Assembly: GCF_030646115.1 (NCBI RefSeq)
Contig: NZ_JAUSMX010000002.1
Span: forward strand, 434,001-498,000
Length of the DNA: 64,000 bases
Direction of reading: 5' to 3'
DNA from: Fluviicoccus sp.
GTDB taxonomy: Bacteria; Pseudomonadota; Gammaproteobacteria; Pseudomonadales; Moraxellaceae
A program made the translations under genes and the position numbers. The first letter of the stretch is position 1. Every line of letters begins with the position of its first letter. Below, piece by piece: positions 1-64,000 of this stretch. The notes under the pieces were generated by a model. The model was not told the DNA's origin and ran no database searches. It saw nothing but the letters and a program-made list of their open reading frames with translations.

Positions 1-168
1 TTCTGTCATGGTGCTGAGCGCTTGCGGCTCAGCCGCCAAAAACGGTTGGCCGGTTGGCGCGGACGATAGCAAGGGCTGATTCTCGTCTTCCTCCGCCAAG
101 GCATCCAGAGACGCCAGATTCCCCAGCAACAGGGCGCTGCTTGACCATGACGTCCATCCGCTGACCAT
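1..168 (-). CDS. Unidentified protein, N-terminal part only (runs off left edge)
   Basis: An open frame of 56 codons begins at ATG 168-166 and stays open to base 1, so the C-terminus lies outside the window. A purine-rich GGGG lies just upstream of the ATG, and the gene starts 38 bases after the serC stop on the same strand, so it could be read from the same transcript. The predicted start has a short Leu/Ala-rich stretch (residues 13-24) followed by an acidic patch (EEDE). I do not recognise it. In many gammaproteobacteria pheA follows serC, but this N-terminus does not look like chorismate mutase. It could also be a chance open frame. Confidence 0.4.
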   Translation of the reverse strand, partial: MVSGWTSWSSSALLLGNLASLDALAEEDENQPLLSSAPTGQPFLAAEPQALSTMTE

Positions 169-205
169 CGCACTACCCCGTTGTTGACGCTTTTGCTGGA
201 TGGAC

Positions 206-1282
206 TCAGCCGTTTCGACGGGAAAAATCCGTCATGAAGGCAATCAGGGCGTCCACACCCTCTTCCGGTACGGCATTGTAAATGCTGGCGCGCATGCCGC
301 CCACCGAGCGGTGACCGGCCAGATTCAGCAGCCCGGCGGCTTCGGCTTCCTTGAGGAAGGTCTTTTCCAGTTCCGGCTTGGCCAGGGTGAACGGCACGTT
401 CATCATCGAACGGTTGGGCAGCGCCACCGGGTTGCCATAGAACTCATTACCATCAATAGCGGCATAAAGCTTGGCAGCCTTGCGGCGGTTGATCTCGCCC
501 ATCTTTTCCACGCCGCCCTGGGCCTTCAACCACTGGAATACCAAACCGGACAGGTACCAGGCATAGGTCGACGGCGTGTTGTACATGGAACCGTTGTCAG
601 CTTGCACCTTGTAGTCAAGCATGGTCGGCGTACCGGGGATAACCTGCCCCAGCAGGTCTTCACGCACAATCACCACCACTAGACCGGCCGGGCCAATATT
701 TTTCTGCGCACCGGCGTAGATCAGGCCGAACTTCGAAACATCCAGCGGCTCAGCCAGGATAATTGACGAATAGTCGGCCACCAGCGGCACATTGCTGTCG
801 GGGATGAAGTCGAACTGCACACCGTGAATGGTTTCATTGGGCGTGTAATGCAGGTAGGCGGCATCCGGATTGACCTGCCAAGACGCGACGTCCGGCACCT
901 TGCGGAAACCGTTGGCTTCGTCCGAGGCGACGACATTGACCTGGCAGAACTTCTTCGCTTCCTTGATCGCCTTGTCGGACCACATGCCGGTGTTGACGTA
1001 GTCCGCCGTGGTCTTGCCGCGCAGCAGGTTCATCGGGATCATCGCGAACTGTTGCGACGCGCCGCCCTGCAGGAACAAAACCTTGTAATTGGCGGGGATG
1101 TTCATCAGGTCGCGCAGGTCCTGCTCGGCCTGTTCAGCAATGGCGACGTAGTCGGCGCTGCGATGGCTCATTTCCATCACGGATAAACCCTTGCCGTGAT
1201 AGTCCAGCATCTCGGCCTGGGCTTGTTTCAGAACGGCTTCGGGCAGCGCGGCGGGGCCGGCGCAGAAATTGTAGGCTCGCAT
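206..1282 (-). CDS. serC: Phosphoserine aminotransferase
   Basis: Class V, PLP-dependent aminotransferase that makes O-phosphoserine from 3-phosphohydroxypyruvate and glutamate (serine pathway); the family also acts in pyridoxine synthesis. The protein begins MRAYNFCAGPAALP, the typical SerC start, and contains the PLP-lysine context YAGAQKNIGPAG and the C-terminal HRSVGGMRASIYNA motif. About 358 residues, normal for the family. I chose ATG 1282 because AGGAA lies 6-10 bases upstream; a TTG seven codons earlier is in frame but has no better ribosome site. It follows gyrA by 84 bases on the same strand, the usual gyrA-serC order in Pseudomonas-type genomes. Transcript probably shared with gyrA, or started in the gap. 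Confidence 0.97.
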   Translation of the reverse strand: MRAYNFCAGPAALPEAVLKQAQAEMLDYHGKGLSVMEMSHRSADYVAIAEQAEQDLRDLMNIPANYKVLFLQGGASQQFAMIPMNLLRGKTTADYVNTGMWSDKAIKEAKKFCQVNVVASDEANGFRKVPDVASWQVNPDAAYLHYTPNETIHGVQFDFIPDSNVPLVADYSSIILAEPLDVSKFGLIYAGAQKNIGPAGLVVVIVREDLLGQVIPGTPTMLDYKVQADNGSMYNTPSTYAWYLSGLVFQWLKAQGGVEKMGEINRRKAAKLYAAIDGNEFYGNPVALPNRSMMNVPFTLAKPELEKTFLKEAEAAGLLNLAGHRSVGGMRASIYNAVPEEGVDALIAFMTDFSRRNG

Positions 1283-1337
1283 CTGGATTTCCTGCGGTTT
1301 CAAAGAAATAAGGGGGAAAACCCCGGCCCGATGGGCC

Positions 1338-1356
1338 GCCCCCTTTCCAAGGGGGC
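1338..1356 (-). other. Hairpin between gyrA and serC
   Basis: A perfect 8-bp stem (GCCCCCTT / AAGGGGGC) with a 3-base loop lies 11 bases after the gyrA stop. No T-run follows on the minus strand, so it is not a standard intrinsic terminator. It may stabilise the gyrA 3' end or attenuate reading into serC. Function is inferred. Confidence 0.4.
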
Positions 1357-1366
1357 TATTAAGGGG

Positions 1367-4051
1367 TCAGGCTTCGTCAGGTGATTCGTCGCCGGCGCCG
1401 TCATCGGTTTCAGGCTCGTCAGCCGCGTCGTCAGCAACCGCTTCGGGTTCGTCGGCAGCGGAATCAGCCGCAGGCGCGGACACCGCCTCACCCGCCTCGC
1501 CAAGGAACTCGTCCTCTTCTTCGGGCTCATCCAGACAGACGACACCCACCAGCTTCTCTTCATCAGACAAGCGGATCAGCATCACGCCCTGGGTGTTGCG
1601 CGACATGGTCCGGATTTCGGAAACCCGGGTGCGCACCAGCGTGCCCAGATCGGAAATCAGCAGCAGTTCATTGCCGTCACGCACCACCACCGCACCGACC
1701 AGCTCGCCGTTACGCTCGCTGGTCTGTACGGCGATAACGCCCTGACCGCCGCGCAGGCGGTGCGGGTAGTCGCTGACCTTGCTGCGCTTGCCAAAACCGT
1801 TGGCGCAGGCAGTGAGGATATCGGCATCTTCCGGCGCCACGCACAACGACACGATACGGGCGGCGTCAGGAATACGCATGCCGCGCACGCCCATGGCGGA
1901 ACGTCCCACAACACGGACATCGGACTCGTGGAAGCGGATGGCCTTGCCTTCATTACTGAACAGCATGATGTCCTGATTACCGTCGGTAATCTCGACACCG
2001 ATCAGCTGGTTGTCGCCCTGCAGTTCAATGGCAATCAGGCCGCTGCTGCGGGGACGAGAGAACGCAGCCAGATCGACGCGCTTGACCGTACCGTCGCTGG
2101 TGGCCATGAACACGTAATTGCCTTCGGCATATTCGCGCAACGGCAGGATGGCCGACACCTTCTCGCCTTCCTGCAACGGCAGGATATTGACCAGCGGCTT
2201 GCCCTTGGCGCCACGCCCGGCCTGCGGCAATTCATACGCCTTCAGCCAGTACACTTTACCCAACGAAGTGAAATACAAAATGGTGTCGTGCGTGCTGACT
2301 ACCAGCAGATGCTCGATGTAATCCTCATCTTTCATGGCCGTGGCCGACTTGCCGCGACCGCCGCGTTTCTGGGCGCGGTAATCGCTGAGCGGCTGAATCT
2401 TGGCGTAACCGGTGTGCGAAATGGTCAGCACCACCGATTCCTCCGTGATGAGGTCTTCCATGCTCAGGTCGAGGCGGGAAGCGATGATCTCGGTGCGACG
2501 CTTGTCGCCGTAGGAATCCAGCACCTGACGCAACTCACCGCGAATCACATCCATCAGCAGCTTGGCGTCGGCCAGAATGGCCAGCAGACCGGCGATCTTG
2601 ACCAGCAGCTCTTCGTACTCACCCAGCAGCTTGTCCTGCTCCAGACCGGTCAGGCGTTGCAGCTTGAGGTCGAGGATAGCCTGCGCCTGATCCAGTGACA
2701 GCCGATAGCCGTTTTCCTGCATGCCCAGGTAGTCTTCCAGCGTTTCCGGACGGCAGGCGTTCATGTCGCCGGCGCGTTCCAGCAAGGCCATCACACCGCC
2801 TTCCTTCCACAGCTTGGCCATCAGCTTGTCGCGGGCCTCGTTGCCGGTAGCTGAGGACTTGATCAGTTCGATAACTTCATCAATATTCGCCAGTGCAACC
2901 GCCAAGCCTTCCAGGATATGGCCGCGTTCACGAGCCTTACGCAGTTCATAGACGGTGCGACGGGTCACCACTTCACGGCGGTGACGCACAAAGGCGGAAA
3001 TCAGATCCTTCAGGTTAAGAATGCGCGGTTGGCCATCCACCAGCGCCAGCATGTTGAAGCTGAAGGAGCTTTCCAGCGGTGTCTGCGCGAACAGGTTGTT
3101 CACCACCACTTCCGCCACTTCACCGCGCTTCACTTCAATAACGATGCGCATGCCGTCCTTGTCGGACTCGTCACGCAGTTCGCTGATGCCTTCCAGCTTC
3201 TTGTCTTTCACCAGCTCGGCGATCTTTTCAATGACGCGCGCCTTGTTCAGCTGGTAGGGAATTTCGGTAAAGATGATCGACTGGCGGCCGGTCTTGCCAT
3301 CCACTTCAATGTGGTGCTTGGCGCGGACAATGATGCGGCCGCGACCGGTACGGTAGGCTTCGACAATACCGGCACGGCCGTTGATGATGGCGCCGGTGGG
3401 GAAATCGGGGCCGGTGACAAATTCCATCAGCCCTTCAATGCTGATTTCTTCATCATCAATGAACGCCAGGCAGGCGTTGACCACTTCCGTCAGGTTGTGC
3501 GGCGGAATATTGGTGGCCATGCCGACCGCGATACCGCTGCTGCCATTGACCAGCAGGTTGGGAATGCGGGTGGGCATCACCGCCGGAATCATTTCGGTGC
3601 CGTCGTAGTTGGGCACCCAATCAACGGTTTCCTTTTCCAGGTCGGCCAGCAGGTCGTGGGCCAGCTTGGTCATGCGCACTTCGGTGTAACGCATGGCGGC
3701 CGGGGCATCGCCGTCCACCGAGCCGAAGTTGCCCTGGCCGTCCACCAGCAGGTAGCGCAGGCTGAAGGGTTGCGCCATGCGGACGATGGTGTCGTACACC
3801 GCCGAGTCGCCGTGCGGGTGGTATTTACCGATGACGTCACCAACCACACGGGCCGATTTCTTGTAGGGCTTGTTCCAGTCGTTACCCAGCTCGTGCATGG
3901 CGAACAGCACGCGCCGGTGCACGGGCTTCAGGCCGTCGCGCACATCGGGCAGTGCACGGCCGACAATCACGCTCATGGCGTAGTCGAGGTAGGACTGACG
4001 GAGTTCGTCTTCAATATTGACGGGAACAATTTCTGCGGCAAAATCGGTCAT
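1367..4051 (-). CDS. gyrA: DNA gyrase subunit A
   Basis: Breaks and rejoins DNA in the GyrA2GyrB2 type II topoisomerase that introduces negative supercoils. The 894-residue protein has the N-terminal breakage-reunion domain with the active-site tyrosine in RYTEVRM (Tyr122, same numbering as E. coli), the quinolone-resistance region [20 protein letters not shown] with Ser83 and Asp87 both wild type, a GyrA-box-type QKRGGRGK sequence, and the beta-pinwheel C-terminal domain. It ends in an acidic Ala/Asp/Glu-rich tail of about 50 residues. It is divergent from ubiG, as in E. coli and Pseudomonas. Confidence 0.98.
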
Positions 4052-4119
4052 ACAAGCTCTCGGATTCGGGACGGCGCCGTCGGTATTCTGTCTTTGTACC
4101 GGCGCTTTTCAAGCGCGGA

Positions 4120-4125
4120 AATATA
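4120..4125 (-). promoter_or_regulatory. Candidate -10 box of the gyrA promoter
   Basis: TATATT on the minus strand, about 70 bases before the gyrA start, matches the sigma-70 -10 consensus at five of six positions. No clear -35 box is seen at the right distance. This is the only good -10 match I noticed in the short divergent region. Confidence 0.35.
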
Positions 4126-4206
4126 CCATATCCGGAGGGTGTGTGGGGGGCCTCTGCACCCTCTCCCGCCTCCGCGTCAAACAGCTGTATGCAAAACAGT
4201 CTGGCG

Positions 4207-4236
4207 TTGTGGCAGTGCACTGCTTTCCCGTTATAC
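4207..4236 (+). promoter_or_regulatory. Candidate sigma-70 promoter of ubiG
   Basis: TTGTGG (4207-4212) and TTATAC (4231-4236) are separated by 18 bases and point toward ubiG, 29 bases before its start. An AGGA ribosome site lies just before the ATG at 4266. Confidence 0.5.
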
Positions 4237-4265
4237 TTCGGTCAGAAAAATTCAGGACACCCCCG

Positions 4266-4967
4266 ATGACCACGCTCAATGTTGATCCCGCCGAAATTGC
4301 CAAGTTTGAAGCCCTGGCCGCCCGCTGGTGGGATGCCGACTCCGAATTCAAGCCGCTGCACCAGATCAACCCCCTGAGACTGAACTGGATTGATGAACGT
4401 TCCGCCCTGAGCGGCAAACGGGTGCTGGATGTCGGTTGCGGCGGCGGCATCCTTGCCGAATCCATGGCTCGCCGAGGGGCACAAGTGCTGGGCATCGACA
4501 TGGGAGAAGCACCGCTGGCCGTGGGCCGCCTGCACGCCGCACAGGCGGGAGTTGAGAATCTGGAATACCGCCAAGTCCCGGTTGAACAACTGGCTGAGGA
4601 GCAACCCCAGTCCTTTGATGTCGTCACCTGCATGGAAATGCTGGAACACGTGCCCGACCCGGCTTCCATCATCCGCGCCTGCCGGCAACTGGTTAAACCG
4701 GGCGGTCATGTATTTTTCTCCACCATCAACCGCAACCCCAAGTCCTACCTGTTTGCCATTGTCGGCGCGGAATATGTGCTGCGCATGCTGCCCAAGGGCA
4801 CCCACGAATACGCCAAGTTCATCCGCCCCTCGGAGCTGGCCTCCTGGATTCGCGCCGCCGGATTGAACCTGCAGCAAAGTACCGGCCTGCATTACAACCC
4901 GCTGACCAAATATTACTGGCTGGCGCCAAATGTCGATGTCAATTACATGGTCCATACCACCAATTAA
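4266..4967 (+). CDS. ubiG: Ubiquinone biosynthesis O-methyltransferase
   Basis: SAM-dependent enzyme that performs both O-methylations of ubiquinone synthesis. The protein starts [19 protein letters not shown] and has the UbiG signature RWWD, then SAM motif [14 protein letters not shown] (about residue 55), the EMLEHVPDP motif, and the [12 protein letters not shown] and [20 protein letters not shown] blocks. It is 233 residues, the usual length. ATG 4266 was chosen for its match to the family start and an AGGA 8 bases upstream; the longer open frame starting at 4017 overlaps gyrA and is not supported. It is divergent from gyrA, the same arrangement as in E. coli. Confidence 0.97.
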
Positions 4968-5047
4968 CCGGCGTTTAGCCCATATCCCGATTGAGTCCGG
5001 TTCGGGGTGGCTGTAATATTCATTACAACCATCACGAGCCTGCAACC

Positions 5048-5887
5048 ATGCATCCCATTCCCTCCATTCAGCAAGCCGTCTGGCAGGCGGCCGACGAACT
5101 GATGTCGCAAGGCCAGCGCCCCACGGTCGCCAGTGTCCGTGAAATCACCCGTCGCGGCAGCGCCGGCACCATCAACGATGCCCTGAAAGTCTGGTGGGAG
5201 AATCTGGCCGAACGGCTGAGCAATCGCATTCCGCAACCCGAAGTTCCCGAACCGGTGGTTGAACTGACCCGGCAATTATGGGAACGGGCTCTGGAACACG
5301 GTGAAAAGGCCTTTGAGCAGTTGCGTACCGATGCCTTGGAACAGGTACGAGTCGCGGGTGAAGACCGTCACGACGCCCTCTCCGCCCTGGAGCAATCCGG
5401 CCTTCGTTATCAGGAACTGGAGCAACGCTATGCGGCGCTGGAAGCCGGCGAACGGGACATGCTGGCGCGGTTGTCCAGCGAAACCGCCTTGCGGCAGGAG
5501 CTGGAAGTCCGGCTGGAAAGCCGACAGCAGGCGTTCAATGAACTGGATCAGGCGCGCGGCCAGTTGGAAAAAGAGCTGGCGTTACTGGCAGCGCAATACC
5601 GGAATGTGGAGTTGGAACAGCAGCGTCAGTCAGACTCCCTGACCCGGCAGCTGACGGAACAGCGGGAACATTACGAAGCCGTGCTGCGCATGCAGCAGCA
5701 AGGTCTGGAAGACAGTGAAGGCCGATTGGCGCTGACGGAAATGCAACTGATGGAGACCCAGACCCTGCTGCGTCTGGAACAGCAACGGCTGGCGTCACTG
5801 CAGGAAGAGAATACGCGGCTTAAAATCGAATCAAGGCATCCATTGTCCAAACGCGACAACCTGAAGGCGCGGTTGCGGCGGGTCTAG
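5048..5887 (+). CDS. KfrA-type N-terminal DNA-binding, coiled-coil protein
   Basis: 279 residues. The first ~60 residues (IQQAVWQAADELMSQGQRPT..VREITRRGSAGTINDALKVWW) match the KfrA_N helix-turn-helix domain, best known from KfrA, an autoregulated DNA-binding protein of plasmids such as RK2. Residues from about 85 to 265 are rich in Glu, Gln, Arg and Leu with heptad-like spacing, predicting a long coiled coil. The C-terminus is basic (RDNLKARLRRV). Chromosomal homologues exist in Pseudomonas-like bacteria, where their role is not well defined; nucleoid organisation or transcription control is plausible. It lies 80 bases after ubiG, and converges on murB with a 7-base gap. ATG 5048 is preferred over an upstream in-frame start at 4991 because the domain begins here. 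Confidence 0.75.
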   Translation: MHPIPSIQQAVWQAADELMSQGQRPTVASVREITRRGSAGTINDALKVWWENLAERLSNRIPQPEVPEPVVELTRQLWERALEHGEKAFEQLRTDALEQVRVAGEDRHDALSALEQSGLRYQELEQRYAALEAGERDMLARLSSETALRQELEVRLESRQQAFNELDQARGQLEKELALLAAQYRNVELEQQRQSDSLTRQLTEQREHYEAVLRMQQQGLEDSEGRLALTEMQLMETQTLLRLEQQRLASLQEENTRLKIESRHPLSKRDNLKARLRRV

Positions 5888-5894
5888 CGGCAAC

Positions 5895-6914
5895 TCAGCC
5901 GACAATCACCGGTTCAATTTCCAGCGCGACTCCGAATTTATCAGAAACATCCCGCTGGATGGCCGCTGCCAGAGTCAGTATGTCGCAGCCGGTGGCTTTG
6001 CCCCGGTTCACCAGAACCAAGGCTTGCTTGTCATAGACCCCGGCTTCCCCCAGAGTTTTGCCCTTCCAGCCTGCCCGCTCAATCAGCCAACCGGCAGCCA
6101 GTTTCACCCCGGAGGCTTGCGGATAGGCTGGAAGTTCGGGGAAATCCTGCCTAAGCCGATCGAATTGGGCGGTTGGCACCACCGGGTTCTTGAAGAAGCT
6201 CCCGGCATTTCCAATCTGCGCCGGGTCGGGCAACTTGCTGCGGCGGATGGCGATAATGGCGTCGGCCACCTGCCGTGGCGAGGGCCGGTCCACGCCGGTC
6301 GCCTGTAGCTGTCGGCGGATATCACCGTATTCGGCATGGGCCAAGGGCCGCTGTGACAGCCGGAAGCGGACACGGGTGATAATCCACTGTCCGGCCGCAT
6401 CCTGCTTGAAAATACTGTCACGATAGGCGAAACGACATTCAGCGGCGGTGAAATCTCTGGTAACTCCGGTTTCGCGATGCATGGCCGTCAGACCACATAG
6501 ACTGTCCTTCACCTCCACACCGTAAGCCCCGATGTTCTGCACCGGCGCCGCCCCGACCGTGCCGGGAATCAGCGACAGGTTTTCCAGCCCGTACCATCCC
6601 TGAGCCAGGCAGTACTGAACGAAGTCATGCCAGATCTCCCCGGCAGCGGCCTCAACCACAACCTCATCCTGAGTGGCTGACAGCCGTTGGATGCCTTTTT
6701 GCCGCATCACAAGAACCAGCCCCGGAAAATCGCCCCGCAGCACCATGTTGCTGCCACTTCCCAACACCATCAACGGCAGGTTGCGGGCCGTCACTGACAG
6801 CAACAGGAAGCGCAATTCGGCATCACTATCAACCAAGGCCAGAAACCGGGTCTGCGCCTTGATGCCGAAGGTGTTGTAACGGGTTAAAGGCTGACTCTCA
6901 AGAAACATGGGCAT
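5895..6914 (-). CDS. murB: UDP-N-acetylenolpyruvoylglucosamine reductase
   Basis: FAD- and NADPH-dependent enzyme that makes UDP-N-acetylmuramate for peptidoglycan. Key family blocks are present: YNTFGI near the start, the FAD-binding GSGSNMVL, ENLSLIPGTVGAAPVQNIGAYGVE, FAYRDSIFK, the catalytic-serine region GNAGSFFKNP, and KLAAGWLIE. About 339 residues, similar to the E. coli type. Two ATGs (6914 and 6908) fit; the one at 6908 has GGA at better spacing, so the start is uncertain by two codons. It is the last gene of the long lipid A/envelope operon and begins 12 bases after the phosphatase stop. Confidence 0.96.
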   Translation of the reverse strand: MPMFLESQPLTRYNTFGIKAQTRFLALVDSDAELRFLLLSVTARNLPLMVLGSGSNMVLRGDFPGLVLVMRQKGIQRLSATQDEVVVEAAAGEIWHDFVQYCLAQGWYGLENLSLIPGTVGAAPVQNIGAYGVEVKDSLCGLTAMHRETGVTRDFTAAECRFAYRDSIFKQDAAGQWIITRVRFRLSQRPLAHAEYGDIRRQLQATGVDRPSPRQVADAIIAIRRSKLPDPAQIGNAGSFFKNPVVPTAQFDRLRQDFPELPAYPQASGVKLAAGWLIERAGWKGKTLGEAGVYDKQALVLVNRGKATGCDILTLAAAIQRDVSDKFGVALEIEPVIVG

Positions 6915-6926
6915 CTGTCCGGACAA

Positions 6927-7433
6927 TCAGCAAGCGCAGTTGATCAGGCCTTTTTCCTGAAGCAGGGTTTTCAGCAGGTTTTCAACTGCTGTCTCCACCA
7001 GGTCGAGCACGGCCTCAAAATCCTTTTCATCACCGCCATAGGGGTCCGGCACTTCGCCACCCTTGTTGACCGGATGATAATCCAGCAGATATTGCAGCCG
7101 GGCTTTCGGATTACGGCAATATTGCCGCACCTTTTCCATATCCCGCATGTTGCGGCGATCCATCACCAACACATAGTCGAAGTTTTCAAAGTCCGTGGGC
7201 TTGATGAAACGCGCACGCAATTTCGACAGGTCATATCCCTTGGCCTTGGCGTACTTCTGCGCCCGGCGGTCAGGCGGCTCCCCCACAAAATGGGCTGCCG
7301 AACCAGCCGAATCTATCTTGAACAGATCCGTCCAGCCGGATTTCTCCACCATTGAACGAAAAACCCCCTCCGCCGTGGGAGAGCGGCAAATATTGCCCGT
7401 ACATACGAACAATATCGAAATCTTGTCACTCAT
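6927..7433 (-). CDS. Low-molecular-weight protein-tyrosine phosphatase
   Basis: 168 residues. The catalytic P-loop VCTGNICRS (CX5R) lies at the N-terminus, and the general-acid loop is PDPYGG near residue 130. The family removes phosphate from tyrosine residues; in Gram-negatives members often act on BY-kinases controlling polysaccharide export, but no such kinase is in this window. I chose ATG 7433 (MSDKISILFVCTGN) because it places the P-loop at the usual position; the longer frame upstream only overlaps kdsB. It is between kdsB and murB, matching ptpA in the Pseudomonas operon. Confidence 0.9.
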   Translation of the reverse strand: MSDKISILFVCTGNICRSPTAEGVFRSMVEKSGWTDLFKIDSAGSAAHFVGEPPDRRAQKYAKAKGYDLSKLRARFIKPTDFENFDYVLVMDRRNMRDMEKVRQYCRNPKARLQYLLDYHPVNKGGEVPDPYGGDEKDFEAVLDLVETAVENLLKTLLQEKGLINCAC

Positions 7434-7446
7434 GCTGAAAACCTGA

Positions 7447-8205
7447 TTATGAATAAATTTGCCGGACCCGTTCCAGGTCTTCGGCCGTATCCACCCCTGG
7501 AGGGAGATTGGCAGACGCCAGATCGACATGAATACGCGCACCGTAGTACAGCGCCCGCAACTGCTCCAGCGCCTCCAGTTGCTCCAGCAAGGCCGGGGGC
7601 CACCCCACATACTGATGCAGAAACCGCACCCGGTAGGCATAAATACCCAGATGTCGCAGGTAAAGGTCGGGGGTCGGGAACGCTGTCACGCCGTCGCGGA
7701 AAGCATCCCTGGCCCAGGGAACACAGGCGCGACTAAAGTAGAGCGCCATATTCTGATGGTCACGGACCAGTTTGACGATATTAGGGTTGGTGAATTGCGT
7801 AACGTCATGTAACGGTTCCGCCAGCGTTGCCATGGATGCCTGAGGATGGGCCGCGAGGTTATCGGCCACCTGATTGATGACCTCGGGCGGAATCAACGGC
7901 TCATCGCCCTGGACATTGACGATAATGGCGTCGGCGGCCCACCCAAATTTGGCGGCGACCTCCTGCAAGCGATCGGTGCCGGAAGGATGATCCGGGGATG
8001 TCATCACCCACGGCGCTCCCGCCTTGTCAGCAGCTTCGGCAATGCGGCTATCATCGGTGGCGATGACGACAGACTGTGCGCCGCTCTGCACAGCTCGCTC
8101 ATAAACCCGGATCACCATCGGTTTACCGGCAATATCCAGCAAGGGCTTGCCGGGAAGGCGGGTTGAACCGAACCGCGCCGGAATTACAGCGTGGAAAGCG
8201 GTCAT
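7447..8205 (-). CDS. kdsB: 3-deoxy-manno-octulosonate cytidylyltransferase (CMP-KDO synthetase)
   Basis: Activates KDO with CTP before its transfer to lipid A. It begins [22 protein letters not shown], the nucleotide-binding signature, and contains the [13 protein letters not shown] block with the metal-binding aspartate and the RHLGIYAYR block. 252 residues, typical. The start codon overlaps the stop of the preceding small gene as ATGA, suggesting translational coupling. Confidence 0.97.
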
Positions 8206-8411
8206 AACGGCATACCACCGGCATCATGTGACAGCTTTTCATCAAGGCTCAGCGGGCGGGCCTCGTTTTCCAGCATGACCGGAATTTCATCACGCACCGG
8301 GAAGGCCAAGGCGTCAGCCCGGCAGATCAATTCATTGCGTTCCCTGACGTAATGCAAGGGGCCCTTGCACAAGGGACAAACCAGAATTGCGAGCAGTTTT
8401 TTATCCAGCAT
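8202..8411 (-). CDS. ycaR: Trm112/YcaR-family small protein
   Basis: 69 residues, [19 protein letters not shown], resembling E. coli YcaR. A CxxC pair (CPLC) begins the fold, and the [17 protein letters not shown] block is the conserved second half of the family. Role is uncertain; Trm112-like proteins are small zinc-ribbon folds that support methyltransferases in other organisms. The gene sits between lpxK and kdsB as in E. coli and Pseudomonas. Its start overlaps the lpxK end by 11 bases; an ATG two codons earlier (8417) is also possible. Confidence 0.88.
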
Positions 8412-9429
8412 GAGCATTCTTCTCCCGACAACGGCCCAGAAAGGCCTGCATGAATTCCACAAATTCCTGATCCGGTCTGGCGGTGACAGGCAGTTGCCAG
8501 ACCTGCTCTCCGGCAAAGTCACGACACTTGACGGCGTCCTTGGAGGTCATGACCACCGGCAAGCCATCGTCAAATGCCAAATCCGAGGGCACAAAACGGT
8601 GATGGTCCGGGAACGGATGGCGGATGACCCGAAACCCGGAATTCTCCAGTGTCGTGAAGAACCGCTCGGGGTTGCCGATACCCGCCACCGCATGCACTGT
8701 ATCCGGTGATGCGGGAGGTGACTCCGGAGATGCAACGCCGACAGGCATCAAGCCGGCGGACGCCAATGTGAAGAGGAAACGCGGCACCGGATCGGGAATC
8801 ACGCCCTTCAATGAAGCCATCTCGTGGGCGGAGCCGTTGACGATGACCGCATCGGCCCGCTTCAGCCGAGTCAGCGGTTCACGCAACGGCCCGGCTGGCA
8901 GTTGCATGCCGTTGCCGAACAAACGCTTGCCATCCACCACCACCAACTCCAGATCACGGCCAAGGGCATAATGCTGCAAACCATCATCACTAATGACGAT
9001 ATCGCACAAATTGTGTGCCAGCAGGTAGTCAACGGCTTGGGGGCGGTTGGGGTCAACCACCACCGGCACCCCGGTTTCCCGGCATATCAATAACGGTTCA
9101 TCACCCGACGCTTCGGGACGGGTTGCGGATGTTACCCGCAACGGATAGTCGGCTTTCCCGCCATAACCCCGGCTGACCACCGCAGGCCGGAAGCCTTCAC
9201 CCTGCAACAGCCGAACCAGATACAGCGTCAGCGGCGTCTTGCCCGTACCGCCAACGGTGATATTGCCGACAACAATGACCGGCACCGGAAAGCGGGTTGA
9301 CTTCAGCCAGGCCAGCCGGTAAGCCATGCGTCTGAATCCGGTCAGCAGCGCATACAACCACGAGAACGGCCGCAAAAGCTGGAGAAAGCCGCTATTGCGG
9401 TACCAGGCCTCCGCCAGATCGGGCCTCAT
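8401..9429 (-). CDS. lpxK: Tetraacyldisaccharide 4'-kinase
   Basis: Membrane-associated kinase that phosphorylates the 4' position of the lipid A precursor to give lipid IVA. The Walker A block [18 protein letters not shown] is near residue 55, followed by VVSRGYGG and the [14 protein letters not shown] block that carries catalytic Asp/His residues. 342 residues, typical. The N-terminal segment ([25 protein letters not shown]) is hydrophobic and fits the membrane anchor. It overlaps the msbA stop as ATGA. Confidence 0.97.
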
Positions 9430-11180
9430 ACCCGAAAGCCGTCGTCTTCTTCAACAAACTGGCGACTGTGAAGCTGGGCGTAAACGCCCCCTCTGGCCAA
9501 CAAATCTGCATGGGCGCCGGATTCGACTATCTGGCCGTTCTCCATGACCAGGATCAGGTCGGCTTTTTCAATCGTCGACAAGCGGTGTGCAATCACCAAC
9601 GTCGTCCGGTTTTTCATTACGGTTTCCAGGGCTGACTGGATATAGAACTCGGATTCATTGTCGAGGGCGCTGGTGGCTTCATCCAGAATCAGGATGGGTG
9701 CATCCTTGAGTATCGCCCTTGCAATGGCAAGGCGTTGCCGCTGGCCTCCAGAGAGCTGGGCGCCATCTTGGCCAATCCGGGTCCGGTAACCGTCAGGCAG
9801 CTTGATGATAAACTCATGTGCATAAGCCGCAAGGGCGGCAGCTTCAATATCTGTCTGGCTGGCGCCGGACAGTGAACCATACGCAATATTCTCGGCGATG
9901 GTGGTATCGAACAACATCACCTTCTGGTTTACGATAGAAATCTGGCGACGTAGTGAATCCAGTGTGTAATCCTGCAACGGCCTTCCATCCAGCAAAATCC
10001 TGCCGGGGTCGCAGTCATAAAAACGCGGCAACAGGTTGACCATGGTGCTCTTGCCGGAACCAGATCGCCCTACCAAGGCGACTGTCTGACCGGGTTGAAT
10101 ATGCAGATCGATATTTGTCAGAACCGGGCCGGTTTCGGGATATGAAAAAGTCAGCCCCCTATATTCCAGTTCACCCCGTGAACGCCCCATGACAGTTTTA
10201 CCAGAGTCGGTTTCACCTGGAACATCAAGCATGGTAAATACAGATTCAGCGGCAGCAATGCCGCGCTGTATCTTTTCATTAATGTCAGTCAGTGCACGCA
10301 CCGGCTTCGACAACAGACCGGCTGCTGTAATGTACGCCACGAACTCTCCGGCACTGACATCACCCAGAATGTGCGGTTGCAGCGCCATGTAAACCACAAA
10401 GCTCATGGAGACCGCCATGAGCAACTGCACCAGTGGCGTATTGAGGGATGCCGTTACCACCATTTTCATGCTTTGCCGCAAGTTTTCCATGGAGGCCTTT
10501 TCGAAACGCGCTTTCTCAAAGGCTTCGCCGCCATAACTTTTTACGACCGAGTACCCATTGATTACCTCATTAACGGTATGGCTGACATCACCCATGGTGT
10601 TCTGGATGCGATGAGAAAGCTTTCGGAACCGCTTGCTTGCCGTCCTTACCATCAAAGCCGCCAAGGGTCCGATCAGCAGCAGCGATAACGACAACCGCCA
10701 ATTGGTCCAGAACAGGTAGACCAGCAGTCCAGCGACAACCGCACCTTCACGCACCAGTGTTTTCAGTGCATCTGTAGCGGCGCCGGTCACTTGTTCGACA
10801 TCATAAATGAGCTTGGCGCTGATATGGCCGGGCGAATTGTGGAGAAAAAAATGGCTGGGCAGGGTCAGCAGCTTGTTGAACAACTCAGTCCGCAGGTGAT
10901 AGACCACATTCCGCGCCACCAGCGACAGAAAATAGTTACCCATGAACGTACCAATGCCGCGAAACAGGAAAATGATCACAATCAGAAACGGGAACCAGTC
11001 CTTGGCGTGCTGATCCTTGTTCTGGATGGCATTGATGATGAACTTGACCAACTGGGCGGCGGCCCACTCGGTCTGGGCATTGATGAAAAAGCCCAACAGC
11101 CCCAGGGCAAAGGCCACCCAGTAAGCCCGGGTGTACTTGAGAAGCCGTTTATAGACCTGGATACCGGTGCTGGAGGACAT
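9426..11180 (-). CDS. msbA: Lipid A export ABC transporter (ATPase/permease fusion)
   Basis: Inner-membrane flippase for core-lipid A. 584 residues: transmembrane domain with about six helices over the first ~320 residues, then an ABC ATPase with Walker A ALVGRSGSGKST, signature LSGGQRQRLAIARA and Walker B ILILDEATSALD, followed by the VIAHRLST switch histidine. Size and lpxK neighbour fit MsbA. It starts one base inside the exbD stop (TAATG). In E. coli comEC-msbA-lpxK are adjacent; here exbB and exbD lie between comEC and msbA. Confidence 0.96.
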   Translation of the reverse strand: MSSSTGIQVYKRLLKYTRAYWVAFALGLLGFFINAQTEWAAAQLVKFIINAIQNKDQHAKDWFPFLIVIIFLFRGIGTFMGNYFLSLVARNVVYHLRTELFNKLLTLPSHFFLHNSPGHISAKLIYDVEQVTGAATDALKTLVREGAVVAGLLVYLFWTNWRLSLSLLLIGPLAALMVRTASKRFRKLSHRIQNTMGDVSHTVNEVINGYSVVKSYGGEAFEKARFEKASMENLRQSMKMVVTASLNTPLVQLLMAVSMSFVVYMALQPHILGDVSAGEFVAYITAAGLLSKPVRALTDINEKIQRGIAAAESVFTMLDVPGETDSGKTVMGRSRGELEYRGLTFSYPETGPVLTNIDLHIQPGQTVALVGRSGSGKSTMVNLLPRFYDCDPGRILLDGRPLQDYTLDSLRRQISIVNQKVMLFDTTIAENIAYGSLSGASQTDIEAAALAAYAHEFIIKLPDGYRTRIGQDGAQLSGGQRQRLAIARAILKDAPILILDEATSALDNESEFYIQSALETVMKNRTTLVIAHRLSTIEKADLILVMENGQIVESGAHADLLARGGVYAQLHSRQFVEEDDGFRV

Positions 11181-11605
11181 TAACGGGGCTCGCTGCTGAT
11201 GCGCGTACTGATATTAAGATTGACAAAGCCCATCTGCCCCGCCACATCCATGACCGTCACCACGGACTGATGCGGCGCCTTGCCGTCTGCGGCAATCACG
11301 AAGGGCAGGTCACGGCGGCCGTTGCTGATCTTTTCGATGGCGCTTTGGAGTTGGACGGCATTCTTGATGGCCAGTTCCTGACCGTTCACCGTGTAACCCC
11401 CTGTCTGGCTGACTCCGATTTCAATGGTGCGTCCGCCGGATGTCCGGGCGGGCTCACCCTTTGCTTCAGGCAACACAATCTGCACCTTGCCGGACTTGTT
11501 GAAGGTTGTGGAGATCATCAGGAAAATAATCAGGAACAACAGGCAATCAATCAGCGGCGTCAGGTTGATTTCCAGCGAATCTTCCCGGGGACGGCGAAAC
11601 TTCAT
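11180..11605 (-). CDS. exbD: ExbD/TolR-family biopolymer transport protein
   Basis: 141 residues with one N-terminal transmembrane helix carrying the conserved aspartate (INLTPLIDCLLFLIIFLMISTTF) and a periplasmic domain ending in SSEPR. With ExbB it forms a proton-driven motor, classically coupling to TonB. No tonB gene is in the window. This is a second ExbBD/TolQR-type pair besides tolQR at 39525-40633. It overlaps exbB as ATGA. Confidence 0.92.
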   Translation of the reverse strand: MKFRRPREDSLEINLTPLIDCLLFLIIFLMISTTFNKSGKVQIVLPEAKGEPARTSGGRTIEIGVSQTGGYTVNGQELAIKNAVQLQSAIEKISNGRRDLPFVIAADGKAPHQSVVTVMDVAGQMGFVNLNISTRISSEPR

Positions 11606-12234
11606 GGATTGATTTCCTGGAAGTCCACTTCCCGGTCACCATGAACGATATCCACCAGCTTGATGGCTTGTTGCTCCATATCCACTGCCACAGAGGTTAT
11701 GTGCCGGACAAAATAGCGGTGCATGATCATAGCGGGAATGGCAACAAATATGCCCCCGGCCGTGGTGACCAGCGCCTTGGAAATGCCGTTTGCCAGCAGG
11801 GATGGGTCGGCCATGCCGCCGCCTGTAACTGCCATGAAGGCCTCGATGATGCCGAGCACGGTTCCCAGCAGCCCCAGCAAGGGGGAAATCATGGCCAATG
11901 TGCCCAACAAGGAAAGATACCGTTCCATGTGGTGAATGACCACCGAAGCGGACTCTTCAATGCTTTCCTTCATGATTTCCCGGCCGTGACGCGAATTCAG
12001 CAGGCCGGCCGCCAGGATTTCGCCCAGCGGCGAACCTGCCTTCAGCTCGCGAAGACGCTCAGCGTTCAGCTGCTTGCTGCGAATCCAGTTCCAGACTTCG
12101 GGCAATAACTCCGGCGGTGCAACCCGGCTGGTTCTCAAGGCCCAGGCACGCTCCAGACAAATCGCCAGAGCCAGCACCGAAGATACGATAATCGGCACCA
12201 TCAGCCATCCACCGGCTTTAACTAACTCCCACAC
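11602..12234 (-). CDS. exbB: ExbB/TolQ-family proton channel protein
   Basis: 210 residues, MotA/TolQ/ExbB fold. Three membrane segments are visible: LMVPIIVSSVLALAICLERAW near the N-terminus, then the LLGTLAMISPLLGLLGTVLGII block and the TTAGGIFVAIPAMIMHRYFV block, which hold the conserved channel residues. The start codon is GTG (12234), supported by a strong AGGGGA ribosome site 8 bases upstream. It is the second gene of the operon after comEC. Its role among lipid A genes is unproven. Confidence 0.92.
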   Translation of the reverse strand: MWELVKAGGWLMVPIIVSSVLALAICLERAWALRTSRVAPPELLPEVWNWIRSKQLNAERLRELKAGSPLGEILAAGLLNSRHGREIMKESIEESASVVIHHMERYLSLLGTLAMISPLLGLLGTVLGIIEAFMAVTGGGMADPSLLANGISKALVTTAGGIFVAIPAMIMHRYFVRHITSVAVDMEQQAIKLVDIVHGDREVDFQEINP

Positions 12235-12281
12235 GCTGAAATCCCCTACATGAAGGCAAAAATGGTGATTACTTTACTCAT

Positions 12282-14552
12282 TCACGGTGAATTGTGCCAG
12301 TAATGTCCAAGGCCACGCCACTGTTCCCGTGTTAATTCCCCCGTACCGCTCCATTGATATGTCAGTGTGCCGCCAGCGACCGTACTGTCCAGTGCAATTC
12401 CGGCTGTCTGGTAACGCTGCACCACCTTCGGATGGGGATGTCCGAAACGGTTGCGATAGCCGGCGGAAACTATGCCCAACTCCGGGTGCACCCGCTCCAG
12501 AAAAGCCGGCGTGCTGGAGGTTTTACTGCCATGGTGAGGTAAAACCAGCACTTCAGAAGCCAGTTCCGCCCCTGACTCCGCCAGCATTTGCTCAGCCTGT
12601 TTCTCGATGTCGCCGGTCAGCAAAATGCTGAATCCCCGGCCGGATACCCGTAACACACATGAGCGGTTGTTGTCCGTCATCGGCGCCATGCCAGGAACCG
12701 GTGACAAAAACGTAAAATCCACACCGTCCCACTGCCAGCGTTGACCGGCCCGGCAAAACTGCTGACGGGTTCCGGCTGAAGGCTGATAATTCTCCGGCAA
12801 GGAGCTGTATAGCAGTTGGTCGACCGGGAGGCGCTGCAACACCGGCTGCGCGCCACCGGTATGATCCAGATCATTATGGCTCAGCACCAGACGCTCGATC
12901 TTGCGGATTCCCGCCCCGTACAGAAAAGGCAGCACCACACGCTCACCGGTCATGGGCGAAGCACCCGTATCATAAAGCAGGTTGTGATGCCGGGTCTGCA
13001 AGACGACGCTAAGTCCCTGCCCCACATCCAGCACCGACATCCGTACAGCGCCGGCTTCCAGACTGGTTCGTAAAAAAAATACCGGCAGCAACAGCACCAA
13101 TCCCAGTTCACGCGGGGCAAAGCGCGACGGCGCCATCAGCACCACCAGGGCCAGCGACAGGAAACACAGTGACACGGGGGCCGGTTGCCACATCAGGACC
13201 GAATCCCCCCAAGAGATCAGCCACTCCAGGAAGCGACCCAGCCACTCCAGCAGGCACCCGGCCCAATACCAGCAAGCCATTCCGGCATGTTCCCACAGTT
13301 GCCCGGCCAGCAACCCGGTCATGGCCAGCGGCACCACCACAAAGCCGATCAGCGGCACCGCCACGGCATTGGCCAAGGGTGAAACCAGGCTGATTTGCCC
13401 GAAGAACAACAGACTGAGCGGCATCAGCGCCAGAAAAAGGTACAACTGCAATCCTGCCGCCTGCAACAAAACCGGCTGATGCCGGGCCCTGGCGCTCCAC
13501 AGCATGATCAGAGCCACGGCTCCGAACGACAACCAGAATCCGGCGGCATGCACGCTCAGTGGTTGCCAGAACAATACCAATGCCAGGGCCCGCCATAACA
13601 CGCCCCAAGGGTCGTTCACCCTGGCGGCCAAGGCCGCCAGGGTACAGACCGCCAGCATCACCAGGGTACGCTGGGTGGGTAAGGACCACCCGGCCAGTGC
13701 GCCATACAACAACGACGCCAGCAACATTAACGGCCACTGCAGGCGGTAAAACGGGATGCGTCTGTACCAGGCCGGCCGCAATCCCGAGGCTTGCCGGACC
13801 AGCCAAACCACGGCAGACGCAAACAGAATGACGTGCGGCCCGGAAATGGCCATCAAATGAATAATGCCCGAATCCTGATACAAGTGACTGATGCTGTCTG
13901 AAACCTGCGCCCGATCCCCGGTCAGCAAGGCCAGGGTCACGGCAGCCTCCGGCTTGTCTGCGATCAGGGGTTCGAACTGACGGCGAATATCCAGACGCCA
14001 TCCATCAAACGACCAATCGGCGCCTTGCAGTCTCTCGGCACGGCGAATTGCACCTGTAGCCGTGACACCTTCGGACATCCACCACTCTTCCAGATCAAAA
14101 GCATGGGGTGAAGCGGGCCCGTACGGTCGCTTCAAATTGACGTTGAGCCGCCAGACTTCACCCGGACGATATCCGGCGGGCGCACCGTTCAAGTCCCAAT
14201 AACGGTGTCGGGGATAATAATGACCGGTTGAGAGGTTCTGCAGCGGCTGTACCCGGATATGGATGCGCCCGTGCTCGGCGGGAGCAGGTAAGCCTTCAAT
14301 GCGGACTTCAACCGGCATCTCGCGGCCTTCATCCGCCTTGGGTATCCAGTCCTGCAAATACAGTCCGGCTTGCCAGACACCCCAGGCCAGCCCCAACAGC
14401 AGCCATCCCGGCCAGCGCAAAACCGGCATCTTGATTCCTGTCAGCAGTAGCGCCACACCAGCCAGAGCGGGCCAAAGCGGGTCAGGAAGTGAGGGTAGAA
14501 GCAGCAAAATGGAAACACCGGCGGCAAAAGCCGGCCAAACCGCGTTTGACAT
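12282..14552 (-). CDS. comEC: ComEC/Rec2-family DNA uptake channel protein
   Basis: About 756 residues. N-terminal OB-like region, then the competence domain with many membrane helices, including the conserved AISGPHVILFASAVVWL block (typically ISGxH), and a C-terminal metallo-beta-lactamase-like domain from about residue 510 (MSVLDVGQGLSVVLQT, LLYDTGA, LSHNDLDHTGG, LPHHGSKTS). ComEC forms the inner-membrane channel that imports single-stranded DNA during natural transformation. ATG 14552 is preferred to GTG 14558 two codons earlier. It heads the operon that runs to murB. Confidence 0.94.
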   Translation of the reverse strand: MSNAVWPAFAAGVSILLLLPSLPDPLWPALAGVALLLTGIKMPVLRWPGWLLLGLAWGVWQAGLYLQDWIPKADEGREMPVEVRIEGLPAPAEHGRIHIRVQPLQNLSTGHYYPRHRYWDLNGAPAGYRPGEVWRLNVNLKRPYGPASPHAFDLEEWWMSEGVTATGAIRRAERLQGADWSFDGWRLDIRRQFEPLIADKPEAAVTLALLTGDRAQVSDSISHLYQDSGIIHLMAISGPHVILFASAVVWLVRQASGLRPAWYRRIPFYRLQWPLMLLASLLYGALAGWSLPTQRTLVMLAVCTLAALAARVNDPWGVLWRALALVLFWQPLSVHAAGFWLSFGAVALIMLWSARARHQPVLLQAAGLQLYLFLALMPLSLLFFGQISLVSPLANAVAVPLIGFVVVPLAMTGLLAGQLWEHAGMACWYWAGCLLEWLGRFLEWLISWGDSVLMWQPAPVSLCFLSLALVVLMAPSRFAPRELGLVLLLPVFFLRTSLEAGAVRMSVLDVGQGLSVVLQTRHHNLLYDTGASPMTGERVVLPFLYGAGIRKIERLVLSHNDLDHTGGAQPVLQRLPVDQLLYSSLPENYQPSAGTRQQFCRAGQRWQWDGVDFTFLSPVPGMAPMTDNNRSCVLRVSGRGFSILLTGDIEKQAEQMLAESGAELASEVLVLPHHGSKTSSTPAFLERVHPELGIVSAGYRNRFGHPHPKVVQRYQTAGIALDSTVAGGTLTYQWSGTGELTREQWRGLGHYWHNSP

Positions 14553-14790
14553 GCGCACATCCGTGTGGTCAAGGTCTTGGGAGGTGCGAGGTTAAAGGGA
14601 TATTTCCAGTCAAACAAGCACTCAGCTCCTACCTCTGGCTGAAACCTTCTATCAGGAAATCCTGATTTGCGACCGGGCTGAACCGCATTTTGTCGCTTTC
14701 TTGTGCTTATCTTGTCGGACAGTCTTGTTCCGGATTGCAGAAGCCATTCAAATAGGAAAGAATGTCGCGCCCTTTGACCTGGAAAGCGGG

Positions 14791-15390
14791 ATGCCCAAGC
14801 ACATCATTCGCCGATACCTCCCGAACCCGGAGAAGATTGCCAAAACGCCCGGCCTGGGCTTCCTCCGACACCGGCTGGAAGATCCGAACCTATGGCATCT
14901 CAACCGTCGTTCGGCATCTGGCGCCATGTTCTGGGGCTTGTGGTGCGCTTTCCTTCCCATGCCTTTCCAGACCTTGCCGGCCGCCATAGCCGCGCTGGTG
15001 TTCCGGGTCAACCTGCCGCTGGCCATTGTCCTGTGCTGGATTTCAAACCCGCTGACAATGCTGCCAGTCATTTTCGTCGGTTACGATATTGGCGCGCTTA
15101 TTCTGCAAAAACCCCTGCTCAATATGGCCGAGATCAGCAAGCTGATCGTGCATTTGGGCAACCTGTTCGACTCAACCCCGGAAGCGGCCGCCAACCGCCT
15201 TAACATGGCTGAACATATTGAGCCGTTTCTGCTGGGCATGCTGGTAAGCGGCTTTCTTGCTGGCGGCGTCGGCTATCTGGGCATGAACTGGTACTGGCGG
15301 CATCATGTCACCCGCGCCTGGCTGCTGCGCAGCAAACGTCAAAGCCAAGCCGGGAACACTCACGATTCCGGAACAGACCCGAAACCCTAG
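14791..15390 (+). CDS. DUF2062 membrane protein
   Basis: 199 residues beginning MPKHIIRRYLPNPEKI, the usual start of DUF2062 proteins. Membrane segments lie around the AMFWGLWCAFLPMPFQTLPAAIAALVFRVNLPLAIVLCWISNPLTMLPVIF region and near the C-terminus (FLLGMLVSGFLAGGVGYL). The function is unknown. In Pseudomonas a homologue sits between comEC and the lol genes, as here. ATG 14791 follows GGAAAGCGGG. A longer in-frame start at 14701 is possible but does not match the family. Confidence 0.85.
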   Translation: MPKHIIRRYLPNPEKIAKTPGLGFLRHRLEDPNLWHLNRRSASGAMFWGLWCAFLPMPFQTLPAAIAALVFRVNLPLAIVLCWISNPLTMLPVIFVGYDIGALILQKPLLNMAEISKLIVHLGNLFDSTPEAAANRLNMAEHIEPFLLGMLVSGFLAGGVGYLGMNWYWRHHVTRAWLLRSKRQSQAGNTHDSGTDPKP

Positions 15391-15408
15391 TTCGTCATTA
15401 GCGGCAGC

Positions 15409-16086
15409 TCAGACGAGCCTGCCGCTGCGCATCGTCAGCACCCGGTCAGCGGTATCAGCCAGCCGCTGATCATGTGTCACCACCACCAGACTCATACCCA
15501 GTTCGGTACGCAACTCTGCAAGCAAAGCCTGAATTTCCTGGGAGGTTTCAGCATCCAGATTGCCGGTCGGCTCGTCGGCCAGCACCAGATCCGGGCGGGA
15601 AACCAGGGCTCGGGCCAGCGCCACACGCTGACGCTCCCCTCCGGACAGTTCGGATGGTTTGTGATCCAGTCTTGGACCCAACCCCACCCTTTCCAGCAAA
15701 CTGACCGCCGCCTTGCGGGCATCCGGAATACGGCTGTCCTTGCGTAACAACAACGGCATGCAGACATTTTCCAGAGCCGTGAATTCCGGCAACAAATGGT
15801 GAAACTGGTAAACGAAACCCAAGTGCCGGTTCCGCAAGTCCCCCCGGCGGATTTCATCCATATCACTCAAGGGTTGTCCCAGAATCTGAACTTTCCCGGC
15901 CGTAGGCAAATCCAGCCCCCCCAACAAATGCAGCAGAGTGCTCTTGCCGGAGCCGGAGCTGCCTACAATAGCCACAAATTCACCCCGGAATACCTCAAGG
16001 TTGACGTCATGCAACACCTCGACCGTGCGTGCGCCATCCTCAAAACGCTTGCTCAGGCCCTGGGCCTGCAAAACAGGATTACTCAT
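15409..16086 (-). CDS. lolD: Lipoprotein-releasing ABC transporter, ATPase subunit
   Basis: 225 residues. Walker [19 protein letters not shown]-loop context [16 protein letters not shown], signature [15 protein letters not shown] and Walker [13 protein letters not shown]. Energises extraction of outer-membrane lipoproteins from the inner membrane to LolA. It overlaps the permease gene by 8 bases, so the two are co-translated. It converges on the DUF2062 gene with an 18-base gap. Confidence 0.95.
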
Positions 16087-17314
16087 AACGCAGCGCCTCG
16101 GCGGGTTGGACTTTCGCCGCCTTGCGGGCGGGGTAAATGGTGGCCAGGAAACTGATCAGCCCGGTCAGCAGGCTGACCCAGGTGACATCGCGCCAGCTCA
16201 GCTCGGACGGCAGGTAATTCACGAAATAAGCGTCAAACAACGATTGTCCGGAAACTTTCTCAAACCAGGTAATGACATCGGTAATGTTCAGGGACAAGAC
16301 AATCCCCAGCAACACACCCGCCACGGTTCCGGCCAGGCCGATGACGGCGCCTTGCACCATGAAAATCCGGGTAATAGTTTGCGGGCTGGCGCCCAAGGTG
16401 CGAAGAATCGCAATATCCGCTTTCTTGTCGGTCACCACCATGACTAAGCTGGAAACAATATTGAAAGCCGCTACCGCCACAATCAACATCAGCAGCAAGC
16501 CCATCATGGCTTTCTCCATCTGGATGGCGCTGAACAGGTTGCCATGGGTCTGGGTCCAGTCAGTGGCGTAATAACGCTCCGGGAGCTGGTAAAGTAGTTC
16601 GTGGCTGACCGCCTGCGCGTCAAACAGATCCTTCAGCTTCAAACGGACACCTTGCACACTGTTGCCGATGCGCAATAGTTTGCCTGCATCCGCGATATGC
16701 ACATAGGCCAGCAAACCGTCAACATCGGCACCAACCTGGAAAATACCGACAACCGTCATGCGTTTGAAGCGGGGAATGACGCCTGCCGGAGTGACAGCCG
16801 CCTCGGGCAGCACCAGCGTCACCTTGTCGCCGGTATTCACCCCCAAACTGGAAGCGAGTGCCGCGCCAAGAACGATACCGTAGCCATCCGCCACCAGAGC
16901 CTCAAACCGCCCCTGCTGAATATGACGGGAAATGATCGACACCTGCTTTTCATAGGCCGGTTCAATCCCGCTGATCATGGCGCCGGTCACCTGGCCGTTG
17001 GCCGTCAACATGCCCTGCAGTTGGGTGACCGGCGCAACCGCCAAAACCTGTGGATTTCTTTTGGCAAACTCTGCTAAGTTCTGCCAATCCGGAATCGGTT
17101 CACGGGAAGACAGGGTGGCATGGGGTATCATGCCCAAAATCCGGTTTTTCAATTCCCGGTCAAAACCGTTCATTACGGACAAAACAGTGATCAGCACAGC
17201 CACCCCGAGCGTCAGGCCAAGAATTGACGTCAGGGAAATGAAGGAAATAAAGTGGTTACGGCGTTTGGCGCGGGTATAGCGCAGGCCGATCAGCAGGGAA
17301 ACGGGCTTGAACAT
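16079..17314 (-). CDS. lolC: Lipoprotein-releasing permease (LolC/E, possibly LolF)
   Basis: 411 residues with the four-helix LolC/E plan: N-terminal helix ([30 protein letters not shown]), a large periplasmic domain, and three C-terminal helices, ending in the [16 protein letters not shown] signature. The periplasmic domain has the loop [12 protein letters not shown], which corresponds to the LolA-binding Hook of E. coli LolC. Only one permease gene lies beside lolD here; a lolE copy does not follow. This fits either a LolF-type homodimer (known in Acinetobacter and other gammaproteobacteria) or a lolE located elsewhere. Confidence 0.9.
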
Positions 17315-17371
17315 GGCGGGATTTGGACCATAATCTTAACTAGGCGGCATAGGCCACAAGGGTTGGAAATC

Positions 17372-17974
17372 ATGACAAGAATGACAAATTCGGATAATCC
17401 TTTTGAAAGAAGACTTCTTTCACGCGTCGACTCGACACTATCCCTGCATTACCAACCCATCAGTAGTGCAGAATCGTTAAAGGATCCTTACGATACCTGT
17501 TTTTCCTTGCCCCGCTATTTTACGCTGTTCGCTGAAATGGAACAGATTGACAGTGTGCAACGCAGTCAGATGAACATGGTGGATCGGGAAAACCCCCGGC
17601 TCAGCGGCTTGTTCCAGGCGATGAACCTGAAAATCGAATTGCTGACCGGCGCCATTTATGACGGACTGGCCAAGTTGCTCTCCCCCATTCCGCAACGCGT
17701 CAACCTGAGTGAAAGTGGTCTGTCCTTTCACGCAACGGAAGCACTGACTCCGGGCACACACCTGCATCTGGCCATCAGCCATCTGGAACATCACTATCAC
17801 ATTGCCGCTACTGCGCGCGTGGTGTACTGCGAAGACGAAGATCTGGAAGGTTTCCGGACCGGCCTGTACTTCATCAACATCAACCCCAGCGACCGCGCCC
17901 GCCTCTCCCGCGATATTTCACTCAAGGAAGAGGAACACGCCTCGCTGGAGCCGTTTGAAAATCCGGATATCTGA
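17372..17974 (+). CDS. PilZ-like domain protein
   Basis: 200 residues. The C-terminal half has the PilZ second motif NLSESGLSF (N/DxSxxG) near residue 112, followed by beta-strand-like blocks (THLHLAISHLEHHYHIAATARVVY) and a GLYFININ ending. The expected upstream arginine motif is less clear; arginines occur in the N-terminal FERRLLSRVD. PilZ domains bind cyclic di-GMP, so a signalling role is likely but ligand binding is uncertain. In Pseudomonas a PilZ gene lies next to the lol genes, supporting the call. ATG 17372 has TGGAA upstream. Confidence 0.72.
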   Translation: MTRMTNSDNPFERRLLSRVDSTLSLHYQPISSAESLKDPYDTCFSLPRYFTLFAEMEQIDSVQRSQMNMVDRENPRLSGLFQAMNLKIELLTGAIYDGLAKLLSPIPQRVNLSESGLSFHATEALTPGTHLHLAISHLEHHYHIAATARVVYCEDEDLEGFRTGLYFININPSDRARLSRDISLKEEEHASLEPFENPDI

Positions 17975-18020
17975 ATCGAAACGTCCGGGAGCGGCCTGAC
18001 CCGACCGCCCCCGGCTTGAA

Positions 18021-19661
18021 TCAGGCCCCGCCCCAGGAATCCCGCAGCCCCACGGTACGGTTGAATACCGGCTTGCCGGGCTTGGTGTCCACCAGATCCG
18101 CCACGAAATACCCCTCGCGCTCAAACTGGAACCGGTCTTCCGCAGCGGCATTGGCCAACGAAGGCTCCACCATCGCCTGCACCACCTTGAATGCCTCCGA
18201 ATTGATGCAGCCCAGGAAGCCGTCATCACCCGCTTCCGGATCCGGCTGGGTGAACAAGCGGTCATACAGGCGCACTTCGGCCGGCACACCGGCGGAAGCG
18301 GACACCCAGTGAATAACGCCCTTGACCTTGCGGCCTTCGGGATTCTTACCCAGGGTATCGAGATCGGCCGAGCAGCGCAGTTCCACCACGTCTCCGGACT
18401 CATTGCGGATCACTTCATCGCAGCGGATGACGTAGCTGTGGCGCAGGCGAACTTCCCCACCCGGCACCAGCCGCTTGAAGCCCTTCGGCGGGTTATCGCT
18501 GAAGTCGGCAGCGTCAATAACGATCTCGCGGGTGAAGGGGATTTCACGCTCGCCCAGTTCCGGCAGGTTGGGGTGGCAGGCTGACCGCAGCATCAACACC
18601 TCGTCGATGTTCGTGACCACCACCTTCAAGGGATTGAGCACGGCCATGGCGCGCGGCGCGGTGTTTTCCAGATGGTTGCGGATGCAGAATTCCAGCATGC
18701 CGACATCGACCACGCCTTCACTCTTGGTGATGCCGATGCGGTCACAGAAATCCCGCAGTGACTCGGGGGTGTAACCGCGACGGCGCAGACCGGCAATGGT
18801 CGGCATCCGCGGGTCGTCCCAACCATGGACATGACCTTCGTCCACCAGCTTTTTCAGCTTGCGCTTGCTGGTCACGGTGTAATTCAGGTTCAGACGCGAG
18901 AATTCGATCTGTTGCGGATGCGCGGGCGTGGCCAGCGTGTCGAGCAGCCAGTCATAGAACGGGCGGTGATCCTCGAACTCCAGCGTGCAAAGCGAATGCG
19001 TAATGTATTCCAGGGCATCGGAGATGGGGTGGGTGTAGTCATACATCGGGTAGATGACCCACTTGTTGCCGGTCTGGTGATGCTCCACCTTCTTGATGCG
19101 GTAAATGACCGGATCGCGCAGGTTGATGTTGGGCGACGCCATGTCCACCTTGGCGCGCAGCACGCATTCACCTTCGTTGAAGTCACCGGCGCGCATCTTT
19201 TCGAACAGGCTCAGGTTTTCCTCAACCGTGCGGTTACGGAACGGCGATTCCAGTCCAGCCCCGTTCAGGGTACTGCGGCCCTGGCTGATGGCCTCGGCGC
19301 TTTGGGAGTCCACATACGCCTTGCCCATGCGGATCAGTTGCACGGCATAGTCGTAAAGTGCGTCGAAATAATTGGAGGCGTACCGTGTATCGCCCGCCCA
19401 GTCAAAGCCCAGCCAGTGCACATCGCGCTTGATGGCGTCGATGTATTCCTGTTCTTCCTTTTCGGGATTGGTGTCGTCGAAACGGAGGTTGCACTCGCCG
19501 CCCGCCTCGGCCGCCACGCCGAAATTCAGGCAGATCGACTTGGCGTGACCAATATGCAGGTAGCCGTTGGGCTCCGGCGGAAAACGGGTGATGATACGGG
19601 AGTGTTTGCCGGAGGCCAGGTCTTCAACAACCTGGGTGCGGATAAAATCTTTAGCTTCCAT
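18021..19661 (-). CDS. glnS: Glutaminyl-tRNA synthetase
   Basis: Class I synthetase, 546 residues. The HIGH motif is HIGH at 36-39 in [15 protein letters not shown]; the second signature is TVTSKRKL (KMSKS equivalent). The FDDTNPEKE block and the C-terminal anticodon-binding beta barrels (from about residue 330) are present. ATG 19661 ([15 protein letters not shown]) fits the family; a longer frame upstream is not needed. It is divergent from ppiB, as in Pseudomonas. Confidence 0.97.
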
Positions 19662-19788
19662 GGTAAACGGGAACTCGCATGACAAGCGTGGAATCTGCCT
19701 TTATGATTAGAGGCCGGAAAAAACGGCCAGTCTAGCGCGCACGCCGGACGGTCACAAGCCTTTTACCTTTGATTACAGGATGATGCCC

Positions 19789-20289
19789 ATGCAAGTTGCC
19801 CTGAACACCAACTACGGCCGTATTGTGCTCGATCTCAACGCCGAGAAAGCCCCCAAGACGGTTGCCAATTTTGTGTCCTATGTTCGCAGCGGCCATTACA
19901 ACGGCACCATTTTCCATCGCGTGATTGACAGCTTCATGATCCAGGGCGGCGGTTTTGACGCCAACATGAACCAGAAGCCGACCCAGGCCACGATCGAGAA
20001 CGAAGCCGACAACGGCCTGAAGAACGACGAAGGCACCATTGCCATGGCCCGCACCCAGGACCCGCACTCTGCTTCCGCTCAGTTTTTCATCAACATCAAG
20101 AAGAACGACTTCCTGAACTACACCGCCAAGACCACCCAAGGCTGGGGCTATGCCGTTTTCGGCAAGGTTGCCGAAGGCATGGACACGGTTGCCAAGATCA
20201 AGGCCGTGCAAACCGGTCGCTCCGGCTACCACAGTGATGTTCCGGTCAAGCCCGTGATCATCGAAACCGCTGAAGTTATCGGCGAATAA
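19789..20289 (+). CDS. ppiB: Cytoplasmic peptidyl-prolyl cis-trans isomerase (cyclophilin)
   Basis: 166 residues, no signal peptide. Catalytic and proline-pocket residues are in FHRVIDSFMIQGGGFD and AMARTQDPHSASAQFFIN, with WGYAVFGKV following, very close to E. coli PpiB. Three ATGs occur at the start; ATG 19789 is chosen because AGGA lies 8 bases upstream and MQVALNTNYG aligns with the family start. Confidence 0.96.
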   Translation: MQVALNTNYGRIVLDLNAEKAPKTVANFVSYVRSGHYNGTIFHRVIDSFMIQGGGFDANMNQKPTQATIENEADNGLKNDEGTIAMARTQDPHSASAQFFINIKKNDFLNYTAKTTQGWGYAVFGKVAEGMDTVAKIKAVQTGRSGYHSDVPVKPVIIETAEVIGE

Positions 20290-20297
20290 GCCAATAA

Positions 20298-20322
20298 TTC
20301 CGGGCCGACCGGCGGCCCGGAA
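20298..20322 (+). other. Hairpin between ppiB and lpxH
   Basis: Nine-base perfect stem TTCCGGGCC / GGCCCGGAA with a 7-base loop, 9 bases after the ppiB stop. No direct T-run follows, so it may be a weak terminator, a pause site or an RNA-stability element rather than a strong stop before lpxH. Confidence 0.45.
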
Positions 20323-20356
20323 ACCCTCCCCCATTTTTATCAGATGTTGTTGCCGC

Positions 20357-21091
20357 ATGAAGCCGACCTATTTCATTTCCGACCTGCACCTTTCACCCGA
20401 CCTGCCGCGAGTTACGGCGGGCTTTTTGGCTTTGGTCGATAATCTGGAAGGTAACGCCGAAGCGCTGTATGTGCTGGGCGACTTGTTCGAGGCCTGGGTC
20501 GGGGACGACAACCTGAACGACTATAACCGCTCCGTCATCGATGCTTTCGCCCGGCTGGGTGCACGCGGAACGGCGGTATATTTCCTGCACGGAAACCGCG
20601 ATTTCCTGCTGGGCGACGAATTTGTGAAATCCTGCCGGGGCTTCATGCTGCCTGAGTCCCAGGTCATCCAGTGCTACGGCTATCAGGTGCTGGTGGAGCA
20701 TGGCGATGCTTTGTGCACGCTGGATGAAAAATACCAGGCCTTCCGCGCCCAGAGCCGTCACCCGCTGTGGCAGCAAGGCATGCTGGCCAAACCCTTGGCC
20801 GAACGGGTGCAGATTGCCGAAGCCTGGCGCGCCCAAAGCCGCATGGCCAACAGCAACAAGCCGGAAAACATCATGGATGTGACGCCGCAAGCCGTGATTG
20901 ACACCATGATCGCCAAGAACGTGACGCTGATGGTGCACGGCCACACCCATCGTCCGCAGGTGCATGAGTTGAATCTGGGTGACAAGACCGGGCAACGGCT
21001 AGTGCTGGGCGACTGGCGTGAAGACGAAGGCAAGGCCGTGATTGCCGTGGCTGACGAGAAAGGCATCCGCCTGACCGACTGGACATTTTGA
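20357..21091 (+). CDS. lpxH: UDP-2,3-diacylglucosamine diphosphatase
   Basis: Calcineurin-like metallophosphoesterase that makes lipid X in lipid A synthesis. Metal-binding motifs in order: FISDLHLSPD, LGDLFEAWVGDD, LHGNRDFLLG, VEHGDALC and VHGHTHRP. 244 residues, typical. It follows ppiB on the same strand and is closed by a strong terminator. Confidence 0.96.
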   Translation: MKPTYFISDLHLSPDLPRVTAGFLALVDNLEGNAEALYVLGDLFEAWVGDDNLNDYNRSVIDAFARLGARGTAVYFLHGNRDFLLGDEFVKSCRGFMLPESQVIQCYGYQVLVEHGDALCTLDEKYQAFRAQSRHPLWQQGMLAKPLAERVQIAEAWRAQSRMANSNKPENIMDVTPQAVIDTMIAKNVTLMVHGHTHRPQVHELNLGDKTGQRLVLGDWREDEGKAVIAVADEKGIRLTDWTF

Positions 21092-21127
21092 ACCCGGAAC
21101 TCGACCACCCGCTGAAGCAATAACCAT

Positions 21128-21157
21128 AAAAAAAGCGACCCGAAGGTCGCTTTTTTT
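21128..21157. terminator. Bidirectional intrinsic terminator
   Basis: Stem AGCGACC / GGTCGCT with CGAA loop, preceded by seven A and followed by seven T, between the convergent lpxH and thiolase genes. The A-run and T-run allow it to work in both directions. Confidence 0.92.
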
Positions 21158-21171
21158 CATCTTGAAACCGC

Positions 21172-22455
21172 TCAGGCAGCCGGTTTCTCGATGATGGCCA
21201 CCACACCCTGACCACCGGCGGCGCAGATGGAGATCAGGCCGCGACCGCTGCCCTTCTCGTTCAGCATCTTTGCCAGCGTGGCGATGATGCGGCCACCGGT
21301 GGCTGCGAACGGATGGCCGGCCGCCAGCGAGGAGCCGTTGACGTTCAGCTTGCTGCGGTCGATCTTGCCCAGCGGCTTCTTCAGGCCCAGACGCTCCTTG
21401 CAGAACGCCGGATCTTCCCAGGCCTTCAAGGTAGACAGCACTTGTGCGGCAAAGGCTTCATGGATTTCATAGAAATCGAAGTCCTGCAGCTTGATGCCGG
21501 CGCGGTCCAGCATGCGCGGCACGGCATAGGCCGGAGCCATCAGCAGGCCTTCCTTCTTGTGCACGAAGTCAATGGCGGCGACTTCGCTGAAGGTCAGGAA
21601 TGCCAGCACCGGCAGGTTGTTGGCTGCAGCCCATTCTTCCGAAGCCAGCAACACCACGGACGCGCCGTCGGTGAGCGGTGTGGAGTTGGCGGGCGTCATG
21701 GTGGCGCCTTCACCCTTGCCGAAGCAGGGCTTCAGGGTGGCCAGCTTTTCCAGCGAGAGCTCGGCGCGCATGTTGTTGTCGCGGCTGAGGCCCTGGTACG
21801 GGGTCACCAGATCGTTGAAGAAACCGCGCTCGTAAGCGGCGGCCATGTTCTTGTGGCTGTTATACGCCAGCAGATCCTGATCTTCGCGGGAAATATTCCA
21901 TTCCTTGGCGGTGACGGCGCAGTGGTCGCCCATGGACAGGCCGGTGCGCGGCTCGCCGTTGCGCGGCTGTTCCGGCATCAGGTGCTTGGGACGAATCTTC
22001 AGGGCGATCTTAAGGCGCTCTTGCGTGGTCTTGGCGCGGTTGAGCTCCAGCAGGATCTTGCGCAGCTTGTCATTGACGCCCAGCGGTGCGTCAGAGGTGG
22101 TGTCAACGCCACCGGCGATACCGCACTCGATCTGGCCGAGAGCGATCTTGTTGGCGACAAGAATGGCGGCTTCCAGGCCGGTGCCGCAGGCTTGCTGGAT
22201 GTCATAAGCCGAGGTTTCCGGGGCCAGCTGGGTGCTGAGCACGGCTTCCCGGGTCAGGTTGAAGTCGCGGCTGTGCTTGAGCACGGCGCCGGCAACCACT
22301 TCACCCATGCGCTTGCCTTGCAGGTTGAAACGCTCAATGAGGCCGTTCAGGGCGGCGACCAGCATGTCCTGGTTGGACACGTTGACGTAAGCACCGTTGG
22401 AACGGGCAAAGGGAATGCGGTTACCACCAATAATTGCGACACGACGAACAGTCAT
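21172..22455 (-). CDS. Acetyl-CoA C-acyltransferase (FadI-like thiolase)
   Basis: 427 residues. Thiolase active-site residues are visible: the nucleophile in QQACGTGLEA, the histidine in YEIHEAFAAQ, and the GHPFAATGGR and CAAGGQG blocks (second cysteine). Substrate may be 3-ketoacyl-CoA in beta-oxidation or acetoacetyl-CoA; sequence alone does not decide. It is divergent from the long FabG gene, and near MaoC, a cluster also seen in Acinetobacter-type genomes. A GGAGG ribosome site precedes the ATG. Confidence 0.9.
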   Translation of the reverse strand: MTVRRVAIIGGNRIPFARSNGAYVNVSNQDMLVAALNGLIERFNLQGKRMGEVVAGAVLKHSRDFNLTREAVLSTQLAPETSAYDIQQACGTGLEAAILVANKIALGQIECGIAGGVDTTSDAPLGVNDKLRKILLELNRAKTTQERLKIALKIRPKHLMPEQPRNGEPRTGLSMGDHCAVTAKEWNISREDQDLLAYNSHKNMAAAYERGFFNDLVTPYQGLSRDNNMRAELSLEKLATLKPCFGKGEGATMTPANSTPLTDGASVVLLASEEWAAANNLPVLAFLTFSEVAAIDFVHKKEGLLMAPAYAVPRMLDRAGIKLQDFDFYEIHEAFAAQVLSTLKAWEDPAFCKERLGLKKPLGKIDRSKLNVNGSSLAAGHPFAATGGRIIATLAKMLNEKGSGRGLISICAAGGQGVVAIIEKPAA

Positions 22456-22491
22456 AACATCCTCCGGGATTTTTCTACCATGTCAGCTTAA

Positions 22492-22515
22492 CAATGCCGA
22501 TACAAACCGGCATTG
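22492..22515. promoter_or_regulatory. Inverted repeat in the thiolase/fabG divergent region
   Basis: CAATGCCG and CGGCATTG form an exact 8-base inverted repeat separated by 8 bases, 37 bases before the thiolase start. It could be an operator for a dimeric regulator controlling the divergent genes, or an RNA hairpin in the thiolase leader. No T-run follows. Confidence 0.35.
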
Positions 22516-22739
22516 GCTGAGGCGCGGCGCGTAGTCTGCCACAAGGCAAATGCAGTCACGAGAGGGTTTTGCTAGTCTTCACCCGTCAAAGTGGCGAAAG
22601 CTGACCAACGGTGTAAATTTTGAGGGGTGGCTTGACCGCATACTCTCGCCAAAAGCCGTGTTTTGGTCTAGTCTCGCGCCGCAAAAGCCCCTCCCGCCGG
22701 GGTCTTCACTGTTTTATTGTCCACTACCAGGGGAACGTC

Positions 22740-24134
22740 ATGAGTGACCGTTATCAAGTATTTGCGAATTCCGCCCTCGGCCGTATGCTGATCCGTAATC
22801 TGGGCCTGCCCGCTCCGTTGTCCCTGGACCGTTTCGATGCCTCCAAGCCGCTGGTCAACGGCCCGGTGCTGCTGGGCGCCGCTCCTGGCAGCGAATTGGT
22901 TGCTCCGTTGTCGCTGGTGCTGAAGAACATCCACGCTGAGGCCTATGCCGGCGCCCAAGATCACGTGCACCGCGCCGCCGCCGATGCCGGTCTGAACCTT
23001 CGCATGTACAACCGCGAAGACAAGGGCCAGAAGTTCAAGGCATTCGTGTTCGACGCCACCGGCATCATGAACAGCGAACAACTGGTCGAGCTGTACAATT
23101 TCTTCAACCCGATTGCCCGCCAGTTGCTGAACAGCGGGCGCGTACTGGTGATCGGCCGCACCCCCGAGCTGTGCAGCTGCACCAAGCACGCCACCGCCCA
23201 GCGTGCCCTGGAAGGCCTGACCCGCGCCATCGGCAAGGAATTCAAGAAAGGCATGACCTCGCAAGTGGTCTATGTGGCTCCGGGTGCTGAAAACCAGATT
23301 GAATCCTCGGTCCGCTTCTTCCTGAGCGCCAAGTCCGCCTATGTGTCCGCCCAGGTGGTTCGCGTTTCCCCCAGCGATATCCAGCTCAATATCGACTGGA
23401 CCAAGCCGCTGGCCGGAAAGACCGCCTTGGTGACCGGCGCCAGCCGTGGCATTGGTGAGGCCATTGCCGACGTGCTGGCCCGTGACGGCGCGCACGTGGT
23501 GTGTCTGGACATTCCCGCACAGGAAGCAGACCTGCAACGTGTCGCCGCCCGTATCGGCGGTTCCGTGCTGGGTCTGGACATCACCTCTGCCGAAGCTCCG
23601 CAGAAGATTGTCGATCACTTCAAGGGCAAGGGCCTGGACATCATCGTCCACAACGCCGGTGTTACCCGCGACAAGACCCTGGCCAACATGACCCCGCAAC
23701 AATGGGGCCTGGTGCTGAACATCAACCTGTCCAGCGAAGAGCGCATCAACGACGCGCTGCTGGCCAACAACGTGCTCAATGCCAACGGCCGCGTCATCTG
23801 CGTGTCGTCCATCAGCGGCATCGCCGGTAACATGGGTCAGACCAACTACGCAGTGTCTAAGGCCGGTGTCATCGGCATGGTGCAATCCATGGTGCCCGTG
23901 CTGAAGGAAAAGGGTGTCACCATCAACGCCGTGGCTCCGGGCTTCATTGAAACCGCCATGACCGCCGCCATCCCCTTCGCCATCCGTGAAGCCGGCCGCC
24001 GAATGAACTCGATGTCACAAGGCGGCCTGCCGGTTGATGTGGCCGAAGCCATTGCCTGGTACGCCAACCCCGCCTCCGCCGGTTTGAGCGGCAATGTGGT
24101 GCGGGTGTGCGGTCAGAGCCTGATCGGGGCTTGA
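22740..24134 (+). CDS. High-molecular-weight 3-oxoacyl-ACP reductase (FabG4-like)
   Basis: 464 residues, about twice the length of usual FabG. The N-terminal ~215 residues form an extra domain (flavodoxin-like in the FabG4 family); the C-terminal SDR domain begins at about residue 215 with cofactor motif TGASRGIG, then HNAGVTRDKTL, the catalytic serine in SSISGIAG, and tyrosine/lysine in TNYAVSKAG. It reduces 3-oxoacyl thioesters with NAD(P)H. The ribosome site AGGGGAA precedes ATG 22740. It lies upstream of the MaoC hydratase, giving a reductase-dehydratase pair. Confidence 0.88.
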   Translation: MSDRYQVFANSALGRMLIRNLGLPAPLSLDRFDASKPLVNGPVLLGAAPGSELVAPLSLVLKNIHAEAYAGAQDHVHRAAADAGLNLRMYNREDKGQKFKAFVFDATGIMNSEQLVELYNFFNPIARQLLNSGRVLVIGRTPELCSCTKHATAQRALEGLTRAIGKEFKKGMTSQVVYVAPGAENQIESSVRFFLSAKSAYVSAQVVRVSPSDIQLNIDWTKPLAGKTALVTGASRGIGEAIADVLARDGAHVVCLDIPAQEADLQRVAARIGGSVLGLDITSAEAPQKIVDHFKGKGLDIIVHNAGVTRDKTLANMTPQQWGLVLNINLSSEERINDALLANNVLNANGRVICVSSISGIAGNMGQTNYAVSKAGVIGMVQSMVPVLKEKGVTINAVAPGFIETAMTAAIPFAIREAGRRMNSMSQGGLPVDVAEAIAWYANPASAGLSGNVVRVCGQSLIGA

Positions 24135-24142
24135 TGCAAGTT

Positions 24143-24324
24143 CCCTCTCCCCTTGTGGGAGAGGGTTAGGGAGAGGGGTGCTGCGGTGGTCTGCACACAG
24201 TCCTTCTCAAAGACACCTACTCCCGATTGTTCACTCACTTCAGGGGTGACGGTTACGGCGTGAGCCAGGATTCCTGCCTCCACCGTACCCCTCTCCCCGG
24301 CCCTCTCCCACAAGGGGAGAGGGA
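24143..24324. repeat. Paired palindromic element (REPIN-like), copy 1
   Basis: About 182 bases between fabG and maoC. Both ends are related inverted blocks: the left contains CTTGTGGGAGAGGG and GGAGAGGGGT, the right contains the complements ACCCCTCTCC and CCCTCTCCCACAAG. A second copy in opposite orientation lies at 30281-30402, with shared ends and a different centre. Confidence 0.75.
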
Positions 24325-24350
24325 GCTTCTCTTCTCGGGGCCTTCATATC

Positions 24351-25211
24351 ATGACCACCCTCTCCTTCCAATCCCTGCCTTCCAGCCTGTCGCTGTACCC
24401 CAAGGCATTGATCAACAGTTACAAGGCCAAGAAAAGCACCGACCTGCCGGATCTCAAGGCCAGCCTGAGCGCCGTCAGCATCGACCGCCAGCACCTGGCC
24501 GCCTACAACGCCGTCTGCGGTTTCGGCCAAGGCGACGTGCTGCCCGCCACTTACCTGCACATGCTGCTGTTCCCCCTGCACATGGCGCTGATGGCGGATG
24601 AATCCTTTCCTTTCGCCCTGCTCGGTTTGGTGCACATTTCCAACAGCATCACCCAGCACCGCCCGGTCAATGCCGCCGAAAAGGTCAACCTGACCTGCGA
24701 ATTCGGGGAACTGAAGCCGCACGACAAGGGCGTGCAGTTTGCGCTGATCGGCAAGGCCTATGTCGGCAACGAACTGGTCTGGTCCAGCGAAAGCGTGTAC
24801 TTGCGCCGTCAATCCACCGGTGCGGAAGCCAAGTCAGACAAGCCCAAGGAAACAAAGTCCGCCGGAACTCCGGACTTCAACGCCATCTGGGAAATTCCCG
24901 GCGATATCGGCCGCCAATATGGCGCGGTGTCCGGTGACCGCAACCCGATCCACCTCTACAACTTCACCGCCAAGCTGTTCGGCTTCCCTCGCGCCATTGC
25001 CCACGGCATGTGGACCAAGGCCCGCTGCCTGGCCGCCTATGACGGCCGCCTGCCCGCCGCCTTTAAGGTGGACGTGCAGTTCAAGCTGCCGGTACTGTTG
25101 CCCGCCAAGGTGGCCTTCCAGTCCATCCCCAACGGCAAGGGCGCGTTGTTCTCCGTCGCCGACGTCAAGTCCGGCAAACCGCATCTGGCGGGGAGCATTA
25201 CGGCTCTGTAA
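24351..25211 (+). CDS. MaoC-like acyl-thioester hydratase/dehydratase
   Basis: 286 residues, double hotdog length. The hydratase-2 motif is in YGAVSGDRNPIHLYNFTAK followed by FPRAIAHGMWT (about residues 193-226), with the catalytic Asp and His. The N-terminal half resembles a second, non-catalytic hotdog. It probably dehydrates 3-hydroxyacyl thioesters produced by the upstream FabG4-like enzyme. A strong terminator follows. Confidence 0.87.
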   Translation: MTTLSFQSLPSSLSLYPKALINSYKAKKSTDLPDLKASLSAVSIDRQHLAAYNAVCGFGQGDVLPATYLHMLLFPLHMALMADESFPFALLGLVHISNSITQHRPVNAAEKVNLTCEFGELKPHDKGVQFALIGKAYVGNELVWSSESVYLRRQSTGAEAKSDKPKETKSAGTPDFNAIWEIPGDIGRQYGAVSGDRNPIHLYNFTAKLFGFPRAIAHGMWTKARCLAAYDGRLPAAFKVDVQFKLPVLLPAKVAFQSIPNGKGALFSVADVKSGKPHLAGSITAL

Positions 25212-25217
25212 GCTCGG

Positions 25218-25246
25218 GGGCGCGATGACAACATCGCGCCCTTTTT
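25218..25246 (+). terminator. Intrinsic terminator after the MaoC gene
   Basis: Ten-base perfect stem GGGCGCGATG / CATCGCGCCC with ACAA loop, followed by five T. Confidence 0.9.
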
Positions 25247-25274
25247 CCTTGTCTGCCCGAAATGAGTCAGCCCC

Positions 25275-26474
25275 ATGACCTACACCATCCACGGCCGCTA
25301 CGAATCCAACTTCGAACCCCTGGCCGATGTCTTCCTGCAACAGATGCCAAAATCACCCAAAGTCGGCGGCGCAGCGCTGACCGTCTACCATCGCGGTGTG
25401 CCGGTGGTTGATATCTGGAGCGGCGTGCGCAACAAGGGCGGAACGCCGTGGCAGGCGGACACCATGAGCATCAGCTATTCCACCACCAAAGGCATCCTCA
25501 GCACGCTGGCGCACATGCTGGTGGACGAAAGTGTGCTGGCCTATGACACCCCCATCGCCCATTGGTGGCCGGAGTTTGCCGCCAACGGCAAGCATGGCAT
25601 CACGCTGCGCCATGTCATGACCCACGAATCCGGGCTGTACCACATCCGCCAGATGATTGAAAACGCGCGTGAAATGCTGGACTGGCCGCACATGCTGGAC
25701 GTGATCGCCAACGCCAAGCCCTACCACGCCCCCGGTGAGCGTTGGGGCTATCACGCCCTCACCTACGGCTGGATTGTGGGCGGCGTCATTGAAAAAGCCA
25801 CCGGCGAACCGCTGGCCAAGACGCTGGCTGAAAAAATCGCCATTCCGCTGGAACTGGACGGCTGCTACATCGGCGTACCCGACAGCGAACTGTCGCGCTG
25901 CTCCGAAATCATTGGCGCGGCCCGCCACAACCCGAATCCGCGCAAGCCCTCGAAAGTAGCGGTGTGGCGGCAGAAGCTGATCACCAACGCACTGGCCCTG
26001 TCCGGTTTTGACGACAGCACCGCCACCGACGCCCTGCTGCCGCGCGGCATGAGCCGTTTCTACCTCGACGAAGCCGAAAGCCTGCAAGCTTGCATCCCCG
26101 GCGCCAACGGCGTGTTTACCGCCCGTTCGCTGGCGCGTATTTATGCCGCACTGGCCAACGGCGGCGAACTGGACGGCGTGCGCCTGATGTCCGCCCAACG
26201 TTTGGCGGAAGCGACCCGTGTGCACAGCCGTCAGCGCGGCGAGGTGGTGCCGATGCCAATGCACTGGCGGATGGGCTATCACCGTATCTTCACCACCTGG
26301 CCGAAGACTCCGCATGCCTTCGGGCATTTCGGCTATGGCGGCTCGGGTGCGTGGGCAGACCCGTCGCGTGATCTGGCAGTCGCCTACACGGTCAATACCG
26401 GCAGCGGTTCGCCGCTGGGTGACTTGCGCATCATGCGAATCAACACCGCCGTCATTCAGTGTGCTGAAAACTGA
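25275..26474 (+). CDS. Serine hydrolase of the beta-lactamase/EstB family
   Basis: 399 residues without a clear signal peptide. The SxxK nucleophile is STTK at residues 69-72, a YHALTYG block near residue 159 supplies the second tyrosine motif, and HFGYGGSG near the end is the third. Class C beta-lactamase-fold esterases and peptidases share this plan; an esterase is more likely than an antibiotic-resistance enzyme given the cytoplasmic start and lipid-gene neighbours. Confidence 0.85.
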   Translation: MTYTIHGRYESNFEPLADVFLQQMPKSPKVGGAALTVYHRGVPVVDIWSGVRNKGGTPWQADTMSISYSTTKGILSTLAHMLVDESVLAYDTPIAHWWPEFAANGKHGITLRHVMTHESGLYHIRQMIENAREMLDWPHMLDVIANAKPYHAPGERWGYHALTYGWIVGGVIEKATGEPLAKTLAEKIAIPLELDGCYIGVPDSELSRCSEIIGAARHNPNPRKPSKVAVWRQKLITNALALSGFDDSTATDALLPRGMSRFYLDEAESLQACIPGANGVFTARSLARIYAALANGGELDGVRLMSAQRLAEATRVHSRQRGEVVPMPMHWRMGYHRIFTTWPKTPHAFGHFGYGGSGAWADPSRDLAVAYTVNTGSGSPLGDLRIMRINTAVIQCAEN

Positions 26475-26492
26475 TTGGGAGATAACGCAACC

Positions 26493-27107
26493 ATGGCAAC
26501 GTTCAAGCTGGGTGATCAGGTGCCGCAACGCGGCAACATTTTCTCGAAGGCGGTGGGCGCAGCCATGTTGCGGGCGGTTGGCTGGCGGGTGGTGGGTGAT
26601 TTTCCCAATGTGCCGAAGGCGGTGATGGTGGTGGTGCCCCATACTTCGAACTTTGACGCCTATATTGCGTTGGCGGCAACCTGGGCCATCGGGCTGGATA
26701 TCACCATGATGGTGAAGCATACGGTGTTTGTGTGGCCGTTTGGCGGTTTGCTGCGCGGGTTGGGGTTTGCGCCGGTGAACCGGGAAGATGCGAAGAATCT
26801 GGTGGGGGTGTCGGCCCGGAAGTTCCGGGAATCGGACAAGCTGATTATGGGGATTGCGCCGGAGGGGACGCGGCACAGTGCGAAGCAGTGGAAGTCGGGC
26901 TTTATGCGGATTGCGCTGGAGGCCGGGGTGCCGGTGATCATGACGGGGTTTGATTACCGGAAGAAGGAGGTGATTTTCTTGGGGCGGTTTGATCCGTCCG
27001 GGGATATTGAAGGGGATATTCCGAAGATTATTGCATTGTTCAAGGAGGTTTATCCGAGGATTCCGGAGAGGTTATCGGAGCCGTTGAAGGAGATTCAGCA
27101 ACGGTGA
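26493..27107 (+). CDS. PlsC-like 1-acyl-glycerol-3-phosphate acyltransferase family protein
   Basis: 204 residues. The HX4D motif is HTSNFD near residue 51 and the substrate motif EGTR lies near residue 124. The protein is short with few membrane helices. It could acylate lysophosphatidate or another lipid. It begins 18 bases after the serine hydrolase stop. Codon use in the second half is unusually G-rich at third positions. Confidence 0.85.
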   Translation: MATFKLGDQVPQRGNIFSKAVGAAMLRAVGWRVVGDFPNVPKAVMVVVPHTSNFDAYIALAATWAIGLDITMMVKHTVFVWPFGGLLRGLGFAPVNREDAKNLVGVSARKFRESDKLIMGIAPEGTRHSAKQWKSGFMRIALEAGVPVIMTGFDYRKKEVIFLGRFDPSGDIEGDIPKIIALFKEVYPRIPERLSEPLKEIQQR

Positions 27108-27123
27108 GGTGGTTTATCCGTTT

Positions 27124-27153
27124 GTAGGTTGGGTTGAGGCACGTAACCCAACA
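27124..27153. repeat. REP-type palindrome
   Basis: GTA followed by GTTGGGTT (27128-27135), nine-base loop and AACCCAAC (27145-27152): same layout as the elements around the transposase at 58350-58966. Confidence 0.75.
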
Positions 27154-27221
27154 GTGTGTTTGTGCAGGGTGCGTATGTTGGCCTCATCTGTCAATCCATA
27201 AGCCTACAAGGCTCGAGATTC

Positions 27222-27656
27222 CTATTCGAGCCCGTATATTGGACGACAGTCAGGAGTGTGGCCATACCACCAGTAGATCTCTCGTCCTTTACCATTTCCA
27301 ATATAAATAGTTATGCCTATTTTTTCTTTACAAAATATCATAGCACTCTCCGTTCTTGTTTTAAGCTGCCACCCTCTCGCCAGAAACTCCTTGTAATACC
27401 ATTGCTTAATCGTTTCGCGACTCATACCATAAGAAAATAAATGTTCCATACGGGCTGCTGTCGTAGTAGTCGTCACTTTTCCTTTCGTATAAATAACGCC
27501 ACTTAATACTGGCCTGCTCTTAAAATCCGATATCATTTCACCAAATCGCGCATATCCAAAAGTCTGCGTTATAGTTGGACTCATTATAAGAACAGAAAGG
27601 ATTCCAATAAATACAATAACTATCACCGCATCAATCAAGTGCGATTTCGGAATCAT
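27222..27656 (-). CDS. AT-rich hypothetical protein with N-terminal membrane anchor
   Basis: 144 residues. Residues ~9-27 (AVIVIVFIGILSVLIMS) form one membrane helix; the rest is polar with a basic tract (KGKVTTTTTAARM) and aromatic C-terminus (EIYWWYG). I do not recognise the family. Base composition is markedly more AT-rich than neighbours, and REP-type palindromes lie on both sides (27124 and 27722), so it looks acquired. Confidence 0.6.
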   Translation of the reverse strand: MIPKSHLIDAVIVIVFIGILSVLIMSPTITQTFGYARFGEMISDFKSRPVLSGVIYTKGKVTTTTTAARMEHLFSYGMSRETIKQWYYKEFLARGWQLKTRTESAMIFCKEKIGITIYIGNGKGREIYWWYGHTPDCRPIYGLE

Positions 27657-27721
27657 GATTGACTAACCTGAAAATCAGCTAAAATAGGGCAAAAAACAAA
27701 ACCCTTCGAACGAAAGATGTA

Positions 27722-27739
27722 GTCGGGCTGAAGCCCGAC
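27722..27739. repeat. REP-type palindrome
   Basis: GTCGGGC TGAA GCCCGAC, a 7-base stem with tetraloop, just after the RraA-family stop codon on the minus strand. Same core as the copy at 54555. Confidence 0.75.
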
Positions 27740-27747
27740 CCACAAAA

Positions 27748-28242
27748 TCATTCCCCCGCCGGCATCTCCAACGCCTTATCCGCCACAATCACCCCATTAT
27801 TATCCGCGTAAATATACTCCCCATCCTCAATAATCACCCCGCCAAACGACAGACGAATCCCCGTCTCCCCAATCCCCCGCCGATTACTCTTCATCGGCAT
27901 CGAATTGATCGCCTGAACCCCCAGGTCCAGCTGCGCCAGCGCATCCACATCCCGCACGCACCCGTAAACAATCACCCCTTCCCACTCATGCTTCACCGCA
28001 CTGGCGCCAATCAAATCCCCCAACAGCGCACAGCGCAACGACCCGCCGCCATCCACCACCAGCACCTTGCCCTTGCCCGGCGTCGCCAGCAGCTCCTTCA
28101 CCCGCGAATTGTCCTCAAAACACTTCACGGTCACCACCTGACCGCCAAAGGACTTCCGACCGCCATAATTGCGGAACATCGGCGAAATCACACGCACATC
28201 AGGATAGGCATCGCACAGATCGGGGGTAACGTAATCAACCAT
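27748..28242 (-). CDS. RraA-family protein
   Basis: 164 residues, with the family core [18 protein letters not shown] and GCVRDVDAL (the R-D pair seen in this fold). Family members are either RraA, an inhibitor of RNase E, or metal-dependent 4-hydroxy-4-methyl-2-oxoglutarate/oxaloacetate aldolases. [14 protein letters not shown] at the start and the overall length match the RraA group. ATG 28242 is chosen; the frame extends two codons upstream to a TTG. Confidence 0.9.
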
Positions 28243-28254
28243 GACCAACTCCAG

Positions 28255-28929
28255 TCAGGAAAAGGCAGCCAACGCCGCCAGCATATCATCGTAAAAATAC
28301 ACGGAAGGATTCACTTCCGGCTCGGGCAGATTGGCCACCGCCACCATCGCCGAAGCCACCTGCTCACCGCGAATCGGCTGGATGGCGCGCAACGGCCCGC
28401 GCAAAAACAGCCCGACCACGGGGAAGAAAGTCGCCAACAAGTTCTCAGCCAAACGGGTTTCGCCACGCTCACCCAGCAGCAGCGACGGCCGGAAAATGCT
28501 GAGGCGCGGGAACTCCAGCGTCGTAATGTCCTTCTCCAGCAAACCCTTCACCCGGCTGTAAAACACCAGCGACTTGGGGAACGCTCCCAGCGCCGACACC
28601 AGCAGAAAATGCGTGCAGCCGTTCTGGCGCATGGCATGGGCAAATTCCAGGTTATAGCCGAAATCCACCTTGTGAAACTCCGCCTTGCTCCCGGCCTGCT
28701 TCAGCGTGGTGCCCAGGCAGCAAAAAGCCTCATCCGCATGCAGGTTGACCAGTGAATCGGCCAGTTTGTCAAAATCCACAATCAGGTTTTGCAACTTCGG
28801 ATGCGGCGTAACCGGCTTGCGGCTCACCGCAATCACCTTCTCATACATCGGCAACGCCAGCAGTTTTTCCAGAACCTGTTTCCCTACCAGTCCTGTGGCT
28901 CCTATCAAAATCGCGGTTTTTCCGCTCAT
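28255..28929 (-). CDS. NAD(P)-binding atypical SDR-type protein
   Basis: 224 residues. Rossmann motif ILIGATGLVGKQVL at the N-terminus, with the HFLLVSALGA strand and SRVKGLLEKD (tyrosine-lysine equivalent YSRVKG) typical of the HTATIP2/YbjT-like extended SDR group. Substrate unknown. It is 12 bases upstream of the RraA-family gene on the same strand. Confidence 0.8.
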   Translation of the reverse strand: MSGKTAILIGATGLVGKQVLEKLLALPMYEKVIAVSRKPVTPHPKLQNLIVDFDKLADSLVNLHADEAFCCLGTTLKQAGSKAEFHKVDFGYNLEFAHAMRQNGCTHFLLVSALGAFPKSLVFYSRVKGLLEKDITTLEFPRLSIFRPSLLLGERGETRLAENLLATFFPVVGLFLRGPLRAIQPIRGEQVASAMVAVANLPEPEVNPSVYFYDDMLAALAAFS

Positions 28930-29046
28930 GGAGATGCCCTGTAAAACAGCCAAAGGAAGGGATGGATTATGACCTTTGATGCAGATTTGGCAATAGTCTT
29001 ATGAATGCCGGTGCTTTAGCAGCGTGGCGCAATCCGTCTAGCAAAG

Positions 29047-29067
29047 CAAGCATTTGCTTGGTATGAT
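29047..29067 (+). promoter_or_regulatory. Palindromic operator candidate overlapping the liu promoter
   Basis: Exact palindrome CAAGCA-TT-TGCTTG (29047-29060), followed directly by TATGAT (29062-29067), a good -10 box 44 bases before the isovaleryl-CoA dehydrogenase start. The layout suggests a repressor or activator of the leucine-degradation operon binding at the promoter. No recognised -35 box. No regulator gene is adjacent. Confidence 0.45.
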
Positions 29068-29111
29068 CCGGTGCATGCAAATCGCCCCCTCCGGAACACA
29101 GGAAACAGACC

Positions 29112-30272
29112 ATGTACACAGGCATGAATTTCGGTTTTGACGACACCCTCAATCAGCTGCGTGACACCGTTCGCCAGTTCGCCCAGGCGGAAATCGCCCC
29201 GCGTGCGGCGGAGATCGACTCCAGCAACCAGTTCCCCATGGACCTGTGGAAGAAAATGGGTGATCTGGGTCTGCACGGCATGACCGTGCCCGAAGAGTTA
29301 GGCGGCGTGAACATGGGTTATCTGGCGCATGTGGTCGCCCTGGAGGAAATCTCCCGCGCTTCCGCTTCCGTCGGCCTGTCTTACGGTGCGCATTCCAACC
29401 TGTGCATCAATCAGATCTATCGCAACGGCACCGACGAACAGCGCGCCAAATACCTGCCGAAACTGGTCAGTGGCGAACACGTAGGCGCGCTGGCCATGTC
29501 TGAAGCCGGCGCCGGTTCCGACGTTGTTAGCATGAAGCTGCGCGCCGACAAGGTGGACGGCGGCTATGTGCTGAATGGCACCAAGATGTGGATCACCAAC
29601 GGTCCCGATGCCAGTACCTATGTCATCTATGCCAAGACCGACCTCACCGCCGGTCCGCACGGCATGACCGCCTTCATTGTCGAACGTGACTGGAAGGGTT
29701 TCAGCCGTTCGCCGAAGCTGGACAAACTGGGCATGCGCGGTTCGAACACCTGCGAGTTGGTGTTCAATGATGTGTTAGTGCCGGAAGAAAACATCCTTGG
29801 TCGTCTGAACGGCGGCGTGAAGGTGCTGATGAGCGGACTGGATTACGAGCGAGTGGTGCTGTCCGGCGGCCCCATCGGCGTGATGCAGGCTTGCATGGAC
29901 ATCGTGGTGCCCTACATCCACGAGCGCAAGCAATTCGGTCAGGCCATCGGCGAGTTCCAGCTGATCCAGGGCAAGGTGGCGGACATGTACACCAAGCTCA
30001 ATGCCTCCCGCGCCTACCTGTACGCCGTAGCGCAAGCCTGCGACCGTGGCGAGACTGCCCGCAAGGACGCCGCCGCCGTCATCCTTTATACTGCCGAGAA
30101 CGCCACGCAATGTGCGCTGGACGCCATCCAGATCCTGGGAGGCAACGGCTACATGAACGACTGCGCCACCGGCCGCCTGCTGCGCGACGCCAAGCTCTAT
30201 GAAATCGGCGCGGGCACCTCGGAAATCCGGCGTATGCTGATTGGACGGGAATTGTTCAAGGAAACGGCCTGA
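29112..30272 (+). CDS. liuA: Isovaleryl-CoA dehydrogenase
   Basis: 386 residues, acyl-CoA dehydrogenase family. FAD-binding [10 protein letters not shown] and WITNGPDAS, and the [21 protein letters not shown] block, where the glutamate sits at the position used as catalytic base in isovaleryl-CoA dehydrogenases rather than the later glutamate of short-chain enzymes. It converts isovaleryl-CoA to 3-methylcrotonyl-CoA, passing electrons to ETF. First gene of the liuABCD set; a repeat element separates it from liuB. Confidence 0.94.
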
Positions 30273-30280
30273 AGCTTTTC

Positions 30281-30402
30281 CCCCTCTCCCCCTGTGGGAG
30301 AGGGCCGGGGAGAGGGGTGCGGAAAGTTGTCCATACACACCGTCAGTTCCGGATTCACCGCCGTACCCCTCTCCCTAACCCTCTCCCACAAGGGGAGAGG
30401 GA
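30281..30402. repeat. Paired palindromic element (REPIN-like), copy 2
   Basis: About 122 bases between liuA and liuB. Its left end (CCCTGTGGGAGAGGGCCGGGG) is the complement of the right end of the copy at 24143-24324, and its right end (CCCTAACCCTCTCCCACAAG) is the complement of that copy's left end: an inverted relative copy with a shorter centre. Confidence 0.75.
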
Positions 30403-30441
30403 ACTCCCGAACATTGCGAATTTCAGTTTAGGTACCCCGCC

Positions 30442-32052
30442 ATGCCCATCCTTTCCACCCAGCTGAACCCCCACAGCCCCGGTTTTCAGGAAAACGCCGC
30501 CGCCCTGCGCGCGCTGGTGGACGACCTGAAAGCCAAGCTTGCCTACATCGCCCAAGGCGGCGGTGACGAGGCCGTGAAGCGCCACAAGGCGCGCGGCAAG
30601 CTGACTGCCCGCGAACGTATCAACACCCTGCTTGATCCCGGTTCGCCGTTTCTGGAACTGTCGCCGCTGGCCGCTTTCGAGGTGTATGGCGATGAAGACG
30701 TTCCTGCCGCCGGGCTGGTGGCAGGGATTGGCCGAGTGGCCGGCATCGAGTGCATCATTGCCGCCAACGATGCGACGGTGAAGGGCGGCTCCTATTATCC
30801 GCTGACGGTGAAGAAGCACCTGCGTGCACAGAAGATTGCTGAAGAAAACCACCTGCCCTGCATCTACCTCGTGGATTCCGGCGGCGCGAACCTGCCCCGT
30901 CAGGATGAAGTGTTTCCGGACGAGCAGCATTTCGGGCGAATCTTCTTCAATCAGGCCAACCTGTCGGCGCAGAACATTCCACAAATCGCCGTGGTGATGG
31001 GTTCCTGCACCGCTGGCGGCGCGTATGTACCGGCGATGGCGGACGAAGCGATCATCGTCAAGAATCAGGGCACCATTTTCCTGGCCGGTCCTCCCCTGGT
31101 GAAGGCCGCGACCGGGGAAATCGTCAGTGCCGAAGATCTGGGCGGCGGTGAGTTGCATTCGCGCATTTCCGGGGTTACCGACCAGCTGGCTGATAATGAC
31201 GAACACGCCCTAGCCCTAGCCCGCGCCGCCATTTCGCACCTGAACCGTCGCAAGCCGGAACAATTAGCCATGCGCGCGCCGCTGGCTCCGCGTTTTTCGG
31301 CGGAAGAACTGTACGGCATTATTCCCAAGGACCCGCGCCAGCCCTTTGATGTGCGCGAGATCATTGCCCGGCTGGTGGACGACTCCGCCTTTGACGAGTT
31401 CAAGCCGCTGTACGGCCCGACGCTGGTCTGCGGCTTTGCACACCTGTGGGGCTATCCGGTGGGCATCGTCGCCAATAATGGTGTCTTGTTCAGCGAATCC
31501 GCCATGAAAGGCGCTCATTTTATTGAATTGTGCAGCCAGCGCGGTATTCCGCTGGTGTTCCTGCAGAACATTACCGGCTTCATGGTCGGCAAGAAGTATG
31601 AAGAAGGCGGCATTGCCAAGAACGGCGCGAAGATGGTGATGGCCGTGGCCTGCGCCAAGGTGCCGAAGTTCACGGTGGTGATTGGCGGTTCCTACGGCGC
31701 CGGAAACTATGGCATGTGTGGCCGCGCCTACAGCCCGCGCTTCATGTTCATGTGGCCGAATGCGCGCATCGCAGTGATGGGCGGTGAACAGGCCGCCGGG
31801 GTGCTGACCGATGTGAAAAAGGCCGCCATGGCCAAGCGTGGCGTGCACTGGACACCGGAACAGGAAGCAGAGTTCCGTCAGCCTTATGTGGAGAAATATG
31901 CCCGGGAATCTCACCCCTACTACGCCAGCGCGCGCTTGTGGGATGACGGTGTGATCGACCCGGCGCAAACCCGTGATGTGCTGGGACTGGCGATTTCGGC
32001 GTCGTTGAATGCGCCGATTGAAGACACGAAGTTTGGCGTGTTCCGGATGTGA
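30442..32052 (+). CDS. liuB: 3-methylcrotonyl-CoA carboxylase, beta (carboxyltransferase) subunit
   Basis: 536 residues. Crotonase-fold carboxyltransferase with acyl-CoA site [19 protein letters not shown], the glycine-rich [16 protein letters not shown] and the C-terminal [20 protein letters not shown] block. Together with the biotin subunit it carboxylates 3-methylcrotonyl-CoA. Size matches MCC beta. Confidence 0.96.
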
Positions 32053-32061
32053 GGTGACGAC

Positions 32062-32841
32062 ATGCTCCAACATGACTTAGATCTGCGCGGCGTCGCCACC
32101 CTGTGCCTCGACCGCCCGCAACTGCACAACGCCTTCGATGACACACTGATCGCCGAACTGAACCGCGTGTTGACCCACTACGCCGCCAACCCCGCCGTGC
32201 GGGTGCTGGTGCTGCGCTCCAACGGCAAGAGTTTCTCCGCCGGGGCCGACCTGAACTGGATGAAGCGCGTCGCCCAATACGACTTCGATGACAACCTGCG
32301 GGACTCGCAGGGTCTGGCCGAGCTGATGGAGCGTATCTACCGCTTCCCCGCCCCGACCGTAGTCGTGGTACAAGGCCCCGCCTTTGGCGGCGGCGTCGGG
32401 CTGGTCAGTTGCTGCGACATCGCCATTGCCAGCACCAGCGCCAGCTTCTGCCTGTCGGAAGTGAAACTGGGCCTCGCGCCCGCCGTGATCAGCCCCTATG
32501 TCATCGCCGCGATGGGTGCACGTCAGGCGCAGCGTTATTTCCTGACCGCCGAGCGCTTCAGCGCCGACACCGCCTGCCAGACCGGCCTGGTACAGCAGGT
32601 GGTGGCCCCGGAAGTGCTGGATGACGAAGCCGGCAAGCTGGTCAACGCGCTGCTCGCCAACGGCCCGGTGGCACTCGCCGCCTGCAAGAAATTGATTCAC
32701 CGTGTGGCCGAGGCCAGCACTCCCGAACTGCGCGACTACACCACCAACCTGATCGCCACCCTGCGCGCCGGCCCCGAAGGCCAGGAAGGATTGAAAGCCT
32801 TCCTCGACAAGCGCCCCGCCAACTGGATTCCGACACCATGA
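32062..32841 (+). CDS. liuC: Methylglutaconyl-CoA hydratase (enoyl-CoA hydratase family)
   Basis: 259 residues, crotonase fold: SAGADLNWMKR (oxyanion hole), GPAFGGGVGLVSCCDIAIAS and EVKLGLAPAVISPYV. Position between MCC subunits supports hydration of 3-methylglutaconyl-CoA to HMG-CoA. Its stop overlaps the next start as ATGA. Confidence 0.92.
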   Translation: MLQHDLDLRGVATLCLDRPQLHNAFDDTLIAELNRVLTHYAANPAVRVLVLRSNGKSFSAGADLNWMKRVAQYDFDDNLRDSQGLAELMERIYRFPAPTVVVVQGPAFGGGVGLVSCCDIAIASTSASFCLSEVKLGLAPAVISPYVIAAMGARQAQRYFLTAERFSADTACQTGLVQQVVAPEVLDDEAGKLVNALLANGPVALAACKKLIHRVAEASTPELRDYTTNLIATLRAGPEGQEGLKAFLDKRPANWIPTP

Positions 32842-34808
32842 TCAAGAAACTGCTGATCGCCAATCGCGGCGAAATTGCCTGTCGCGTCATCCGCACCGCC
32901 CGCAAGCTGGGAGTGCGCACGGTGGCGGTGTACTCCACGGCGGACGCCCGCGCCCGTCACGTGCAAATGGCGGACGAGGCTTATTGCATCGGCCCCGCCC
33001 CGACCCGTGAAAGCTACCTGCGCGCCGACAAGATCATCGAAGTCGCCAAGCAATGCGGCGCGGACGCCATTCACCCCGGTTACGGCTTCCTGTCCGAGAA
33101 CAGCGGTTTTGCCGCCGCCGTAGCGGATGCCGGGCTGACCTTCATCGGCCCGTCGGCCAGCGCCATTGCCGCCATGGGTGGCAAGTCGCAGGCCAAGTCG
33201 CTGATGCAGCAGGCAGGCGTGCCGCTGATTCCCGGTTATCACGGCGAAGCGCAGGATGAAGCGACGCTGGTCGCCAAGTCGCTGGAAATCGGCTTGCCGG
33301 TGCTGCTGAAGGCCTCGGCCGGTGGCGGCGGCAAGGGCATGCGCGCGGTACATGCGCCGGAAGAACTGAAGGAAGCGATCCTGGGTGCACAGCGCGAAGG
33401 CCTGAGCAGTTTCGGCGACAGCCGCCTGCTGGTGGAAAAGCTGCTGGTGAAGCCGCGCCATGTGGAAGTGCAGGTGCTGGCGGACAAGCACGGCAACTGT
33501 GTCTACCTCTTCGACCGTGACTGCTCGCTGCAGCGCCGTCACCAGAAGGTGGTGGAGGAGGCTCCGGCTCCGGACTTGTCGCCGGAACTGCGCCGCGCCA
33601 TGGGCGAAGCTGCCGTGCAGGCCGCCAAGGCCATTGGCTACAGCAACGCCGGGACCATCGAGTTCCTCGTCGCCAACAACGCCTTCTATTTCATGGAGAT
33701 GAACACCCGCCTTCAAGTAGAGCATCCGGTCACGGAAATGATCAGCGGTCTGGATCTGGTGGAATGGCAGCTGCGCATCGCCAGTGGCGAGCCGCTGCCC
33801 TTCACCCAGGACGAGCTGAAACCGAATGGTTGCGCCGTGGAAGTGCGTCTCTACGCCGAAGACCCGGCGCACGACTTTCTGCCGCAGATCGGCCGCCTCA
33901 CCCGCTTCAGCTATCCGCAGGGCGCGGATTGGCAACGCGTCGATACCGGCTTCCAGAGCGGCGACGAGATTTCTCCGTATTACGACCCGATGCTGGCCAA
34001 GGTCATCGCTTGGGGCGAAACCCGCGAGCTGGCCATCACCCGGCTGGTGCAGACGCTGGCCGGGATGCGCGTCAGCGGCCTGCGCCACAACCTCAGCTAT
34101 CTGCAACGGGTGCTGTCGCATCCGGACTTCATCGCCGGTCAGCTGGATACCGCTTTCCTGATCCAGCGCCACGACGACCTGCTGAACCGGCAGAGCCCGC
34201 ATCACCACGCGGCACTGCTGACGGCGGCGGCCTGGTTCTTCACGCAGCAGCAATCCGCCACCGCCCAGCGCGGCGACGCCTCGCCCTGGGCCGGGCTGGC
34301 CAGCTGGCGGCTGTGTGGCGACAACCACACGCATCTGCGCCTCAACCTCAACGATGAAGTTTGCGAGCTGGACCTGACCCCGACCGCCGACGGTTTCCAC
34401 TGGCGTCAGGATGAACAGGAAGGCCGCTTCAGCTTCTCGGATTTCGAGGAACAGTTTGTGTGGCAGGACGACAGCAGCCGGGTCGCTTTCAACGTCACCA
34501 TCGACCACCACGGGCTGCAACTGACCCACGAGGGCTTTCTGTGGCAATGCAGCCTGGTGGAGCCGTGGAAGCATGCCAAGGGCGCGGATGACGGTCATGC
34601 GGGCTACCGCGCGCCGATGACCGGCCGCATCACCGCCGTGCTGGTATCCGCCGGTCAGACGGTGAAGAAAGGCGAGGCGCTGGTGGTGATGGAAGCAATG
34701 AAGATGGAACACCGCATCACCGCCAAGGATGACTGTGTACTGTCGGAAGTTAGGGTCAGCGCCGGGGATCTGGTGCAGGACGGTCAGGTGCTTTTAGCGA
34801 TCGAATAA
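32838..34808 (+). CDS. liuD: 3-methylcrotonyl-CoA carboxylase, alpha (biotin) subunit
   Basis: 656 residues: biotin carboxylase domain (KLLIANRGEIACRVIRTARKLG at start, ATP-grasp KASAGGGGKGMRAV, EMNTRLQVEHPVTE), BT-like middle region, and C-terminal biotinyl domain with the acceptor lysine in VMEAMKMEHRI. Together with liuB it forms the carboxylase. HMG-CoA lyase (liuE), which would complete leucine breakdown, is not in the window. Confidence 0.96.
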   Translation: MIKKLLIANRGEIACRVIRTARKLGVRTVAVYSTADARARHVQMADEAYCIGPAPTRESYLRADKIIEVAKQCGADAIHPGYGFLSENSGFAAAVADAGLTFIGPSASAIAAMGGKSQAKSLMQQAGVPLIPGYHGEAQDEATLVAKSLEIGLPVLLKASAGGGGKGMRAVHAPEELKEAILGAQREGLSSFGDSRLLVEKLLVKPRHVEVQVLADKHGNCVYLFDRDCSLQRRHQKVVEEAPAPDLSPELRRAMGEAAVQAAKAIGYSNAGTIEFLVANNAFYFMEMNTRLQVEHPVTEMISGLDLVEWQLRIASGEPLPFTQDELKPNGCAVEVRLYAEDPAHDFLPQIGRLTRFSYPQGADWQRVDTGFQSGDEISPYYDPMLAKVIAWGETRELAITRLVQTLAGMRVSGLRHNLSYLQRVLSHPDFIAGQLDTAFLIQRHDDLLNRQSPHHHAALLTAAAWFFTQQQSATAQRGDASPWAGLASWRLCGDNHTHLRLNLNDEVCELDLTPTADGFHWRQDEQEGRFSFSDFEEQFVWQDDSSRVAFNVTIDHHGLQLTHEGFLWQCSLVEPWKHAKGADDGHAGYRAPMTGRITAVLVSAGQTVKKGEALVVMEAMKMEHRITAKDDCVLSEVRVSAGDLVQDGQVLLAIE

Positions 34809-34828
34809 CGTCAACCCTGCCCCGTCCA

Positions 34829-34854
34829 AGCCCGGCCCTGCGCCGGGCTTTTTC
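34829..34854 (+). terminator. Intrinsic terminator of the liu operon
   Basis: AGCCCGGC / GCCGGGCT, 8-base stem with CCTGC loop, followed by TTTTC, 20 bases after the liuD stop. Confidence 0.88.
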
Positions 34855-35278
34855 TTGGCACAAAACCTGCCGTTCGTCGGATGACCAACGGTTGGTGGCC
34901 GTCAAAATCCCGTCAAACTCACTTAATGTCACTTCTGGAATTCATTAAAATTTGTTTCAGAATTCACCCAGCCCTTGCCATGACTGGCTTTGCCACCAAT
35001 ACCACGCTCATGTACGACACAAATTTGATGTCGCATCTTAGCTATTGACGGTAAGCCCCTAATTTATATAGATTCCACACTGAAACAAATTGACACATTT
35101 AGGTGATTTTGGGACCGGGACAATTGGTTACAAAGTCGCGACAGGGGGAAATTCACGATGGTTCAAGGACTTGTCGGTCTTCAGGTTTTTTGTCATGAAT
35201 TCGAAAAAGACTCTGCCGGAATTCTTCCCTATACTGCCCCGACAGTCACGCTCATCCAGACTTTCCGGTGAAACAGAC
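34855..35278 (+). other. Intergenic region upstream of the zinc-ribbon gene
   Basis: About 420 bases without a convincing gene, AT-rich in the middle. It holds a candidate promoter and an upstream in-frame extension of the next gene. GAATTCA occurs at both ends of a short AT-rich stretch around 34938-34964. Otherwise I see nothing recognisable. Confidence 0.5.
35045..35072 (+). promoter_or_regulatory. Candidate sigma-70 promoter
   Basis: TTGACG (35045-35050), 16-base spacer, TATAGA (35067-35072), pointing toward the zinc-ribbon gene and ruvC. A second -10-like TATACT at 35230-35235 lies nearer the gene but lacks a clear -35. Confidence 0.45.
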
Positions 35279-35566
35279 ATGATTATAACAACGCGTGCGT
35301 GCCCCCATTGCAGCTTCTTCATGCGCCAGATCGGCAACGATCCGGAACATGTTCTTTGCCCCAACAACTACTGCCCGGAGAAGTTCTCCGACTGTTGTCC
35401 GCGCTGTGATTCGGACAAGAAGGAAGTGCGTCTGGTACGGGTTGGCCTCACCGCCTTTACCTGTCAGGACTGCGGCCAGGACTGGGACAATGTGAAGACA
35501 CCCGGCCTCCCCTCCTCTTCCAACCTGATTGTGCTGCGCTTTCCAAAACTCGCCACCGGCTCCTGA
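35279..35566 (+). CDS. Small zinc-ribbon-like protein
   Basis: 95 residues with four cysteine pairs or clusters: CPHC (9-12), CPNNYC, CCPRC and CQDC. These suggest one or two zinc-binding ribbons. I do not recognise a named family. ATG 35279 has GGTGAA at good spacing; an in-frame ATG at 35195 would add 28 residues without cysteines. It lies about 120 bases before ruvC on the same strand. Confidence 0.6.
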   Translation: MIITTRACPHCSFFMRQIGNDPEHVLCPNNYCPEKFSDCCPRCDSDKKEVRLVRVGLTAFTCQDCGQDWDNVKTPGLPSSSNLIVLRFPKLATGS

Positions 35567-35689
35567 CGGAGTTCAGTACGCCCGCTTTTCCGCCACTCAG
35601 GCAAAGCGGTGGCGGCTTGAAGCCAAACAGGACTGGTCTGACCGGTCCGTTGGGTTAAGATAGCCGCTCTTCTCCTTCTGACTGCATTC

Positions 35690-36208
35690 ATGACCATCAT
35701 CATTGGCATCGACCCCGGCTCCCGTCTTACCGGCTACGGCATCATCCGCAAGACCGGCAGCAAATGCGAGTTCATCGACGCCGGCACCATCCGCACCGAA
35801 ACTGAAGAAATGCCCCTGCGCCTCAAACGCATCTATGAAGGACTGAAACGGGTCATCGACTTTTACCAGCCGACCGAAGCGTCGGTGGAACAGGTTTTCC
35901 TGGCCCGAAATCCGGACTCGGCCTTGAAACTGGGACAGGCGCGCGGCGCGGCAGTGACCGTGCTGATGATGCATGATGTCGCGGTTTCCGAGTATTCCGC
36001 CCGGCAGATCAAGCAGGCCGTAGTGGGGGTGGGCTCTGCGGAAAAGGAGCAAGTGCAAGCCATGGTGACCCGCTTGCTGAATATCCCGGTCATTCCGCAA
36101 GCGGATGCCGCCGACGCCCTCGCCGCAGCCCTGTGCCACGCCTTTACCTCGCAGGCCTTGCTGAAAATCGGCGCTGCAGCGATTCGTGGCGGCAGATCGA
36201 GACGTTAG
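35690..36208 (+). CDS. ruvC: Holliday junction resolvase RuvC
   Basis: 172 residues. RNase H-like fold with IIGIDPGSRLTGYG (first acidic residue Asp8), ASVEQVFLARNPDSALKLGQARG (second, Glu), and PQADAADALAAALCHA (the C-terminal aspartates). Cuts Holliday junctions with RuvAB. Normally next to ruvA; here an alcohol dehydrogenase gene intervenes. Confidence 0.96.
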   Translation: MTIIIGIDPGSRLTGYGIIRKTGSKCEFIDAGTIRTETEEMPLRLKRIYEGLKRVIDFYQPTEASVEQVFLARNPDSALKLGQARGAAVTVLMMHDVAVSEYSARQIKQAVVGVGSAEKEQVQAMVTRLLNIPVIPQADAADALAAALCHAFTSQALLKIGAAAIRGGRSRR

Positions 36209-36234
36209 TCACATTTCCTAAAGTAATTCCTGAG

Positions 36235-36263
36235 TTGAAATGTTTCCAAATGTGTTATATGAA
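36235..36263 (+). promoter_or_regulatory. Candidate promoter of the alcohol dehydrogenase gene
   Basis: TTGAAA (36235-36240), 17-base spacer, TATGAA (36258-36263), 55 bases upstream of the ATG. It would drive the dehydrogenase and, by coupling, ruvA and ruvB. Confidence 0.5.
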
Positions 36264-36318
36264 GCTATGATGCCCGTTGCGTCCCTTCAACCTATACCCA
36301 TTTTTAATGAAGGCTGTC

Positions 36319-37473
36319 ATGCTCAATTTTGACTTCTACAATCCTACACGTGTCATTTTCGGCGATGACCGGATTGCCGAATTGCCCAAGCGCATTCCCC
36401 ACGATGCACGCATCCTGATTCTCTATGGCGGCGACAGCGCCCGCCGTAACGGCACACTGGATGAAGTGCTGGATGCTTTGGTCGGTCATGAAGTGTTTGA
36501 GTTCGGCGGCATTGAAGCCAATCCCTCCTACGAAACACTGATCAAGGCGGTGGAACTGGTTCGCGCCGAGAAGGTCGATTTCCTGCTGGCTGTCGGCGGC
36601 GGCTCTGTCATTGATGGCGCCAAGTTTGTGGCGACAGCCGCCACCTACGACGGTGACCCGCTGGACATCCTTACCCGCCGCATGCGCATCATGAATGCCC
36701 TGCCGATCGGTGTGGTGCTGACTTTGGCGGCCACGGGATCGGAAACCAACAACGGTGCGGTCATTACCCACCAGGCCACGCAAACCAAGCACACGCTGAT
36801 GGGCGAACGACTGTACCCGGTCTTCGCTATCCTCGACCCCACCAAGACCTTTACACTGGATGCCCGCCAGATCGGTAACGGGGTTGTTGATGCTTTTGTG
36901 CACGTTACCGAACAATACCTGACCTACCCGGTGAACTCCCCGGTACAGGATCGTTTTGCCGAAGGCCTGCTGCTGACGCTGATTGACCAAGGCCCCAAGG
37001 CCCTGGCCTCGTCGCGTGATTATGATGTGCGCGCCAACCTGATGTGGACCGCCTCGCTGGCGCTTAACGGCCTGATTGGCTCCGGTGTTCCCCATGACTG
37101 GGCCACGCACATGATCGGCCATGAACTGACCGCCCTCTACGGTATTGACCATGCCCGCACGCTGGCCGTGGTGCTGCCCTCCATGCTGAAAGTCCGCAAG
37201 GACGCCAAGAAGGAAAAACTGGTGCAGTTCGCCGAGCGCGTCTGGGGATTGACGGAAGGCGAAGATGACCAGCGCATCCGCTATGCCCTGGCGCGCACCA
37301 GCAAGTTCTTTGAATCCATGGGTGTTCCCACCAAGCTGTCCGCTTATAACCTGGGGCAGGATGCTGTTGAAAATGTGCTCAAGCACCTGGAAGCGCACAA
37401 CATGACCGCCTTGGGCGAAAAGCGTGACGTTACCCTGGAAATCAGCCGTAAGGTGCTGGAGGGTTGTCTGTGA
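36319..37473 (+). CDS. yqhD: YqhD-type NADPH-dependent alcohol/aldehyde dehydrogenase
   Basis: 384 residues, iron/zinc-type (group III) alcohol dehydrogenase closely resembling E. coli YqhD. NADP-binding GGGSVIDGAKF, metal ligands in GVVDAFVHVTEQY (Asp, His) and HMIGHELTALYGIDHAR (two His). YqhD reduces short and reactive aldehydes, including lipid-peroxidation products. ATG 36319 (MLNFDFYNPTRVIFG) matches the family start and follows AAGG; an earlier ATG at 36307 is possible. Its stop overlaps the ruvA GTG start by 4 bases. Confidence 0.93.
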   Translation: MLNFDFYNPTRVIFGDDRIAELPKRIPHDARILILYGGDSARRNGTLDEVLDALVGHEVFEFGGIEANPSYETLIKAVELVRAEKVDFLLAVGGGSVIDGAKFVATAATYDGDPLDILTRRMRIMNALPIGVVLTLAATGSETNNGAVITHQATQTKHTLMGERLYPVFAILDPTKTFTLDARQIGNGVVDAFVHVTEQYLTYPVNSPVQDRFAEGLLLTLIDQGPKALASSRDYDVRANLMWTASLALNGLIGSGVPHDWATHMIGHELTALYGIDHARTLAVVLPSMLKVRKDAKKEKLVQFAERVWGLTEGEDDQRIRYALARTSKFFESMGVPTKLSAYNLGQDAVENVLKHLEAHNMTALGEKRDVTLEISRKVLEGCL

Positions 37474-38069
37474 TAGGTCGGCTGCACGGAACTGTTGTCG
37501 ACCTGAGCGCCCCGCATGCCCTGATTGATTGTCACGGCGTCGGCTATGAAGTGGAACTTCCCCTGCCTGCCTATTGCCAGTTGCGCCTCGGGCAACCCGC
37601 CACCGTCTGGACGCATCTGGTGGTGCGTGAAGACGCCCATCTGCTGTTCGCCTTTTCCGGCAAGGAAGAGCGCCTGCTGTTCCGCCTGCTGCTGAAGGTC
37701 ACCGGTGTCGGCCCGAAACTGGCGCTGAGCCTGCTTTCCGGCATGGAACCGGCGATGTTCCTGCAATGCATTGAACGCGAAGACATCGCCAACCTGACCC
37801 GTATTCCGGGTGTCGGCAAGAAGACCGCCGAACGCCTGCTGATTGAATTACGTGACCGTATCAAGGAGCTTTCACCAGTCACCAATACCGTGCCGCAAAC
37901 CCGCCTCACCCTCTCTGTTGACCTTTCGCCGGTGGCCGAAGCCGAACAGGCGCTGATGGCGCTGGGCTACAAGCCCGCCGAGGCGCAACGAGCCATCGCC
38001 AACGTCAAAAATCAACACGAAAACACGGCAGACCTGATACGCGCCGCATTGAAAGCGATGGTAAAGTAG
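37470..38069 (+). CDS. ruvA: Holliday junction DNA helicase subunit RuvA
   Basis: 199 residues. IGRLHGTVVDL start, HhH motifs VTGVGPKLALSLLSG and IPGVGKKTAERLLIEL, and the C-terminal RuvB-binding domain (EAEQALMALGYKPAEAQRAI). Start is GTG 37470, supported by GGAGGG upstream and by GTGA overlap with the dehydrogenase stop. Confidence 0.96.
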   Translation: MIGRLHGTVVDLSAPHALIDCHGVGYEVELPLPAYCQLRLGQPATVWTHLVVREDAHLLFAFSGKEERLLFRLLLKVTGVGPKLALSLLSGMEPAMFLQCIEREDIANLTRIPGVGKKTAERLLIELRDRIKELSPVTNTVPQTRLTLSVDLSPVAEAEQALMALGYKPAEAQRAIANVKNQHENTADLIRAALKAMVK

Positions 38070-38099
38070 CGCCTTTACCGATCCGGACTTTTCCCCCTC

Positions 38100-39131
38100 A
38101 TGATGGACCGACTGATTGCGCCCCAAGCCCAGCGTCAGGAAGAAATCTTTGATCGCGCCATCCGCCCCACCAGTCTGGCCGACTATATCGGCCAGCCGAA
38201 AGTGCGCGAGCAGATGGAGATTTTCATTCACGCCGCCCGCAGCCGCGGCGAAGCGCTCGACCATACCCTGATCTTCGGACCACCCGGCCTAGGCAAGACC
38301 ACGCTGGCCAATATTATTGCCCGGGAAATGGGCGGCGAAATGAAGTCCACCAGCGGCCCGGTACTGGAAAAGGCCGGTGATCTGGCGGCGCTGCTGACCA
38401 ATCTGGAAGCCGGCGACGTGCTGTTCATTGACGAAATTCACCGTCTGTCGCCGGTCATTGAAGAAATCCTTTACCCGGCCATGGAAGACTACCAACTTGA
38501 CATCATGATTGGTGAAGGCCCCGCCGCCCGCTCCATCAAGCTGGAGCTTCCCCCTTTCACGCTGGTGGCGGCCACCACCCGCGCCGGTCTGCTGACCTCC
38601 CCGCTCCGCGACCGCTTTGGTATTGTGCAGCGGCTGGAATTCTACAATGTTGCCGACCTCACCCATATCGTCACCCGTTCGGCCAGCCTGCTGAATGTAC
38701 CGATGCAGCCGGAAGGTGCGGTTGAAATTGCCCGTCGCGCCCGCGGTACGCCCCGGATTGCCAACCGCCTGCTGCGCCGAGTGCGCGATTATGCCGAAGT
38801 CAAAGCCGACGGCATCATTACCGGCCCGGTAGCTGCAGCGGCCCTGGACATGCTGGACGTGGACCGTATCGGCCTGGACGGACTGGACCGCCGCTACCTG
38901 TTGACACTGATGGAAAAATTCGGCGGCGGCCCGGCCGGGGTTGAGTCACTGGCGGCAGCGCTGGCGGAAGACGGCGGCACGCTGGAAGATGTGGTCGAGC
39001 CTTACCTGATCCAGCAGGGTTTCGTCATGCGCACGGCCCGTGGACGCATCGCTACGCCTCAAGCTTGGGGGCAATTCGGCCTCACCATGCCGGAATCGTT
39101 ACGGCAGCAGCTGGGCGGGGTGGCGTCTTGA
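38100..39131 (+). CDS. ruvB: Holliday junction DNA helicase motor RuvB
   Basis: 343 residues, AAA+ ATPase. [22 protein letters not shown], Walker [17 protein letters not shown], Walker [11 protein letters not shown], sensor [18 protein letters not shown] and the C-terminal winged helix ([17 protein letters not shown]). Drives branch migration on RuvA. Its stop overlaps the next gene's TTG start. Confidence 0.97.
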
Positions 39132-39520
39132 GCCGCTTCAGCCTGCCGGTTCGGGTCTATATCGAAGACACCGATGCCGCCGGGATCGTCTATTACGTCA
39201 ATTACCTGAAATTCATGGAACGGGCGCGCACCGAGTTCCTGCGGCACATCGGTTTCGGGCATTATTTACACCATGCGGACTACCTGTTCGTGGTGCGCTC
39301 GGCTAACATCCGCTACCGTCGCCCGGCGCGCATGGACGACCAGCTGGAAGCCACCGCAGTCATCATGAAACGCGGCCGCGCCTCGCTGGATTTCCACCAG
39401 ACCATTCTGCGGGATGGCGAAATCTGCTGTGAGGGCGACATTGCCATTGCCTGTGTCGACAAAAACACCCTGAAACCCCGCGCCCTGCCCGAGCGCCTGA
39501 CCGATCTGTTACCGGACTGA
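39128..39520 (+). CDS. ybgC: Tol-Pal-associated acyl-CoA thioesterase
   Basis: 130 residues, hotdog fold of the 4-hydroxybenzoyl-CoA thioesterase type: [31 protein letters not shown] holds the catalytic aspartate. First gene of the tol-pal operon as in E. coli. The start appears to be TTG 39128, with TTGA overlap with the ruvB stop and a GGGGTGG ribosome site; no ATG or GTG fits the family start. Confidence 0.9.
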
Positions 39521-39524
39521 ACCC

Positions 39525-40199
39525 ATGGCTGTCAAAGAATCCCTCTCCATCCTCGGCCTTGTCGCCCATGCCAGCATTCCCGTGCAACTGGTGATGCTGT
39601 CGCTGGCCGCCGCTTCCGTGTACTCCTGGGCGCTGATCATCCGTTACCGTCGCGTACACTCCCAGGCGCGCAAGCTGCAGGCCGCCTTCGAGGAACAGTT
39701 CTGGTCCGGCAGTGATCTGGGCGCGCTGTACCAGAAAAGCCAGCAAAATGCCGACCGCCAGGGCTCCGAAGCCGTATTCCATGCCGGATTCAAGGAGTTT
39801 GTGCGACTGCGTCAAAAAGGGCTGAGCGCCGAGGGCGTGATGCAGGGTGTCACCCGCGCCATGCGTGTGACCCTGATGCAGGAACAAAAACGGCTGGAAA
39901 GCGATTTGTCGATTCTGGCCAGTGTCGGCTCCAGCGCCCCTTATGTCGGCCTGTTCGGTACGGTATGGGGCATCATGACCTCGTTCATCGGCCTGGCCAG
40001 CGTGGAACATGCCACCCTGTCGGTGGTGGCTCCCGGCATCGCCGAGGCGCTCATCGCCACCGCCATCGGCCTGTTTGCCGCCATTCCGGCCGTACTGGCC
40101 TACAACCACTTCATTTCCAGCAGCGACGACATCAATAACCAGTACTCCATCTTTGCCGACGAGTTCTCCGGCATCCTGCATCGGGAAAGCCACACATGA
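39525..40199 (+). CDS. tolQ: Tol-Pal proton channel subunit TolQ
   Basis: 224 residues. Three membrane segments: IPVQLVMLSLAAASVYSWALII, the LASVGSSAPYVGLFGTVWGIMTSF block, and IAEALIATAIGLFAAIPAVLAYNHF. Works with TolR as the proton-driven motor for outer-membrane constriction. Confidence 0.96.
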   Translation: MAVKESLSILGLVAHASIPVQLVMLSLAAASVYSWALIIRYRRVHSQARKLQAAFEEQFWSGSDLGALYQKSQQNADRQGSEAVFHAGFKEFVRLRQKGLSAEGVMQGVTRAMRVTLMQEQKRLESDLSILASVGSSAPYVGLFGTVWGIMTSFIGLASVEHATLSVVAPGIAEALIATAIGLFAAIPAVLAYNHFISSSDDINNQYSIFADEFSGILHRESHT

Positions 40200-40633
40200 T
40201 GGAGCAAAGCCCCTTCCATCGTCCGGCGCGCCGCCTGATGTCGGACATGAATGTCGTGCCTTACATCGACGTGATGCTGGTGCTGGTGGTGATTTTCATG
40301 ATCACCGCGCCCATGCTCACCCAAGGCCTGAAGGTTGAATTGCCGGAGGCCGCCGCCGATACCATCAACATTGACAGTGAAGACCCGGTGGTGATCACCA
40401 TCAAGGCTGATGGCAGCTACTGGTTGAAGCAAGGCAGTGGCAAGGACAAGCGCCTGAAACTGGACGACATGATCCAGGCGCTGAAAGCTGTTGAGCAATC
40501 CCAGCCCAAGGCCCAGATACTGCTGAACGGCGATACCCATGTGGATTACGGCCGGGTCGTGAAACTCATGGCGGCCCTGCAACAAGCCGGACTGACCCGG
40601 GTCGGCCTGCTGACTGTCTCGCCGGAATCATGA
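40196..40633 (+). CDS. tolR: Tol-Pal protein TolR
   Basis: 145 residues. One N-terminal helix with the key aspartate (MNVVPYIDVMLVLVVIFMITAPM), then the periplasmic domain. Overlaps tolQ and tolA by 4 bases each (ATGA). Confidence 0.95.
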   Translation: MMEQSPFHRPARRLMSDMNVVPYIDVMLVLVVIFMITAPMLTQGLKVELPEAAADTINIDSEDPVVITIKADGSYWLKQGSGKDKRLKLDDMIQALKAVEQSQPKAQILLNGDTHVDYGRVVKLMAALQQAGLTRVGLLTVSPES

Positions 40634-41877
40634 AGCCCGACTGGCGTACCCTGCTCCGCAAACCCCTGACGCAATCCGTGCTGCTGCATGGCAGCCTGCT
40701 GCTGGCGCTGTTCGTGTTTTCCCGCCATTTGGTGCCCGATCTGCCTCCTCCTGCCGCGCCAATAAAGGCGCAACTGGTGGGGACGCTTCCGTCCGCATCC
40801 CAGCCTGCCGTAGCAAAACCGGTGATTGTCCCGCCACCGGTCGCAGAACCCGTAAAACCGGTGGTTGATGAGACTCCGGCTCCCAAACCCGTAGAAAGTC
40901 CGGTTGAACCGAAGCCGGAACCCAAGCCGAAACCGGTCAAGAAAACCGTCGAACCTAAAAAGCCCGCTCTGGAAAAACCAGTCCCGGAAAAGAAGCCCAA
41001 GACCGAACCCAAGCCGAAACAGGTCAAGGATTCCCCGTTGCCCAAATCCGAAAAGGCCGACAAGAAAGTTGCCGCCAAGAAACCGGAGCCGGAGAAGTCG
41101 AAGGATCAAAAGCCGGTGAAGGAACCGGAGAAAAAAGTTCCGGAAAAGAAACCTGCCAAAGCCAAGGCGGAGCCTGCACCCGTGAAGGAAAAGCTTAAGG
41201 ACGAGCCGAAGAAGGACGAGAAGAAGCCCAAGGCCAAGCCAGACGACAAGACTCCGGACAAAAAACCGGAAAAAGTACCTGAAAAGGCAAAGGACAAGTC
41301 CAAATCCGAAAAGTCCCCGGAGAAAAAGCCTGAGGACAAGAAGCCCGTTGCGCAGGAAAAGCCGGTTAAAAAGCCCGACCCGGTTCCGCCAAAGAAGCTG
41401 CAACCGCTGTCAAACCTGAACGAACTGGATCAGGAAATGCAGTCGGTGCAGAACCAGTTGAAGACGCAGGAGAAGGATCGCCTGAAGAAACAGGCCGAAG
41501 CCAATGCCCGCGCCGAAGCGGACCGGTTGGCGGCAGAGCAGCAGGCGGAGGATCAGCGACAAGCCATCCTGAAACAATCTCAGGCAAACAAGGCAATGAC
41601 GGAAAAGTACCAACGCTTGGCTGAGCAGCGAATTTATGCTCGCTGGAGTGTTCCGCCACAGACGGAAACAGGGCAATATTGCATCGCTAGAATCATAGTC
41701 TTGCCAGGTGGCGAAGTAGAAAACGTACTCATTACCAAATCCAGTGGAAATGCTGCGTTTGATACCAGCGCCAGAGCCGCTATCCTTGCCGCTAGCCCGC
41801 TACCGGTTCCCTCTGACGCGAAGTTGTTCCGTGAGGTTTTCAAACAGTTTTCCATTACTATCATCAAGAAGGATTGA
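40630..41877 (+). CDS. tolA: Tol-Pal protein TolA
   Basis: 415 residues. N-terminal membrane helix (SVLLHGSLLLALFVFS), then a very Pro/Lys/Glu-rich central region of roughly 220 residues, an alpha-helical stretch (EEmphasis on KQAEANARAEADRLAAEQQA), and a compact C-terminal domain III from about residue 330. The first part uses high-GC codons; from about 41620 codon use turns AT-rich and stays so into tolB (see findings). TolA links TolQR to TolB and Pal. Confidence 0.92.
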   Translation: MKPDWRTLLRKPLTQSVLLHGSLLLALFVFSRHLVPDLPPPAAPIKAQLVGTLPSASQPAVAKPVIVPPPVAEPVKPVVDETPAPKPVESPVEPKPEPKPKPVKKTVEPKKPALEKPVPEKKPKTEPKPKQVKDSPLPKSEKADKKVAAKKPEPEKSKDQKPVKEPEKKVPEKKPAKAKAEPAPVKEKLKDEPKKDEKKPKAKPDDKTPDKKPEKVPEKAKDKSKSEKSPEKKPEDKKPVAQEKPVKKPDPVPPKKLQPLSNLNELDQEMQSVQNQLKTQEKDRLKKQAEANARAEADRLAAEQQAEDQRQAILKQSQANKAMTEKYQRLAEQRIYARWSVPPQTETGQYCIARIIVLPGGEVENVLITKSSGNAAFDTSARAAILAASPLPVPSDAKLFREVFKQFSITIIKKD

Positions 41878-41882
41878 TAGCT

Positions 41883-43151
41883 ATGTTGCGTGTTGGCTTA
41901 CTGCTCGTTCTAATATCTTTGGCAACCGCTGGCAATTGCGAGTTGATGCTTGAAGTTCGTAAATCAGGAAATAATAGCACCCCGATTGCAGTTGTTCCTT
42001 TCGGAAACGACCTGCAAAGCAATAGCTTGTCTGGTATTATCAGTAGTGATTTGACTCAAACAGGACTTTTCCAACCAGCATCAAATCTGCCTGCCAAACC
42101 AACCAGCAGTTCCGAAATCAGCTATCCTGTTTGGCAAGCCGCGAAATTAAACCATATTGTGGTCGGCAAAGTTGTTCCCCAAGGCGGCGACCAGTACACC
42201 ATCCAGTTTGAACTGCTCAGCAGCGACCAGCAAAAACGCATCCTTGGCGAAACGCTGACCAACATCCCGGTCGCCAAATGGCGCGATGCCGCACACTTCA
42301 TCAGCGACCGCATCTTCCGCCAGCTGACCGGCAAGCCCGGCGCGTTCAGCACCCGCATCGCCTACGTATTGCAATACAAGCGCGACGGCCAAACCCGTTA
42401 CCGCCTTGAGATTGCCGACGCCGACGGTCACCGCCCGCAAACCGTGCTCGACTCACCGGAACCGCTGCTGTCACCGTCCTGGTCGCCGGACGGCCAGAAA
42501 ATCACCTACGTATCCTTTGAAAGCCGCAAGCCGGCCGTGATTGTGCAGACGCTAGCCACCCAGCAACGCGAAGTGGTGGCCCGCTTCAAGGGGCTTAACG
42601 GCGCACCGGCCTGGTCGCCGGACGGCAGCAAGCTGGCGCTGACCCTGTCCCACGAAGGCAATCCGGAAATCTACCTGCTGACGCTGGCTGACAAAAAACT
42701 GACACGGCTTACGCAGGATAACGCCATTGATACCGAAGCCCGATGGTCTCCGGACGGCCAATCGCTGATCTTTACCTCCGACCGGGGCGGTTCGCCGCAG
42801 ATTTACCGGCTGGACGTGGGCAGCCGTGAAGTGCGCCGCCTGACCTACGACGGCAACTTCAATGCCCGGGGCGCACTGAGCCCGGACGGCCGCTATCTGG
42901 CCATGGTGCACCGCGAACGCGGGCAGACATTCCAGATAGCCGTGCAGGATCTGGAAACCGGTGTGCTGAATACCCTGACCGACACCCCGCTGGATGAGTC
43001 ACCCAGTTTCTCCCCCAACGGCCAGATGGTGGTTTATGCCAGCCGTCAGGGCAAACAGGGGGTGCTGGGCATCATGTCGCTGGATGGCCAATTCAAGATG
43101 AGCCTGCCCGCCACCGACGGGCAGGTGAGAGAACCCGCCTGGTCGCCCTGA
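41883..43151 (+). CDS. tolB: Tol-Pal periplasmic protein TolB
   Basis: 422 residues. Signal peptide (LRVGLLLVLISLATAGNC), N-terminal domain, then a beta-propeller with repeated SPDG motifs (WSPDGQKITYVS, WSPDGSKLALTL, WSPDGQSLIFTSD, LSPDGRYLAMV). ATG 41883 is five bases after the tolA stop. The first ~100 codons are AT-richer than the rest of the gene. Confidence 0.95.
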   Translation: MLRVGLLLVLISLATAGNCELMLEVRKSGNNSTPIAVVPFGNDLQSNSLSGIISSDLTQTGLFQPASNLPAKPTSSSEISYPVWQAAKLNHIVVGKVVPQGGDQYTIQFELLSSDQQKRILGETLTNIPVAKWRDAAHFISDRIFRQLTGKPGAFSTRIAYVLQYKRDGQTRYRLEIADADGHRPQTVLDSPEPLLSPSWSPDGQKITYVSFESRKPAVIVQTLATQQREVVARFKGLNGAPAWSPDGSKLALTLSHEGNPEIYLLTLADKKLTRLTQDNAIDTEARWSPDGQSLIFTSDRGGSPQIYRLDVGSREVRRLTYDGNFNARGALSPDGRYLAMVHRERGQTFQIAVQDLETGVLNTLTDTPLDESPSFSPNGQMVVYASRQGKQGVLGIMSLDGQFKMSLPATDGQVREPAWSP

Positions 43152-43179
43152 GCGACCCACTGCTGAACGAGAGAATGTT

Positions 43180-43875
43180 ATGAAATTGCCGAATCACACC
43201 CTCACCGCCCTCAGCCTGTGCCTGGCGGTCGCCCTGACCGCCGGTTGCGCCAGCAGCCCGAAGAAGCCGGTTGCCGGCGACCAACCCACTGCCGACGCCA
43301 CGACCCCCGCAGATGCCAACCCATCCGGAGCCGATGAGGCCAAGACCGGCGCCCTGAACGGTGATGGCGGCCTCAACAGCCAAGGCATGGGCGACGATAA
43401 CGGTAGCTCTGCCGGCAATAACGGCGCTGGCGCCAATGGTGTTAACGGACAAGGTGTTTCAGGCTCCGGCGTCAAGGGTGGCGCAAATGGCGCCGACGAC
43501 ACCAGCGGCTCAACCTCTGCCGCCGCCTCGTTGTCGGACCGCATCGTCCACTTCGAGTTTGACAGTTCCGAAATTCGTCAGGACGACTACCCCACCCTGT
43601 TGACGCATGCCCGTTACCTGCAGGAAAACCCCAACGCCCGCGTACTGCTGGCCGGTCATGCGGATGAGCGCGGCACCCGCGAATACAACATGGCGCTGGG
43701 TGAGCGTCGCGCCAAGTCCGTAGAAGCTTTCCTGGGAGTCAATGGCGTGCGCCCCGCGCAACTGGACACCGTCAGCTATGGCAAGGAAAAGCCGGTCAGC
43801 GACGAGCATGACGAAGCAGCATGGGCCGAGAACCGTCGGGTGGAAGTCTCCTACGAAGCCGGTGGCCCCAAGTAA
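43180..43875 (+). CDS. pal: Peptidoglycan-associated lipoprotein
   Basis: 231 residues, longer than usual. Signal peptide with lipobox LTAGC (Cys24), then about 90 residues of low-complexity Gly/Asn/Ala/Ser linker, then the OmpA-like domain (VHFEFDSSEIRQDDY, AGHADERGTREYNMALGERRAKSV, YGKEKP) that binds peptidoglycan. The expected cpoB (ybgF) gene does not follow; repeat elements do. Confidence 0.95.
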   Translation: MKLPNHTLTALSLCLAVALTAGCASSPKKPVAGDQPTADATTPADANPSGADEAKTGALNGDGGLNSQGMGDDNGSSAGNNGAGANGVNGQGVSGSGVKGGANGADDTSGSTSAAASLSDRIVHFEFDSSEIRQDDYPTLLTHARYLQENPNARVLLAGHADERGTREYNMALGERRAKSVEAFLGVNGVRPAQLDTVSYGKEKPVSDEHDEAAWAENRRVEVSYEAGGPK

Positions 43876-43891
43876 CAGGCTCAGCCTGTTT
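43874..43891 (+). terminator. Hairpin terminator candidate after pal
   Basis: AACAGGC TCA GCCTGTT, a 7-base perfect stem starting at the pal stop, followed by a weak T-containing tract (TTATC). It may end the tol-pal transcript. Confidence 0.5.
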
Positions 43892-43900
43892 ATCCAGAAC

Positions 43901-43986
43901 GTCATTCCCGGCTTGACCGGGAATCCACGGGCCGTTGGACACAAAGGTGTTTGACGTCGGTGGATTCCCGCCGGCGCGGGAATGAC
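43901..43986. repeat. MITE-like element with GTCATTCCCG terminal inverted repeats
   Basis: 86 bases bounded by GTCATTCCCG and CGGGAATGAC. Each end is itself palindromic (ATTCCCGG...CCGGGAAT and ATTCCCG...CGGGAAT), and GGAATCCA/TGGATTCC occur inside. It resembles the dRS3/ATTCCC repeat family found in many proteobacteria. Confidence 0.7.
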
Positions 43987-44018
43987 GGCAGGGCCTGAAC
44001 AACCCTCCCGAATCCTGC

Positions 44019-44444
44019 TTAGCCGTTGTTATTGTTATTATTGTTGTTATTATTGTTATTGTTGTTCTGGCGCTTCTGCTCCCGGGAGGCCCCGGACTCC
44101 CCGGGCAGAGTCAGCAACAATCCCGCCGATCCCAGACGCACCAGACTGCCATTACGACTGTACGCCGCTTCATCCAGCGCCGAAATTTTCCGGCCATCGC
44201 ACCACAACAAGCGCACCTCCTTTGCCCCGACCAAACGGAAACTGGTGGCCACGCCCCCGCCCGGCGTATGGCAGGAAACCTGACCCTTGCGGAAAATGGC
44301 GTAAACCTTGCGCCCGGATTGCGCCAGAAACCAGTTCACCAGCCACGCTTCGTGCTTTACCCGCTCCGGACCATCCGGCATGCGCGTGGCGTTCAGGAAG
44401 CACTCCACGGTATAAGCAATCTTTTCAGTTTCACCGGGATTCAT
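44019..44444 (-). CDS. Poly-asparagine-tailed protein, possible RiPP precursor
   Basis: 141 residues. Residues 1 to about 118 form a folded-looking region (MNPGETEKIAYTVECFLNA..., with a Cys and a CHTPGGG block), then GASREQKRQ, 14 consecutive Asn and a final Gly. The Asn run is encoded by mixed AAC (8) and AAT (6) codons. The gene overlaps the radical SAM gene by 4 bases (ATGA) and is last in the operon. I do not recognise a family. It may be the substrate of the radical SAM enzyme with the Asn tail as the modified part, or an accessory protein. Function is unproven. Confidence 0.65.
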   Translation of the reverse strand: MNPGETEKIAYTVECFLNATRMPDGPERVKHEAWLVNWFLAQSGRKVYAIFRKGQVSCHTPGGGVATSFRLVGAKEVRLLWCDGRKISALDEAAYSRNGSLVRLGSAGLLLTLPGESGASREQKRQNNNNNNNNNNNNNNG

Positions 44445-46276
44445 GACAAGGCTCCGGAACGCGGCAGATAAAAGAACTCCAGATTCTGGAACGGCAGATT
44501 GATGGCCTGGATATGGTAGAAAGCGTTGTTTTTCTGCTTCTGATAATGATAGTCCCGCAAGTAGCCGGTGGTGAAAAACAGGTTGTTCAGCACCCCCTTT
44601 TGGTAATGTCTGGCATGCAGGGCCAGCAAACCGGATAAATCCGCCATCACATAATCCGGCCCCAGCAAATCGCTGCTTTCCAGAAAATCGCTGTACAGCT
44701 GCCAGGTGAAGACATGGGCCTGCTTGCTGCGTTGCTCATCGCCATAAACCACCGGCGTGTCACGCAGCAGTTGCAGATAGAGCGTGTTGCGCACGGGCTC
44801 GTCACAATTCTGCCGCCACAGGCTGCGCGGGAGATGCACCACTACCCTGTCCCCTTCAGTCAGGGTATGCCACACCGATTGTGTCTTCAATAACTGCGAC
44901 TGCAACGGAATCACTTCCTCGTTCACCTGCAACGTAAAAGCTTGATCGCTGTACAAGGCCTGCAACAACGGGTCGTCGTCAATCAACGCCTGCAAGGCAT
45001 GCTGCTCCGGATTCAGATCGTTCGGCAGCAACAGGGCCCGGGGCGGCGCTTCCGGCTCCTGCACCACCAAGGCGGGATGCATGTCGCGTGTGTAGAGGCG
45101 GGCGAAGGCCTGCTGGTCGTCAGGCTCATCGGCCGGGAAAGACTTCGGGTTGTCGGCGTACATCGCCTTTTGCAGGTCACAGGTGTAGGACTTGCCCTGG
45201 CGGGTCTGGTGTTTGACGACGGGGCAGCCGCTGTGGCACAGCGACAAATGCCCGCAGCCGCTGCAATCACTGTCCATGCCATGGGTTTGATGGATCTGGC
45301 GGATTTTGCGCGCGCCGTTATCGAGAATATCCTCGATGCTGTCCTGAAAGATATTGCCGTACCGGAATTCCTCAATGCCCTGCCCGCGCACGCAGGAATA
45401 CACCGCACCATCGCTTTGCAGCAGGTAAAAACGTTCGCCGCAGTTATAGGCGTTGGTGCAGTAGCTGGGCGTGAATTCGTCGAACCAGTTGCGGCGCAGG
45501 CCTTCCTCCAGCTCGGTGCCGCTGAACTCAGCCTTGAGGGCTTCGTACAGGGCTAACTGATCGTCGCGGGTGGCGGGCGTCAGCACAGCGTCGCCCCGGT
45601 CGGCATCGTTCAGTTCGGAGGCAAACGCAAACATCAGGTTGAACTGGTTCATGTCAAAACCCAGTTCACGATGGATAAACCAGATGTCGCGGATCAAGGC
45701 GGGGATGTCCTGCAGGTGTTCCTGGCAGATCGTGGCGGAGATTTTCTTGCCGTGCGGGTATCGCCCCAGCAGGCGGATGTTGTCCAGCGTCCGTTGCAGC
45801 CAATCGCCACCGCTGCGGGTGGTGCGGTACTGCGCATGCATGGCCAGAGGCAGGTCGATGCTGGCGCTGACTGATACCTTGTGCCGGTCCAGCAGATCGT
45901 AAAGGCTGGCGAACTTGTAGAGATTGGTCTTGATGTGCGGTGCGGTCTTGCGATGACCCAGCGCCGAAATGTCATCAAAATGCGTCAGGTAATGGCGGCG
46001 AATGGTGGTGAACAACGCCTCCAGCACCACCGGCGGCAAGGTGGTGACCTCGCCGCCGTGCAGGGAGACGTTGAACGCCAGCACTCCGGACTGGCGCAGG
46101 GCGTCCAGCGCTACGCGCAAGGTTTCCACGGCGCGGCCCGCGTCCTTTTTCAGGGCGGCGGTGGTGGTTTGTTCACCCAGATAGCAGTAACGGCAACTGA
46201 GGTTGCAGCACAGGGTGGGCGCATACAGCAGGTGGATGTTACGGGTGAACTCCGGGGGAGCAACGGGAATTTTCAT
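44441..46276 (-). CDS. Radical SAM/SPASM protein, peptide-maturase type
   Basis: 611 residues. The radical SAM cluster motif is CX3CX2C at Cys24, Cys28, Cys31 (LCCNLSCRYCYLGE). A SPASM-like C-terminal cluster region follows (SDGAVYSCVRGQG, YGNIFQDSIEDIL, CSGCGHLSLCHSGCP, CDLQKAMYADN), which binds additional 4Fe-4S clusters. About 220 further residues after it have no recognised domain. SPASM proteins mostly modify peptides or proteins. It overlaps both neighbours by 4 bases, so the three genes are translated together. Confidence 0.85.
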   Translation of the reverse strand: MKIPVAPPEFTRNIHLLYAPTLCCNLSCRYCYLGEQTTTAALKKDAGRAVETLRVALDALRQSGVLAFNVSLHGGEVTTLPPVVLEALFTTIRRHYLTHFDDISALGHRKTAPHIKTNLYKFASLYDLLDRHKVSVSASIDLPLAMHAQYRTTRSGGDWLQRTLDNIRLLGRYPHGKKISATICQEHLQDIPALIRDIWFIHRELGFDMNQFNLMFAFASELNDADRGDAVLTPATRDDQLALYEALKAEFSGTELEEGLRRNWFDEFTPSYCTNAYNCGERFYLLQSDGAVYSCVRGQGIEEFRYGNIFQDSIEDILDNGARKIRQIHQTHGMDSDCSGCGHLSLCHSGCPVVKHQTRQGKSYTCDLQKAMYADNPKSFPADEPDDQQAFARLYTRDMHPALVVQEPEAPPRALLLPNDLNPEQHALQALIDDDPLLQALYSDQAFTLQVNEEVIPLQSQLLKTQSVWHTLTEGDRVVVHLPRSLWRQNCDEPVRNTLYLQLLRDTPVVYGDEQRSKQAHVFTWQLYSDFLESSDLLGPDYVMADLSGLLALHARHYQKGVLNNLFFTTGYLRDYHYQKQKNNAFYHIQAINLPFQNLEFFYLPRSGALS

Positions 46277-46785
46277 GACCGTGTCCCCGCCCCGGTTGGG
46301 CGCGTAATCTCGGACGACCTCAGCCCGACCAGTTCTACAGCGGGATTGGCGGCCACCACTTTTTCCAGGATGCGCAGCTTCACCTTGTCGAACTTGGCCT
46401 GCTTGTTGCGGGCAATCTTGTCCGGCTTGCGGGCGTTGGTGGGGAAGTCGTCCTGCGACAGGATCAAGGGCATTTCACCCTCTTCCCGGATTTCCAGTCG
46501 TCCCGGTGCGGACAGGCCCAGTTGCGAGATATTGGCGTAGTAGAGTACCCGGTTGCCGCAGATCAGGTAACGCGGCCCCAGCAGCAGCTGGTTCGCGGTC
46601 GGCCAGATGCGGATCAGGTAAACCAGCAGGATGAGGCCGCACACCACTCCCGCCGGGGCGCTCAGATACAGGAAAACCAGCCCGGCAACCAGCAGCCCGA
46701 TGATGATGCGCCGTTGCTGGCCGGGGGTGAAGCTGACCGATTGGCGGTGGCGGTATTTGAAGATCGAGTATCGCGATTTATCCAT
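46273..46785 (-). CDS. Two-helix membrane protein of the radical SAM operon
   Basis: 170 residues. Two membrane helices close together (IIIGLLVAGLVFLYLSAPAGVVCGLILLVYLIRIW), then a soluble C-terminal part of about 100 residues. Strong ribosome site GGGAGG before ATG 46785. It is the first gene of the three-gene operon; its role (membrane tether, export or sensing) is unknown. I do not recognise the family. Confidence 0.7.
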   Translation of the reverse strand: MDKSRYSIFKYRHRQSVSFTPGQQRRIIIGLLVAGLVFLYLSAPAGVVCGLILLVYLIRIWPTANQLLLGPRYLICGNRVLYYANISQLGLSAPGRLEIREEGEMPLILSQDDFPTNARKPDKIARNKQAKFDKVKLRILEKVVAANPAVELVGLRSSEITRPTGAGTRS

Positions 46786-47142
46786 GTTGCCTCCCGGTGC
46801 GCGGCTGGTCCGGTGGGAACGGGCTGGATGCGATGACAGGCATCGTCTTGTTGTAATGGCCCTTGGGCGGGTGGTTGATCATCTGGGGGATGATGCACCG
46901 GGATTGTGACGGGTTCAAGATGCGGGAAAAGAGTTGTTACCTTGCTGGGGCTGCCAACGCTGGAGGCGGAGTCCGGTTTCTCCCCTTCATCCCGCAAACT
47001 TCTACGCCGTCTGTCGGTTGGCCGGAGATATCCCGTTTTCTGTCCGCCCGGGTTCTGTCTGTAATTTGAGCATGCCGTAATCTACGCCCCATACCGAATG
47101 TGAACTGACACCCATTTTCACCTGACGCTTGAGGGCTTCTTC
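46786..47142. other. Divergent intergenic region
   Basis: About 357 bases between the radical SAM operon (minus) and the phospholipase gene (plus). It should hold promoters for both. I see no strong consensus promoter, no gene and no repeat. Confidence 0.5.
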
Positions 47143-48759
47143 ATGACAACAAAAATCTGGCCGGCCGCACTGCTGGGACTGGGGCTGGCCAACGCCGCCA
47201 TGGCCGACGCCATTACCGACTTCAACAACAGCTGGGTGGGCCAGGCGCTGTCCATGCAACGGGTGCTGGACCGCGCAGCGCCGATGAAGGACAACAATAT
47301 TATCGGCACCCACAACAGCTATAACTCCGAAGTCTATCGCGACGCCGACAGCTATCTGGACCCGCAGCAGAAATTCTCCATCTACGACCAATTGCGCCTG
47401 GGCGCGCGGTTCATTGAACTGGATGCGCACTGGACGGCGCAGGCGCACGGCTGGCCTTGGCAATGGGGCAATGACCTGCTGCTGTGCCACTCCGGCATTG
47501 GCGCCAGCATGGGCAGCTGGCATCTGGGATGCAGCCTCACCGACCGTTTTGTGCGCGACGGCATGCAGGAAGTGCGCAACTGGCTGGACCGTCCGGAAAA
47601 CGCCAACGAAGTCATCATCCTCTACGTGGAAGACCATACGGACGGCCATCATCAGGAATTGCTGAACATCCTTAACGACAAGCTGGGCGGCAAGATTTAC
47701 GCCAGCGGCGGCTGCAAGGACATTCCCGATTCGCTGACCAAGCTGCAGGTCCGTCAGGCGGGCAAACAGGTGGTGCTGTGGAAGGATGGCGGCTGCTCGG
47801 GCAACAACGGCATGGCGGCGCTGGCGCATACCGGGCTGGGCAATATCGGCCGCATCTGGGAAGACGGCACCACCATCGGTTACATCAACGGCCTGTTCAA
47901 CGGCGGCGTGGACCGCATCAGCGCCGCCGATGTCACCCAGGCCTTCAAGACCGGCGGCAACATCGTCAATCTGGACCAGTTCACCAACAGTGACGGACGT
48001 CTGGCCGCCGCTGTGTGGAGCTGGGACGTGGGCGAGCCCAACAACTACAACAACCAGGACTGCGCCGTGCAATGGGGCAACGGCCGCTGGGATGATGCCG
48101 CCTGTACCAACACCTATGCCTATGCCTGTCACCAGCCCGGCACCGGCAACTGGACCGTCACCCGCCAGACCGGCGCCTGGAACGGCGGCGCGGCGGCTTG
48201 TGCAGCCATCGGCAACAACTACATCTTCGATGTTCCCACCAACAGCCAGCACAATGAATTACTGAAAGCGGCCAAGGCCGGCGTCACCCACGTCTGGCTG
48301 AACCACAATGATATGGCCGTAGAAGGCAGCTGGATCATTCCCGGCACCGTTGCCCTGCCTACCACCCCGGTGTACAAGTCCTTGACCGATGGCCGCAGCG
48401 GCCTGTGCCTGGATGTCAGCGGCAGCAACACCGCCAACGGCACCAAGGTACAATTGTGGAGTTGCAACGGCACCAACGCGCAAAAATGGTGGTATGACGC
48501 CGCCAACGGCTACCTGCGCAGCGCGGTCGGCAGCAACAAGTGCCTGGACAATCGCGGCCAGGCCTTCAACGGCGGGGAGATCGTGATCTGGGATTGCGTG
48601 GACAGCAACAACCTGCGCTTTGACTGGGTGGGAAGCACGCTCCGCAACCGCCACGACAACAACATCGCAGTGGATGCCTTCGGTACAACCTCGGGGTCCA
48701 GAGTAGGACAATGGTCTTACCAGGGCGGGCCGAACCAGCAATGGAGTTGGGGTAACTGA
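47143..48759 (+). CDS. Secreted phosphatidylinositol-phospholipase-C-like protein with lectin-like domains
   Basis: 538 residues. A signal peptide ends around ANAAMADA. The PLC X-type domain (about 40-280) has the catalytic histidines in GTHNSYN (His57) and LLLCHSG (His116) and acidic residues in FIELDAHW. Residues ~290-395 carry C-type-lectin-like signatures: WSWDVGEPNN...GRWDDAAC...YACH, then AWNGGAAACAAIG...VWLNHND...EGSW. The last ~125 residues form a ricin-B-type lectin domain with QKWWY and QQWSWGN repeats. A secreted enzyme binding sugars is likely; the real substrate is unknown. Confidence 0.85.
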   Translation: MTTKIWPAALLGLGLANAAMADAITDFNNSWVGQALSMQRVLDRAAPMKDNNIIGTHNSYNSEVYRDADSYLDPQQKFSIYDQLRLGARFIELDAHWTAQAHGWPWQWGNDLLLCHSGIGASMGSWHLGCSLTDRFVRDGMQEVRNWLDRPENANEVIILYVEDHTDGHHQELLNILNDKLGGKIYASGGCKDIPDSLTKLQVRQAGKQVVLWKDGGCSGNNGMAALAHTGLGNIGRIWEDGTTIGYINGLFNGGVDRISAADVTQAFKTGGNIVNLDQFTNSDGRLAAAVWSWDVGEPNNYNNQDCAVQWGNGRWDDAACTNTYAYACHQPGTGNWTVTRQTGAWNGGAAACAAIGNNYIFDVPTNSQHNELLKAAKAGVTHVWLNHNDMAVEGSWIIPGTVALPTTPVYKSLTDGRSGLCLDVSGSNTANGTKVQLWSCNGTNAQKWWYDAANGYLRSAVGSNKCLDNRGQAFNGGEIVIWDCVDSNNLRFDWVGSTLRNRHDNNIAVDAFGTTSGSRVGQWSYQGGPNQQWSWGN

Positions 48760-48771
48760 GGTATTCCGTGC

Positions 48772-48807
48772 CCGGGTGACGCATTCCGCGAACAGTTCGT
48801 CACCCGG
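48772..48807. other. Inverted repeat between phospholipase and crp-like gene
   Basis: CCGGGTGACG and CGTCACCCGG form a perfect 10-base inverted repeat with a 16-base loop, 13 bases after the phospholipase stop. No T-run. It could help end transcription or act as an operator upstream of the regulator gene. Confidence 0.4.
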
Positions 48808-48871
48808 ACGCATCATCTGCCATGCATGATCAGCGTACACTTCCCGGAACCAAGACTTTCCGGGAATCCTC

Positions 48872-49489
48872 ATGACCAAGCCTGCCGCCGTCCCTGACTA
48901 TGAACGTCTGGCGCTGCATGCCGCCCTGAACCGGATTTCGGTTTTGCCGGACGAAGACTTCCAGGCGCTGAAACCCCTGCATCGGCAATGCTGGCCCAAA
49001 GGCAGCCTTCCGCTCAAGGCCGGTGAGCTTGCGCATCAGGCAGCCTTCGTTCTGAGTGGCGCACTCCGGGAATATTACCTGCTGCAAGACGGCGCCGAAC
49101 GCACCCGCTCCTTCAACCTGCCGGGCGACCTGGCCGGTTCCTTGTCCGACTTGCTGGGACAAACGCCTTCCCTCACCTGGGTGGCGGCGGAAACCGACAG
49201 TGTGCTGTTGGCCATTGACTGGAACGTGTACCAGCAGCTGGTCAATACCCGTCCGGCTTGGGCGCGTTTCTCCGGAAAATTGGCGGAATCCCTGTACTTG
49301 CGCAAGGTGGAACGGGAATATGAGCTGCTGGGCCTGAACGCTCTGGAACGCTACCGGCGCACCCTGCTGCGCTGGCCATCGCTGGAAAGCCGTTTCAGCC
49401 AGCGGGATATCGCCTCCTACATCGGCATTACACCGGTACACCTGAGCCGGTTGCGAGCGCTGATCCTGAAACAGTCGCACCCGGTGTAA
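48872..49489 (+). CDS. Crp/Fnr-family transcriptional regulator
   Basis: 205 residues: cyclic-nucleotide-binding-like beta domain (about 20-115) and a C-terminal winged helix-turn-helix (FSQRDIASYIGITPVHLSRLRALI). No Fnr-type cysteine cluster is seen. Its targets are unknown; it lies downstream of the phospholipase and overlaps the convergent hydrolase gene by 62 bases. Confidence 0.85.
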   Translation: MTKPAAVPDYERLALHAALNRISVLPDEDFQALKPLHRQCWPKGSLPLKAGELAHQAAFVLSGALREYYLLQDGAERTRSFNLPGDLAGSLSDLLGQTPSLTWVAAETDSVLLAIDWNVYQQLVNTRPAWARFSGKLAESLYLRKVEREYELLGLNALERYRRTLLRWPSLESRFSQRDIASYIGITPVHLSRLRALILKQSHPV

Positions 49490-50300
49490 TTTCCCCGGAT
49501 ACAGGACGCCCGGCGCACTCGGCCAGAAACGGCTCCACTTGGGCAAGGAAGGCATCGGGCAGTTCGGCAAAGGGGGCATGCCCGCAGGCAAATTCCGCAA
49601 AACGGGCCAAGGGTAGACACTTCCGGGCGACACGGCCGTCGAGATAAGGTGAGATCACCGGGTCCATCCGGCCATAGGCCAGCATTACCGGCGACTGGAT
49701 GCGATGCGCCTGCGGACGCAAATCGTAATCCGCCTCCAGAAAGCTTCGCCACACCGCGCGGTTTCTCAACAATGCTACCCCGCCTGACTGTTCACCGGCC
49801 GCCCGTTCCAGCATCTGCTCCACCACTGGCGTACGGCGGCGCAGATACAGACTGGCAAAGCGTCGCGGCGACAGCGCGAAACGACTGCCCTGCCAGCGGC
49901 AAAACCCGCGTGTAAAGAAATTATGCGGTGTAAATCCGCCCGGAGAGACCAGCACCAGGCCGCGCACCCGCTCCGGACATGAAATAGCCAACCGCGCTGC
50001 CACATTTCCGCCCAGTGAGTTACCGATGATCAACACCGGTTGCTGTCCCAAGGCGTCCAGCAGTTCCCGCAGCACCCGGTCATGCATAGCAAGGTCGACA
50101 CTTTCCGGGGCAATATCCAGCGTGGAGCGGCCATAGCCCGGCCAATCCGGGGCAATGACATGGTAGTGCCTGGCCAAGGCGGGAATGACGGCGTCAAAGT
50201 CACGGCTGTCACCGGGATTGGCGCTGAGCAGCAACAGGGGAATACCCGCACCGGCTTCCTGATAGTGAATAAGCCCGGCGGAACTGGCGAGATAAGGCAT
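49428..50300 (-). CDS. Alpha/beta hydrolase
   Basis: 290 residues. Nucleophile elbow GNSLGG, oxyanion region NPGDSRDFDAV, later acid (YGRMDPVI) and histidine (ACGHAPFAELP). Substrate unknown. The end of the gene overlaps the convergent Crp-like gene by 62 bases, giving a low-complexity C-terminal tail (GEITPGATVSGSALATG) that may be dispensable. Confidence 0.85.
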   Translation of the reverse strand: MPYLASSAGLIHYQEAGAGIPLLLLSANPGDSRDFDAVIPALARHYHVIAPDWPGYGRSTLDIAPESVDLAMHDRVLRELLDALGQQPVLIIGNSLGGNVAARLAISCPERVRGLVLVSPGGFTPHNFFTRGFCRWQGSRFALSPRRFASLYLRRRTPVVEQMLERAAGEQSGGVALLRNRAVWRSFLEADYDLRPQAHRIQSPVMLAYGRMDPVISPYLDGRVARKCLPLARFAEFACGHAPFAELPDAFLAQVEPFLAECAGRPVSGEITPGATVSGSALATGSGVPV

Positions 50301-50370
50301 GATGAATCTCCACGGCTACAGGATGTGAAGCCAGTATCCGTGAAGTTGCAGGGAGATGCGTTAACCTGGG

Positions 50371-51063
50371 TTAACGGGCTGCCGCCGTTTCAATCTTCTT
50401 CAACCGATACCAGTACTCCGGCCCGCTTCCCGTCTCCACCGCCCGCACTTCAAACAAACCGCAGCTGCGAATCAGGCTCAGCAGGCAGGGAGAACCATAA
50501 GCCTCCTCCAGCGCCGTCATTTCCACCGGCATGGCGCGGGTCAGGCGATGATCGACATCAAACACCGGTACCCATTTTTCATGGCCGGGCATCATCCGCG
50601 CATAATCATCCAGCACCTTGAGCAAAGCAGCATGCTCCTTCAGCATTTCACCGGCCGACATGCTGTCCAGTTTCCGGGTCCAGGCCGACATGGCTTCCTG
50701 CTGATCCTTCACCATACCCTCCAGGCATTCGATATCCGGCTGCAACACATCCATGCGTGCATCCAGAATCTGCCCGGCTCTCAGCAGGCTGTCGGCGGAA
50801 GACCAGTTGCAGTTCGCCAGAAACTGGTGGACCAGCTCATAGCGATCCTTCGCCAGGTCCAGCAGCACCCGTTTGCGCAGGGTGTCAAAACCCGAGGCCA
50901 GCTGGTGCGGCAGATAACTGCCGGGCAGGACGTGCTCATCATCCGGAAAATTGCCATAGGCCGCCAGAAAATTGATCATGGCTTCCACTTGCTGGTAAAC
51001 CACCACATTCCGGCCAACTTTCCGTTGCACATCAGTGCGCAGGCTCTCCATATCGTTATCCAT
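50371..51063 (-). CDS. Protein of unknown function downstream of pepN
   Basis: 230 residues, mostly helical, with conserved-looking blocks (RYELVHQFLANCNWSS, HEKWVPVFDVDHRLTRAMP). I do not recognise the family. It starts 2 bases after the pepN stop on the same strand, so it is likely translated from the same mRNA. Confidence 0.7.
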   Translation of the reverse strand: MDNDMESLRTDVQRKVGRNVVVYQQVEAMINFLAAYGNFPDDEHVLPGSYLPHQLASGFDTLRKRVLLDLAKDRYELVHQFLANCNWSSADSLLRAGQILDARMDVLQPDIECLEGMVKDQQEAMSAWTRKLDSMSAGEMLKEHAALLKVLDDYARMMPGHEKWVPVFDVDHRLTRAMPVEMTALEEAYGSPCLLSLIRSCGLFEVRAVETGSGPEYWYRLKKIETAAAR

Positions 51064-51065
51064 GT

Positions 51066-53702
51066 TCAGGAACCCAGCAATCGACCCAATGTCTCAGAAG
51101 TATCGTTGGAGAGTTGGCGCTGCGCCAGTCCTTCCAGTACAGCTTTTGCCTGCGCTTGTCGGACAGCTTCCAGACGCTTCCAGCGGCTGAAGGCCCCCAG
51201 CAGGCGGGAAGCGATCTGGGGATTGATGGCGTCCAGCTCGGCAATCTTTTCACCCAGCAGACGATAGCCTTCCCCGTCACGACGATGGAACTGTACCGGG
51301 TTGCCGTTGGCGAACTGGGCCAGCAGCGAACGCATGCGGTTGGGATTGGTCAGGGTAAAGGCGGCATGCGTGGCCAGCCGCTTCACTTCCTCCACCCCGC
51401 GCAAGGGATTGGTGGCCTGCACCGCAAACCAGCTGTCAATCACCAGCGCTTCCTTGGCAAAACGGCCAAAGAAGTCGGCCAGACAGACCGCCGCATGCGG
51501 CGCATCGAAATGCACCAGCGCCCGCAACGCCGACATGCGCTCGGTCATGTGCGGCGCCTTGCGGTAGTTGTCCGCCACGCGATCGCGCAACGCGGCGGAA
51601 GTGTCGCCCAGCAAGGCATAATGCAGGCAGACATCACGCCAGGTGCGCAAGGCAATGGCGTCGCTGTTGTACTGATAGGCCGTTTCCGGACTATGCAGGT
51701 ATTGATCGCGGAAGAAAGCGGCCAGATGCCCGGCGATGGCCTTCTGCAAGCCCAGACGCACTTCATGGATGCGCTGCGGGTCAATCGGCATGACTTTATC
51801 GGCCAGATAGCTTTCGCCCGGCAGTTGCAGCAGCTTGGCGGCCAGTTCGGGGTCTTGGCTGACCAGCTCCGGCAACAGACCGGCCAGCGACACCAGCACT
51901 TCCTGCAGACCCGGCAGGCTGTCCGCCTCGCCGCGAATCACGGTCAGCATCATGCGTTCAAACAGGGTCTGCGCCGACAACCAGCGGTTGAAACCGTTGT
52001 TGTCATGACGCATCAGGAACAGCAATTCAGCATCGGATGCCGGGTAATCCAGTACTACCGGCGCGGAGAAATCACGCAGCAGCGACGGCACCGGCGCATC
52101 CGCGACATTCTGGAAAACCCAGGTTTCGTCGGCCTGAGCCATCACCAGCACCCGTTCGGTGAGGGTCGCCTCGCTTTCACCGGCCAGCGCCAGCGGCAAG
52201 GCCTCACCCTGCGGACTGAACAGGGACAGCTTCACCGGCACCGGCAGCAATTGCGGTTCCGGGAAACCCGCCTTGGCGGGCACGGACTGGCGCAGCGACA
52301 AGCTATAGGTCTGCGCCACGGCATCATGCACGCCGCTGACATGCAGCACCGGCGTGCCCGGCTGTCGGTACCATTGCATGAACGGCGTCAGGTCGCGGCC
52401 GGAAGCATCCGCCAGCGCCCGCACAAAATCCTCCACCGTCACGCCCTGGCCGTCATGGCGGTCAAAATAAAGGTCAGTGCCTTTGCGGAAATCCGCCTCG
52501 CCCAGCACGGTATGCAGCATGCGCACAATTTCCGCGCCTTTTTCGTACACCGTGGCGGTATAGAAGTTGTTGATCTCGATGAAAGATTCCGGACGCACCG
52601 GGTGCGCCAGCGGACCGGCATCTTCGGCAAACTGGGCATTGCGCAGCACGGCCACATCTTCAATGCGCTGCACGCTGGCAGACAATTGGTCGGCGGTGAA
52701 CTGCTGGTCGCGGAATACCGTGAAGCCTTCTTTCAGGCTCAGTTGGAACCAGTCACGGCAGGTGACGCGGTTGCCGCTCCAGTTATGGAAGTATTCGTGC
52801 GCCACCACCGACTCCACGCGCTGGAAGCCCATGTCCGTGGTGGTGTCCGGGTGAGCCAGCACGCAGGAGGTGTTGAAGACGTTGAGGCCCTTGTTCTCCA
52901 TCGCACCCATGTTGAAATGGCTGACGGCCACGATCATGAAGATATCCAGATCGTACTCGCGGCCGTAACGCTGCTCGTCCCAGCGCATTGAGGCCTTCAG
53001 GGATTCCATGGCGTGGCGGCACTGGCGCAGGTCGTGCTGTTCGGCAAACAGTTGCAGCGTCACGCGCCGACCGGAACGGGTGATGAAATGGTCTTCCAGA
53101 CAGGCCAGATCCCCCGCCACCAGCGCAAACAGGTAGCTGGGCTTGGGGAACGGATCCTCCCAGGTGGCGTAATGACGGCCGTTACCGGCTTCACCACGCA
53201 GCGTGCAATTGCCGTTGGCCAACAGCACCGGGTAGCGTTTTTTATCGGCGGTGATGGTGGTGGTGAACAACGCCATGTTGTCCGGGCGGTCCACAAACCA
53301 GGTGATCTTGCGGAAACCCTCCGGCTCGCACTGGGTGCAGTACATGCCCTTGGAGAGGTACAGCCCTTCCAGCGCGGTGTTGTGCTCGGGGTCAATCTCC
53401 ACCACCGATTGCAACCGGAACTCCCCGGCCTCGGGAACGGCGAGGATTTCAAGCTCCTCTCCCACCACGGCATATTGTCCGTCTGTCAGGGGTGTTCCGT
53501 TAATAGCCAGTGACTTCAGCGTCAGATCGACCCCGTGCAGGCGCAGCGGTGTTCCAACCGGCGTGCTGCCGGCGCGCTGGACGGTCATGTCCGCACTGAC
53601 CCGGGTATAACCGTCATGGATATCCACCCGCAGGTCGATCCGGGAAATACGGTAAGCCGGCGCCTGATAATCCTTGAGGAAGACGGTGCGGGGATCAGTC
53701 AT
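51066..53702 (-). CDS. pepN: Membrane alanyl aminopeptidase (aminopeptidase N)
   Basis: 878 residues, M1 family. Substrate-anchoring GAMEN in NMGAMENKGLNVFN and zinc site HEYFHNWSGNRVTCRDW (HEXXH with later Glu). Removes N-terminal residues from peptides in the cytoplasm. Starts at ATG 53702, overlapping the upstream gene by 8 bases. Confidence 0.96.
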   Translation of the reverse strand: MTDPRTVFLKDYQAPAYRISRIDLRVDIHDGYTRVSADMTVQRAGSTPVGTPLRLHGVDLTLKSLAINGTPLTDGQYAVVGEELEILAVPEAGEFRLQSVVEIDPEHNTALEGLYLSKGMYCTQCEPEGFRKITWFVDRPDNMALFTTTITADKKRYPVLLANGNCTLRGEAGNGRHYATWEDPFPKPSYLFALVAGDLACLEDHFITRSGRRVTLQLFAEQHDLRQCRHAMESLKASMRWDEQRYGREYDLDIFMIVAVSHFNMGAMENKGLNVFNTSCVLAHPDTTTDMGFQRVESVVAHEYFHNWSGNRVTCRDWFQLSLKEGFTVFRDQQFTADQLSASVQRIEDVAVLRNAQFAEDAGPLAHPVRPESFIEINNFYTATVYEKGAEIVRMLHTVLGEADFRKGTDLYFDRHDGQGVTVEDFVRALADASGRDLTPFMQWYRQPGTPVLHVSGVHDAVAQTYSLSLRQSVPAKAGFPEPQLLPVPVKLSLFSPQGEALPLALAGESEATLTERVLVMAQADETWVFQNVADAPVPSLLRDFSAPVVLDYPASDAELLFLMRHDNNGFNRWLSAQTLFERMMLTVIRGEADSLPGLQEVLVSLAGLLPELVSQDPELAAKLLQLPGESYLADKVMPIDPQRIHEVRLGLQKAIAGHLAAFFRDQYLHSPETAYQYNSDAIALRTWRDVCLHYALLGDTSAALRDRVADNYRKAPHMTERMSALRALVHFDAPHAAVCLADFFGRFAKEALVIDSWFAVQATNPLRGVEEVKRLATHAAFTLTNPNRMRSLLAQFANGNPVQFHRRDGEGYRLLGEKIAELDAINPQIASRLLGAFSRWKRLEAVRQAQAKAVLEGLAQRQLSNDTSETLGRLLGS

Positions 53703-54525
53703 GGGGTTGTTCTCCGAATTCAATTTCGTAGCCGCCGTACTTGCGGATGTTGATGACGCCGGTATCCAGAATCAGGTATTGCCCCTTGATGCCCATTAGC
53801 TTGCCGCTGACGTCGGGGGCGTTGTCCAGGTTGAAGGCCTTGACCTTTACGGGGTACTGCTGCACCGGGTAGCAGAACTCGCGCTGCGGTTCTTCGGACA
53901 GCAGTTGCAATTCGCCGGGGTAACGGGCTTGCAGTTCGGCCAGCTCATCGGCACAGAGGATCAATAATTCGTCACGCAGCAACATCAGGTCCAGATCGGG
54001 CGCTTCTTCCTTCAGGAGGCGTTGCCAGGCGGTCTTGTCGCTGATGTGGTTGGCGAAGATGACTTCGGCCAGCCCGGCCTGCAAACGCGTCTTGACGGCC
54101 ATGATCGGCAAGGCCTGACGTGCGCCCTGGTCCAGCCAGCGCGTGGGCACTTGCGTACCGCGGGTAATGCCCACTTTCAGCCCGGATGAATTGGCCAGAT
54201 AGACTACGTGTGGCTGAAAGCAATGCGTCAGCGCCCATTCCGGTTCGCGGCAGGTGCCAAGGTGGAAGTGACAGGTTTCCGGCTTCATGATGCACATGTC
54301 GGCCGATGCCGAGTTACGGAAACACTTGTAGCAGAACCCCTGGCTGAAAGACTTGCTGGTCTTGGCGCCGCAGTTGAGACAGTAGATACGGCCTGTGTAA
54401 TGCAAACGGACAGGCTGGCCGATGTAATCGTTGAGCGGTACGAGGAAATCACCCACCGGTAATTCATACGTAACAGGGCTGTCGTCGCGGGTGCGCATCT
54501 TTTTGAGGATGCCTTGGTAGTACAT
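53695..54525 (-). CDS. DUF2797 protein
   Basis: 276 residues. Cysteine-rich N-terminal region (YCLNCGAKTSKSFSQGFCYKCF, CIMKPETCHFHLGTCREPEW) that looks like a zinc-binding module, then the VGITRGTQVPTRWLDQGA block. Family function is unknown. It precedes pepN in the same operon. Confidence 0.85.
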   Translation of the reverse strand: MYYQGILKKMRTRDDSPVTYELPVGDFLVPLNDYIGQPVRLHYTGRIYCLNCGAKTSKSFSQGFCYKCFRNSASADMCIMKPETCHFHLGTCREPEWALTHCFQPHVVYLANSSGLKVGITRGTQVPTRWLDQGARQALPIMAVKTRLQAGLAEVIFANHISDKTAWQRLLKEEAPDLDLMLLRDELLILCADELAELQARYPGELQLLSEEPQREFCYPVQQYPVKVKAFNLDNAPDVSGKLMGIKGQYLILDTGVINIRKYGGYEIEFGEQPHD

Positions 54526-54554
54526 GGGACTGGGTTCTCGTAGCTTGGGCGGTT

Positions 54555-54576
54555 GTCGGGCTGAAGCCCGACCTAC
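54555..54576. repeat. REP-type palindrome
   Basis: GTCGGGC TGAA GCCCGAC, with CTAC following (so GTAG on the minus strand begins the element), between the methyltransferase and DUF2797 genes. Same core as 27722. Confidence 0.8.
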
Positions 54577-54607
54577 AGGGTGTCAGCAGTGTAATGGATT
54601 GCCGGAA

Positions 54608-55330
54608 TTATCGCTTCAATTCATACACACACATATTCACCGCCGACGCCAGATTCAATGATTCAATGGCTCCACACCCGGCAATGGTGAACGGTTGCGC
54701 CTGCAAACGAAGCAGTTCCTCACGCGGAACGCCGCGCGCCTCATTGCCAAAGACATAACAGTCAAAATCCCGGAACGCGGCATCGCTCAACGGCCGCCCT
54801 TCCATGTCCAGACAGGCAATATTGGCATATCGCGCTGCCAAGGCAGACAGCGGCACCTCCAGCTCCATGGGTACATGGAAAATGGCCCCCATGCTGGCCC
54901 GCACCACCTTGGGATTATAGGGATCGACGCTACCCGAACTCAGCAGGCAGCGGAATCCGCCAAACCAGCCCAAGGTGCGCAAAATAGTGCCGAGATTGCC
55001 GGGGTCCTGCACTTCATGCAGGTAAATGGCGAGGCTTTGGTCGCCCTTGCCTGCCAGCGACGGCAATACCGGAACCACGGCGACAATGCCCTGCGGCGTC
55101 TTGGTGTCCGCCATCTGCGCCATCTGCCTGGCAGAAACCAGCGTGGTGCGAAAAGGTCCGTTCCAATTGGCGTATGCCTCGGTCACATACAGGTGTGAGG
55201 ACTGCAAGGCCACGTTGTGTTCCGCCGCCTTTTCCAGCTCCAGCACCAGATGTTCGCCTTCCACCAGAAAATGGCCGAACTCCTCCCGGTACTTTTTCTG
55301 GTGCAGCTTCATGATGTCGTCCATCTTCAC
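54608..55330 (-). CDS. TrmH/SpoU-family RNA 2'-O-methyltransferase
   Basis: About 240 residues. SPOUT knot motifs: VQDPGNLGTILRTLGWFG, VFGNEARGVPREEL and IESLNLASAVNMCVYE, plus an N-terminal substrate-binding region (HFLVEGEHLVLE). Likely an rRNA or tRNA 2'-O-methyltransferase; which site is unknown. The start is GTG 55330 or ATG 55324; GTGA overlaps the upstream stop. Confidence 0.88.
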   Translation of the reverse strand: MKMDDIMKLHQKKYREEFGHFLVEGEHLVLELEKAAEHNVALQSSHLYVTEAYANWNGPFRTTLVSARQMAQMADTKTPQGIVAVVPVLPSLAGKGDQSLAIYLHEVQDPGNLGTILRTLGWFGGFRCLLSSGSVDPYNPKVVRASMGAIFHVPMELEVPLSALAARYANIACLDMEGRPLSDAAFRDFDCYVFGNEARGVPREELLRLQAQPFTIAGCGAIESLNLASAVNMCVYELKR

Positions 55331-56952
55331 GACGGCAACCCCGCCTTGGCCACCATATCCAGCGCCACGGCTTCCGCCACCTTGATGCCATCCACCCCCG
55401 CCGACAGGATGCCGCCCGCATAACCCGCGCCTTCACCCGCCGGATACAAGCCCTGCGTATTCAGGCTTTGCAGGCTGTGATGGTCGCGGGTAATGCGTAC
55501 CGGCGACGAAGTCCGGGTTTCAATGCCGGTCAGCACGGCATCGTCCCGGTCAAAGCCGCGAATCTGCTTGCCGAACTCCGGCAGCGCCTCGCGGATGGCC
55601 TCAATCACATACGTCGGCAACGACAGCGCCAGATCCCCCAGCTTGACGCCAGGCTTGTAGGACGGCTCCACCTCGCCCAATTTTTCCGAAGGCTTACCCT
55701 TGATGAAATCACCCACCAGCTGCCCCGGCGCGCAGTAATCGCTGCCGCCCAGTTCAAAGGCGCGGGACTCCAGTTGTTCCTGCAATTCCACACCTGCCAG
55801 CGGACCGCCGGGGAAATCCTGTTCCGGGCTGATGCCCACCACGATACCGGCATTGGCGTTGCGTTCGTTACGGGAATACTGGCTCATGCCGTTGGTCACC
55901 ACACGCCCCGCTTCCGACGTTGCCGCCACCACGGTGCCGCCGGGGCACATGCAGAAACTGTACACCGCCCGGCCGTTTTTGGCGTGATGCACCAGCTTGT
56001 AGTCGGCTGCGCCCAGCGCCGGGTGACCGGCGTATTTGCCCAGACGGGCGTTATCAATCAGCGACTGCGGATGTTCGATGCGGAAGCCGACGGCAAAGGG
56101 TTTGGCTTCGATATGCACGCCGCGCCGATGCAGCATGCGGAAGGTATCGCGGGAACTGTGACCCAGCGCCAGCACCACATGGCGGCTGGCAATCACTTCA
56201 CCGCTGTCCAGCACCACGCCTTCCACCTGTCCGTTATTAAGTTGCAGGTCAGTGACCCGGCTTTCAAAGCGCACTTCCCCGCCCAGCGTGCGGATTTCCT
56301 CACGCATGGCGGACACCACGCCGGTCAGTCGGAAGGTGCCGATGTGCGGCTTGCTGACGAACATGATTTCTTCCGGCGCACCGGCACGCACAAACTCGTG
56401 CATCACCTTGCGTCCGTAGAATTTGGGGTCCTTGATCTGGCTGTAGAGCTTGCCGTCCGAAAACAGCCCGGCGCCGCCTTCCCCGAACTGCACGTTGGAT
56501 TCCGGGGTCAGGGTCTTGTTGCGCCACAGCGCCCAGGTGTCCTTGGTGCGCTGGCGCACTTCCTTGCCGCGTTCCAGCACAATGGGTTTGAAGCCCATTT
56601 GCGCCAGGGTCAGGGCCGCGAACAGGCCGCAGGGGCCGAAACCGATAATCACCGGCCGCTCCGTGAGTCCCTGGGGCGCTTGGGCGACGGTGTGGTAACG
56701 GGTGTCGGGCGCGGGACGGATATGCGGGTCGCTGGTGAAGCGTTGCAGCAGTTTGTCGATGTTGCGGGCGTTGAGGTCAATGATATAGACGAACTTGATT
56801 TCGCTGCCTTTTTTGCGGGCGTCATAGCTGCGCTTGAAGACGGTGAAATCGATGAGGTCGGCGTCTTTGATCTTGAGGCGTTCGACAATGGCGGCGCGCA
56901 GGGCTTCGGGGGTGTGGTCCAGCGGCAGGGCGAGTTCGGTGATGCGGATCAT
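55327..56952 (-). CDS. FAD-dependent dehydrogenase (COG2509-like)
   Basis: 541 residues. A ~100-residue N-terminal domain, then dinucleotide-binding IIGFGPCGLFAALTLAQMG, VQFGEGGAGLFSDGKL, and C-terminal GLYPAGEGAGYAGGILSAGVDG. Function is poorly known for this conserved family. It overlaps the methyltransferase gene, so the two are co-transcribed. Confidence 0.87.
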   Translation of the reverse strand: MIRITELALPLDHTPEALRAAIVERLKIKDADLIDFTVFKRSYDARKKGSEIKFVYIIDLNARNIDKLLQRFTSDPHIRPAPDTRYHTVAQAPQGLTERPVIIGFGPCGLFAALTLAQMGFKPIVLERGKEVRQRTKDTWALWRNKTLTPESNVQFGEGGAGLFSDGKLYSQIKDPKFYGRKVMHEFVRAGAPEEIMFVSKPHIGTFRLTGVVSAMREEIRTLGGEVRFESRVTDLQLNNGQVEGVVLDSGEVIASRHVVLALGHSSRDTFRMLHRRGVHIEAKPFAVGFRIEHPQSLIDNARLGKYAGHPALGAADYKLVHHAKNGRAVYSFCMCPGGTVVAATSEAGRVVTNGMSQYSRNERNANAGIVVGISPEQDFPGGPLAGVELQEQLESRAFELGGSDYCAPGQLVGDFIKGKPSEKLGEVEPSYKPGVKLGDLALSLPTYVIEAIREALPEFGKQIRGFDRDDAVLTGIETRTSSPVRITRDHHSLQSLNTQGLYPAGEGAGYAGGILSAGVDGIKVAEAVALDMVAKAGLPS

Positions 56953-57159
56953 GGCGGGTTCCTGGCCGGTTTCTCCGGCAAAGGGGGTGTGCGTGGGATG
57001 GGGGATTGTACCCGGTGTGGGGCCGGCTGTCAGTTGGCGCGGGTTGGCGGCATCCGGTTATCCGTCCGGCAACTATCCTTTCGGCCATGGGAATGGCATC
57101 ATTCCCAGCGCGCCGCCACCCGGCCTCTTTCTATTCAACCCTTGCATGTGAGACATCTC

Positions 57160-58332
57160 ATGGCCTCCGCTTTTCCTGCTTCACCCGACCGCAGCCGCCT
57201 GGATCGTTTGCTGGGTTATCTGGATGCAGACCCCGCCAACCCGGCCTTGTTGACGGATGCCTTGCAGGAGGCCATTGCCGCTGAAAATCTGGATGCCGGT
57301 GACCGGATTCTGTCGCTGGCGGCGCGGGCGAATGTCACCTCGACGGGCTTTCAGGCGCATGCGCTGCATTTTTGTCTGTTGAAGACGGATTATGAGGCGG
57401 CGGCGGCCTATGGTGACAGCGCCCTGGCGCAGGGGCTGCATCATCCGGCGGTGGTGTTCAATACGGGGTTTGCCCGTTTCTATCTGCAACGTTTTGCCGA
57501 CTGTGCGGCGCTGATGCTTCCTTATTGTGCGGCCAACCCCGCCCATGCGGCGGCGGCGGTGATTGCGGCGCGGGCACTGCACCATCTGGACCGGGAAGAG
57601 GAGGCCTTGCCGTTGTTGGAGCAGGCGTTGGCGGCAGAGCCGGAGCTGCCGGAGGCGCTGGGTGTGAAGGCGCTGTTGCTGTATGAGCTGGACCGCAATG
57701 CGGAGGCGCTGGTTTGTGCGGATATGGCCTTGGCGGGAGATGCTGATCAGCTGGATGCTTTGCTGGCCAAGGGGGAAGTGTTGCTGGAGCAGGACCAGCC
57801 GGATTATGCGGCGATGATTCTGCAGCATTTGGTGGACAAGCACCCGACTTGCGGGCGCGGCTGGTCCGATTTGGCGCAATGCGCGTTTTTGGCGATGGAT
57901 TTGCCGGAGGTGGAGCGATGTGTGCGGCATGGGGTTGAGTTTATGCCGGAGCATATTGGTTCCTGGCATTTGCTGGCCTGGGTGCATATTTTGAAGGGTG
58001 AGACGGGCCAGGCGCGTGAGGTGTTGCAGCGGTCTTATGCGCTGGACCGGAATTTTGCGGAAACCCATGGCGGGCTGGCGGTGGTGGATGCCATGGAGGG
58101 TTTGACGGCGGAGGCGGAGTTGGGCATCCGGCGGGCGTTGAAGCTGGATGCGGGGTGTATGTCGGCACAGTTTGCGCGGTTGCTGTTGTTGAAACAGGGT
58201 GGGGATGCGGTGGGGGCGGAGGCGTTGGTGAAGGAGGTGTTGGAGCAGCCGTTTGGGGAGTCTGGGGAGACTTTGTTTGATTTGGTGGTGAAGCAGGCGC
58301 GGCTGATGTCGGAGGGGAAGACGAGGCATTGA
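57160..58332 (+). CDS. Tetratricopeptide-repeat protein
   Basis: 390 residues of helix-turn-helix repeats (ALLTDALQEAIAAENLDAG, ALPLLEQALAAEPELPEALG, AREVLQRSYALDRNFAETHGG and others), no signal peptide. Likely a protein-protein interaction scaffold; partners unknown. The frame continues antisense over the FAD gene for 560 codons, but the true start is about 57160 (ATG), after the divergent promoter region. Confidence 0.75.
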   Translation: MASAFPASPDRSRLDRLLGYLDADPANPALLTDALQEAIAAENLDAGDRILSLAARANVTSTGFQAHALHFCLLKTDYEAAAAYGDSALAQGLHHPAVVFNTGFARFYLQRFADCAALMLPYCAANPAHAAAAVIAARALHHLDREEEALPLLEQALAAEPELPEALGVKALLLYELDRNAEALVCADMALAGDADQLDALLAKGEVLLEQDQPDYAAMILQHLVDKHPTCGRGWSDLAQCAFLAMDLPEVERCVRHGVEFMPEHIGSWHLLAWVHILKGETGQAREVLQRSYALDRNFAETHGGLAVVDAMEGLTAEAELGIRRALKLDAGCMSAQFARLLLLKQGGDAVGAEALVKEVLEQPFGESGETLFDLVVKQARLMSEGKTRH

Positions 58333-58349
58333 GGGCCGGAAATACAACC

Positions 58350-58379
58350 GTAGGTTGGGCTGAGTCACGAAGCCCAACA
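58350..58379. repeat. REP palindrome upstream of the transposase
   Basis: GTAG then GTTGGGCT (58354-58361), 9-base loop, AGCCCAAC (58371-58378), followed by ATTTTCAGGG. Confidence 0.85.
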
Positions 58380-58396
58380 TTTTCAGGGACGACATC

Positions 58397-58921
58397 ATGC
58401 ATTATCGCCGAGCCCGCGCTGCGGGCGGTTCTTTTTTCTTTACGGTGAATCTGGCAGACCGCCGGCAGGATTATCTAATCCGGTATGTTCAGGATTTACG
58501 GGAAGTCTTCCGGAAGACCCGGGATAAATATCCGTTTCATATTGAGGCGATGGTAGTTTTGCCGGATCATTTGCATGCGATCTGGCGTTTGCCGGAGGGG
58601 GAAGCGGTTTATGCGGGCCGTTGGTCGTTAATCAAGTCGCGGTTTTCGCGGGCCGTTCCGGCGGGGGAATGGGTGAGTGATAGCCGGTTGGCCAAGCGTG
58701 AGCGGGGAATATGGCAGCGGCGGTATTGGGAACACCAGATTCGAGATGCGGAAGATTGGCGACGGCATGTGGATTATATTCATTTTAATCCGGTGAGGCA
58801 TGGGTATGTGCGGCGGGTGGCGGATTGGCCGTTTTCGTCGTTTCACCGGTTTGTGCGTGAGGGTGTGTTGCCAGGGGATTGGGGTGGGTGCGAGGGGAAT
58901 GAGGTTGACTCCGCAGGCTAG
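58397..58921 (+). CDS. REP-associated tyrosine transposase (RAYT)
   Basis: 174 residues, Y1/HUH transposase fold of the IS200/IS605-related RAYT group. HxH metal motif is HLH at 58-60 in LPDHLHAIW; the catalytic tyrosine is likely in DYIHFNPVRHGYVRR. RAYTs cut REP palindromes at single strands. REPs of matching type flank it on both sides, which is the expected setting. Confidence 0.88.
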   Translation: MHYRRARAAGGSFFFTVNLADRRQDYLIRYVQDLREVFRKTRDKYPFHIEAMVVLPDHLHAIWRLPEGEAVYAGRWSLIKSRFSRAVPAGEWVSDSRLAKRERGIWQRRYWEHQIRDAEDWRRHVDYIHFNPVRHGYVRRVADWPFSSFHRFVREGVLPGDWGGCEGNEVDSAG

Positions 58922-58935
58922 CCAACCGGCACCCC

Positions 58936-58966
58936 GTAGCTTGGGCTACGGCGCGAAGCCCAACGT
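58936..58966. repeat. REP palindrome downstream of the transposase
   Basis: GTAG then TTGGGCT (58941-58947) and AGCCCAA (58957-58963), followed by GTTTTCAGGG: same orientation and tail as the upstream REP. Confidence 0.85.
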
Positions 58967-59012
58967 TTTCAGGGGGTTAAGTTGCCATCAACACCATGAC
59001 GAAGGGGGTGTG

Positions 59013-59038
59013 TTGTGGGCTTTGCAGTCCAACCTACA
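59013..59038. repeat. Degenerate inverted REP
   Basis: On the minus strand it reads GTAGGTTGG...CCCAC, a weakened copy opposite to the previous two, marking the left edge of the AT-rich toxin locus. Confidence 0.5.
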
Positions 59039-59065
59039 TCCCAATTCCTTGTTTGCAACATCAAA

Positions 59066-59434
59066 TCAAAGCCGCAATTTTTCATCGCTAACGATGGACA
59101 ATCTAATATTTTCCTCTTTCAATTCTGGAATATATTTCGTAAGCGGCGGCGCGTTATCCTCATCACTGCCCACCTGAATACAAAACTCATCTCCAGAGAG
59201 ATAAACTCCAGAGTCATAAAGCTCATCCTCACTTAGCAAAAATACTTTTTCCTTTCCATGAAAATCATAAAACCTTTCAATAAGCAATTCTAACATTTGA
59301 CTTGTGAGCAGAAATCTCTCTGCCCCAATCCACACAATAGGCCCTTCATACTTCCTATCATCTCCTTTTATACTACAACCAAGGCCAATACACTCATTGG
59401 CCTCCTTGGCAAACAGATAGTAATAAACACTCAT
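59066..59434 (-). CDS. Candidate immunity protein
   Basis: 122 residues, acidic. No recognised motifs. It starts 12 bases after the toxin stop, with a strong GGAG ribosome site, and shares the toxin's AT-rich composition. Small acidic proteins right after a polymorphic toxin are typically its immunity protein. Identity is inferred from position. Confidence 0.6.
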   Translation of the reverse strand: MSVYYYLFAKEANECIGLGCSIKGDDRKYEGPIVWIGAERFLLTSQMLELLIERFYDFHGKEKVFLLSEDELYDSGVYLSGDEFCIQVGSDEDNAPPLTKYIPELKEENIRLSIVSDEKLRL

Positions 59435-59446
59435 ATCCAACTCTCC

Positions 59447-62400
59447 TTACTTGGGGTTATAGATCGGTTGTCTGGGAAGAAGGTTGACCCCCTTCTCATC
59501 GTGAATCACGATCTCAGTTTTTCGATAGAGGTCAAGCTTGGCAATGTTTTCTGGCGTCGGATTGTTATATAAATCCTTACGGTAGCCCCAGAATCTTGAC
59601 ATCCACTTACTAACATCCACTCCTTCAGGAACTTGTACAAAAACCAGATTCCCTTGTGCTTGTCTCTGGGCAGCATGACTCAGCTCGTCTTTAAACGAAC
59701 CAAAAGAGGTGGTGGACTTATTCTCAATTTTAAAGACTGCTCCACCGGGTCCATCAAAGACCAAGTCGGCACCTGCTCCTCCCGGACCAGCAACTTTTCG
59801 TGGGGTGTAGCCATCAGGGGCATACTCGTAAAGCATCTTGCGAGCATTCACCTCAGTTAAAGGGAACTTCTTATTGCTATCAGCAATCAATTCACCAATT
59901 AACGAGTCTCTGTTTCCCGTCGACCCCATAGTCCGCAGTTTAATATTTGCTGAATCAACCTTCACCATGTCCTGCTTATAACTGACTTTAGCCGTTGGCC
60001 TGACTACCTCACTAATTAACCGTTGCTCCACTTTAGTTGGCGCGTAACGATTCGATTTTAAACTGCGCCCTACAACCATGTTTGTCAGTGCTTCACCTGT
60101 TTGAAAGGCGCCTTCCAATTGATCAGGCGTGACATTCGGGTCATTTAAAGCCAAACCAACCGTTGCCATAGTAAAAACTGATGATGTGGCGGCATCTGTT
60201 TTTATTTCTGCCTTCGCCTTCTCCGCAATTATGGCTCTCATTCTGGCTTTATATGCACTATCTGTTGGCCGCAATTCGGGCAACTTTTTCCCTGTGCGCG
60301 GGTCATATCCAACAGGATACGGCATTGTCATGCCATTGCGCTCGGAGTAGCCCTGAGATAACTCAATATCAATTTCAGTTTCCAGGATTGTTTTAGCTTT
60401 ACCCCCCAGCCCGCCAAGATCGGCATGATAAGACGGATGGTTAAACGTAGCCGGCATGCTGCTATCAATCAACGAATCAATGAAAGACGTGGTTTCCGCA
60501 GCCTGCCACAACGGGTTTTTATACGGCATGGGTTCGGTAAAATTCAGTTCATCGATCGGTGCTATCCCTAAATCTGATAACGTTATCTCAGGCAACTCGA
60601 TATTCACTTTCGTCTGCTTCGGCTTCAAACTCTCCGAATTAATGGGGTCAGTTCCCTTTATAGCTGCACGTAAGTAGTCTACACCTTTCTTTGACCAATC
60701 CTCAATTGCACCCCGAGTCTTGCTAGCCCAGTCATCATTCTGATGTCGTAGCCCAAACTGCTTGCCCAAGGAAGAACCCAACGTTGAATACGCCACGTCA
60801 CTATACGAAGGCCGGTCACCACCAAACCACTTATCATTCAACCTGGCAGATGCCAAAGCTGAAACTTGATCTCGGGCGGAAATCCGAATTACATCATTAA
60901 AATCTCCCGCCACGCTGGAATGCCCTGCACTCACCAACGAACCTAACCCAGACCCCACTACGGAAGACGCAACACCAGACCAACTGAAGTGCGTATCGAT
61001 ATTCATCGATTTATTGGCTAAATAGTCGGCAGCGTAACTTGTGGCCCCATTAACCAATGCTGACTTAGCCAAAGTCGCGACATCTGACAAGCTTCGCATG
61101 CCATTATTAGCAATTGAATTAGCCGCATTCGACAAATCATTAATTGACTTGAATTGGCCTAGGAATTGACCTACACCAAATGAAACAATAGCAGAGACAA
61201 ATGACTTACCCACTTGCTTCCAACTGAATTCATGAGTGACTCCTAACACACGTGCAGTCAGTTGCGATGCTATATTTCCAATAATTGAACCAGCTATTGG
61301 TCCAAAAATAAACATTGCCGCGACACTGACCAACGCAATCAGGACCTTTTTCCACCACTTAACCTTCTTCGGCTTGGGAGGAGGCGGCGCCTTAGGCTGA
61401 GGAGTTGTATCCCCCATAATTTTACCGGGGTCGTACACACCGAACACAGTAGAATCATTATGGATATTGGTTACCCGGTTAGGGATATCAATAACCCGGC
61501 CAACCAGCGCACTCAAGTTATCTGTCAGATTCAAGCCATTGGCATCGGCAATCAGATAACCAAGATTGGAGTCACCCCAGACAGATTGGGCAATACTTGC
61601 AAACGTATCTCCAGAATTAATGTTATAGGATGAAGGCGTGCGGGAAGGGTAGCTATCTGAAACCGAGGTAAACTCCGTTCCAAACTCAGTCCCGGAAATA
61701 GTTCCGATATTAGCAATTGGATTGCCATTGAAATAAAAATAGGTTTGACCTGCCGTTAACTGCCCAGCCGTATTATAATCACCCCTAAAGTACATTTTTC
61801 CATCAGCGTTACTGGTAAACCGCCGGTCATATACCTGACCACCAGCACCCTTAACTTGGGTAAGATCACCACGATCAGAATGATAGAAGTCACTGCCACC
61901 TGGCGTGTAACCTGCCCCGGTATATGTCACACCAATGTAGTCATCCTTGGAAGAGCCATTTACCCAAGCATAATACTTTGTATACTTGGCCGTAGAGGCA
62001 ATACTTAAACTTCCCGGTGAAACGCGATTCCGAATTTCATACTCAATCTGCAAACCATCACGATCAATTCGGTCGCGAGTAGGCACAGGATCATCTGCAA
62101 ATAACTTATATTTACCTCCATACAGGTTATCCTGAGTCACCTGCATTGACGCATTCGAAGTAGTTTGAAGATATAACTTTCCATCGCCCCGATAATAAAA
62201 AGACTGCACATCAACCAGTGCACCGGATGATTCATTATAATTCAGCTGCTGAGTAACCCCCAATAAGGAAGGCGTGAATCGTGTTGTTGTAACATATGTA
62301 CCAAGCCCCCCAGTGTAAAGATTATAGTATCCTGAATAATAGGGCGTGGACGAATCGCGAAGCTCACCATTCAGACGGCCCCGCACATTAATCCGACTAT

Positions 62401-64000
62401 CAATCTGCAGCAACTCACCGTTAGTCTGGTAAGTAAACCGCTTCTGCTGATATTGATCGCCAAAAAAAAGACTTGCCTTGAAGCTTTCCTCGGTCGCTCT
62501 TCTGCCAGCTGAATCATAGGTTATGGACAAGCCTTTACTCTTTCCGGCGTATAACCCCATGACAATTTCATGATTAGCATTGAGAAATCCTTCAGCAATC
62601 GTCATTCGGCCTTCGGCATCATACTTGTACCAGTTTTCTTCGACACCGGACGAAGCTGTCGCCTTCAATGAAACCTTTCGCCGGTTTCCAAATGCATCAT
62701 AGGCAATATTCAATGAATAAAGCTCTGACGTATTGGCAATGGAAGCAGTGATGGTTGTCACATCCCCCCATTTAAACGAAGACGTTCTGGTAGAGTTATT
62801 GACTGCCACGGTACCTGCAGGAGCCCACATCCTGGAAAGCCGCCCCAAGCTGTCATACATATAATTGACTTTTTGCGAACCTGAAAAAGCAGCTCCATTA
62901 ACAAGGACTGAATAACCATTTTCTTCCTGCATTTTCTGGCTGCGAACATTGTACTGATAAGAGCTCCAGTTATGCTCACCGGCAACTTTTGAAAGCAAGC
63001 CATTATCCAGATATGTGTAGGCCTTAGCACTTCTCCAATTATTCGGATATGAAGGATATGTCACCGAAGTTTCACCTCCCTCCATGGACAATTGACCAAA
63101 ACGGTCATAAGCAAAAGCACAACACACATCCCCATCAATAGTCATGACTACGCGGCCATATGAATCATATGCCCAATACCGGCGACTATATAAAGACATA
63201 AACGGCATAGTTTCAGCAATTTTACGATTATTTACATCGTAAATAAACCGCTTGCTTACGCCAGATTCATCATGTGTGAGTACAACATTTCCTCTCTCAT
63301 CATACTCAAAATACTCAACGTTCCCTGCGTCGCCGGAAAGCACCAAGTTGACATCATCATATATCAGTGTTTCAGCAACTTCCTCCCCACCACCGCGAAT
63401 TTTTGCATATTGACGGCCAGCATAATCATATTTATAGGAGTCTTCAATCACGGCTATATTAATATTATTAATATAGCCGTGACTCACCAACCTGTCCATG
63501 CTGTCATAGTACATGAACGACAAGTTACCCGCCCCGTTTACTTTGGTAATTTGATTACCAAATGCATCGTATTGATAACTGTTTTTTGAAGATGAACCCA
63601 CTCCTGCAAAATTTGCATCAAAGTCATCTTTTAACAGGTTTGTACCAGCATAGTAATTCCGGCTCTTGAATCTTACCGCTACCGCAGCAACGGTTATTCC
63701 TTGCGAATCAAAATACTGCCCCCTAGTATCAGACTCAGCAATGACATTATCCATTGAATCATAAGAGTATTCCTTGATCATATTGGCAAGGGCTTCTCCT
63801 CCATGCTCATCGGTAATGACAGATGCCGGGCTTTCTACACGAATAACCCGATTAAACATATCATACTGGTACTGAACAACTGTCCCATTGTCATTCATCT
63901 CAGTTGCATTACCCCAACGGTCATAGATTTTATATGAAACAGGGTACACTGTTGTTCCAACATAGTCCTTAAATGAGGGAAGTTGCTGAGCTGTCTCCCG
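59447..64000 (-). CDS. YD-repeat polymorphic toxin with LysM and PD-(D/E)XK-like C-terminus (5' end outside window)
   Basis: At least 1517 residues; the frame is open to base 64000, so the N-terminus is missing. Counting from the first in-window GTG (63949): residues up to ~760 are YD repeats (YDRWGN, YDAFGNQ, YDSMDRL, YDSLGRL); a LysM domain (NSGDTFASIAQSVWGD, ~770-826) follows, then a Pro/Lys-rich segment and a Gly-rich hydrophobic stretch (~860-905, VLIALVSVAAMFIFGPIAGS). The C-terminal ~110 residues contain GADLVF (Asp ~1395) and FKIENKS (E-N-K ~1405-1410), the PD-(D/E)XK nuclease layout. I saw no classical Rhs DPxGL cleavage motif. AT-rich compared with neighbours. Confidence 0.8.
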   Translation of the reverse strand, partial: RETAQQLPSFKDYVGTTVYPVSYKIYDRWGNATEMNDNGTVVQYQYDMFNRVIRVESPASVITDEHGGEALANMIKEYSYDSMDNVIAESDTRGQYFDSQGITVAAVAVRFKSRNYYAGTNLLKDDFDANFAGVGSSSKNSYQYDAFGNQITKVNGAGNLSFMYYDSMDRLVSHGYINNINIAVIEDSYKYDYAGRQYAKIRGGGEEVAETLIYDDVNLVLSGDAGNVEYFEYDERGNVVLTHDESGVSKRFIYDVNNRKIAETMPFMSLYSRRYWAYDSYGRVVMTIDGDVCCAFAYDRFGQLSMEGGETSVTYPSYPNNWRSAKAYTYLDNGLLSKVAGEHNWSSYQYNVRSQKMQEENGYSVLVNGAAFSGSQKVNYMYDSLGRLSRMWAPAGTVAVNNSTRTSSFKWGDVTTITASIANTSELYSLNIAYDAFGNRRKVSLKATASSGVEENWYKYDAEGRMTIAEGFLNANHEIVMGLYAGKSKGLSITYDSAGRRATEESFKASLFFGDQYQQKRFTYQTNGELLQIDSRINVRGRLNGELRDSSTPYYSGYYNLYTGGLGTYVTTTRFTPSLLGVTQQLNYNESSGALVDVQSFYYRGDGKLYLQTTSNASMQVTQDNLYGGKYKLFADDPVPTRDRIDRDGLQIEYEIRNRVSPGSLSIASTAKYTKYYAWVNGSSKDDYIGVTYTGAGYTPGGSDFYHSDRGDLTQVKGAGGQVYDRRFTSNADGKMYFRGDYNTAGQLTAGQTYFYFNGNPIANIGTISGTEFGTEFTSVSDSYPSRTPSSYNINSGDTFASIAQSVWGDSNLGYLIADANGLNLTDNLSALVGRVIDIPNRVTNIHNDSTVFGVYDPGKIMGDTTPQPKAPPPPKPKKVKWWKKVLIALVSVAAMFIFGPIAGSIIGNIASQLTARVLGVTHEFSWKQVGKSFVSAIVSFGVGQFLGQFKSINDLSNAANSIANNGMRSLSDVATLAKSALVNGATSYAADYLANKSMNIDTHFSWSGVASSVVGSGLGSLVSAGHSSVAGDFNDVIRISARDQVSALASARLNDKWFGGDRPSYSDVAYSTLGSSLGKQFGLRHQNDDWASKTRGAIEDWSKKGVDYLRAAIKGTDPINSESLKPKQTKVNIELPEITLSDLGIAPIDELNFTEPMPYKNPLWQAAETTSFIDSLIDSSMPATFNHPSYHADLGGLGGKAKTILETEIDIELSQGYSERNGMTMPYPVGYDPRTGKKLPELRPTDSAYKARMRAIIAEKAKAEIKTDAATSSVFTMATVGLALNDPNVTPDQLEGAFQTGEALTNMVVGRSLKSNRYAPTKVEQRLISEVVRPTAKVSYKQDMVKVDSANIKLRTMGSTGNRDSLIGELIADSNKKFPLTEVNARKMLYEYAPDGYTPRKVAGPGGAGADLVFDGPGGAVFKIENKSTTSFGSFKDELSHAAQRQAQGNLVFVQVPEGVDVSKWMSRFWGYRKDLYNNPTPENIAKLDLYRKTEIVIHDEKGVNLLPRQPIYNPK

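Follow-up and report, generated by a model that had tools for sequence, protein, structure and literature searches.

What does a radical SAM/SPASM enzyme act upon when it is encoded next to a protein that ends in a run of asparagines? The question is raised by three genes on the minus strand of the window, i.e. the whole stretch of 64,000 nucleotides that was analysed. In transcription order, these encode a membrane protein of 170 residues (46273..46785) with a hydrophobic hairpin and a conserved soluble part, the radical SAM/SPASM enzyme of 611 residues (44441..46276) with CxxxCxYC and SPASM motifs, and a partner protein of 141 residues (44019..44444), the presumed substrate, which ends in ...EQKRQ followed by 14 Asn and one Gly. 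The codons of this Asn14-Gly tail, with AAC and AAT intermixed, occupy positions 44019..44066 of the minus strand together with the stop codon. Both gene junctions read TCATGA on the plus strand and thereby form two ATGA start/stop overlaps, and a Shine-Dalgarno-like GGGAGG lies directly 5' of the membrane protein gene. Coordinates and junctions bear out the initial annotation, which had described a three-gene radical SAM operon with two ATGA overlaps and an end of 14 Asn plus Gly. A divergent neighbour upstream of the operon (window:47143-48759) encodes a protein of 538 residues that, judged by eye, looks like a phospholipase C-type domain of a secreted enzyme, with repeats resembling those of lectins.

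The radical SAM motif of the enzyme, C24-N-L-S-C28-R-Y-C31, contains the CxxxCxxC signature of radical SAM/SPASM enzymes, and C24, C28, and C31 were invariant in 29 aligned sequences. The complete SPASM motif (CX9-15GX4C - gap - CX2CX5CX3C - gap - C) was also present, with C279, G290, C295, C338, C341, C347, C351, and C366 invariant in the same sequences. Pfam SPASM matched with 24.9 bits (cut-off 21.5). Among the best 25 of 45 NCBIfam matches, the SPASM domain model TIGR04085 was the sole one to pass its cut-off (45.9 versus 27), whereas the named families, among them DynA, GrrM, PapB, CbpB, and HxsB, all stayed far below theirs. The top NCBIfam match was the anaerobic sulfatase maturase TIGR03942, with 74 bits against a cut-off of 349. 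An AlphaFold model of the enzyme (pLDDT 88) matched the folds of solved radical SAM enzymes in the PDB, namely anSME (Z 28.6), ChlB (26.3), the sactipeptide-biosynthesis enzyme 5why (25.5), and SuiB (23.4), and the core thus resembles maturases that modify peptides or proteins. Asp277, the catalytic Asp of anSMEcpe that follows the SPASM Cys, aligned to Val/His296 of the enzyme family, so that formylglycine chemistry is unlikely for these proteins. The PDB matches covered only residues from about 12 to 380. A family-specific C-terminal domain of about 200 residues (about 420 to 611) follows, with the motif VYGDE.R.K..H ... R.YHY.K...NAFYH.Q..NLPF and a tight cluster of invariant residues (R574, Y576, H577, Y578, K580, N584, Y587, H588, N593, L594, P595, F596, and E600). 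A Pfam search with this domain returned zero matches. It is the best candidate for recognition of the Asn tail.

Genomes of the same family and the same order as the source yielded only generic SPASM enzymes and no relative of the operon, the distribution of which is thus patchy. Plasmid and phage collections contributed one full-length relative (33% over 96%, E = 7e-98), carried by a Mu-like prophage of Campylobacter coli and identical to the enzyme of phage CAM-P21. An IMG/VR search with an alignment of two enzymes gave 11 Campylobacter-type loci; over their full length, the enzymes of the Campylobacter phages shared 33-34% identity with the enzyme of the window. About 45 further full-length relatives emerged when a genome collection was searched with a seven-sequence alignment. 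Most of them came from Betaproteobacteria (62-74% identity), and others came from Geobacter-type bacteria (58-63%) from Clostridia, many of these from ruminant guts (40-45%), and from Campylobacter (32-33%). In the enzyme tree, phage, Clostridia, and betaproteobacterial sequences each fell on one side of a well-supported branch. The phage profile phrog_1802 was rejected as a route to further family members because it matched generic SPASM enzymes over the core only.

Enzyme and operon belong to a coherent and seemingly undescribed family of radical enzymes. The initial annotation had known of no named family with this combination of genes, and searches of open-licence papers gave no description of a radical SAM enzyme with a polyasparagine or Asn-rich partner, nor of this system with a tail fibre or prophage. 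Phages of the CP220/CPt10 kind carry 11-12 radical SAM proteins, and the passages found in that paper describe no such system of enzyme and Asn tail (PMC2853527). A non-peptide function of close relatives, which would have spoken against the earlier reading, is known for none of them.

Outside Campylobacter, 45 loci were collected, and the DNA downstream of the enzyme gene was readable in 41. In all 41, the gene directly 3' of the enzyme gene carried an Asn tract. Forty of these tails were intact and consisted of 6-27 Asn plus one last residue (37 Gly, 3 Ala); in L055, a frameshift followed after 13 Asn. The four remaining loci ended too soon after the enzyme (L064, L078, and L084) or on a contig that stops in ...FDGGSSNN (L085). 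The Geobacter-class loci L144-L150, found later by a different route, all possessed the tail. L150 (50% identity) is clearly a new locus, and some of the others look like loci of the earlier collection. In L062, L071, and L085, an assembly gap or the end of a contig coincided exactly with the Asn tract. Short-read assemblies therefore probably break or misassemble such tails, and some may be missed in draft genomes.

In pattern searches, on which the genome-wide counts of tails rest, exactly one (AAY)5-Gly/Ala-stop was present in each of the 24 operon-bearing genomes outside Campylobacter, and comparison with the locus coordinates placed it at the operon in all 24. A search of 299 Pseudomonadota genomes for (AAY)6-Gly/Ala-stop gave the operon of the window as its sole stop-terminated match; three other matches to the pattern read TGG, i.e. 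Trp instead of a stop, and the complete pattern was absent from the 298 other sampled genomes. In an equally large draw of such genomes, 57 others encoded related radical SAM/SPASM proteins. Thus, the presence of a SPASM enzyme does not in general entail a tail of this sort. Because the pattern was found in 0 of 298 other genomes and the combination of enzyme and Asn tail recurs in dozens of distant genomes, the operon lies far beyond chance.

Over the 40 intact tails, Asn was encoded by 325 AAC and 191 AAT codons, which were intermixed. The longest run of the same codon did not exceed six in 38 of the 40, the exceptions being L053 (11) and L057 (9). Scrambled codons of this kind argue that selection acts on the protein and keeps the tract as Asn. 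Slippage may contribute to changes in tail length. The residue preceding the tract, often Ser, Gly, or Cys among the relatives and Gln in the window, was not conserved; Cys occurred there in a few relatives only, and the tails were pure Asn except for the last residue. Taking bacteria and phages together, the tails comprised between 2 and 27 Asn and ended in G, A, Y, F, S, or N, variation that tells little about the chemistry. In one Clostridial partner (L079:9742-10107), the Gly/Ser/Cys-rich sequence GCGSSCSGCST directly preceded the Asn tract; other Clostridia had Gly/Ser-rich linkers.

The Mu-like phages of Campylobacter offered a comparison between loci with and without the enzyme, which is carried within the tail-fibre module. 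The gene order was tail fibre - 211-residue protein - radical SAM - DUF1353 in its presence and tail fibre - 168-residue protein - DUF1353 in its absence. Fibres of both forms were 87-100% identical to the query at their N termini and differed at their C termini. In all 16 Campylobacter-type loci with the enzyme, the fibre ended in NNNNY, GNNF, GNNS, or NNNNN, with at least eight distinct ends, whereas none of 19 matched fibres from loci without the enzyme ended in an Asn run (that of L129 ends in a single Asn). Counting distinct fibre ends only, the ratio was 8/8 with the enzyme versus 0/8 without it (Fisher p = 1.6e-4). The locus counts include close relatives and are therefore not independent, against which the test on distinct ends and the spread over several phyla provide a guard. 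The check proposed in the initial annotation, whether Asn tails are conserved beside this type of SPASM enzyme, accordingly had a positive outcome: 41/41 in bacteria, 16/16 in Campylobacter-type phages, and 0/19 in phages without the enzyme. The fibres contain PF12571, the N-terminal domain of tail-collar fibres. Given this position of the domain and known fibre architecture, the Asn run would be expected at the distal end of the fibre, which faces the receptor.

DUF1353 was considered as a part of the phage module and rejected, such a gene being present both with and without the enzyme. Some Campylobacter phages had extra small genes between the radical SAM gene and DUF1353 (L044:9709-10230 and L039:9737-10120). 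The viral contigs L131 and L189 (Campylobacter sp. US33a), apparently one genome, contained both forms of the fibre module, which suggests exchange of the module between prophages. A divergent phage relative of the enzyme, L181 (34% identity, full length), adjoined tail-fibre-like genes, and no clean Asn run was seen nearby. In this metagenomic phage (L181:3358-7815, on a contig of 96.8 kb), the nearest candidate is an open reading frame of 34 residues at 5280, just upstream, which ends in NCTNNSNH, and a neighbouring protein of 172 residues has a Cys-rich end (CALCASCSGCPC). L181 may use a variant of the substrate or be a genuine departure from the pattern.

The proteins that bear the tails had little else in common. 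In the AlphaFold model of the 141-residue partner, residues 1-105 were folded and were followed by a disordered linker and the disordered Asn tail; the fold is a helix-helix-beta domain with pLDDT block means of 85-97 over residues 1-100. A PDB search with this model gave no clear fold match (best Z 4.2), and Pfam and NCBIfam searches with the partner returned nothing above cut-off. Partners from Pseudomonadota and Geobacter-type bacteria formed one family (36-56% identity to the partner of the window) with few invariant columns outside the tail (D24, R28, E32, S88, and G105). The region around CHTPGGG, named in the initial annotation as an alternative target, was not conserved in this family, and that proposal was dropped. 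Clostridial partners differed in sequence, with at most weak profile similarity to window-type partners over 40 columns, and the phage fibres looked unrelated to both bacterial kinds. The sole evident feature common to all three was the Asn tail at the extreme C terminus.

The 170-residue membrane protein contains one hydrophobic stretch (residues 25-65) with room for a two-helix hairpin, and its soluble part is marked by the motif RYLICG...YY.N...KFPTNARK..KI..NK..KF.KV. Alignment of 16 operons, from Pseudomonadota and from Geobacter-type bacteria, showed it to be conserved; nothing exceeded the cut-offs in Pfam and NCBIfam searches. In Clostridia, the gene upstream of the enzyme encodes a BspA-type leucine-rich-repeat protein (by Pfam in two loci, with similar C termini in others), and phage loci have neither protein. 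The earlier suggestion that the membrane protein is a partner of the system was not supported: conserved though it is in the Pseudomonadota and Geobacter-type operons, it is replaced in Clostridia and absent from the phage loci. For these reasons, we regard it as a lineage-specific accessory.

The reading that we favour, with a probability of roughly 0.77, is that the 611-residue radical SAM/SPASM maturase modifies the C-terminal Asn tail of its partner in place. Judged by genomic association, the tail is very probably the substrate of the enzyme, because it is the sole feature common to otherwise unlike partners. The earlier proposal that the tail is the target gained support from its co-occurrence with the enzyme in bacteria and phages and from the enzyme-free phage control. 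The folded N-terminal domain of the 141-residue partner would present the flexible Asn tail, as would the tail fibre together with the co-encoded 211-residue protein in phages, and the unique C-terminal domain of the enzyme is the best candidate to recognize it. Cleavage of SAM would take place at the CxxxCxYC cluster and yield a 5'-deoxyadenosyl radical, which would take hydrogen from Asn residues; the SPASM auxiliary clusters could then accept an electron, resulting in an oxidative change of the tract. The Asn beta-carbon is the site that we prefer for this putative chemistry, with epimerisation as its main chemical rival. The modified tail may form a surface or tip structure, which in phages would be the distal end of the receptor-binding fibre. 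In bacteria, it would be the terminus of a small cellular protein, which the 170-residue protein may keep close to the membrane.

If the enzyme instead epimerised L-Asn to D-Asn along the tract, in the manner of proteusin epimerases, the tail would become structured or resistant to proteases. Radical SAM epimerases often act on Asn in proteusins, and a homopolymeric track of variable length would suit an enzyme that works iteratively. However, the likeness of the enzyme model to the epimerase EpeE (Z 15.6) was weaker than that to anSME, ChlB, or SuiB, and the two to five Asn of some fibres would not suffice to form a helix. We consider this chemistry unlikely, though credible; since it, too, takes the tail as the target, it shares part of its probability with the favoured reading. 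Alternatively, the tail could be only a handle, a follower tag by which the enzyme recognizes its partner, and the modification could fall on another residue, such as one in the folded domain or in the linker that leads into the tract. A homopolymeric and length-tolerant tract behaves as binding tags can, Ser, Gly, or Cys often precedes it, and in some fibres the run is down to two Asn. Bacterial partners and phage fibres have no other residue evidently in common, however, and neither the scarcity of invariant partner columns outside the tail nor the lack of conservation of the residue before the tract (Gln in the window) points to a target beside it, which makes the handle improbable.

Chances are slim that the Asn tail is the core peptide of a classical secreted RiPP that, once its leader is removed, leaves the cell as a bioactive product. 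A precursor-plus-maturase gene pair does have the arrangement of a RiPP locus (in arrangement only), and many RiPP maturases were among the best family matches of the enzyme. On the other hand, the partner is a folded domain of 100 residues, and in phages a tail of this kind forms the end of a structural protein of the virion. Because no protease or transporter is evident in the operon and the flanking genes differ between relatives, with no conserved neighbour seen beyond the operon, modification of a protein in place is favoured over a secreted peptide, although a protease encoded elsewhere is conceivable. Least credible of all, and close to negligible, is a sulfatase-type or cofactor-type maturase beside an unrelated microsatellite. 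Although the best NCBIfam match and the best fold match both point to anaerobic sulfatase maturation, this function was rejected on the low TIGR03942 score and the replacement of the catalytic Asp by Val/His. A microsatellite artefact was rejected on the scrambled codons, the position of the tract at the extreme C terminus, and its near-perfect co-occurrence with the enzyme. A role in anti-phage defence was likewise rejected, the similarity to viperin being weak and confined to 60 residues.

Going beyond the operon itself, it seems rather probable that modification of the Asn tail constitutes a new protein modification, in which C-terminal Asn runs are altered on a small cell protein in several bacterial lineages and on the distal tips of phage receptor-binding fibres, where the system would act as an exchangeable module of the tip. 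Should the tail indeed be modified, this would be a new post-translational modification of Asn and a possible phage route to fibre-tip chemistry beyond the 20 amino acids. An Asn run just before the stop codon would then provide a simple genome-mining handle for further cases.

Among known systems, the phage radical SAM profile phrog_1802 gave nearly full-length matches (E = 1e-44 for the enzyme of the window and 6e-142 for the Campylobacter phage enzyme), and among the matches listed, only the enzyme of the window reached the C-terminal part of the profile. The profile is, however, generic over the radical SAM/SPASM core (58 of 299 genomes match) and carries no functional description. Maturases of the ranthipeptide and sactipeptide type (PapB, SuiB, SkfB, PDB 5why/5wgg) share the core fold (Z 22-26). 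Unlike their substrates, the Asn tracts contain no Cys for thioethers, so that the Cys residues expected in a core region are missing, and with a radical SAM core that begins at about residue 12, the enzyme has no space for an RRE domain at its N terminus. Cyclophane/daropeptide-type maturases (GrrM/OscB TIGR04261, DynA NF041298, and AmcB NF041718) were among the better NCBIfam matches (E = 9e-20 to 6e-15), and some radical SAM/SPASM maturases of this type are known to join other residues to the beta-carbon of Asn. Their scores lay far below the cut-offs, and the bacterial tails differ in being homopolymeric, C-terminal, and devoid of an aromatic partner residue. The anaerobic sulfatase maturase anSME (TIGR03942; PDB 4k36-4k39) resembles the enzyme in its radical SAM plus SPASM core (Z 28.6, rmsd 3.4 over 336 residues) and in having a folded protein, not a small peptide, as its substrate. 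It differs from it at 18% identity, in having Asp277 where the enzyme of the window has Val/His, in lacking the extra C-terminal domain of about 200 residues, and in its partner, which is an Asn-tailed protein in the window and not a sulfatase. Small secreted peptides are what radical SAM/SPASM enzymes are chiefly known for; the family described here is linked to folded proteins that bear a homopolymeric Asn tail, the receptor-binding fibres of phages among them.
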